33,774 nucleotides of DNA from Gemmatimonadota bacterium (GTDB taxonomy: Bacteria; Latescibacterota; UBA2968), in NCBI GenBank assembly GCA_028874765.1, contig JAPPIE010000185.1, positions 1-33,774 on the forward strand. The letters run 5' to 3'. Positions within the stretch are counted from its first letter, which is position 1. The number at the start of each line of letters is the position of its first letter. Position numbers and translations under genes: made by a program. Below are positions 1 through 33,774 of the stretch, in pieces. The notes beneath the pieces are model-generated. The model was not told the origin of the DNA and ran no database searches. It was given only the letters and a program-made list of their open reading frames with translations.

Positions 1-587
1 CGGCTCACAGGCGTTATATCCCCATAGCCCAGGGTGGTTATTGTCACAAAAGAAAAATAAATGAGATCTGAAAACTCACCCGAAATATGATCCGAAAACA
101 AAATCGCATCTGGATTAAATAACAACAGAGTTTCATAAAAAAATGCCCACAACAAGCCGCTCAAAAAATAAACGGCTATCCCCCCCTGGATGGTATCTGC
201 TGTGACCGTCGTCTCAGAAAAAATCCGGTGCAAAAAGACCAGAAGACATATCCCGTAAAACAGTTTATAAACACTCGTCTCTGCCATCTCAAGCACTCTG
301 GATATTTCCTCAGGCAGATCAATAGCCTCGACAACTAAATGAAAACCAAATCCCAGAAATCCGAGCGACAAACACAACGCCAATAGCCCTCTATGAAGTC
401 TCAACGTCCAGAGCACCGCGGCCATAATCGGCAAAAAAAGAAACGGTAAAAAATACTCTCCCTCGCGCTCTAACAACGGCATTGTAAAAAAAAGAAAAAC
501 CACAGAAAGGGCGAGAATAGTGTATTTGTAGCTCGAAAAGCGCTCCCAGAATTTCAAATCTGTACCTTTACCCTTTGATCTCTCCAC
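1..587 (-). CDS. Potassium-channel-like membrane protein (ion channel 2 family), 3' end cut by window edge
   Basis: The reverse strand is open from an in-frame stop at 612-614 down to base 1. The preferred start is GTG at 587, because GGGAGA lies about 6 bases upstream and there is no earlier ATG. The translated part (about 195 residues) has several hydrophobic segments: roughly residues 30-43 and 54-66, two around 80-95, one near 122-131 and one near 155-175. It then ends in a pore helix followed by TTLGYGDITP, the potassium selectivity filter signature. The layout of several membrane helices before a pore loop fits a small tetrameric cation channel. The second pore-lining helix and any cytosolic regulatory domain lie outside the window, so ligand control cannot be judged. 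It lies 46 bases downstream of the sulfatase gene and may share its transcript. Confidence 0.8.
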   Translation of the reverse strand, partial: MERSKGKGTDLKFWERFSSYKYTILALSVVFLFFTMPLLEREGEYFLPFLFLPIMAAVLWTLRLHRGLLALCLSLGFLGFGFHLVVEAIDLPEEISRVLEMAETSVYKLFYGICLLVFLHRIFSETTVTADTIQGGIAVYFLSGLLWAFFYETLLLFNPDAILFSDHISGEFSDLIYFSFVTITTLGYGDITPVS

Positions 588-633
588 GTCGGATCTCCCT
601 CGCTCTTCTCTCTATTCCCAGCACCATCCACAA

Positions 634-1926
634 TCACCTCTTCACGCGCCTGTACCAGTTCTGCAACACATCGTACAAATGCGCTTGTTTCTCGGCGATT
701 GCGGGATCGTCCAACAGATTATTCATCTCATAGGGATCATTTTCCAAATCGAACAGATGTGTTGCCTCAAAGCCCTCTTTCTCCACCACCAGCTTAAACG
801 CGCCTTCGCGCACCATACACCAGGGCTGCATCTCTGAAAACACCGGTCGGTCTAAGGTCTGAGAAGGATCGCTCACCACAGGCGCGAAACTGTCGCCCTC
901 AACCGAAGGAACGGGAGATTGCCCCGCATAATCTACACACGTCGCAAAAAAATCCACACCAGACACCAGATCATCCACCACCGCACCTGCCGCACCCCCC
1001 GGAGCGCGAACAATCAGGGGAATGCGACTCGACTCCTCCCAGGCCTTGCCCTTATTCGTCTCTCCGTGGCTACCCTGCAAATCCCCGTGATCCGACGTAA
1101 ACATCACCACCGTATTATCTCGCAACCCCATGCGATCCAGGGCATCCATCATCCGCCCCACATTTGCATCCAGCTGCGTCACCATCGCGTAATACGCGCG
1201 CAGATATTCATCGAGATCATTGCCATAGCGTTGATAAATCGGATCGTTCTCCTGAGGCTTGGGACTCGGCGGACTATGCGTCCTCGTATAGGGATCAACC
1301 TCCACGCAATTTGGACGTCGCGCAAGGGTCACGCCCCGATACATCTCGTCGTATTCATATCCCGGTTGCTCGGGATAATGCGGATTCTGATAGGACACAA
1401 ACAGCGCAAAGGGTGTGTTTTCCGCCATCTTCTCCATGCGCTCAATCGCAATATCACTCGTCACATCCGTTCTGTGATCATCATACCAATGCTCATCGCC
1501 CGCTTCATCGTAAAATTTCACACTATGCAAAAAATCGTTATAACACTGATACCCGATAAACTCCGTAAAATCCGCCCGCAACTCGGGTGGAATCCACACA
1601 TTCCCCGTTGCGCCCAAATGCCACTTACCCACCCAACCGGTTCGATACCCCGCGTCATTCAGCGCACCTGCCAGGGTACGCGTCCCCTCGGGAATATACC
1701 GCCCATTGCGCAACGTATCTGTCTGCGACCCGTACTGTCCCGAAATGAGCGTTGCGCGAAACGGCGTACAAACCGGTGCATTGGAATAACAATTGCGAAA
1801 CAAAACCCCTTCACGCGCCAGCTTATCCAGATTTGGCGTATGAATATCCTCCGTCCCCATACACCCCATCGCAAAAGCGTGCATCTGATCGGCAAAAAGA
1901 AAAAGAATATTCGGTCTATCGCTCAT
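634..1926 (-). CDS. Sulfatase (arylsulfatase family), 430 aa
   Basis: Type I sulfatases hydrolyse sulfate esters using a formylglycine made from a Cys or Ser in C/S-x-P-x-R. Here CTPFR places that cysteine at residue 53, so maturation enzymes elsewhere in the genome are needed. Other family landmarks are visible: the N-terminal metal-binding strand LFADQ with Asp13, GKWHLG at 100-105 and SDHGD at 278-282. The length is usual for a compact sulfatase. No signal peptide is evident (it starts MSDRPNILFLF), so the enzyme appears cytoplasmic or is exported by another route. The start is supported by AAGGAG 6 bases upstream. It follows the Ldh_2-type dehydrogenase by 30 bases, and a second sulfatase lies before that, suggesting an operon for a sulfated organic substrate. 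The actual substrate cannot be read from the sequence. Confidence 0.93.
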   Translation of the reverse strand: MSDRPNILFLFADQMHAFAMGCMGTEDIHTPNLDKLAREGVLFRNCYSNAPVCTPFRATLISGQYGSQTDTLRNGRYIPEGTRTLAGALNDAGYRTGWVGKWHLGATGNVWIPPELRADFTEFIGYQCYNDFLHSVKFYDEAGDEHWYDDHRTDVTSDIAIERMEKMAENTPFALFVSYQNPHYPEQPGYEYDEMYRGVTLARRPNCVEVDPYTRTHSPPSPKPQENDPIYQRYGNDLDEYLRAYYAMVTQLDANVGRMMDALDRMGLRDNTVVMFTSDHGDLQGSHGETNKGKAWEESSRIPLIVRAPGGAAGAVVDDLVSGVDFFATCVDYAGQSPVPSVEGDSFAPVVSDPSQTLDRPVFSEMQPWCMVREGAFKLVVEKEGFEATHLFDLENDPYEMNNLLDDPAIAEKQAHLYDVLQNWYRRVKR

Positions 1927-1956
1927 CTATTGCTCCTTGTGTTGGTTAATACCTTT

Positions 1957-2967
1957 CTAAAACCGCGACCCTTCAAATTCCCCAAACGGCGACGAAACCC
2001 CGACATCATCGCCCACGTTCTCCAGCAAATCGCGGTGATCATCAGTCATGGGAATACCGATCTCGCGGTGCTCTCTCTCCCATTGCCATTCCATGCCCCC
2101 GGCCAACTCGGCGCGATCGTGCCCCGGCAGCGGTTTTGTGGCACGCGCCTCGCCGACATAGCGATCCATCTCCCGCTTAAACATCTCCACATCGGCAAAC
2201 CGCTTCACATCAAACACCGCAATAAACGCACCTTGATGTGGTGCCGCCCCCTCGCCTTCACCTGTAAACTCATACCCCTCATTCCAGATACCGGCCAAAA
2301 TTCCCCCCATCGCCTGAAGCACAGCCGCCAGCCCCAAACCCTTGAAAACTGCCGCGGGAAACTTCTCAAATGATTCTTCACTATAAGGGATAAAGTGCGC
2401 CGCCATATCCATAATTAGAGGGGGTTGTTCGCCAGTGGGCACGGCAATGCTAATCGGCGACCCGCCCGACGCACTCATAACCGTCGCATCTGGACGCGGG
2501 CGATAGCGATGAGAAGACAGAGCCATCCCAATACAATCGCTGGCAAGCGCCATACGGGAATAATTGCCCGCTGCGCCAAAGTGGAAGTGATTCCGCGTCG
2601 TCACCGTACCCACCCCCACCTTTAACGCCTTTTCAATTGCCATCTCCGTTCCCCGATGCGATGGGAAATACCCCAACCCGCCATCCCCATCCAGTATCGC
2701 CGTCGCCTCTGACTCGGACACCACCGTCACATTGGGCCGCGGATTGGTATGCCCATTCTTCATTTGCGATATATAGTCGCGCACCTGCCGCGTACCGTGG
2801 CTAAACACACAGCGCAAATCATTAGCCGTCAACGTAACCGCCATGTGCTGCGCGTGTTCCTCAGACGTACCCACAGCGAGAAAAAGCTCACGAACGAATG
2901 CCTCCACCACCTCACCTGGCACGCGAATCCCGTGGTCTGGATGTGAATTGAACAAACGCGATGGCAT
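1957..2967 (-). CDS. Malate/L-lactate dehydrogenase family (Ldh_2) oxidoreductase, 336 aa
   Basis: The protein matches the Ldh_2 family of NAD(P)-dependent 2-hydroxyacid dehydrogenases (malate, L-sulfolactate, ureidoglycolate and related), which are unrelated to Rossmann-fold lactate dehydrogenase. Family-like features are the early segment LTANDLRCVFSHGTRQV, with the Ser-His pair usual near the active site, the GDGGLGYFPSHRG segment, TTRNHFHFGAAGNYS, and the central PLIMDMA region. The length is normal. The start is ATG at 2967 with GGAGG 4 bases upstream. It sits between two sulfatases on the same strand with gaps of 30 and 36 bases, so it probably oxidises a hydroxyacid released by the same pathway. 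Sulfolactate would be an attractive substrate but that is a guess. Confidence 0.88.
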   Translation of the reverse strand: MPSRLFNSHPDHGIRVPGEVVEAFVRELFLAVGTSEEHAQHMAVTLTANDLRCVFSHGTRQVRDYISQMKNGHTNPRPNVTVVSESEATAILDGDGGLGYFPSHRGTEMAIEKALKVGVGTVTTRNHFHFGAAGNYSRMALASDCIGMALSSHRYRPRPDATVMSASGGSPISIAVPTGEQPPLIMDMAAHFIPYSEESFEKFPAAVFKGLGLAAVLQAMGGILAGIWNEGYEFTGEGEGAAPHQGAFIAVFDVKRFADVEMFKREMDRYVGEARATKPLPGHDRAELAGGMEWQWEREHREIGIPMTDDHRDLLENVGDDVGVSSPFGEFEGSRF

Positions 2968-3003
2968 AATTCCTCCATTTATATTTTTTAGCTTTTTATC
3001 GAC

Positions 3004-4479
3004 TCACGCATACCATTGAATCTGAGGCATATCGGATTTTGGGGGTGGGGGCCAGTGCTGTCCGCGCTGGCTGGTAAGTCCCCGATTGGGACCGGAGTGA
3101 TACGGCTGGTCTGGCAAGCCCACCAATTGCCCATTCTCGACCCATGCTTCATCCTCGCCGTAAAGTTCGCCAATCAAGAGCGCGGTCAACCGCGACAGGG
3201 TCTCGGCGTATTGCGGATCGGACGACAAATCCACGAGTTCACAGGGATCATTTTCCAGATCAAAAAGCTGCCGGTAATTTCCCACAGAATAGTAAATCAA
3301 CTTGTAGCGGCCATCGCAAATCATCCGCGTCGCATGGGCATCTTCGCCAACCTCGCCGTAAAACCAATCCCGCTCTTGTTCGCCAACCATCGACATCCCC
3401 TCCACAGTATCGGGAATATCTATCCCCGCCAGATCCAACAACGTGGGCATCACATCCTGCCACCCCACCAGGCGATCATCCACGCGATCGAACCCGACCC
3501 GCTCATCGCCAGCAGTACCGAGCAAAATCATCGGGATATTGGCCGACCCCTCGTAGAAAAGACGCTTCGCCAACATATTGTGATTGCCCAACATATCGCC
3601 GTGATCCGACGTAAAACAAATAATCGTATTGTCGAGCAATCCCTCCTCCCTCAGCGTCCCAATCAACACGCGCAGACTGTGGTCAATATGAGTACACAGG
3701 GCATAAAAGGCACGCCGTGCCATCTCGATTTGAACCGCACTGTGCTTATCCCCTCGCGCAGTCATCGATTGAAGACTATAGGGAAGATTTCCAGACCGAA
3801 CCCAATCGCCCATAAACGGCGTATCTATCTCCATATCCCGATAAAAATCCAGGTACTTTTGCAACGGCACAATCGGCGGATGTGGATGCCGATAAGAAAT
3901 AAACCAGAACGATGGGCGCGTGGGATCTCGCCTTTTAATAAATCGCGCCATATTTTGTGTCGCCCAATTCGTCGCATGGGTTTCATCGGACAAATGCCAG
4001 GGTATCGCGCTATACTCGTTATTGCTCATGCCGTGATTAAAGTGCTCGCCCGCATAGCCCTGATCGCCTAAAAAAAGCTCGTAATCGTCGAGAACCCCGT
4101 ACTGCGTGCGTCCCTCCTCATCTAAAACCACATCGTCAAACCCAATGCGATCCCGCTGTGGAAACACATGCAACTTACCCACGGCATAAGCCTGATATCC
4201 CGCATCGCGAAACGTCTGCGCCAGAGTTGGCATATCGGGCATATCGAGTGTCTCTTTAAACACGCGATCCCCGTGTGTTCGCGGCGTGGTACCCGTCATC
4301 AACGTGCGCCGTGCCGGAATACACACCGGGCATTCGGCATAACAATTGGAAAAACGCACACCACTTCGCGCCAATTCATCCAGCGTCGGCGTCTGAATAA
4401 CGGGATGACCATCACATCCCAAAAGGTGGGCAGGCCAGTGATCTGTCGAAATTAACAAGACGTTTGGTTGTACAGACAT
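3004..4479 (-). CDS. Sulfatase, second paralogue in the cluster, 491 aa
   Basis: The formylglycine motif is CIPAR with the modifiable cysteine at residue 53, the same position as in the neighbouring sulfatase. Asp13 in STDHW and SDHGD at 291-295 give the metal-binding framework, and GKLHV at 101 is the middle conserved segment. The protein is about 60 residues longer than the paralogue and lacks an evident signal peptide. The C-terminus is rich in Pro, Gly and Trp, and looks like an extension beyond the catalytic fold. The start is ATG at 4479 with GAGGAATTT before it. It is the first gene of the minus-strand run sulfatase, Ldh_2 dehydrogenase, sulfatase, channel, and is divergent from the ATP-cone gene at 4613, so its promoter should lie in 4480-4612. 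Confidence 0.93.
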   Translation of the reverse strand: MSVQPNVLLISTDHWPAHLLGCDGHPVIQTPTLDELARSGVRFSNCYAECPVCIPARRTLMTGTTPRTHGDRVFKETLDMPDMPTLAQTFRDAGYQAYAVGKLHVFPQRDRIGFDDVVLDEEGRTQYGVLDDYELFLGDQGYAGEHFNHGMSNNEYSAIPWHLSDETHATNWATQNMARFIKRRDPTRPSFWFISYRHPHPPIVPLQKYLDFYRDMEIDTPFMGDWVRSGNLPYSLQSMTARGDKHSAVQIEMARRAFYALCTHIDHSLRVLIGTLREEGLLDNTIICFTSDHGDMLGNHNMLAKRLFYEGSANIPMILLGTAGDERVGFDRVDDRLVGWQDVMPTLLDLAGIDIPDTVEGMSMVGEQERDWFYGEVGEDAHATRMICDGRYKLIYYSVGNYRQLFDLENDPCELVDLSSDPQYAETLSRLTALLIGELYGEDEAWVENGQLVGLPDQPYHSGPNRGLTSQRGQHWPPPPKSDMPQIQWYA

Positions 4480-4539
4480 AAATTCCTCACATTTTGGGTA
4501 TAGGCTGTCAGCCGCTCTATCGAGCCGTAATACACAGAC

Positions 4540-4568
4540 TTGACACCGTGCAAAAGGTTCGCTAAGTT
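4540..4568 (+). promoter_or_regulatory. Possible sigma70-like promoter for the ATP-cone/kinase gene
   Basis: A perfect -35 hexamer TTGACA (4540-4545) is followed after 17 bases by TAAGTT (4563-4568), which is a weak -10. It lies in the 133-base divergent region and points to the gene starting at 4613. The poor -10 keeps confidence low. Confidence 0.3.
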
Positions 4569-4612
4569 CGGATACAGATTTTTAAAGAAGCTGCGTTTTA
4601 TGGGAGACTGCC

Positions 4613-5752
4613 ATGGCGACAATTGTTGATGGCAAAAAAAGAATTCCATTTTTGCGGGGCATGCTGGCGCACTATTTAATCGAGCATGGATTCGCATTTC
4701 AAGAGGCATACAAATTCGCAGATGGCATCCGTCGGTCAATTCAAAAAGCGAAAGACATCAACGCCGAAGACATGGCCGACCTCGTGCGAAAACAGGTGAA
4801 GCGCGAATTTGGTGATCGGATAATTGGCGATGCCATCTTTTGGGAACCCACATCGCGGCAAATTTTCATTGAAGAAGGCGAAGACAGGGCACTATTTTCT
4901 CTGGAGCGGCTTGCCGATTCGCTCGAAGCCATTGGGCTGGATCACGACCTCACACACCAGATTGCCTCAGAGGTCGAGCAACAACTTTTGAGTTCACAAG
5001 GCACAGTAATTAAGCGATCACAGATTTTCAAAATCACACTGAAAAGCTTAAAAGACAGCTATGGTTCTCGTTATGCCGAGCGCTATGAGGCATGGTATCA
5101 ATTTCGCAAGGATCGACAGCACAAACCACTCATTATTCTCATCAGCGGCGCAACTGGGGTGGGCAAAACATCCGTGGGAGTGGCATTGGCCAACCAGCTA
5201 AAAATTTCGCGCGTTGCATCCACCGACGCCATTCGGCAGATTATGCGATTGATGATCTCACCCGACCTGATGCCTGCATTACACGCCTCCTCATTCTCTG
5301 CCTGGCAACATACGGGCGCGGAGTTGGCAGGTGAGCACCCACCGGTTGTACAGGCATTTCGCGAACAAGCTGTTCGCGTTGGCGTTGGCGTGCGAGCAAT
5401 GATAGAGCGCGCCATTGAAGAGCATGTCAACCTGATAATCGACGGGGTACATCTCCTGCCCGATTTGATCGATTTGAGCACTTATAAAGATCAGGCAACA
5501 TTTATCTGGATGACCCTGTACCTGGATGACAAAAAGCAATATGCCGAGCGCTTTGAATTTCGCAGTGAAGAAGCAACGCAAAGAACGTCGCACCACTATG
5601 TAGAAAACCTCGATGCCATCTTGAAAATTCAACAACATATCTTAGAGGTGGGCGAAGCCCATCGCATCATAACCGTTGAGAATGCAAATTTTGACGAAAC
5701 CGTGCAATCGCTCTCAGCACACATTATGGATGTGTTGCGAAAACGCTACTGA
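4613..5752 (+). CDS. ATP-cone domain plus 2-phosphoglycerate kinase-like P-loop protein, 379 aa
   Basis: Residues 1-90 resemble an ATP-cone, the nucleotide-binding regulatory domain known from ribonucleotide reductases and NrdR. A second helical segment fills about 95-165. Residues 172-379 are a P-loop kinase domain with Walker A GATGVGKTS at 179-187 and the ASTDAIRQIMR segment typical of 2-phosphoglycerate kinase-like proteins. In methanogens that enzyme starts cyclic 2,3-diphosphoglycerate synthesis; the role of bacterial homologues is not established, so the annotation should stay at family level. The ATG at 4613 is supported by GGGAG about 7 bases upstream. It is one of only two plus-strand genes in the window and runs convergently into the cupin gene, with 7 bases between the two ends. 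Confidence 0.85.
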   Translation: MATIVDGKKRIPFLRGMLAHYLIEHGFAFQEAYKFADGIRRSIQKAKDINAEDMADLVRKQVKREFGDRIIGDAIFWEPTSRQIFIEEGEDRALFSLERLADSLEAIGLDHDLTHQIASEVEQQLLSSQGTVIKRSQIFKITLKSLKDSYGSRYAERYEAWYQFRKDRQHKPLIILISGATGVGKTSVGVALANQLKISRVASTDAIRQIMRLMISPDLMPALHASSFSAWQHTGAELAGEHPPVVQAFREQAVRVGVGVRAMIERAIEEHVNLIIDGVHLLPDLIDLSTYKDQATFIWMTLYLDDKKQYAERFEFRSEEATQRTSHHYVENLDAILKIQQHILEVGEAHRIITVENANFDETVQSLSAHIMDVLRKRY

Positions 5753-5759
5753 TCCCCAC

Positions 5760-6065
5760 TCATTTTCTAATAATCACGGCGTATTGAAGTGGGCCATCGC
5801 CAATATTTTTTATTCCGTGCAAAATACTGCACTCCAGATGCATGGCTTCACCCGTATTGACCGGATGTGTTTGGTCGCCATACAGAACTTCGCCATTGCC
5901 TTTGATAACGTAGAAAATCTCCCACCCATCGTGCCGGTGTGGCGGGTGGGCGCGCTGACCGGGACCAACTTCTGAAACATGCAGGTGCAGACGGTCGGCA
6001 TCCGTGCCTTCGGTAAATAAAAACCGAGAAATGCCCTTGATATCAGTACGGGTTGTGACAGACAT
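5760..6065 (-). CDS. Small single-domain cupin protein, 101 aa
   Basis: The sequence forms one cupin barrel. Motif 1 is HRH with His43, His45 and Glu49, and motif 2 contributes His83, giving the usual metal-binding set of three histidines and a glutamate. There is no signal peptide or extra domain, so it is probably a cytoplasmic small-molecule-binding or isomerase/dioxygenase-like protein; small cupins cannot be assigned a substrate from sequence. The start is ATG at 6065 with AGGAG 7 bases upstream. It begins 17 bases after the end of the 83-residue gene and is probably co-transcribed with it. Confidence 0.88.
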   Translation of the reverse strand: MSVTTRTDIKGISRFLFTEGTDADRLHLHVSEVGPGQRAHPPHRHDGWEIFYVIKGNGEVLYGDQTHPVNTGEAMHLECSILHGIKNIGDGPLQYAVIIRK

Positions 6066-6082
6066 AGCTGAACTCCTGAAAA

Positions 6083-6334
6083 TTAATGGGGATGGTCGTC
6101 GCAGTCGGGGCGGTTGGGGTCGTCGGTAAACGTACCCGTATCGAGATATTCGAGAGCTTTGGTATAACTACGACGCTCGAGAAAATGTCTGAGTTGTGCC
6201 GGCGTATCCCGATCAAGGCTGCGCTGAATATCGTCGAGTTTGAGCAAATGCTCGGCGATATTTTCTTTTTTTTCAATAGCCTCAAACATCGCAATAAGTG
6301 TGGATCGAATATCTGTAGCTTGATCTGAGGTCAT
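6083..6334 (-). CDS. Small helical protein of unknown function, 83 aa
   Basis: I do not recognise this family. The protein is charged and looks all-helical through residue 65 or so, then ends in an acidic, His-containing tail (DCDDHPH), which could bind a metal. I chose ATG at 6334, which has GGAGGG 4 bases upstream, over an upstream in-frame TTG at 6391 that lacks a good site. The cupin gene follows after 17 bases on the same strand, suggesting a two-gene transcript. The start choice is firm; the function is open. Confidence 0.65.
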   Translation of the reverse strand: MTSDQATDIRSTLIAMFEAIEKKENIAEHLLKLDDIQRSLDRDTPAQLRHFLERRSYTKALEYLDTGTFTDDPNRPDCDDHPH

Positions 6335-6392
6335 ACGCCCTCCATTGTATTTAGAATCGTGAAAAATAGGCGTGTATAGTCGCTTAACCAAG

Positions 6393-6445
6393 AACGCCCG
6401 TCAAAATGAACTGCAACCGCAGTTGTAAACCTATCGACGGGCGTT
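6393..6445. terminator. Nested stem-loop, possible terminator or structured RNA
   Basis: AACGCCCGTC (6393-6402) pairs perfectly with GACGGGCGTT (6436-6445). Inside the loop a second perfect hairpin, AACTGC-AACC-GCAGTT (6409-6424), is present. The run of T after the stem is short on both strands (TTTT then GCTGTTTT on plus; TTCTTGGTT on minus). It lies 24 bases beyond the stop of the minus-strand DoxX gene, so the simplest reading is a terminator for that gene. Confidence 0.55.
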
Positions 6446-6468
6446 TTGCTGTTTTGATCTCACAAGCC

Positions 6469-6852
6469 TCACACTCTGGTATTAGAACAAATATTTGAAA
6501 ATACCGACCGATAGTGATATAGCAGGTAAAATTCAAGTAAAAAAATGAACAAGCCCATCATAAAGCCCGCTGGGTCGAGAAAGATGTGAAAGAGAAAGAT
6601 ATTCACGACAATGGGCGCGAGAAGCACGAGGGCAAACGGAATGCAAATGCCAATCAAGAGCATAATCCCGCCGACCAACTCCACAATTTTTATGAAATAG
6701 AACATATAGCCCGAATCCATCAGTGCTCCGAGAAATGCACCAGCCTCTGGAGTAGGCTCTGGCATAGGCAAAAAGGGCACAAAAAAATTAATGCTGAACA
6801 CAGTAAAAATCAGCCCCAGTATAATGCGAGCGATCAGTGGTAACTTACTCAT
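6469..6852 (-). CDS. DoxX-like membrane protein, 127 aa
   Basis: Four hydrophobic segments are visible at about residues 6-26, 50-70, 72-92 and 96-115. The N-terminal RIILGLIFTVFSINFF and the Glu58-containing VELVGGIMLLIG are characteristic of DoxX-family proteins. The length is typical. Members are small inner-membrane proteins, some tied to quinone or thiosulfate oxidation and many of unknown role, so only the family is claimed. The start is ATG at 6852 with GGGGAG 7 bases upstream. The nested hairpin after its stop and a promoter-like inverted repeat before it suggest a single-gene transcript. Confidence 0.85.
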   Translation of the reverse strand: MSKLPLIARIILGLIFTVFSINFFVPFLPMPEPTPEAGAFLGALMDSGYMFYFIKIVELVGGIMLLIGICIPFALVLLAPIVVNIFLFHIFLDPAGFMMGLFIFLLEFYLLYHYRSVFSNICSNTRV

Positions 6853-6871
6853 ATCGTTCTCCCCGAAGAGA

Positions 6872-6903
6872 TAATTAAAATGTCGTTCCTTCTTTAATTA
6901 CAA
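6872..6903 (-). promoter_or_regulatory. Promoter-like element with overlapping inverted repeat upstream of the DoxX gene
   Basis: On the minus strand a -35-like TTGTAA (6898-6903) and a -10-like TTTAAT (6874-6879) are 18 bases apart. An 8-base perfect inverted repeat TAATTAAA / TTTAATTA (6872-6879 and 6893-6900) overlaps both boxes, as an operator would. The arms contain only A and T, so chance is a real possibility. Confidence 0.35.
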
Positions 6904-6908
6904 CGGCC

Positions 6909-7265
6909 TCAAGAAACTGTGCTACCCACTTTTGCAGGTGGCGCGTCGTGGCGGCCAGCGGAGGTAGATATCTGATCCAGAAACTTCTGTAACGACGCCT
7001 GGTCGGGGTTGTTCACATACTCCCAAAAATTGCCGGGCAACAATCCATCAACCAACGTTTTGTTGAGTTGAGCGATCATAAACCAGGTGCCTGGTAAGTG
7101 ATTGCGGAAAATCGCGCTGAGTTCCTGAGTAGTAAGGTTGGAGTTAAGGATGGCAGAGTAGGGAAACGGCGCAATCCAATCCCGGATCGCATCGGTGGTG
7201 TTGAGCACTGCATGCACCCGTGCTTGGGGACATACCGAACTATATGTAAAAAGATAGGCTCTCAT
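6909..7265 (-). CDS. Uncharacterised small protein, about 118 aa
   Basis: I cannot name this family. The protein starts MRAYLFTYSS, has an alternating hydrophobic pattern of an alpha/beta fold to about residue 65, and then a conserved-looking GLLPGNFWEYVNNP segment before a polar tail. There is no signal peptide or membrane segment. I prefer ATG at 7265, which has AAGGA 9 bases upstream. An ATG at 7274 overlaps the previous stop as ATGA but has no room for a ribosome binding site. It directly follows the 145-residue membrane protein and the two are almost certainly translated together. Confidence 0.65.
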   Translation of the reverse strand: MRAYLFTYSSVCPQARVHAVLNTTDAIRDWIAPFPYSAILNSNLTTQELSAIFRNHLPGTWFMIAQLNKTLVDGLLPGNFWEYVNNPDQASLQKFLDQISTSAGRHDAPPAKVGSTVS

Positions 7266-7270
7266 GAGAC

Positions 7271-7708
7271 TCATTCCTTATCAATATCGGTGGAAGCCTG
7301 TGACTCTTCTTCTTGAGTTGACGCTTCAGGCTCAGGCAAATTGGGCACAAGATCTGGGAGCGGAAGCTCGTCTGCAGACACTGGCTCCGGCAATTTCTTG
7401 GACGCAATCATCTGCAACCGTGCGGTTTCATATCGATATTCCTCGGATTGTAGCCGATCTGGATCGTGCTTTGCAAACCGCCCATAGTGGCGAGTGTAGT
7501 TGAATATGAGCCACAATGCTGCGATCACACACGCGACTGTGATGAGAGGAATGTCCTTGATCACAAGTGTTGACTCAAACAGCCAGGCAAAAAATAACAA
7601 CACTGGACTGAGCAAGAGTGGCAGGACCAATGGCCCCATGGCTGTGCCTCTCTTGACGATCAAGCCGCCGATTTCCTGTAGGCTACTTAAGATCTCGTGA
7701 AATGACAT
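7271..7708 (-). CDS. Uncharacterised two-helix membrane protein with acidic tail, 145 aa
   Basis: Two hydrophobic helices are visible at about residues 26-46 and 51-70, preceded by a short amphipathic stretch. A charged region with RYETARLQMIASKK follows, then a long Pro/Glu/Asp-rich tail from about 105 to the end. This is the architecture of a small membrane anchor with a cytosolic or periplasmic tail; no catalytic motif is present. The start is ATG at 7708 with AAGG 5 bases upstream. Its stop lies in the ATGA that overlaps the possible upstream start of the next gene, so the pair is translationally coupled. Function unknown. Confidence 0.65.
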   Translation of the reverse strand: MSFHEILSSLQEIGGLIVKRGTAMGPLVLPLLLSPVLLFFAWLFESTLVIKDIPLITVACVIAALWLIFNYTRHYGRFAKHDPDRLQSEEYRYETARLQMIASKKLPEPVSADELPLPDLVPNLPEPEASTQEEESQASTDIDKE

Positions 7709-7776
7709 TTACCTTACCTGGTGTTCGGTCATACTCTGAAGAGATTGTGATAACAGTAGTTCTAAGTTTGATGCTT

Positions 7777-7796
7777 AAAAAAGGCTGATCAAAGCC
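7777..7796 (-). terminator. Intrinsic terminator after the AdoMet decarboxylase gene
   Basis: Read on the minus strand, GGCT-TTGATC-AGCC is followed directly by TTTTTT. The 4-base G/C stem is short but the T run is clean, and the element sits about 30 bases past the stop at 7828. Confidence 0.5.
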
Positions 7797-7827
7797 GAAG
7801 GTCACTGTTTCAACGAGACAAACCCCA

Positions 7828-8205
7828 TTAAAAAGTTTTTTTTTCAATTGATGCGTCGCTTTGCCCACGCCTGAATTGTCTCACTTCGATCCGTGTGGAT
7901 TGGAGTGCGCGTTTTAAGTGGGTCAAAGCGCGCCGCGGTTTGGTCTGCGTGCCACAGGTAAAAAGGTCAATAGCTGCAAAACCCTGCTCTGGCCAGGTGT
8001 GGATGGTCAGATGGCTCTCCTGAATGACCACAACACCCGATACCCCAAAAGGCGAAAAGTGATGGAACATACTATTGATAACCGTGGCACCTGCGCGTTG
8101 GGCGGCTTCGATCATAACCGTTTCAAGCCCAGTGACATCATTGAGCTGATCGGCGGGGCAACCGTACAGATCGACGAGCAGATGTTTGCTCAGTGCATGG
8201 GACAT
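7828..8205 (-). CDS. speH: S-adenosylmethionine decarboxylase proenzyme, prokaryotic type, 125 aa
   Basis: This pyruvoyl enzyme makes decarboxylated AdoMet, the aminopropyl donor for spermidine. The self-cleavage site is ESH with Ser64 becoming the pyruvoyl group; His69 in TIHTWPE and Cys84 in FTCGT are at the spacing of the known processing and catalytic residues of the bacterial short form. The C-terminal about 20 residues are basic and variable. The start ATG at 8205 comes 8 bases after the stop of the TIM-barrel gene, with only a weak ribosome binding site, so translation probably depends on the upstream gene. Spermidine synthase is not in the window. Confidence 0.95.
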   Translation of the reverse strand: MSHALSKHLLVDLYGCPADQLNDVTGLETVMIEAAQRAGATVINSMFHHFSPFGVSGVVVIQESHLTIHTWPEQGFAAIDLFTCGTQTKPRRALTHLKRALQSTRIEVRQFRRGQSDASIEKKTF

Positions 8206-8213
8206 AGGCTCAT

Positions 8214-8984
8214 TCAGGATAGGAGTTTTTCGACGTATTCACGCGCAGCAGCACAGGCCTGGACGGGTTCACCCCAGGTGACTTTTTCCAGTTCAATGAC
8301 AAGTTCGCCATCATAACCCGCGCCCTTGAGAATACCGATAACATCTACAAAAGGCAAATCGCCCTCGCCAAAAGGCACGGGCGTTTCCCCCTTCTGATCT
8401 CTCAGATGAACAAGACCAATGCGATCGGCAAAAGCTTCTGCAAAAGCCCGCACATCGACACCAGCTGAAAGGAGATGCCCCATATCCATCAACACCCTGG
8501 CGCGATCGGGAAGCTCGGGCAAAATACCCTGATAATCATCGATATTCTCGAACAAATTCCCCTTGTGATTGCCTATATTGAGCGTAAAATTGGGAATGCG
8601 ATCGAGCACATGATTAATACCTGTAATAAAATCTTCGCGCGCTTCGTTTGTGCGATCACCGCCTTTGAGATTGGCACACTGCAGCCGCAGAGCGCGAGAA
8701 AGATGGATATCCCATTCGACCTGGCGCATATTGTATCTCAGATCGCGTTCGTCCGTGCTGGAATTGCGTCCCGTGATATTGCGAATATTGAGGCCCGTGA
8801 GCGTAACGCCCGCATTGTCCAGACGCTCGCGCACCATACGCACCGACGTATCCGCGTGAACCGGGGAACTCTCGCTAAACGTGCGAAAAAGCTCAATGCG
8901 ATTAAAGCCCGCTTCTGTAGCAACATTCAAAGCATCGGGCAAAAGTAAATCGGGACAAACAGTCGTGCTAAAAGTAAGTTGCAT
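8214..8984 (-). CDS. Sugar phosphate isomerase/epimerase-like TIM barrel, 256 aa
   Basis: The protein has the AP-endonuclease-2/xylose-isomerase-like TIM-barrel pattern: FSTTVCPD at the start, then strand ends carrying Glu, His and Asp that bind a divalent metal, such as NIGNHKGN, VLMDMGHL, LVHLRDQKG and ELVIELEK. Enzymes of this group isomerise or epimerise sugars and inositols; the substrate is unclear. I chose ATG at 8984 (start MQLTFS) with AAGAGTGA upstream, which matches where the first barrel strand should begin. An ATG at 9020 with GGGAG 4 bases upstream is an alternative. It is followed after 8 bases by the AdoMet decarboxylase gene, an unusual partner that may only reflect shared transcription. 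Confidence 0.85.
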   Translation of the reverse strand: MQLTFSTTVCPDLLLPDALNVATEAGFNRIELFRTFSESSPVHADTSVRMVRERLDNAGVTLTGLNIRNITGRNSSTDERDLRYNMRQVEWDIHLSRALRLQCANLKGGDRTNEAREDFITGINHVLDRIPNFTLNIGNHKGNLFENIDDYQGILPELPDRARVLMDMGHLLSAGVDVRAFAEAFADRIGLVHLRDQKGETPVPFGEGDLPFVDVIGILKGAGYDGELVIELEKVTWGEPVQACAAAREYVEKLLS

Positions 8985-9087
8985 AAATTCACTCTTTTGA
9001 AATCGGTGAGAGAGGGTCATCCAACTCCCAGCCAAGGGCAATGAGAGAAAGGTTGAATGCGGATCAAAGCTAATCCCGGTACAAACG

Positions 9088-9354
9088 TTAAACTATCGAG
9101 CCTGCCGAAGCCTGGATGCGCTCAACAACCCATTCTTGTATAAGATTCGCTTGAGAAACGCCCCGTGACTTAGCGAGTTTTGTAACAGCGGAAGCATCTT
9201 GAGGCTCTAGTCGAATAGTGACTTCGGTTTGACGCTCAAAAACAGATTCATGCACTTCTTCAAGTTCATCAGCGAAATCCGTTAAGTCATGAGTATCCCA
9301 GAACCGAGCGAGTTCTTCAATTGAATCGGTTTGTGGAATTTTTGTACGATTCAT
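9088..9354 (-). CDS. BrnA/CopG-type antitoxin, 88 aa
   Basis: The N-terminal IPQTDSIEELARFWDTHDLTDF segment is the recognisable toxin-binding part of CopG/BrnA-like antitoxins, and residues after about 45 (VTIRLEPQDASAVTKLAKSRG) form a ribbon-helix-helix DNA-binding domain. I prefer ATG at 9354, which overlaps the toxin stop as ATGA and has GGAGA 5 bases upstream, over ATG at 9366. Such antitoxins repress their own operon by binding a palindrome; a matching inverted repeat lies at 9661-9683. Confidence 0.88.
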   Translation of the reverse strand: MNRTKIPQTDSIEELARFWDTHDLTDFADELEEVHESVFERQTEVTIRLEPQDASAVTKLAKSRGVSQANLIQEWVVERIQASAGSIV

Positions 9355-9635
9355 TTGTCTCTCCATTGTCTATATCGCCGTCTTTCTTTTACAGTCATCA
9401 ATCTTGCAGTGACAGGGTATCCTCGGCCATCGGGGAATTGAATCACCACACAGAACAGATAACGTCCCGCGTATGTTTGCCCCAAAACATAGTACACTGG
9501 ATTCTCACCCTGAGATCTTGCACGTTGAACAAATGATCGACCAAAGCAAACTTCTTCGACTTCATCCGGCCTGATACTGTGTTGTGCAATATGATCAATT
9601 CTACTTTGAGGCCATAGCAACTGATGTATTCTCAT
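9351..9635 (-). CDS. BrnT-like toxin, 94 aa
   Basis: The protein matches the BrnT/COG2929 family of RelE-fold ribonuclease toxins. Diagnostic segments are IDHIAQHSIRPDEVEEVCFG near the start, a GRYLFCVVIQF strand, and the C-terminal PVTARLMTVKERRRY. The start ATG at 9635 (MRIHQLLWP) fits the usual N-terminus; in-frame GTG codons upstream add residues unlike the family. The toxin precedes the antitoxin, the usual brnTA order, with a 4-base overlap. The pair lies between the Rieske gene and the TIM-barrel gene on the same strand. Confidence 0.85.
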   Translation of the reverse strand: MRIHQLLWPQSRIDHIAQHSIRPDEVEEVCFGRSFVQRARSQGENPVYYVLGQTYAGRYLFCVVIQFPDGRGYPVTARLMTVKERRRYRQWRDK

Positions 9636-9660
9636 ACCCACCCATCTTCCCCTACAGATA

Positions 9661-9683
9661 AGAGATAATAGGGCCTTATCTCT
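9661..9683. promoter_or_regulatory. Inverted repeat between Rieske and toxin genes, candidate antitoxin operator
   Basis: AGAGATAA (9661-9668) and TTATCTCT (9676-9683) are perfect 8-base arms around a 7-base spacer. The element starts at the last base of the Rieske stop codon and ends 25 bases before the toxin start, the position expected for an autoregulatory operator. A weak terminator for the Rieske gene is the alternative. Confidence 0.45.
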
Positions 9684-10057
9684 CACCTCAGATAAAGCAC
9701 AACATCATCTCCTTCTGCTTCCACGCGATAGGTACGCACGCGCAAATCGTCATCTGTAATGGACTTACCGGTCTTCAGCTCAAACTCCCAGTTGTGCCAG
9801 GGGCACTTGATAATTTCGTTTTCGCGTTCATGTCCGATATCGGTAAAGCGCCCACCGCCCACCTCTTCGCCCTCCCAAACGACCAATGGACGCACGCGGC
9901 CCTTGCAAATCGGACCCAGGCGGTGGGGGCAGATATTGCGCAGGGCATAGAGATTACCATCCACATTGAGAATGCCAATTTCCCGGTTATTAACCGTCAC
10001 AATTTTGCGCTCGCCAGGGGGCAGATCCGCTATTTTCGCTACCCTGTGTTTCGACAT
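9683..10057 (-). CDS. Rieske [2Fe-2S] ferredoxin-like protein, 124 aa
   Basis: The cluster ligands are Cys43 and His45 in CPH and Cys85 and His88 in CPWH, the two halves of a Rieske site. The gap between them is longer than in a typical Rieske ferredoxin, with an insert at about 52-78 containing charged and glycine-rich sequence; such inserts occur in Rieske proteins of oxygenases. There is no signal peptide, so this is a soluble electron carrier. Its ATG shares a base with the stop of the amidohydrolase (TGATG), a strong sign of coupled translation, so the pair probably acts in one pathway. No oxygenase large subunit is present in the window. Confidence 0.92.
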   Translation of the reverse strand: MSKHRVAKIADLPPGERKIVTVNNREIGILNVDGNLYALRNICPHRLGPICKGRVRPLVVWEGEEVGGGRFTDIGHERENEIIKCPWHNWEFELKTGKSITDDDLRVRTYRVEAEGDDVVLYLR

Positions 10058-11169
10058 CAGAAAAGCCCAAATATTTCGCCGGCATTCTCGCCCATAATAC
10101 GCTTCTTCAGATCGCGATCAATATTGCGAAGGACGTGACCGGGCTCATCCCAGTCCCAATGTGGATAATCACTGGCGAAAACAAGGGTATCCTCGGCGTG
10201 CATCCAGCGCAAATACGTCTCCAGATCTTCTTTTCCGCCGGGTATATCGGGCATAGGTTGCGTACCCAGACGGATATGCTCGCGAATATATTCGCTGGGC
10301 AGGCGTTTGACCCACGGCGTGTAATCTCGCAGCGCGCGCCAATCGAGATCGAGGTGCCACATAAGACCCGGCAGCCAGAAAGTATCCATCTCGACAAATA
10401 TAAAGTGGAAATTTTGAAATTTCTCAAACACGCCCTCCACAACGAGACTCGTGACATGAGCCTGTGCAATTTGGGGCCGTGCCATACGCATTTCGAGATA
10501 ATAGGTGGGATATCCCGCAGCAGTGGGCGGTGCTGCAAGACCTGCGCCTTCAGCCCCAAAATGAACCGAAACGGGCAACCCGTGTCTCTCACAGGCCTCG
10601 TAAATGGGATGGTAGTGGCGGTTGCCAAAAGGCATGCGAGCGCCCGCGGGCATCATAACCTGCACAAAATCCGGATCGGGACCCAGACGATCAATTTCCT
10701 TTACCGCGAGTTGCGGATCTACAGGACAAATATGAATCGAAGTCCGAAACCGCGGATCGGCACTGATCCAGTGGTCTTTTGTCCAATCGTTAAACGCACT
10801 GCAATAAGCCGATGCGTAATCCGGGTTGTTGTGAACAGCTGCTGCATAAGGCCCACCCGTGAGAATCGCGTAATCTATATCATACACATCGAGGTGCTTC
10901 TCAATACAAACCTGTGGCTGATGGGCGGGATTTTCCTTTGGATCTTCCCACAGATCTTTTCGCGCACCGCCTCCCGGCATATTTGTATATCCGAGTCTCG
11001 GCATCATCGTACCAAAATCTTTGATATACTCGACAAAGTGGCGCGGCATATACGGATAGAGCGCGTCACCCTTACCCGGAGAATGGTGTACATCGCAATC
11101 TACAATCGTCATTTTTGTGAGCGCATTAGCCCTGCCATTGGTACGCGGAGCAGTTGTAGTAGCAGACAT
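10057..11169 (-). CDS. Amidohydrolase 2 family metal-dependent hydrolase/decarboxylase, 370 aa
   Basis: The fold is the amidohydrolase-2 TIM barrel: the first metal-binding strand is DCDVHH (Asp26, His28), a later His203 sits in SVHFG, and the C-terminal catalytic Asp334 is in FASDYPHWD. Members include decarboxylases of aromatic acids and hydrolases of C-C or amide bonds. The substrate is not evident. The start at 11169 has a strong AGGAGG 5 bases upstream and a good promoter just before it. The next gene, a Rieske protein, overlaps its stop by one base, which points to a joint role, perhaps in aromatic or polyketide-like compound breakdown; that is inference. Confidence 0.9.
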   Translation of the reverse strand: MSATTTAPRTNGRANALTKMTIVDCDVHHSPGKGDALYPYMPRHFVEYIKDFGTMMPRLGYTNMPGGGARKDLWEDPKENPAHQPQVCIEKHLDVYDIDYAILTGGPYAAAVHNNPDYASAYCSAFNDWTKDHWISADPRFRTSIHICPVDPQLAVKEIDRLGPDPDFVQVMMPAGARMPFGNRHYHPIYEACERHGLPVSVHFGAEGAGLAAPPTAAGYPTYYLEMRMARPQIAQAHVTSLVVEGVFEKFQNFHFIFVEMDTFWLPGLMWHLDLDWRALRDYTPWVKRLPSEYIREHIRLGTQPMPDIPGGKEDLETYLRWMHAEDTLVFASDYPHWDWDEPGHVLRNIDRDLKKRIMGENAGEIFGLF

Positions 11170-11194
11170 ATCAACCTCCTATGTGATGGTCAGG

Positions 11195-11223
11195 AGAATA
11201 GATTACTTCCTTTTCAATGTCAA
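11195..11223 (-). promoter_or_regulatory. Sigma70-like promoter for the amidohydrolase-Rieske genes
   Basis: On the minus strand a perfect TTGACA (11218-11223) is separated by 17 bases from TATTCT (11195-11200). The predicted start of transcription is about 20 bases before the ATG at 11169, leaving the AGGAGG site in a short leader. The -35 box overlaps the intergenic end of the PhyH gene by only a few bases. Confidence 0.6.
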
Positions 11224-11224
11224 G

Positions 11225-11971
11225 TCAAACAATATCAAACGTGCGAGCCACCACCCAGTCGGGTCGGGGATTATCCACCGCACGGGGCTTATTGGATATG
11301 GAATTGTACGCGATGATAAATGTCTTGCGGGGCAATGGCGACATGTTGTGACCAGAGCCGTGCACAATATTGCAATCAAAAAACAGCACATCGCCCGGCT
11401 TTCCCGTAATATGCTCAATATCCTCCTCACAAATTTTTTCTTTCAGTGTACCTGTATCAATACACCACTGCTTATAGCTCGTCGTAACCGTATCCGCATA
11501 GTGCTCCTGACGCCCCCATTTATGAGACCCCGATACCACCATCAAACAACCATTGTTGAGCGTGGCCCGATCCAGAAAAACCATAGCGGAAACGAGACGC
11601 GGATCAACCCCATCCCACATCCAGTACCCATAGTCCTGGTGCCACAGCCAGACCGTGCCCTCAAAAGCATCCTTGACATTGAGTTTCGAGTGCCAGATAT
11701 ACACATCGTCTTTGAGAACCTGCCGAACGGGATACAGAATTTTCGGATGATTGATAAGCTCCTGAAAAGCGTCAACACTCCGATGGGCGAGATAAACCTG
11801 ACGCACAGCCCCACCGCGTTCGCGTTCCCGATGCAACCCGTCATTCTCCCCACTGAGCAAAAGCGGAACATCGCCATTGAGTGCATCGACCTCGTCGGAT
11901 GAAAGCAGACCGGGCATAAAGAGATAACCCTGTTCATCGTATCGTGCGAGTTGTTCGTCTGTCCATTTCAT
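11225..11971 (-). CDS. Phytanoyl-CoA dioxygenase (PhyH) family Fe(II)/2-oxoglutarate oxygenase, 248 aa
   Basis: The iron site is visible as His111-x-Asp113 in WHQDYG and the distal His204 in NIVHGSGHN, followed by Arg215 in position to hold 2-oxoglutarate. The length and the DEQGYLFMPGLL start are typical of bacterial PhyH proteins, which hydroxylate varied small molecules; the name does not imply phytanate as substrate. The start ATG at 11971 has GGGAG 6 bases upstream. It lies 19 bases after the stop of the secreted peptidase gene. PhyH families are strongly expanded in Poribacteria and Latescibacterota, which supports the taxonomic guess. Confidence 0.93.
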   Translation of the reverse strand: MKWTDEQLARYDEQGYLFMPGLLSSDEVDALNGDVPLLLSGENDGLHRERERGGAVRQVYLAHRSVDAFQELINHPKILYPVRQVLKDDVYIWHSKLNVKDAFEGTVWLWHQDYGYWMWDGVDPRLVSAMVFLDRATLNNGCLMVVSGSHKWGRQEHYADTVTTSYKQWCIDTGTLKEKICEEDIEHITGKPGDVLFFDCNIVHGSGHNMSPLPRKTFIIAYNSISNKPRAVDNPRPDWVVARTFDIV

Positions 11972-11990
11972 GGGTAACTCCCGGGTATTG

Positions 11991-13991
11991 TTAATTCCCC
12001 ATCACATGTATCTGAAGCGTTTCCAAACCCTCCAAAAATAAATCGACATCTTTCTCCATAGAAACAGGTACAGTCTCGGTCCGACTACCCAAAAAATCCG
12101 TTGAGCTACCAAAAGAATCAGGCGGGCTACCGAAAGGATCAGGCGGCAGATCACTTTCCTCACCTGACCCTACAAATGTCAAACGCGCCTTTAAGATAAC
12201 ATTTTCATCTCTTCTATTCGCGCTGGCAAAAACATCTTCGAGCGTTTCATCACGCCCAAAAGGATCAAAAAATCCGAAAGGATCGCCGCCTTCACCAGCA
12301 GAATCTGACCCTAATGTTGCTACAGAACCCACTTCGAGTTGATAAACACCTGCGGGAAGTGTATCGGGTATGCCAAATGCCATCTCGATTTCCCGGTCCT
12401 CACGCCGCCCCACGCGCAGCGAAGTCGCAACAGACAACGTACTCCCAGCACTAACAACCGTATCCGCAGCAACGCCTACTATTTTTGCAAAACGGGATTC
12501 GGGCAATATATCAACATGAATCTCGGCCTCGCGCATCTGCACAGCGTAATCATCCCGTGTCATGATTCGTGAGAGTATATCTGTCAAATCGCCAACGGCA
12601 TTTACAACCAAAAATAAAAGCTGCCCTTCCGGCTCTGCATAGAGCCGAGAACGAGCCAGTATTGAATCTGTCTCCACAAAAGAAATATTCGTCTTGACGC
12701 GCACACTGTGATTCGGCTCGTTTTCAACCCGGTTAACCAAAGGCGAGAACAAAGCCTCCGCAACGAGATCGGCTGTCGTGAAGGGGTCAAGACCAACCGC
12801 CACCCTGTGCGTAAGCTCAAGCACCTGCCCTAAAGAAAAAGTATATATGCTCTTGACAGGTATCAACTCTGGCCCCTCGCCAAGCACACCGCGAACCGAG
12901 GGCAAACGATCTTCGGTCAGCGTTCCCCGCACTGTTGGATTCAGCGTTGCAAACTTAAACGGCGCAGAGAGATTGGATATTGGACCGAGCACCACTGCTT
13001 CTATAATGGGCAGTTCGACTATCCCCACACCATCCATCGGATGTCCAAAACCATATACCCGATTGCCATCGACGTATGATATGGTTCCCAACGCGGCAAT
13101 CGCAACCTCACCCAGCATCAAACCAACTGTCAGTGGCCTACCCGCCTCAAAACTGATCTGATGTTGCTGTGTTTTTCCGGCTGACATCACCTCACTCAGG
13201 CGGGAAGAATCATCTGGCTGGGGCATGCGATTGAATCCCGTGCCCAGCAAAGGGATAATTAGGGGAGAGATACCACTATCTCGCCAGGTGACCGTGCGCT
13301 TAGTCAATGGAATCGCACCCTTATCGCCAATCACCCATTCTATAGGCGTCGCAAAAAAATAGTACGGCGGGCTATCTTGAGAAGAAAAACCATAAGCAAT
13401 AGCACCCCATGTGCCTTGCTCATTGAAAATGGGAGAACCACTCATACCCTGGGCAATCCCTCCGAGTTGTATCAAAACGGGATCGGAAGCTTCAACCATA
13501 TAAACGGGCATTGGTGCCAAAAAATCGTCAACCACCTGTATAAACGTCATTTCGAGATCTGCAAGCTGTCCATTGGCAAATTCGGTCCGCATAAATACAG
13601 GTGTGCCTATGGGCATAGAGCGAACCGATTCAACCGATACAATGGGCGAAAGAGGATAGGGTTGTAACTCTCCCGGCGGACGCAAAACACCTTCACTTTC
13701 CATAGACACTGTTTTGCCAAATGCCCCGACAAATAACAGAAAATCGTTAAAAGTAATCTCGCCATCGCCATTCAGATCGTACCTGGATTCGTACGCCGCA
13801 TCGCCACGACTGAACCCGAACTTATCTACAAATTGCAAAAAGTCGGGAAAATCGACAACACCGCTTCCATCAAAATCCGGATTAAAGCCTGATTGTAACG
13901 CGCTCTGAAGGGGTTGAATCAAAAGAAAAATGGATAGGCTTGCAAAGATCAAAGCCTGTGCTACACAGGTGTAGAATCCCCGTTTTCTCAT
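11991..13991 (-). CDS. Secreted SpoIVB/S55-like serine peptidase with N-terminal dockerin-like calcium repeats, 666 aa
   Basis: A signal peptide covers about residues 1-31 (RKRG then a hydrophobic core). Two dockerin-like calcium loops follow, DFDGSGVVDF at 39-48 and DLNGDGEITF at 72-81. Residues 115-340 resemble the SpoIVB peptidase S55 domain: GGIAQGMSGSPIF holds the candidate nucleophile Ser184, and GFGHP holds His317, a candidate catalytic His. The rest is beta-rich and ends in a Pro/Gly/Ser/Phe-rich repeat (about 620-645, with repeated PFGS/SFGS units). In cognate SpoIVB the His precedes the Ser, so the order is reversed here. The start at 13991 has AGAGG about 9 bases upstream. It is probably periplasmic or on the cell surface; the target is unknown. 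Confidence 0.8.
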   Translation of the reverse strand: MRKRGFYTCVAQALIFASLSIFLLIQPLQSALQSGFNPDFDGSGVVDFPDFLQFVDKFGFSRGDAAYESRYDLNGDGEITFNDFLLFVGAFGKTVSMESEGVLRPPGELQPYPLSPIVSVESVRSMPIGTPVFMRTEFANGQLADLEMTFIQVVDDFLAPMPVYMVEASDPVLIQLGGIAQGMSGSPIFNEQGTWGAIAYGFSSQDSPPYYFFATPIEWVIGDKGAIPLTKRTVTWRDSGISPLIIPLLGTGFNRMPQPDDSSRLSEVMSAGKTQQHQISFEAGRPLTVGLMLGEVAIAALGTISYVDGNRVYGFGHPMDGVGIVELPIIEAVVLGPISNLSAPFKFATLNPTVRGTLTEDRLPSVRGVLGEGPELIPVKSIYTFSLGQVLELTHRVAVGLDPFTTADLVAEALFSPLVNRVENEPNHSVRVKTNISFVETDSILARSRLYAEPEGQLLFLVVNAVGDLTDILSRIMTRDDYAVQMREAEIHVDILPESRFAKIVGVAADTVVSAGSTLSVATSLRVGRREDREIEMAFGIPDTLPAGVYQLEVGSVATLGSDSAGEGGDPFGFFDPFGRDETLEDVFASANRRDENVILKARLTFVGSGEESDLPPDPFGSPPDSFGSSTDFLGSRTETVPVSMEKDVDLFLEGLETLQIHVMGN

Positions 13992-14079
13992 TAGTTTTTT
14001 CCTCTCATTGGATTTTAAAAGCTATTTTAAACCATATCCCAATCACACACTTCAAACAGATTAAATCATACCTTCCGCC

Positions 14080-14112
14080 TTTCTTCGTGTCCCTTTGTGT
14101 TCTTCGTGGATA
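14080..14112. repeat. Short tandem-like intergenic repeat (CTTCGTGTCC-type tract)
   Basis: The tract reads TTCTTCGTGT, CCCTTTGTGT, TCTTCGTGGA in successive blocks of about ten bases, all variants of one unit. It lies between the S55 peptidase gene and the glutaminyl cyclase gene, 8 bases from the latter's stop. From general knowledge, very similar degenerate tracts occur between genes in several uncultured phyla. No open frame or strong hairpin was seen. Confidence 0.5.
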
Positions 14113-14119
14113 TTGCCTT

Positions 14120-14956
14120 TCACTGAACGAGTTTGATCTCAAACAACTTGGGCCACCACTTGCCCGTAACAAAAATGCGGTCGGTCACAGCGTCATAGGC
14201 AATGCCATTTAGCACACCAACGCGGTGATTCAAGCGATCGGTTTGAGAGAGAATACCCGCGAGATTGATCCATCCCGTAATCTTACCGCTTTTGGGATCG
14301 ATGCGGGCAATGCGGTCGGTTTGCCATACATTGGCAAAAATTTGTCCCTCAATATATTCAAGCTCGTTGAGATAATGAACAGGCCCCGTGCTATCGGTCA
14401 CTTCGATACGCCCAATTTCCCTAAATGTATTGGGATCCCGAAAATAAATAGTATTTGTACCATCGCTCATAATCAGCTTTTCGCCATCGTGAGTAAGCCC
14501 CCAACCCTCCGTGGGATAGGTAAATTGGACCTGTAACTCAAATGTGTTCTTGTCGTACACAAAGCATATACCCGATTTCCACGTAAGTTGATACAGGCGG
14601 TCGTCAAAAATCGCGATGCCCTCGCCAAAAAAATTAGGAGCAATGCTTTTCTGCGTCAAAACCGCGCCTGTAGCAGGCATAATCTTGCGAATGGTTGAAG
14701 CACCGTAGTTTCCGGTACCTTCGTAAAAAAAACCATCTTCAAAAACCAACCCCTGCGTAAAAGCATTGGGATCGTGTAAATAGGTATTGACAATCGTGTA
14801 GGTATAAATGGACGGAAGCGCGGATTCGGAAGTAGAGGAATCAGAACCCGGAAGAGGCGGCGTCTGGTTGCACGTCGTAAAAAAGAAAATACACCAACAA
14901 ATAGAGAAAACGCGAACACATCTTTTGGTATTGGCAATCAATGGTTTAATTCCCAA
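14120..14956 (-). CDS. Glutaminyl-peptide cyclotransferase-like beta-propeller, probable lipoprotein, up to 278 aa
   Basis: The protein matches the plant/bacterial glutaminyl cyclase family, a five-bladed propeller that converts N-terminal Gln to pyroglutamate. Supporting segments are HDPNAFTQGLVFEDG, FYEGTGNYGASTIRK, FGEGIA, LNELEYIEGQIFANVW and LNGIAYD. Residues 1-28 are a basic then hydrophobic leader with TTC at 27-29, an imperfect lipobox, so it is probably exported and lipid-anchored. The start is uncertain: the longest frame begins with TTG at 14956, and a TTG at 14941 is also possible; no ATG fits. It is divergent from the plus-strand hydrolase at 15063. Confidence 0.82.
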   Translation of the reverse strand: MGIKPLIANTKRCVRVFSICWCIFFFTTCNQTPPLPGSDSSTSESALPSIYTYTIVNTYLHDPNAFTQGLVFEDGFFYEGTGNYGASTIRKIMPATGAVLTQKSIAPNFFGEGIAIFDDRLYQLTWKSGICFVYDKNTFELQVQFTYPTEGWGLTHDGEKLIMSDGTNTIYFRDPNTFREIGRIEVTDSTGPVHYLNELEYIEGQIFANVWQTDRIARIDPKSGKITGWINLAGILSQTDRLNHRVGVLNGIAYDAVTDRIFVTGKWWPKLFEIKLVQ

Positions 14957-14989
14957 AAATTTTCATATATTGGTCACCTGGCGAGACTC

Positions 14990-15018
14990 TTGTTAAATAT
15001 ACGATTATGATACATAAT
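14990..15018 (+). promoter_or_regulatory. Sigma70-like promoter for the plus-strand amidohydrolase
   Basis: TTGTTA (14990-14995) and CATAAT (15013-15018) are 17 bases apart in the divergent region, with the start codon about 45 bases further on. The -10 matches the consensus in five of six positions. Confidence 0.5.
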
Positions 15019-15062
15019 ACTCAAGAGGATGAATTTCCAAAACACGCGATTGGAGGTTGGTT

Positions 15063-16316
15063 ATGGCCGAAGGTAAATTCGACCTGCTGTTAAAAGGCGG
15101 ACGGGTGATTGATCCCGCCAATAAAGTAAATGGATTATGCGATGTGGGGATTGTCGATGACAAAATTGCAAAAGTAGAAGCGGATATTGCCGCAGAAGAA
15201 GCAGACCATGTCGTAGATGTATCGGATCTGATAGTAACACCCGGATTGATCGATATTCACATCCACGCCTACTTCACCCGTGCACCAGGAGAGGGTCTCT
15301 TCAGTTCAAGCCTGAATCCAGACGCACATTTCCCACATTCTGGCGTAACAACATGCGTAGATACGGGAACCGCGGGATGCGAGGAAATCGCGCATTTTCG
15401 CCGCACCGTCATGGAACAGGCAAAAACACGGGTCCTGGCTTACGTAAATATTTCTGCACCCGGTATGGGCACGCCCGAACAGGATATCCGCACATTTGAC
15501 GTCGATAGCGCGGCAAAAGCCGCCCTCGAACACAGCGAAGTAGTCGTCGGCATCAAAACAGCACATTACTGGACAAGCGCACCATTTGACGACATGCACC
15601 CCCCCTGGGAATCGGTGGAAAAAGCAGTTGAAGCGGGCGATGGATGCGGCATGCCCGTCATGGTCGATTTTTGGCCGCGTCCACCCGAGAGGTCCTACCC
15701 CATGCTGATTCTCGAAAAACTCCGCCCAGGTGATATTCACACCCATGTCTATGCGCGACAATTCCCCGTAGTCGATGACAACGGAAACGTCCACCCGTAT
15801 ATGTTTGAAGCCAGACAACGCGGAATCTGGTTTGACCTGGGGCACGGCGCTGCGAGCTTCTGGTATCGAAACGGCGCGCGAGCCATTGCCAATGGATTTG
15901 GTCCCGACTCCATCAGCACAGACCTGCATATGGGCAATATCTCCGGTACCGTATTCAGCATGCAAGACACCATGTCAAAATGTCTGGCAATGGGCATGAC
16001 CCTCGAAGACGTCATTTACAGATCAACCGCGACGCCAGCGCGTGCAATCGGACGACCGGAATTGGGCACACTATCGATAGGAGCAGAAGCGGACATCGCA
16101 GTATTGGCCCTCGAAACCGGAAACTTCTCATTTCAGGACTGCGGCTATACGCGGATAGATACAGATCAACGCCTCATCTGTCGGCTCACAATTCGCAATG
16201 GACAAATCATTTTTGATCGAGACGCGCGCACCGTACCCCATTGGGAAGACGCGCCCCCCGAATACTGGCCAGTAACGGAAACACCCGTCAGGGTCCCCAG
16301 ATTGTGGCGGACATAA
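15063..16316 (+). CDS. Dihydroorotase/deacetylase-like metallo-amidohydrolase, 417 aa
   Basis: The protein belongs to the binuclear-metal amidohydrolases related to the COG3964 deacetylase group. Numbered from ATG 15063, the ligands are His66 and His68 in DIHIHAY, Lys165 in VVGIKTAHYW as the likely carboxylated lysine, His226/His228 in DIHTH, and the catalytic Asp287 in STDLHMG. The expected beta-5 histidine is not seen; the site reads PVMVDFWP. I chose ATG at 15063 with GGAGG 6 bases upstream rather than TTG at 15057. The substrate is probably a cyclic amide or N-acyl compound. The closest minus-strand neighbour, a Gfo/Idh/MocA protein, converges on it. Confidence 0.88.
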   Translation: MAEGKFDLLLKGGRVIDPANKVNGLCDVGIVDDKIAKVEADIAAEEADHVVDVSDLIVTPGLIDIHIHAYFTRAPGEGLFSSSLNPDAHFPHSGVTTCVDTGTAGCEEIAHFRRTVMEQAKTRVLAYVNISAPGMGTPEQDIRTFDVDSAAKAALEHSEVVVGIKTAHYWTSAPFDDMHPPWESVEKAVEAGDGCGMPVMVDFWPRPPERSYPMLILEKLRPGDIHTHVYARQFPVVDDNGNVHPYMFEARQRGIWFDLGHGAASFWYRNGARAIANGFGPDSISTDLHMGNISGTVFSMQDTMSKCLAMGMTLEDVIYRSTATPARAIGRPELGTLSIGAEADIAVLALETGNFSFQDCGYTRIDTDQRLICRLTIRNGQIIFDRDARTVPHWEDAPPEYWPVTETPVRVPRLWRT

Positions 16317-16380
16317 AAAGAACATTATCCGCAGATGGACGCAGATAAAGGCAGATAAAGGCAGATTGTGGCGGGCATAA
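16299..16380. repeat. GCAGATAAAG-type tandem repeat with a duplicated gene end
   Basis: After the hydrolase stop, units GCAGATGGAC, GCAGATAAAG, GCAGATAAAG and GCAGATTGTG follow each other in blocks of ten (16331-16370). The last part, AGATTGTGGCGGGCATAA (16363-16380), repeats the end of the coding sequence (16299-16316) with one mismatch. The tract fills the gap before the convergent gene at 16383. Confidence 0.55.
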
Positions 16381-16382
16381 CG

Positions 16383-17390
16383 TCAATCCAGCGTCTCTGG
16401 TCGCACCATCTCGCCCCGTTCTGCCGATGTATCGGCCGCGCATGCCGCCGCGAGCGAGTCGAAAGCATCTTCACCGGTCACCGCGATCGGTACATCGTTC
16501 ACGACCGAATCGACAAACGCGCAAACGGCCCCCGTGATCCCCGACGCTGTACTGTTGTCCAAACCGCTTAAATCTTCCCAGTCCTCTGCCCCTTCGCGAT
16601 AGACATGCGGTCCCACAATCATGCCTTCAGAAGCAACCACTCGGAACGTATCGTCGAAAAAATTCGAACGCGGCCAGCGCGCCTCATAGGTCACCGTGAC
16701 CTGACCCACGACGCCACCTGAAAACTGGAACAGGGCGGATGTTGTCTTATCTCTTGGGAACTCTAAATTGCCGAGCCGATTGGCGAAAGCACACACAGAC
16801 TCGACAGGCCGTCCTGCGTAATGTCGCACAAGATCCACTTCGTGAATGCCCGAACCGTTCAAAGCACTCCGACCCGCCTCTACCGACGCATACCACGGCG
16901 AACGCGCAAACTGCCCGCGTTTGTCCTGGATCGCATCGATACGGAGGTGGATCAGATCGCCCACTTCGCCAGCATCGAGAATCGCTTTGATTCGCTTGAC
17001 ACGTGGCCGAAACCTGCGCTCGTGCGCTACCATCACTTTCTTTCCTGTCGCCTTTGCCGCGGCCAAAATTGCACGCGCGTCCTCGAGATTCGTCGCAAGC
17101 GGTTTTGTCTGCAACACATGGGCGCCAGCATCGAAGCAAGCCGTTGAATGTGGCCGATGAAGATGGTCGGGCGTCACGACACACACCGCGTCGGGACGCT
17201 CCTTTTCGAGCATAACCTCAATCATCTCATAGACGGCATCCACCTCGTCGTACTCCCCGCGAACCATTTCCGCTCGATCGGCGTCCAGATCCACCAGAAC
17301 AATTCTATCCACATCCGGATGTCCAACCAGCCCACGAACGAAATGCTGGCCCAATCCGAGTCCCACTACTGCTACCTTTATCGATCCCAT
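16383..17390 (-). CDS. Gfo/Idh/MocA family oxidoreductase, 335 aa
   Basis: The N-terminal Rossmann domain begins KVAVVGLGLGQHF with the glycine-rich nucleotide loop, followed by VLVDLD for the adenosine ribose, VVTPDHLH, and QTKPLA, the family's substrate-site lysine motif (EKP in most members, TKP here). The C-terminal sheet domain contains SGIHEVDLVRHYAG with the catalytic-type His. The start ATG at 17390 has AAGGAG 5 bases upstream; a longer frame to 17432 would run through a terminator hairpin and is rejected. Such enzymes oxidise sugars or inositol-like compounds. It is a single gene between the terminator at 17414 and the repeat tract at 16327-16380. Confidence 0.92.
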   Translation of the reverse strand: MGSIKVAVVGLGLGQHFVRGLVGHPDVDRIVLVDLDADRAEMVRGEYDEVDAVYEMIEVMLEKERPDAVCVVTPDHLHRPHSTACFDAGAHVLQTKPLATNLEDARAILAAAKATGKKVMVAHERRFRPRVKRIKAILDAGEVGDLIHLRIDAIQDKRGQFARSPWYASVEAGRSALNGSGIHEVDLVRHYAGRPVESVCAFANRLGNLEFPRDKTTSALFQFSGGVVGQVTVTYEARWPRSNFFDDTFRVVASEGMIVGPHVYREGAEDWEDLSGLDNSTASGITGAVCAFVDSVVNDVPIAVTGEDAFDSLAAACAADTSAERGEMVRPETLD

Positions 17391-17413
17391 AACGTCTCCT
17401 TTATGGATTAGCA

Positions 17414-17447
17414 AAAAGGCGGTCCATCGCATGATAGACCGCCTTTT
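17414..17447 (-). terminator. Strong intrinsic terminator ending the metal/SPFH operon
   Basis: AAAAGGCGGTC (17414-17424) pairs perfectly with GACCGCCTTTT (17437-17447) around a 12-base loop. On the minus strand the stem is followed by a T run, 23 bases after the ZIP stop. The plus strand also has a T-rich tail, so it could work in both directions, but no plus-strand gene runs into it. Confidence 0.85.
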
Positions 17448-17469
17448 CTTTTTTTAACATCCCTTAGCG

Positions 17470-18327
17470 TCAATGCATTTCGTGCGTCTCCAACCCGTGC
17501 ACCGCTCCGGACTCGATAAAATACAGCCCATACGCGAGAACAATACCCACGAGAAAGCACACCGTGAGCTTGACGCGATCGTGACTGTGAAAATGGATTT
17601 CCGGTAGCAGATCGCTCAGGGAAATACACAGAAACGCGCCGGCTGCCAGGACCAGCACATAACCGACCACCTCTTCCTCCCAGTGTCCCAAAAACCCAAT
17701 CCCCCAAAAAGTCAACAAAGCCACTACCGGACAGAGCATGGCGAATCCGATATTGACTGCTATACGAGTGCGGAGACTATGGCCTGCGGCCTGCAACAAA
17801 CCGATAATGGAAAACGCGTCGAGTGGCTTGTGCAAAAGAATCGCAAGAAACACCCCGAGCCCCGCTAAACCGGCTTCGGCCCCATGTATTTCACCAACCC
17901 GGATACTGGTACCCAGAGCAATACCCTCGGTCATCGTATGCAACCCCAGCCCCAGACAAACACCGATCAACCTGCTCTCGGGACTGGCATGCTCATGCGC
18001 ATGATCGTGGTGAAAATCACCTGCTTCGTCGCCAAATTCGTGCTGATGAAAATGGAAGATACGCAACAACAACACCATCAGAATGATACCAAACATCATC
18101 AATCCCACGGCTTTTTCAACAGCGCCTGGCCCCGGAATCATCACCAGACCGTGCGGCAGGAGATGATACAGCGCGACGCCAAGTATGAAACCCGCAACAA
18201 AACTCATCACCATCTGGATGCGCGTATGCGTCATCGTAACGATTGTCGGCAAATATCCGCCGAGCAAAGACGCGGCAAGGATAGCGAGGGCGTATCCCAA
18301 CAAAAGTATGAGAAAATGAGAATCCAC
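17470..18327 (-). CDS. ZIP family divalent metal transporter, 285 aa
   Basis: ZIP proteins move Zn, Fe or similar ions towards the cytoplasm. Eight hydrophobic segments are visible. The metal-binding helices are His130-xxx-Glu134 in GLHTMTEGIALG and His166-Lys-xx-Asp170 in LLHKPLDAF, as in ZIP helices IV and V. The loop between helices III and IV is His-rich (about 92-113: FHFHQHEF and FHHDHAHEH), and the C-terminus ends HGLETHEMH. Translation starts at GTG 18327 with no clear ribosome binding site, so expression may be low or regulated. It is the last gene before the terminator at 17414-17447, and 96 bases separate it from the preceding membrane protein gene. Confidence 0.93.
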   Translation of the reverse strand: MDSHFLILLLGYALAILAASLLGGYLPTIVTMTHTRIQMVMSFVAGFILGVALYHLLPHGLVMIPGPGAVEKAVGLMMFGIILMVLLLRIFHFHQHEFGDEAGDFHHDHAHEHASPESRLIGVCLGLGLHTMTEGIALGTSIRVGEIHGAEAGLAGLGVFLAILLHKPLDAFSIIGLLQAAGHSLRTRIAVNIGFAMLCPVVALLTFWGIGFLGHWEEEVVGYVLVLAAGAFLCISLSDLLPEIHFHSHDRVKLTVCFLVGIVLAYGLYFIESGAVHGLETHEMH

Positions 18328-18423
18328 AGTGATTTAAACCAGAATAGGTTAAAATGGACGGGAGGAATTAGGATGGAAAAAAGAAGCAGATACAGGTACT
18401 TTCAGTACGCCTCAAGACTGTTA

Positions 18424-18915
18424 TTAGAAGAAAATGATCAACAGAATAATACTGCTCAATCCACCGAGCAGAAATCCCACAGCACTGACAACACCGGACG
18501 CCGTAGCGTAATTGGCCAGGCGAAAGGTCTGTTCTTCAACCGTAAACATCACCTGTGTTCGATCGATCTCGCCATCGACAAACCGTTTCAATGCAGTCTC
18601 CGCACCGTGAGCCTCCTTTACCGAGACTACGGCGACCATAATCATAGCCACGGCTGATGCAAGCGTTCCCACCGCAAACATGAGCAGTGTCAGCAAGGAA
18701 GCATAGTGATAGGCGGGATCTTCACCTCCCGTGGTAGATGCACTCATGAAACCGATAATCAACGCGGCACCACCTGCATTGCCAAACAACAACAGGCGTG
18801 CTGTCTCGGTAATCATCCTGAACATGGTACCGCGCCGCAAAGCAACAACCTTATAAAGCTCGCGCAACCACTCTTCGCCGATTTCTTCGACGGAAAATTC
18901 GTCTATATTCTTCAA
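18424..18915 (-). CDS. Uncharacterised membrane protein in the metal/SPFH operon, 163 aa
   Basis: I do not recognise the family. The N-terminal 35 residues are acidic and amphipathic (VEEIGEEWLRELYKVV). Hydrophobic segments follow at about 40-58, 70-95 and 137-162, with a charged loop at 98-128. It lacks His/Cys clusters, so a direct metal-binding role is not suggested. The start is TTG at 18915; GGGAG lies 8 bases upstream, inside the end of the binding-protein gene, and the gap to that gene is 3 bases, so the two are translated together. Confidence 0.65.
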   Translation of the reverse strand: MKNIDEFSVEEIGEEWLRELYKVVALRRGTMFRMITETARLLLFGNAGGAALIIGFMSASTTGGEDPAYHYASLLTLLMFAVGTLASAVAMIMVAVVSVKEAHGAETALKRFVDGEIDRTQVMFTVEEQTFRLANYATASGVVSAVGFLLGGLSSIILLIIFF

Positions 18916-18918
18916 GGA

Positions 18919-20088
18919 TTATTCTCCCTTTGCAGAATGACCGCCACCCAGATGGATCAACCTGATATAGCTTGAACCCGCATTCTGACCGGATTTGAAA
19001 TGAATGACCCAATCGCCAATCACGACAGGCTTAGCCGGTGACATGCCATCTTTCATGAACCGCTCTCGCGTCAACTTATCGCTCATACGCTCCAACACAG
19101 CGATGAGATATCGACCCAATATATACCCCTCCAGACATACTTCATTGAATTCGTGCGCGTGGTCTTCCGGCACTAATCTTATGGCTTGTTGAAACTGTCG
19201 CACGACATGACTGTTCTGGTCTTGCGCGTCGGGCATCACCTCGGTCACCAGGATTTTATCACTCAGTGTATTGATCCTCTTCTTCAATTCGCGGGATAAG
19301 ACAAATGACAGGTTGGCTATTATGTATTTATGTCCCAGAGAATTGGCCAGATTGATGATTTCCGAATTGGCGGCATAGGCTCCCACTATCAGGATAGCGT
19401 CCAGATCGGCTTTATCCAATGCGAACAGGCTCGCATGGACGGCATGTGTATTCCGCGAGTAGGAGGTCTTCGCCAGTAAGGGAAGGTCGCGACTATCGAG
19501 AACCTCCTTGTAGTTTCTCAAGACGGAACGCCCGAACGCATCATCCTGATATATAATGCCGAAACGACTTTTGCCGAGATCGTCAATCATGTGATGCACC
19601 AGTTCATAGATCTCGTCAAAGTAACCGGCCCTCAGATTGATAATATTTGGATACTTTTTGGCATCGCGCAAAAAGTCGGCTCCTGTAAACGGTCCCACAA
19701 AGGGAATCTGAGCCGTTCGCAGCACGGGTACAATGCGCTTGGCAGTCGGCGTTCCCACGCCGCCAATGACGGCAAACACATTGTTTTTGGAAGCGAACAT
19801 CTCTGCATTTGCGGCTGCCAGATCAGGCTCGTACGCATCATCTACAGAAATGAGCCGCAACAACCTGCCATATACCCCGCCTTGATCGTTCTGTTCCTGA
19901 AAAGCGGTCAAAATACCGGCTCGATACCACAAACCCAGATTTTTGTTCGGACCCGAGAAGCAGGCGGTTTGCCCGAACACAATCGTACTGTCAGTAACTC
20001 CCGGAGCCGCCGCAGAGGGCAGGGTGAGCACCAGCAGGATGAGACAAGAAGCTATACCCGTCGATATGGACTTATTGAGCAGACTCAC
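18919..20088 (-). CDS. Periplasmic binding protein, family 6 (ABC branched-chain amino acid/urea receptor type), 389 aa
   Basis: A signal peptide (SISTGIASCLILLVLTLPSAAA) is followed by TIVFGQTACFSGPNKNLG, the family-6 start. Repeated segments are typical: SVDDAYEPDLAAANAE, VIGGVGTPTAKRIVP, PFVGPFTGADFLR, FGIIYQDDAFGRS. The fold binds small ligands between two lobes. No ABC permease or ATPase gene accompanies it here. I chose GTG at 20088 with GGAG 7 bases upstream; the coding region overlaps the end of the HflK-like gene by 17 bases, and the following gene starts 3 bases after its stop. It may serve as a receptor or ligand sensor for the SPFH complex rather than as a nutrient binding protein; that is inference. 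Confidence 0.85.
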   Translation of the reverse strand: MSLLNKSISTGIASCLILLVLTLPSAAAPGVTDSTIVFGQTACFSGPNKNLGLWYRAGILTAFQEQNDQGGVYGRLLRLISVDDAYEPDLAAANAEMFASKNNVFAVIGGVGTPTAKRIVPVLRTAQIPFVGPFTGADFLRDAKKYPNIINLRAGYFDEIYELVHHMIDDLGKSRFGIIYQDDAFGRSVLRNYKEVLDSRDLPLLAKTSYSRNTHAVHASLFALDKADLDAILIVGAYAANSEIINLANSLGHKYIIANLSFVLSRELKKRINTLSDKILVTEVMPDAQDQNSHVVRQFQQAIRLVPEDHAHEFNEVCLEGYILGRYLIAVLERMSDKLTRERFMKDGMSPAKPVVIGDWVIHFKSGQNAGSSYIRLIHLGGGHSAKGE

Positions 20089-21391
20089 TTTTTTTCTCCT
20101 TATCCACGGTTTTGCTGCTATCCTGCATGCTTGCAGCTTTGGTCTCAATCAACGCCTGCTGGTCTGCCTGCCGCACGGTAGTCTGCGGATGCGTTGACGT
20201 GTGCTCATGAGAGAATACACTGGGCAGGTCGAATATCAGTGACTTCATATTGGCGACCCTCTGATGATGGCGTTCCACGCGCCGTTTGTGGAATTGCCCG
20301 TCCAGCAAGTGTTTATCCTCATCGACATTTTCAAAAGCATGTGTATCCTGCTGCCGCGCCGTTGAAAAAGAGGGTCTATCGGCAACATCGCCTGAAGGCG
20401 TGCCCAGCAACAGGTCTGGAGGTGTAGAAGCTGCAAGCCCTTCTATCATGTTGATGTCGATTGTCGCCTCATTGCGGGGATTGACCGCCGACAAACTCGC
20501 TTCTGAGAAGATCGTGCGCATGCGCTGCCAATACCGCGTAATAGCCACTTGCGTTCGTTGACTTTTGTACTCGGCGAGCAGAGCGAGGAATGCGTCGGCA
20601 CTGCTTTGAGCCTGCACAATGCGTTCTCGCGCCCTGGCATGGGCGTCCATCACCACGGCCTCCGCCTGCCCCCTGCTGTGCGCGAGCATCTTCTCCCGCG
20701 TGCGGTTGGCATTGCTCTCTGCTTGTGCACGCTCGGCAATCGCATCATTGACATCCCGGAATGCAGCAATCGTTTCTGCAATCGGACTTATGTCAACGAT
20801 GTTGAGAGAGACAACCTCTATGCCGACGTCATATTCTTCGAGAAGGCCGGTAATCTCGTGCAACAGGTGGTGTTGAATGATGTTGCGATTGGAAGTCAGG
20901 ATCAAATCAATGAAATTCTGCCCCATGATATTGATCAACTCTTCCCGCAAGAGCATGGAAGTCACCTCAAGAGGATCGACAGATGCGTACAGAAAATTTC
21001 TCAGATTATCTATCCGGTATTGAAGGGCGATATCCACCTCAAACAGGTTCGTGTCCCCGGACAATATTGTAAAATTGGCTGTGCCGCCGCTCTTACTGGC
21101 TATCTGATGCTGGACGATCCGCTTGACCTTGCGAATCTGAATTTCGTCGATAATGGGGATGCAGTAGCGTATCCCGGGACCGATGTTCATACTGACCACC
21201 TTGCCGAAACGCAGAACCACGGCCTCTTCCTCTTTCTTTACGATATAAAACCCGCTACCCAACACCACAGCGACGACAATCGCGGCGAGCACGGTGACAA
21301 TTCGCCTTTTGGGATACTGCCCAACGAAATCAAAGGCGGCATAGATCATGCGCGTACTGCGTGGTAATGGTTGTTGTTCATTCATCGTCAT
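20072..21391 (-). CDS. HflK-like SPFH/Band 7 membrane protein, 439 aa
   Basis: A single transmembrane helix lies at about residues 31-51, followed by the SPFH/Band 7 domain (about 52-225) with GPGIRYCIPIIDEI and the VVSLNIVDISPIAETIAAFRDV segment seen in HflK. A coiled-coil region rich in Ala, Glu and Arg follows (about 225-300). The last about 110 residues are a charged extension with no match that I recognise. HflK and HflC form a large inner-membrane assembly around the FtsH protease. The start ATG at 21391 follows the HflC-like gene after 9 bases, and its end overlaps the binding-protein gene by 17 bases, so these genes are translationally linked. No FtsH gene is in the window. Confidence 0.9.
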   Translation of the reverse strand: MTMNEQQPLPRSTRMIYAAFDFVGQYPKRRIVTVLAAIVVAVVLGSGFYIVKKEEEAVVLRFGKVVSMNIGPGIRYCIPIIDEIQIRKVKRIVQHQIASKSGGTANFTILSGDTNLFEVDIALQYRIDNLRNFLYASVDPLEVTSMLLREELINIMGQNFIDLILTSNRNIIQHHLLHEITGLLEEYDVGIEVVSLNIVDISPIAETIAAFRDVNDAIAERAQAESNANRTREKMLAHSRGQAEAVVMDAHARARERIVQAQSSADAFLALLAEYKSQRTQVAITRYWQRMRTIFSEASLSAVNPRNEATIDINMIEGLAASTPPDLLLGTPSGDVADRPSFSTARQQDTHAFENVDEDKHLLDGQFHKRRVERHHQRVANMKSLIFDLPSVFSHEHTSTHPQTTVRQADQQALIETKAASMQDSSKTVDKEKKSESAQ

Positions 21392-21400
21392 AGCCCCATC

Positions 21401-22288
21401 TTACCTGGGTATAGATTTGCTGTCCAGATATTTGAATAATTCACTGTCTGCGGGCAGCATGAGCGTCGTGTTTTTATCGATAATCAGATCGTAGCTGTCG
21501 AGTGCGCGAATAAACTTGTAGAACTCCGGATCTTCCCGATAGGCTTTGCCCAGCACTGCCATTGCCTGGGCCTCGGCATTGCCGAGAATAGTCGTCGCTT
21601 CTGCGTGGGCCTCGGCCATAATTTTTTCGTGCTCGTTGATGGCGAGAGCCTCGATGGTTATCGCCTTCTCTTCTCCCTCGCTGCGATAGCGGGTGGCAAT
21701 GCGCGCACGCTCAGAAATCATTCGCTGGATCACGCTCGGCCGGTTCTCCACTGGCAAAGTGTATTCGACGATACCGACCCGTATCACCTCAATCCCATAG
21801 TTGGCTTTGGCAATCGGCGCGATCCTGTTGTGCATTTCGCGACACGCCTCATGCAAGTCTTCGTGTTCCAGCCCCAGACTGATGAACGCATCGCGTGCCC
21901 TATTGCTGATGACAATACCGCTACTCGCAAAATAGAGTTCCCGCAAACGTTCAACGGCATTTACATCCGTTCGGATGGCTTCGACATACTTGATGGGATC
22001 ACTGATACGCCACATCGTATAACCGTCAACCAGGACATTCTTCTGGTCTTCCGTAATCAACTCGTGGGTAAGGCCGTTGAGGGTCTGGATGCGTCGCTCA
22101 ACCTTGTATATCTTCGATATTGGCCACGGCCATTTGACATGCAGCCCGGGTTCTTTGACGGGCGGCGAGATTTTGCCAAAGTTGGTCAACACGCCTTGTT
22201 GCGTTTCATGGATAGTGTAAAAACAGCTATACGCGATTACACCAACAAAAACCACGACAATAGCTGTGACGATTCTTTTAAAAGTCAT
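21401..22288 (-). CDS. HflC-like SPFH/Band 7 membrane protein, 295 aa
   Basis: The N-terminal helix at about residues 5-24 is followed by ETQQGVLTNFGKI and EPGLHVKWPWPISKIYKVERR, which is the HflC-type SPFH start. The DGYTMWRISDPIKYVEAI segment and the coiled-coil EGEEKAITIEALAINEHEKIMAEAHAEA complete the pattern, with RALDSYDLIIDKNTTLML near the end as in HflC. The length is close to the usual HflC length. It sits 15 bases after the fusion gene stop and 9 bases before the HflK-like gene. In well-known operons hflK precedes hflC; here an HflK-like domain fused to a permease comes first, then HflC, then a free HflK. Confidence 0.93.
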   Translation of the reverse strand: MTFKRIVTAIVVVFVGVIAYSCFYTIHETQQGVLTNFGKISPPVKEPGLHVKWPWPISKIYKVERRIQTLNGLTHELITEDQKNVLVDGYTMWRISDPIKYVEAIRTDVNAVERLRELYFASSGIVISNRARDAFISLGLEHEDLHEACREMHNRIAPIAKANYGIEVIRVGIVEYTLPVENRPSVIQRMISERARIATRYRSEGEEKAITIEALAINEHEKIMAEAHAEATTILGNAEAQAMAVLGKAYREDPEFYKFIRALDSYDLIIDKNTTLMLPADSELFKYLDSKSIPR

Positions 22289-22303
22289 AATCTTTTCTCC
22301 CTA

Positions 22304-24637
22304 TCAGTGCTGGGCATTCGCGTTTGTCTTCGCCGACTTATTCTTCCACAGCGCGACCTTTTCGAGGCTCCGCTTATTGGGAACGATAATCTTGGCATTG
22401 CCAGAAAGCGCGGTTTCCAGCTTCTCTCGCCACAGCATAGTCTGGAGAACATTGGGCGCGCGCTTCACTGCTACAGCCACGACTCTTATCGCATCTGCTT
22501 CAGCGGCAGAAGTGATCACTTTCCTGATCGCTTCGCCGCTTGCCTGCTCCACTTCGTAAATCGCATTCCCATGTGCACGGGGAACTAATGACGTCAGAAA
22601 ACGCTGGGCATTGATGATGATCCGCTCTCGATCCTCCTGAGAACTCGAGATTTCCCGGAAAGCACTCATTGTTTCCGCCACCGGGTTAATACTCACCAGA
22701 TTTACATCGATCAGTTCAACGCTCTCGAACACAGGGCGCGACGCCTCGACGGTACCCGCAAACAATTCTCTGATATGCTCCTCCAGAGTTGCGCGGTGAA
22801 CACTGAGCAGATGATCCAGATTGCGGGCAGATACAAACTCGCGCAGATGATCCTTGATGGCATCTTTAATAATCAGTCTCGGATTCTGGATCTGATAATG
22901 ATAAGTATAGGGATCCTTTACGCGGTACTGCGCATTGATGGTAAGCGCGAGGAGATTCAAATCGCCCGAAATCAATTCGTACGGATTCGCGTTTGTAATA
23001 TACTTCACTTCTTTCACCGGCCATTTATCCACCTGCACAAAGGGACGGGGCGCGAGATAGTGCAATCCCGGCTGCAGGTCTCGCCAGTAAACCGCGCCGA
23101 ACAGACGTCCATAGCCCACATGCCCGGGAGGAATCACTGTAAAACCGCTACCGATAAACAGGGCGATCAGCAGACCGTAAAACGTCATTCCCAATGGCGT
23201 GGAGGGAGCGATAATACCCACAAAAGAACGGTTGCGCGTCACGCGTCCCCAGAACGCTTTACACGGTTCGACCACAGGGCGAATATTGAGCAACAGGTCT
23301 TCATAGCCGCTCTTAAAAGCACCTGCGCGGAACCGCCAGATGATCAGAGCGATCAGGGCAAAAGCACTCACCCATTGTATGAGTTGAATAGTCGTTGACT
23401 CCGAGGGACCGAGATACAGGGGAACCGTCACGCCGATGCCGAGCAGTATAACATCGATTACAATACCCAGAGCAACGGTAACAGCAATCACCGATGACAC
23501 ATAGATGGATGCAAAGCGCGCCCCGAACTGGCTGACGATAATCGCAATAGTACCCGTATTAGTCGCTGGCCCGGTCATAAGAAAAATCATCGCCGCTCCG
23601 GGACTAAATCCCTTGGCGACCAGCGCGGCAGCTATCGGAGTACTCGCAGACGCGCATATATAGAGCGGAACGCCAACCAGCACCATAACGGGATACGACA
23701 ACCAGCGCGCATACTCATTTGACATCAAATCGCTCGGAATCGCCAGATAGAGCACGCCTCCCAGTGCGACACCCACGAGTAGCGCAAACAAAATATCATC
23801 CGCTATTTCCACAAAGCCGTAGCGGAAAATATGCCTGACGATCTCCTTAAAATCCAGATCGTGTTTATATTTGGACGGATCATCCTCAGAAGTTTGTTTG
23901 TCTTCAGCCGGAAGCATGTCGCGATAAAAGTCCGGTTTCACCCATGATCCGAATTTGTGCTGGCTAACCGCTTCGGTAAGCCCCTTCAACCAGGAATAAA
24001 ACAACGCCTTCAACTGTGAGGGACTGACATAGCAATCATCGCTCCCGGGCACCAGAGGTTCGTGCCCATGATCGTGGTCGTGATCATGGCCGTGACTATG
24101 ACCGTGCCCATGGTCGTGATCATGGTCATGATCGTGGTCATGATCGTGATCGTGCTCTCTCGCCCTGGCCTCGTCGCTATCATCTCGTATGAGACCGATG
24201 CAAAAAATACCGGCGACAACTGCGGTAATAAAGCTAATGAAGGGCCTGACAATAGCAGCGATGAATCCAAAAAACGCATTCGTGACCAGAATCGAGTCCG
24301 CACCTGTTTCCGGCGCCGTAATCAAAAAAGACATACAGGACGAACGGGATGCGCCCTTATTGCGCATCTCGGCAACTACTGGTACAACCGAACAACTGCA
24401 AAGCGGCACGGGCACGCCAACAGCAGCACTCGTACTCACGGATTTCAGGCTATCTTCGCGCAACCACCGCAGAATGGCCTCACGCGAGATAAATACGTGA
24501 ATCAGACCAGAAAGAAATAGCCCCAGCATTAGCATAGGCGCTAACAACAGGAACGACATCACCAGAAAATCGAAGAAACTGGTCACTGCCTGTATTAAGC
24601 CAATACTTGTATTAATTGGAGCATCAATAGCCCTCAC
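22304..24637 (-). CDS. Fusion: SO_0444/ArsP-type metal-efflux permease with His-rich loop, joined to a C-terminal SPFH (HflK-like) domain, 777 aa
   Basis: Residues 1-435 match the DUF318/ArsP permease superfamily in its SO_0444 Cu/Zn-efflux form. The VPLCSCSVVPV motif (Cys80, Cys82) lies in the first half, and TAPETGADSI (107-115) and YICASASTP...MTGPATNTGTI (327-363) mark the two helical halves. Between them a hydrophilic loop at 162-192 is nearly all His/Asp/Gly. A further helix at about 482-500 leads into an SPFH domain (about 500-777) with PPGHVGYGRLFG, LQPGLHYLAPRP, PVAETMSAFREI and SLVPRAHGNAIYEVEQA. No stop or frame change separates the halves. The start codon is uncertain: GTG at 24637 has AGGAG directly before it, and ATT at 24628 is better spaced but rare. 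The HflC- and HflK-like genes follow after 15 and 9 bases. Confidence 0.88.
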   Translation of the reverse strand: MRAIDAPINTSIGLIQAVTSFFDFLVMSFLLLAPMLMLGLFLSGLIHVFISREAILRWLREDSLKSVSTSAAVGVPVPLCSCSVVPVVAEMRNKGASRSSCMSFLITAPETGADSILVTNAFFGFIAAIVRPFISFITAVVAGIFCIGLIRDDSDEARAREHDHDHDHDHDHDHDHGHGHSHGHDHDHDHGHEPLVPGSDDCYVSPSQLKALFYSWLKGLTEAVSQHKFGSWVKPDFYRDMLPAEDKQTSEDDPSKYKHDLDFKEIVRHIFRYGFVEIADDILFALLVGVALGGVLYLAIPSDLMSNEYARWLSYPVMVLVGVPLYICASASTPIAAALVAKGFSPGAAMIFLMTGPATNTGTIAIIVSQFGARFASIYVSSVIAVTVALGIVIDVILLGIGVTVPLYLGPSESTTIQLIQWVSAFALIALIIWRFRAGAFKSGYEDLLLNIRPVVEPCKAFWGRVTRNRSFVGIIAPSTPLGMTFYGLLIALFIGSGFTVIPPGHVGYGRLFGAVYWRDLQPGLHYLAPRPFVQVDKWPVKEVKYITNANPYELISGDLNLLALTINAQYRVKDPYTYHYQIQNPRLIIKDAIKDHLREFVSARNLDHLLSVHRATLEEHIRELFAGTVEASRPVFESVELIDVNLVSINPVAETMSAFREISSSQEDRERIIINAQRFLTSLVPRAHGNAIYEVEQASGEAIRKVITSAAEADAIRVVAVAVKRAPNVLQTMLWREKLETALSGNAKIIVPNKRSLEKVALWKNKSAKTNANAQH
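24062..24154 (-). repeat. His/Asp codon repeat in the permease loop
   Basis: An array of CATGAC/CACGAT-like hexamers encodes (His-Asp)n followed by His-Gly and more His-Asp pairs, residues 162-192 of the fusion protein. Codons alternate between synonyms, so the array is not perfectly identical at DNA level. It is a probable metal-binding loop and a likely place for length change by slippage. Confidence 0.9.
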
Positions 24638-24721
24638 CTCCTCTGATGGGAAGCATAGTGTTTTGATTACAGAATATTTTTATTTAAACTTTTTAAAGAG
24701 GTGTGTAAAATGGCCTGCGCC

Positions 24722-24737
24722 AGACGATATATCGTCT
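24722..24737. promoter_or_regulatory. 16-base perfect palindrome upstream of the permease-SPFH fusion
   Basis: AGACGATATATCGTCT is a perfect palindrome in the 179-base region between the czcA-like stop and the fusion start, the longest gap in the operon. It lies about 25 bases past the predicted transcription start at about 24762. It could be a repressor site or a leader hairpin; no regulator gene is in the window. Confidence 0.45.
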
Positions 24738-24768
24738 TTTAAAAAAGAACAAGCCCTATCTAATTCGG

Positions 24769-24797
24769 ATTATAAGGCAATATCTCCCGCCCTGCAA
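24769..24797 (-). promoter_or_regulatory. Possible internal promoter for the fusion-SPFH-ZIP part of the operon
   Basis: On the minus strand a perfect -10 TATAAT (24769-24774) has TTGCAG (24792-24797) 17 bases before it. The -35 is only a half match. It would give a leader of about 125 bases that includes the 16-base palindrome. Confidence 0.45.
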
Positions 24798-24816
24798 GAA
24801 ATAAAAATACGGACGT

Positions 24817-27800
24817 TTACTGCCGTCGCGTCTCAATCCACTCGTAGATCACTGGCAGCAACACGAGTGTCAACAAGGTCGAAGTGATCAAACCGCCGAC
24901 CACCACCGAAGCGAGTGGCCGCTGCGTTTCGGCACCAACACCCGTCGCCAATAACAAAGGCACCAACCCGAGAATGGACGTACTCGCAGTCATCAAAACT
25001 GGGCGCAAACGCAACTCCGCTCCCCGTCGCACTGCCTCTGCGACACCGAGTCCTTTTTCGCGCAACTCATTGATAAAACTCACCAGCACAATGCCATTCA
25101 ACATCGCCACGCCAAAAACCGCAATAAATCCAATCGCAGAGGGAACCGACACGTATTGCCCACTGAAGAAAAGAACCACCATCCCTCCAATTGTCGCAAA
25201 CGGCACATTGGCGATAATCAGCGCGGCGTACTTCACCGAATTAAATGCGGTATAGAGCAACACAAAAATAAAAAAAATCGTCAACGGCACGATCACCGCC
25301 AAACGCGCCAACGCCCGCTGTTGATTCTCGAACGCGCCACCCCACTCGATCCAATAGCCCGGAGGCAAGTCAATCTGTGCATCAATAGCCGCATTGGCAT
25401 CGCGCACAAAACCATCGACATCGCGCCCTCGCACATCCATCTGGATCACTGCGTAACGCTGCAATTGCTCGCGGCGCACAAAAGAGTAGCCTTCCGCAAC
25501 GCTGACATCTGCAACAGTCGCGAGAGGAACAATCGCACCATCGCTTGTTTTCAATGGAATGCGCTGAATCGACTGCACCGACGCTTTTGATCGGTCATCG
25601 AATCGCGCCGTAATATCGAACCGGCGCACGCCGTCAATCATGGTCGTGACCGGCTCATTGCCGATGCCCGTGCGGACAACGGACAACACATCGTCCGCAT
25701 TCACCCCAAACCGGGCGAGTTGCTCGCGCTTGACCTGAATGCGGATCTGCGGCTTGCCGACATTGGCCTCAATCGAAAGATCCGCCACACCCTCAACTTC
25801 GGCAATGACATCTTTGACATCCTCGCTCAACTGATCGAGCACTGCCAGATCCTCACCGTAAATCTTGGCGGCAAGCGTGGCGCGAACCCCCGAGATCAGC
25901 TCCTCTACGCGCATCTGAATTGGCTGTGTAAAAGCGATAACAGCCGACGGCACCACCACTTCCAACGCCTCGCGCATAGCCTCGGCAAGCTCTTTGATAT
26001 CGCGGTCTCCGGGCCATTCGCTCTCGGGCTTGAGTGCCGTATAAATCTCCATATAATTGGCGTCGGCTGTTTCGCCTTTCTCGGCACGACCGATCATTGC
26101 CACCGTAGTTTCAACTTCCGGGAATCTCGACAGCGCATTCTCGATCTTCTTGGAAATCTCAATCGAATGCTGGAGCGAAGCCGAAGGTATCGAAGTCACG
26201 CGCCACATAATTGACCCTTCCTGCAATTGTGGCATGAACTCTTTTCCCAGAAAAGGGAACAGCGACATACTCACAGCGAGCAAACCCACGGCACAGCCAA
26301 CCACCACTTTTCGATTCGCCAACGACCAGGAAAGCAAGGATAGATAGCGCGGTTTAATGACGCGTACGAGCCATGTCTCGCGTTCTCTTTGCGGTTTCAA
26401 TAACAAAGCCGCGAGCACGGGAATCAGCGTCAGCGCGAGCAATAAACTTCCACCCATGGCAAACGTGATATTAAACGCCATCGGCTTGAACAGCTTGCCC
26501 TCCAGTCCCTCGAGCGCAAACAAAGGCAGAAATACCACCACAATAATCAAGATGGCAAAGGTCATCGGATTCACGACTTCACGGGCAGCAGCCAATACCG
26601 CAGCAGTGCGGTTGACCTCTTGGTTTTCTGCCCTGCGTTCTGCCATAACGCGAAATGAGTTCTCCACGACGACCACTGCGCCATCGACAATCATGCCAAT
26701 ACCAATAGCGAGGCCAGCAAGTGACATGAGATTAGCCGAAAGGCCCGCTTCATCCATGAACACAAACGCAATGAGCATCGTGAGCGGAATAGAGACAATC
26801 ACAACCACTGCTGGTCGCCATTCGCCGAGAAACAAAAACAGAATAACACCCACCAGAATCGCGCCTTGAAATAATGCATTCGTAGCCGTACCCACTGCCT
26901 TTTCAACGAGGTCGGTACGCTCGTAAATAGGTCGCAAAACAACGCCATCTGGCAGAGACTGATCGATAATAGCGACCTTTTCCTTCGTCGCTTCAACCAC
27001 CCGGGCGGCATTCTCACCGATGCGCGAGAGCACCATCCCGAGGACGACTTCCTTGCCATCGCGCGTCACGGCACCAAAACGGAGTGCACCCCCCTGACGA
27101 ATTTCGGCAATATCGCGCAAATATACCGGCGCGCCACCTTCGACTTTGACGACCATATCGCCGATATCGCGCTCATTTCTGACCAGGCCCAGGCCGCGCA
27201 CGAGGTATTGCTCTGAGCCGAGATTAACGTATTGACCGCCAACCTGGCGGTTGTTGGCCTCGATCACTTCCATGACATCGGTGAAGGTCAGGTCGTATTT
27301 GATGAGATTCAGGGGATCCATCACAACCTGAAATTGTCGTTCCTGGCCCCCCCATGAAATGACATCATCAACACCGGAAGCAGTTCGCAAAATCAAACGC
27401 ACATTCCAGTCGTGCAACGTCCGCAAGTCCATATCGGTAATCGCCGCATTGAGCTTTTCGTCAGCCCGTTCCAGTGTGTACCAGAAAACCTGACCGAGTC
27501 CGGACGAGTTGGGACCCATCTCCGGCGTGCCATAACCTTCTGGGATGCGCTCCCCCACCTCCTGCAACCGCTCCATCACCAGACGCCGCGCAAAGTAAAT
27601 ATCCATGTCGTCTTCAAAATAGACCGCGACATAGGACAAACCGAAGAGACTCACAGAGCGGATCTCTTTCACCTTCGGCAGCCCGGCCATGCCGGACTCA
27701 ATAGGAAAAGTGAGAAGTTGCTCCACATCCTCAGCGGCAAGCCCTGGTGACTCGGTATAGATATTGACTTGGGTGGGCGTCACATCTGGAAACGCATCAA

Positions 27801-27906
27801 TCGGCACAGTAACAACCGCACGCCAACCCAAAAAGGCCACGATTCCAAAGGCAATCAACACCAGAAATTTATAGCGCAGAGATGTCTTTACCAGTGCTTC
27901 CAACAT
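24817..27906 (-). CDS. czcA: Heavy-metal efflux RND pump, CzcA/CusA family, 1029 aa
   Basis: This is the inner-membrane, proton-driven pump of a CBA metal exporter. The start MLEALVKTSLRYKFLVL, VPIDAFPDVTPTQVNIYTESPG, and the TM4 motif ending IVDGAVVVVENSF are diagnostic for the heavy-metal RND group, and the length is normal. In TM4 Asp408, Gly409, Ala410, Glu415 and Asn416 are present, while position 402 is Gly; in the cobalt-zinc-cadmium pump CzcA that position is Asp. This argues against a strict CzcA-like selectivity and leaves the metal undetermined; CusA-type copper/silver transport is not shown either. The start at 27906 has AGGAG 6 bases upstream, and the adaptor gene stops 9 bases before it. 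The symbol is given for the family, not for proven substrates. Confidence 0.93.
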   Translation of the reverse strand: MLEALVKTSLRYKFLVLIAFGIVAFLGWRAVVTVPIDAFPDVTPTQVNIYTESPGLAAEDVEQLLTFPIESGMAGLPKVKEIRSVSLFGLSYVAVYFEDDMDIYFARRLVMERLQEVGERIPEGYGTPEMGPNSSGLGQVFWYTLERADEKLNAAITDMDLRTLHDWNVRLILRTASGVDDVISWGGQERQFQVVMDPLNLIKYDLTFTDVMEVIEANNRQVGGQYVNLGSEQYLVRGLGLVRNERDIGDMVVKVEGGAPVYLRDIAEIRQGGALRFGAVTRDGKEVVLGMVLSRIGENAARVVEATKEKVAIIDQSLPDGVVLRPIYERTDLVEKAVGTATNALFQGAILVGVILFLFLGEWRPAVVVIVSIPLTMLIAFVFMDEAGLSANLMSLAGLAIGIGMIVDGAVVVVENSFRVMAERRAENQEVNRTAAVLAAAREVVNPMTFAILIIVVVFLPLFALEGLEGKLFKPMAFNITFAMGGSLLLALTLIPVLAALLLKPQRERETWLVRVIKPRYLSLLSWSLANRKVVVGCAVGLLAVSMSLFPFLGKEFMPQLQEGSIMWRVTSIPSASLQHSIEISKKIENALSRFPEVETTVAMIGRAEKGETADANYMEIYTALKPESEWPGDRDIKELAEAMREALEVVVPSAVIAFTQPIQMRVEELISGVRATLAAKIYGEDLAVLDQLSEDVKDVIAEVEGVADLSIEANVGKPQIRIQVKREQLARFGVNADDVLSVVRTGIGNEPVTTMIDGVRRFDITARFDDRSKASVQSIQRIPLKTSDGAIVPLATVADVSVAEGYSFVRREQLQRYAVIQMDVRGRDVDGFVRDANAAIDAQIDLPPGYWIEWGGAFENQQRALARLAVIVPLTIFFIFVLLYTAFNSVKYAALIIANVPFATIGGMVVLFFSGQYVSVPSAIGFIAVFGVAMLNGIVLVSFINELREKGLGVAEAVRRGAELRLRPVLMTASTSILGLVPLLLATGVGAETQRPLASVVVGGLITSTLLTLVLLPVIYEWIETRRQ

Positions 27907-27915
27907 GCAGTTCTC

Positions 27916-29019
27916 CTAATGTACATGACCTGCGCCAAGCGAAGACTTGAGCATCAATGACTTGAGGTAAAAAACACCGCTCACGGCGATCTCGTCACCT
28001 GCAATAAGCCCGCTTCGAACGACCGTCCACTCGCCCACCGTGGAACCGACCTCAATAGCCTCGGCATGGAACTCGTGTCCTTCCTCGATCTTGAATACAT
28101 TCGGTGAGCCTTTGATCATTATCAATGCCGCACTCGGCACAGCGAGTTCTGGTGCGTGCGTCCCGGTGACCACCTCTACTTCGACAAACTGACCCGAATG
28201 CAAGCTATGAGCCGTGTTGGGCACCTCAATACGCAAGCCCTGTGTTCGGACCTTTTCGTCGAGGTGATGATGAAGTTGAATGACCGTACCTGGAAACCAG
28301 TTGATACCATCGGGGATGACCCGCACATTGGCACCAATATCGATTTTGGGGGACGCGGTCAGCACCATATATGCTTCCACCCACATCACCGATTCGTCAC
28401 TGATATTCATGAGTACCCGGCCAGGCTCGATCAATTCACCAACAATAAAATCGTCCTGTAGCACCGTACCCGCCTGTGAGGCGAGCAAGTCGAAGGTACC
28501 GGTCGCTTTGCTGGCGTCTCCCGATTGCATAAGTGCCTCTGCCTGAGCCATGGTCATGCCGTAAGCGAGTACTTTGGCGAGAGCCTGTTGTTGTGCAACC
28601 TGCGCTTCGGTATAGCGCTGTTCCGACACGGCTTGCTGACCGAGGGTCTTGACGCGTTGCCATTCTCGATTCTCGACAATCAATGCCCCTTGCGCCTCGG
28701 CCATCTCAACACTCGAGAGCGCCACCAGGGGTTGACCGACTTCGACCTCATCGCCGAGTTTCGCATGACGCGCCACGACCTGTGCTGTAATGCGCGGAGT
28801 AACGAGCACAGACTGGTAGGCATTGATCACAACCTCGCCCGGAATCCGCAGGGTCTCGTTGAGCGCGCGAGGTTCAACCGTACCAATAACAATGCCCGCC
28901 GCGCGTTGTTCTTCTGCACTTAGCTCAATTGAGGTACCCTCATGGTCCGCCTCCTCTGCGTATATCGGTTGGATCAGTGTCAAACACAGACACACCGCCC
29001 AAAATTTCAACATCGTCAT
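27916..29019 (-). CDS. czcB: RND periplasmic adaptor, CzcB/CusB (HlyD) family, 367 aa
   Basis: The adaptor links the pump to the outer-membrane channel. A signal peptide (MTMLKFWAVCLCLTLIQPIYA) is followed by the mature chain: barrel-sandwich segments around TLRIPGEVV and RHAKLGDEVEVGQPLVAL, a helical hairpin with AQVAQQQALAKVLAYG, then GTVLQDDFIVGELIEPGRVLMNI and a C-terminal barrel. It ends GAGHVH, a small possible metal-binding tail. I chose ATG at 29019, with GGAGG 5 bases upstream; an ATG at 29058 overlaps the czcC stop as ATGA but would add 13 residues before the signal peptide. It follows the czcC-like gene and precedes the pump gene. Confidence 0.9.
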   Translation of the reverse strand: MTMLKFWAVCLCLTLIQPIYAEEADHEGTSIELSAEEQRAAGIVIGTVEPRALNETLRIPGEVVINAYQSVLVTPRITAQVVARHAKLGDEVEVGQPLVALSSVEMAEAQGALIVENREWQRVKTLGQQAVSEQRYTEAQVAQQQALAKVLAYGMTMAQAEALMQSGDASKATGTFDLLASQAGTVLQDDFIVGELIEPGRVLMNISDESVMWVEAYMVLTASPKIDIGANVRVIPDGINWFPGTVIQLHHHLDEKVRTQGLRIEVPNTAHSLHSGQFVEVEVVTGTHAPELAVPSAALIMIKGSPNVFKIEEGHEFHAEAIEVGSTVGEWTVVRSGLIAGDEIAVSGVFYLKSLMLKSSLGAGHVH

Positions 29020-29054
29020 CAGGGCCTCCAATGCGGTTCTTTGTGTGTTGTAAT

Positions 29055-30314
29055 TCATCGACTTGCCAGACCGAGCCAGGCCTCCACCTGCCCCGCTGCG
29101 AGAATCCACTCGAACCAGGCCTGCCATACCTGACCGTGCAAATCAAGCGCACTTTCTCGCACCTGTATCGTCTGCTCCAGTTGCGCCAAATAGTCGGCCG
29201 TACTGAGATCCCCGGCCTGCCAGAGGCGGCGCAATTGCTCACTTTGTCGGTCCAGGCTCTTTCGCCCTGTATGTTCCCACTCATCCCAAGCAAAGCGCGA
29301 TAACCCGTAGCGCTCTGCCGCACTGATCAGGGAAGCGTGTGCCATCTGCACCGCATCATCGGCGAGTTGTTGCGCCTGGACGCGCTCTGCCATAGCCGCG
29401 GTAACTTCATGTGTAAAGCGGTTCCGGATCGGAAACGGAATGGACAGACCCAAACCGATCAACCTTTTGCCATCTTCGTACCCACCAGTGAAACTCAGGG
29501 TTGGATCTGGGCGACGTTCGCGTCGTTGTAATCCCACCACAGCATCGGCCGCGTTAACCCGGTGCCGCGCGGCCACAACCCCGGGTAATGCCTGCACCAG
29601 AGCCTGCGAATCAGCACTTTGCTCAATTACCTCCGGTAGTTTCTCGGGAAGAGAGGGCCACTGCGCCTCGGGTATGCGCGGGCCAAGGCTGTACACCGCT
29701 TGCCGCGCCTCGGCCAGATCCGCGGCCACCATCGCTTTTTGAATGCGCACCTCGGTAAGGGAAAGGAGAGCCTGATCAAGTGCCACCTGGTCTAATTCGC
29801 CAGCCTCAAACTGGCGCTGCGCCAATGTCGCAAACTCCTCCATCAACTGCTGGCGCATCTGGGCCAGGCGATCGCGTGCAACGCCAGTCTGGTATTGCAC
29901 GAGGCCATTGAGCAAATCTACCGCAACCGTCCATCGGGCATCCAGATACTCCGCCTCGGCAACGAGCCGGTCCAACTCCGCCACTGCGGTACGCGCCTTG
30001 CGTTTGCCGCCCCAGTCCAGTGTCTGACTAATCGATAGTGTGCGTATCCTGGCCTGTGCATTCTCAGCATCCAACGACAATTCGGGATTGTAGAGGGGAC
30101 GCGACGCGGCATCCCTAAACGCACTGCTCGCTTCTAAACCCGCGCGTGCCGCCTGCACGCGGTAATTGGAATCGACAACAGCTTGCACAAAACGCGTTAA
30201 AGCGACACTGGCCCGGGCATTTCCCAGCACCCTTGTCTCGGCAACCAGTGTCGTCCATGACATCACTATCAAGCCACACAATACGAAGGCGTATCGATAA
30301 CATAATTTTGGCAT
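29055..30314 (-). CDS. czcC: Outer-membrane efflux channel, CzcC/TolC family, 419 aa
   Basis: The protein has a signal peptide (about residues 1-25 ending TTLVAE) and two helical repeats of TolC type, with RPLYNPELSLDAENAQARIRT in the first and RRPDPTLSFTGGYEDGKRLIGLGLSIPFP in the second. The latter, with the IPFPIRNRF segment, is typical of heavy-metal channel proteins of the CzcC kind. It forms the outer-membrane part of the exporter. The start is ATG at 30314, with AGGAGG 7 bases upstream; an in-frame TTG one codon earlier is rejected. It is the first gene of the operon, and its promoter lies about 60 bases before the start. Confidence 0.9.
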   Translation of the reverse strand: MPKLCYRYAFVLCGLIVMSWTTLVAETRVLGNARASVALTRFVQAVVDSNYRVQAARAGLEASSAFRDAASRPLYNPELSLDAENAQARIRTLSISQTLDWGGKRKARTAVAELDRLVAEAEYLDARWTVAVDLLNGLVQYQTGVARDRLAQMRQQLMEEFATLAQRQFEAGELDQVALDQALLSLTEVRIQKAMVAADLAEARQAVYSLGPRIPEAQWPSLPEKLPEVIEQSADSQALVQALPGVVAARHRVNAADAVVGLQRRERRPDPTLSFTGGYEDGKRLIGLGLSIPFPIRNRFTHEVTAAMAERVQAQQLADDAVQMAHASLISAAERYGLSRFAWDEWEHTGRKSLDRQSEQLRRLWQAGDLSTADYLAQLEQTIQVRESALDLHGQVWQAWFEWILAAGQVEAWLGLASR

Positions 30315-30372
30315 CAATCATCCTCCTGATGGTGACAATCAAAATCCCCTGTGAATCAAAATTAATCTGAAA

Positions 30373-30410
30373 AATATAGAGCCAAACCAACCAATTGTCT
30401 ATAAACAATT
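30373..30410 (-). promoter_or_regulatory. Promoter of the metal/SPFH operon with an overlapping inverted repeat
   Basis: On the minus strand -35 TAGACA (30396-30401) and -10 TATATT (30373-30378) each match five of six consensus bases and are 17 bases apart. AATTGT and ACAATT (30393-30398 and 30405-30410) form a perfect 6-base inverted repeat around CTATAA that covers the -35 box, a likely operator. The leader to the czcC ATG is about 50 bases. Confidence 0.6.
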
Positions 30411-31791
30411 AAATTTGGTGCATTTTCCAATGGCCCTGAGCAAACTTGCGAACAGTAAGGACTCCCTGCACAATACTGTAAACAATAAGCGCGGCCCATA
30501 TACCGTAAATATCAAACCCAAGCGTAAACCCCAGAACATAAGCGACAGGCAGGCGAACCAGCCACTGGGCAATCAGAGTATAATACATCGGAGGCATCGT
30601 ATCGCCAGCACCTCTGAGACTGCCGCTACTCGTATTGGAGGCACACAAAAATGGCTCGGCAACGACCATCGCATAAAGGTAAATGACACCGGTACTGATC
30701 ACCTCTTGTGCATCCGTAAATACCGACATAAAAAGCCCGGCAAACACCACGGCGGGCAGCGACAGAGCGATATTGGTCACAACAGAAATAAAGAGAATAG
30801 TCCAACCGTGGCGCTCTGCACCCGCGGGATCTTTCGCCCCCAAATGCTGCCCCACCATAGCTGTCGCAACCGTACCAAAAGACAGACCGGTTCGCCGCAA
30901 AATGTGTTCCAATTGACTCCCAATCGCATACGCTGCAACCGCAGTTGTAGATAATGTGGACATGGCAATGAGTTTGAGATAAACCACACCTGAGCCATTG
31001 CGCAAAATCCCCTGAAGCCCGGAAGGCACGCCAATTTTGAGGATACGGCGCGCAACGCCCCAGTTAAACCTGTAAGATGTATCGGGCAAAAGCGTGAGCG
31101 CAAAACGCCCGCTATAAAGACACCCAAGTCCGATCAATGTTGCCGCACTGCGCCCCAAAAGACCGCCCACAGCAGCCCCCACAACGCCCATCTCCGGCAA
31201 ACCCCAGTAACCAAAGATGAGGAGATAACACATGACAATTTGAATGCTACTACTGATCAAACTCAAAAAGAAAGGCGTGCGCGTATCCCCAGCCCCCTGA
31301 AAGCAACTCGTAATCGCGCGATTCAGCGTCATAAAGGGAACGCCCAAAAAGAAAACCTGTAAATACGGCGTCCCCAGAGCCGCCACCTCAGAATCGGAGG
31401 TCATCATCGGAATCAAAAAAGGCGAAAGAGCCAAACTGCCCAGACCAAAAGCGATACTAAAGAAAAAAAGCAGGGAAAACGCCTGCTTCGCCGATGCACT
31501 GGCTTCGCGCATAGAATCTGCGCCAATCGCCTGTGCGACCATTGTCAGCGCGCCTCTCGAAATGGACATCATCGCCGTAAAGAGCACGCGCGTAAACACC
31601 TGAGCAATACCCACCGCAGAAAGGGCGGCAGGACCGAGCATCCCAATAAAAATGAGTTGAACCATGAGTACAACACTCTCGATCTGACCTCCCAGAGCGA
31701 CCGGAATGGTCATCCCGAGAATCTTGCGAGTAAGCGAGAGATCGACTTTGCGCTCAGTGGATTCTACTGTCGTTTCGAGTGGTTTGGACAT
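30409..31791 (-). CDS. MATE family multidrug/toxin exporter, 460 aa
   Basis: The protein has about twelve hydrophobic segments in two related halves. Family-like segments are ILGMTIPVALGGQIESVVLMVQLIFIGMLGP at the start, FQGAGDTRTPFF in the first half, KIGVPSGLQGILRNGSG at the start of the second half and GSLRGAGDTMPP in the last third. MATE proteins expel cationic organic compounds using sodium or protons. The start ATG at 31791 overlaps the ABC ATPase stop region by 28 bases and has no clear ribosome binding site, so it may depend on upstream translation. It is separated from the metal/SPFH operon by the promoter region at 30373-30410. Confidence 0.92.
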   Translation of the reverse strand: MSKPLETTVESTERKVDLSLTRKILGMTIPVALGGQIESVVLMVQLIFIGMLGPAALSAVGIAQVFTRVLFTAMMSISRGALTMVAQAIGADSMREASASAKQAFSLLFFFSIAFGLGSLALSPFLIPMMTSDSEVAALGTPYLQVFFLGVPFMTLNRAITSCFQGAGDTRTPFFLSLISSSIQIVMCYLLIFGYWGLPEMGVVGAAVGGLLGRSAATLIGLGCLYSGRFALTLLPDTSYRFNWGVARRILKIGVPSGLQGILRNGSGVVYLKLIAMSTLSTTAVAAYAIGSQLEHILRRTGLSFGTVATAMVGQHLGAKDPAGAERHGWTILFISVVTNIALSLPAVVFAGLFMSVFTDAQEVISTGVIYLYAMVVAEPFLCASNTSSGSLRGAGDTMPPMYYTLIAQWLVRLPVAYVLGFTLGFDIYGIWAALIVYSIVQGVLTVRKFAQGHWKMHQI

Positions 31792-32546
31792 GAAATTAAA
31801 AGATGTTCAGGAATACCCTGTCCCATCACCATAGCCGCGACATCGTCCTGCGTGACATCACGGATCGGAAAATCGCCGACCTTTTCGCCGTGACTGAGAA
31901 TCGTTGCCCGATCGGCAACTTCAAACACATGGGTAATATTATGCGTAATAAAAATAACTCCCAATCCTTTTTCTTTAGCAGCCGCAATATAGCCGAGCAC
32001 CTTGCGCGTTTCGCCAACAGAAAGGGCAGAAGTCGGTTCATCGAGAATCAACACACGAGACCCAAAGTGAAGGGCGCGGGCTATGGCAATCGACTGCCGC
32101 TCGCCCCCAGAAAGACGGGCAACGGATTCGTCAGCATTGCGAATGTGAATACCTATCTCACCCAGCGCCGCAGCCGCACCTGTATCCATCGCCGCCTGGT
32201 CGAAAAGCGCAAACGGGCCGACCAGCTTGACGAGTTCTCTCCCCAAATAAAAATTGCGCGAAATACTCATACTCGGCACAAGCGCGAGATCCTGATAAAC
32301 GGTCTCAATACCCAGATCCCGGGCGTCCTGTGGCGAGTTAAATCGAATGATCTCGTCCTCAAAATACATATCGCCTTCACTCGGCGGATAAACACCCGTA
32401 ATCACCTTAATCAGCGTAGATTTACCCGCTCCATTATCGCCTAAAAGCGCGAGAACTTCGCCATCCTCAAGCGTGAAATCAATGCCTTTCAGCGCGACAA
32501 TATGCCCAAAGCGACGACCGATATTTTTTAGCTCAAGTAAAACCAC
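31764..32546 (-). CDS. Sugar ABC transporter ATPase, CUT2 type single-domain, 260 aa
   Basis: Walker A is GDNGAGKST (36-44), the Q-loop is around Gln85, the signature is LSGGE (145-149), Walker B is LILDEPTSALS (from 166) and the H-loop follows in FITHN. The length is that of single-domain CUT2 ATPases (FrcA-like), not the two-domain RbsA form. It energises the permease encoded just upstream. The start is GTG at 32546 with GAGG 6 bases upstream, 8 bases after the permease stop. The last residues, including CPNHSKRQ, overlap the start of the MATE gene. Confidence 0.93.
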   Translation of the reverse strand: MVLLELKNIGRRFGHIVALKGIDFTLEDGEVLALLGDNGAGKSTLIKVITGVYPPSEGDMYFEDEIIRFNSPQDARDLGIETVYQDLALVPSMSISRNFYLGRELVKLVGPFALFDQAAMDTGAAAALGEIGIHIRNADESVARLSGGERQSIAIARALHFGSRVLILDEPTSALSVGETRKVLGYIAAAKEKGLGVIFITHNITHVFEVADRATILSHGEKVGDFPIRDVTQDDVAAMVMGQGIPEHLLISCPNHSKRQ

Positions 32547-32554
32547 ATATAGCC

Positions 32555-33733
32555 TCAGCGTTCTTTCCGCACAAAATTGTTAATCACAACAGCCGCAATC
32601 ATAATAGCGCCAATAGCTCCTCTAAAAGCATTGGAAGGAACCTGCATAAGTACAAGCCCCGTACGCAACATACCGGTCAGCGCAGTACCAATAGCCGAAC
32701 CGATCAAACTGCCATAACCCCCTGTGAGCAGCGTGCCGCCAATGACAACCGCGGCGATAACCTCAAGCTCCAGCCCCGTACCCCGCAATGGATCGACGCT
32801 CTTGAGGCGTGCGACCTGAATAATACCCGCGAGCGCGGCGAGAAATCCCGAAATGACAAAATTGGTCACGCGCACGCGATCAATACGAATACCCTGCAAA
32901 CGCGCCGCCTGGGCATTGCCCCCCGTGGCAAAAACAGCATTGCCAAAACGAGACTGACTCAAGATAATCGCAAAAACCGCGGTCAGCCCTATCCACCACA
33001 GAATACCAGTGCGGTAGTTCCCCGGTTCAATGCGTCCGTTGAGCGCGTAAAAAAAATCAATTTTAACCGGCATCAAAGGATGGGGTAAAAGTGCCTCAAT
33101 GACGAGATACGTAACAAAAAGAAGCGCAACAGCAACCAGGACTTTGGACTTTATAGATTGATTTCTCGCCCGCCAGATATCCCGCGCTATCCACAGAACA
33201 AGAAAAAAAAGCGCGAGCGTCAAAATAAAAACCACGAGACCGGGCACTTCGATAATTGGAGACTCGCGCGAATAGTCGGCATATCGTATAATGCGCCCAC
33301 CGGAAATAGCCGTAAGAGGAATGGCGCGATAAGCAAGCATCGTTCCCAGCGTAATAATAAAGGAAGGAATACCCGTAGATACCAGAAGCAACCCATTGAT
33401 CAGACCGAGCAAACAGCCGACAATTAATCCAATTCCTGCCGCGAGCAAAACAGGTACACCATTTACAGTCGCATAGAGAAATGCGAGAGAAGACACCCCC
33501 AGAATAGAACCAACTGAAAGGTCAAACTCTCCAGAAATCATCAACAGCGTAATACCGATCGCGAGGATGCCTGGAACGGCTTGACTATTGAGAATGGAAG
33601 AAATCGCGCTATGGGAGAGAAATGTATCTGGCGTGGCGAGTGAAAAAACCAAAAATATAACGGAAAAACCCGCTGCAGCGCCAGCTTCTGGAGAGCGCGC
33701 AAGGCGGGTGCGAATGGCGTCATAAGGCTTCAA
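32555..33733 (-). CDS. Sugar ABC transporter permease, CUT2 (RbsC-like) family, 392 aa
   Basis: The permease has about ten hydrophobic segments and the CUT2 motifs ISGEFDLSVGSILG in the first half and VIGGTLLTGGYGSLIGSAIGT in the second. Family-typical IPSFIITLGTMLAYR lies between them, and an extra polar stretch at about 140-160 and 205-235 enlarges the periplasmic loops. The start is TTG at 33733 with AGGA 6 bases upstream; no ATG fits. It imports a monosaccharide or related sugar. The matching binding protein is not in the window; the 41 bases upstream of the start show no gene end that I can identify. Confidence 0.9.
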   Translation of the reverse strand: MKPYDAIRTRLARSPEAGAAAGFSVIFLVFSLATPDTFLSHSAISSILNSQAVPGILAIGITLLMISGEFDLSVGSILGVSSLAFLYATVNGVPVLLAAGIGLIVGCLLGLINGLLLVSTGIPSFIITLGTMLAYRAIPLTAISGGRIIRYADYSRESPIIEVPGLVVFILTLALFFLVLWIARDIWRARNQSIKSKVLVAVALLFVTYLVIEALLPHPLMPVKIDFFYALNGRIEPGNYRTGILWWIGLTAVFAIILSQSRFGNAVFATGGNAQAARLQGIRIDRVRVTNFVISGFLAALAGIIQVARLKSVDPLRGTGLELEVIAAVVIGGTLLTGGYGSLIGSAIGTALTGMLRTGLVLMQVPSNAFRGAIGAIMIAAVVINNFVRKER

Positions 33734-33774
33734 CAGAAATCCTATCTATAACCTGCAGCCACTAATCTGGCAAT

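What the first reader, a model, noticed from the sequence alone, without database searches (positions are those of the whole stretch)
22304..24637. Metal-efflux permease fused in one reading frame to an SPFH (HflK-like) domain
The 777-residue protein joins an SO_0444/ArsP-like permease (CSC motif at 80-82, His-rich loop at 162-192) to a membrane helix and a full SPFH domain from about residue 500. SPFH proteins build large rings or cages in the membrane; in the HflK/HflC case the cage encloses FtsH. A covalent fusion would put a metal permease inside or at the wall of such a cage. I know of no described system of this kind. The SPFH half retains the PVAETMSAF and PRAHGNA segments of the HflK group, so it is not a decayed remnant.
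Basis: partly seen in the sequence, partly recalled or inferred. Interest (0 to 1): 0.85.

Follow-up and report, generated by a model that had tools for sequence, protein, structure and literature searches.

The report
Metal permease fused to cage protein
A group of uncultured bacteria has joined a zinc/copper-transporting membrane protein to a building block of the large protein cages that sit in membranes, always together with the same four partner genes, which suggests a dedicated caged metal-transport machine that has not been described before.

Summary
The fusion is real. It is a 777-aa frame on the MINUS strand (24637..22304): an SO_0444-type Cu/Zn permease (ArsP_1) joined by a basic linker and one helix to an HflK-like SPFH domain. 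It is not a sequencing error: the same unsplit frame occurs in all 18 genomes of two phyla where the gene is complete, including a 6.5-Mb single-contig genome, and the SPFH half is under purifying selection. The fusion never travels alone. It heads a five-gene cassette: FUS, HflC2, HflK2, a LivJ-type periplasmic binding protein and an orphan membrane protein (P163). Seven related genomes carry the permease alone, without the cassette partners. The permease tree shows one fusion and one later loss. Zinc genes recur around it: CzcCBA and ZIP here, zur/znuC/znuA in the second phylum. On a plasmid I found a second metal-transporter–SPFH fusion (CDF) with the same gene order; P. aeruginosa has a known, Zur-regulated, unfused analogue (PA2439-PA2435/HmtA). 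Best reading: an HflK/C-type periplasmic cage that holds a metal permease by covalent tether. Cage formation, metal and direction are inferred, not shown; AlphaFold2 failed on the fusion.

The parts
22304..24637 (-). FUS: fused SO_0444-type permease and HflK-like SPFH protein, 777 aa
   Evidence: open frame, Pfam/NCBIfam, 17 complete unsplit relatives
23339..24580 (-). permease half, residues 20-433, with C80-S-C82 (24392-24400) and His-rich loop 162-192 (24062-24154)
   Evidence: ArsP_1 20-395; SO_0444 29-433; invariant cysteines in the alignment
23207..23338 (-). linker, residues 434-477, charge +8/-3, predicted cytoplasmic
   Evidence: charge count; conserved in frame in all relatives
22604..23206 (-). 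membrane helix (about 478-497) and SPFH domain (501-678)
   Evidence: hydropathy, Band_7, profile match to E. coli HflK 85-347 in solved cages
21401..22288 (-). HflC2, HflC-type SPFH protein, 295 aa, 15 bp after FUS
   Evidence: hflC 181 bits, cut-off 134; HflC half of the tree; always next to FUS
20072..21391 (-). HflK2, HflK-type SPFH protein, 439 aa
   Evidence: hflK 146 bits, below cut-off 159; HflK half of the tree
18919..20148 (-). SBP: LivJ-type periplasmic binding protein with an N-terminal hydrophobic segment; start overlaps the end of HflK2
   Evidence: Peripla_BP_6 142.7 bits; nearest solved relatives 4kv7, 3lop
18424..18915 (-). P163: orphan membrane protein, 163 aa, marker of the cassette
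   Evidence: no credible Pfam, NCBIfam or PDB relative; 15 of 64 genomes, none of the permease-alone genomes
17470..18327 (-). ZIP-family metal transporter, flanking gene present with and without the cassette
   Evidence: Pfam Zip 76.9 bits; synteny
24817..30317 (-). CzcA, CzcB and CzcC-like RND metal efflux genes upstream; wholly or partly lost in the two genomes that lost the cassette

Best explanation
FUS, HflC2 and HflK2 build a hetero-oligomeric HflK/C-type cage on the periplasmic face of the inner membrane. FUS takes some of the K positions, HflK2 the rest, HflC2 the alternating C positions. Because the cytoplasmic N-terminus of an HflK-type subunit is replaced by a whole Cu/Zn permease, each FUS subunit brings one permease to the cage, which encloses or fences the transporter. 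The permease moves zinc (or copper) from the cytoplasm into the cage-bounded periplasmic pocket, where its onward path can be controlled, for instance towards CzcCBA and away from re-uptake by ZIP or ZnuABC. SBP and P163 are accessory parts: a periplasmic ligand sensor or lid, and a membrane partner. Shown: the fusion, the cassette, its conservation, its single origin, joint loss of the SPFH half with the partner genes, and the zinc-gene neighbourhood. Inferred: topology, cage formation, stoichiometry, metal, direction, roles of SBP and P163.
For: Permease half over the SO_0444 cut-off, a family whose Shewanella member is needed under Zn and Cu stress (PMC3219624). SPFH half aligns with HflK 85-347 of solved cages and is under purifying selection. 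FUS tail and HflK2 are K-type, HflC2 is C-type, 100/100, so both subunit types of a K/C ring are encoded side by side in addition to the canonical hflK-hflC pair. Cassette order invariant in two phyla; one fusion and one joint loss. Basic linker puts the SPFH domain in the periplasm. Zinc context: CzcCBA and ZIP, ZnuA, ZnuC and a Zur-like regulator in the second phylum. Parallel CDF-SPFH fusion with the same order. Zur-regulated SPFH plus HmtA locus in P. aeruginosa. A stomatin cage encloses AQP1 and UT-B.
Against: No structural model: AlphaFold2 of the fusion gave pLDDT 34. FUS and HflK2 are below the hflK equivalog cut-off. Import genes (ZIP, ZnuA) and export genes (Czc) both adjoin, so direction is unclear. 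No Zur-like site was found before FUS. All copies are in metagenome-assembled genomes; nothing has been expressed.
Confidence: 0.55

Rival explanations
1. The trio is an HflK/C-like regulator of the FtsH protease. The fusion places the permease as a resident sensor or substrate, so that metal status controls FtsH turnover of membrane proteins, including metal transporters.
For: HflK/C cages enclose FtsH in E. coli (PMC12048511), and the three SPFH proteins are of K and C type.
Against: Canonical hflK and hflC exist elsewhere in the genome; no protease gene is in the cassette; the cassette sits among metal transporters. FtsH-contact residues were not tested.
Confidence: 0.2
2. The SPFH half only anchors and clusters the permease in a membrane microdomain (a raft-like scaffold), without an enclosing cage or a gated pocket.
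For: SPFH proteins are widely described as microdomain scaffolds (for example PMC8656257, PMC6788730).
Against: A periplasmic binding protein and an orphan membrane protein always accompany the trio, and the presence of both K and C types fits a closed ring better than a loose scaffold.
Confidence: 0.17
3. The two halves are joined by chance or for co-expression only and work apart, perhaps after cleavage in the linker.
For: The linker is the fastest-changing part of the protein.
Against: Never split in 18 complete copies; the SPFH half disappears together with its partner genes in G001/G007 while the permease stays.
Confidence: 0.06
4. Assembly or frameshift artefact joining two genes.
For: The window's own genome is a 474-contig assembly.
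Against: Independent assemblies of 17 further genomes, one of them a single 6.5-Mb contig, have the same unsplit frame.
Confidence: 0.01

Closest known systems
P. aeruginosa PA2434-PA2439 locus (PaFlo5-7 with HmtA, Zn/Cu P-type ATPase importer)
   Same: Several HflK/HflC-type SPFH proteins in one operon beside an inner-membrane metal transporter; zinc-regulated, promoter bound by Zur (PMC4542158, PMC8531726, PMC11761036, PMC13086221).
   Different: The transporter is a separate P-type ATPase, an importer; no SO_0444 permease fusion is described there, nor the LivJ-type SBP or P163.
CDF-SPFH protein with HflC, HflK and P-type ATPase on an Aquibium oceanicum plasmid (found here, annotated only as hflK)
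   Same: Metal-transporter domain fused N-terminally to a K-type SPFH domain, followed by HflC and HflK.
   Different: Transporter is a CDF domain, not SO_0444; PPIase and P-type ATPase follow in place of SBP and P163; a common origin is not resolved by the tree.
E. coli HflK/HflC cage around FtsH
   Same: K and C subunit types, single N-terminal membrane helix, predicted periplasmic SPFH domain; profile match to solved HflK.
   Different: Here one K-type subunit carries a permease, a second K-type subunit exists, and the genes sit with metal transporters, apart from the canonical pair.
SO_0444 family Cu/Zn efflux transporter
   Same: The permease half scores over the family cut-off and keeps the CSC motif.
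   Different: Members seen elsewhere stand alone, for example in Aureibacter and G001/G007; here a C-terminal SPFH domain is added.
Human stomatin dome enclosing AQP1 or UT-B (PMC12407830)
   Same: An SPFH ring around a membrane transporter.
   Different: Non-covalent, one SPFH protein, cytoplasmic side, water and urea rather than metal.

Membership tests
SO_0444 Cu/Zn efflux transporter (NF033936) | Score over the curated equivalog cut-off | tested here: met
   322.2 bits against 300
SO_0444 Cu/Zn efflux transporter (NF033936) | Zn/Cu tolerance phenotype | not testable with these tools
   Known only for Shewanella SO_0444 (PMC3219624)
HflK (TIGR01933) | FUS tail and HflK2 score over the equivalog cut-off | tested here: not met
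   123.2 and 146 bits against 159.4; both lie in the HflK half of the tree, so HflK-like, not filed as HflK
HflC (TIGR01932) | HflC2 scores over the equivalog cut-off | tested here: met
   181.4 bits against 134.4
HflK/C cage | Formation of an alternating K/C ring in the periplasm | not testable with these tools
   Monomer prediction failed; no multimer tool
HflK/C cage | Association with FtsH | not tested
   No protease gene in the cassette
PA2439-PA2435/HmtA-type locus | Several SPFH genes of K and C type in one transcription unit | tested here: met
   K'-C-K order, gaps 15 and 9 bp
PA2439-PA2435/HmtA-type locus | P-type metal ATPase encoded in the operon | tested here: not met
   No P-type ATPase in the cassette; SO_0444 permease fused instead
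PA2439-PA2435/HmtA-type locus | Control by Zur | tested here: inconclusive
   Zur-like palindrome before znuA in the second phylum but none before FUS; simple pattern scan only

The most novel reading that the evidence does not exclude
SPFH cages have repeatedly been turned into covalent transporter compartments in bacteria: a metal transporter (SO_0444 permease, CDF, perhaps others) is fused to the first member of a K-C-K SPFH trio, so that metal crosses the inner membrane only into a cage-bounded periplasmic pocket served by its own binding protein. This would be a new kind of envelope machine, a caged metal exporter.
Probability: 0.35. Interest if true: 0.9.

Novelty: new variant of a known kind. 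Interest (0 to 1): 0.72.

Why it matters
What bacterial SPFH cages are for beyond FtsH is an open question. A covalent fusion states the cargo in the gene itself, so it gives a direct test of the idea that SPFH rings are membrane compartments for transporters. It also links a zinc-regulated SPFH locus of P. aeruginosa, whose SPFH proteins have no known role, to a wider pattern of SPFH trios with metal transporters, and it defines a cassette with an orphan membrane protein that can serve as a genomic marker.

Tried and rejected
(1) Artefact or frameshift: rejected by the complete unsplit relatives. (2) AlphaFold2 of the fusion with an 18-row alignment: mean pLDDT 34, not used. P163: pLDDT 65, three long helices, too weak for a fold search. 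(3) Permease-like frames of 616-689 aa in related genomes looked like further fusions; the two examined are ArsP_1 behind a ZIP-like half, not SPFH. (4) An SPFH with a 545-aa frame in G011 is canonical hflK-hflC with a frame that merely runs on upstream. (5) Zur site in front of FUS: not found. (6) P163 in other groups: 1 of 400 Chloroflexota-phylum genomes sampled (4.2-kb contig, mis-binning not excluded; none of its 60 sampled relatives), 0 of 395 in the class of an Acidimicrobiales genome, 0 of 313 in the phylum of G065 and of G066 (the two searches shared genomes). (7) Paper searches for a described permease-SPFH or CDF-SPFH fusion gave none; only open-licence papers are held, so this is weak evidence of absence. 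(8) Plasmid hflKC pairs beside nhaA or other antiporters are only a loose parallel. (9) The SPFH tree does not resolve whether the trios share one origin; two FUS rows from the second phylum were cut slightly off register in that script, without effect on their grouping.

Full report
Observation. The 777-aa frame lies on the minus strand, 24637..22304. It holds an ArsP_1/SO_0444 permease (residues 20-433) and an SPFH domain (501-678) with its own membrane helix at about 478-497. The junction (residues 434-477) maps to window 23207-23338.

Not an artefact. In the window's phylum the same frame is complete and unsplit in 14 genomes of three families (own genome included), and in four more of a second, small phylum. 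One is a single 6.5-Mb contig, OX638329.1, titled as an uncultured Latescibacteria genome. Within the genus dN/dS is about 0.05-0.08 for the permease, 0.12-0.16 for the SPFH half and 0.12-0.29 for the linker.

The unit is a cassette. In every locus with enough flanking DNA the fusion is followed by HflC2, HflK2, a LivJ-type binding protein and P163, in that order and on that strand. P163 has no credible relative in Pfam, NCBIfam or the PDB. It occurs in 15 of 64 genomes of the phylum and 5 of 18 of the second phylum, plus one short contig of a Chloroflexota-phylum genome that also carries SBP, HflK2 and ZIP but ends before the fusion. Seven related genomes (G001, G007, G009, G037, G040, G042, G046) have the permease alone, about 405-420 aa where complete, near ZIP, with no cassette partner beside it and no P163 in the genome. 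The standalone permeases also lack the SWVKPxFYR insert of the fused ones.

History. A tree of the permease half needs two changes of state: one fusion and one later loss. G001 and G007, in the window's own genus, nest among the fused forms and have lost the SPFH half of FUS and all four partners in one stretch, with CzcA and CzcB also gone (one-clade test for all fused rows p = 0.022). That the SPFH half of one gene leaves with four other genes argues that these parts work together.

Subunit types. In an SPFH tree the FUS tail and HflK2 fall with HflK, HflC2 with HflC, 100/100. Only HflC2 passes its NCBIfam cut-off; FUS and HflK2 are HflK-like but below it. The genome also carries canonical hflK and hflC elsewhere, so this trio is additional. 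The FUS profile aligns with E. coli HflK 85-347, a chain of solved cages. The linker carries +8/-3 charges; by the positive-inside rule (established knowledge) it is cytoplasmic and the SPFH domain periplasmic, as in HflK. In effect the cytoplasmic N-terminus of an HflK-like protein has been replaced by a permease.

Metal. The permease scores over the SO_0444 cut-off; the Shewanella member is needed under Zn and Cu stress (PMC3219624), and a Nitratiruptor member is induced by Cd and Cu (PMC10092412). In the window CzcCBA-like genes lie upstream and ZIP downstream; a CDF and a second CzcAB set lie upstream in G041/G044. In the second phylum ZnuA directly precedes FUS in L109 and L110, with ZnuC and, in L109, a Zur-like regulator close by, and a Zur-like palindrome in front of znuA. 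Zinc is therefore the most likely metal. Direction is not settled, since both import and export genes adjoin.

Parallels. On an Aquibium plasmid a protein annotated only as HflK is a CDF domain fused to an HflK-type SPFH domain, followed by HflC, HflK, a PPIase and a P-type ATPase. Klebsiella, Burkholderia and Rhizobium plasmids carry a long K-type protein (568-672 aa, about five hydrophobic segments before the SPFH helix), then C, K and a P-type ATPase. P. aeruginosa PA2439-PA2435 is the known example: HflK/HflC-type genes with the Zn/Cu importer HmtA, zinc-regulated; three SPFH proteins are reported there in one operon (that PaFlo5-7 are PA2439-PA2437 is my reading of the two numbering systems). 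A stomatin dome enclosing AQP1 or UT-B shows that an SPFH ring can hold a transporter.

Interpretation. The most economical reading is a K/C-type cage with a covalently held metal permease (confidence 0.55). Fusion, cassette, conservation and joint loss are shown. Topology, cage, stoichiometry, metal, direction and the roles of SBP and P163 are inferred. I file it as a new variant of a known kind (SPFH cages; SPFH-metal transporter loci). If a closed cage around the fused permease were shown, a covalently caged transporter would come close to a new kind.

Noticed in passing
L125 5367-6914 (NZ_CP018172.1 16552-18099): A plasmid protein annotated as HflK is a CDF cation-efflux domain fused to an HflK-type SPFH domain, followed by HflC, HflK, PPIase, P-type ATPase, PCu(A)C and SCO genes: an apparently separate metal-transporter-SPFH fusion.
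   Followed up: partly
L126 5118-6824, L127 4868-6763, L128 4818-6836: First SPFH gene of K-C-K plus P-type ATPase operons has a long N-terminal region with about five hydrophobic segments and no Pfam family; it may be another fused membrane domain.
   Followed up: partly
L027 280-2217, L031 1234-3135: In another family of the same class an ArsP_1 permease is fused behind a ZIP-like half (633-645 aa; Zip match below Pfam cut-off); ZIP and permease are neighbouring genes in the window.
   Followed up: partly
window 24062-24154; L064 9586-11970: The His/Asp-rich loop of the permease varies greatly in length between close relatives, as an HD dipeptide repeat; it is longest in L064.
   Followed up: no
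L050 (Vibrio plasmid), L049 (Methylophaga plasmid): Accessory hflK-hflC pairs on plasmids sit directly before nhaA or cation:proton antiporter genes, another pairing of K/C-type SPFH proteins with ion transporters.
   Followed up: no
L035 12590-13906: HflK2 is interrupted by a stop codon in this one genome (G064) although the rest of the cassette is intact; other genomes of the group have it whole.
   Followed up: no
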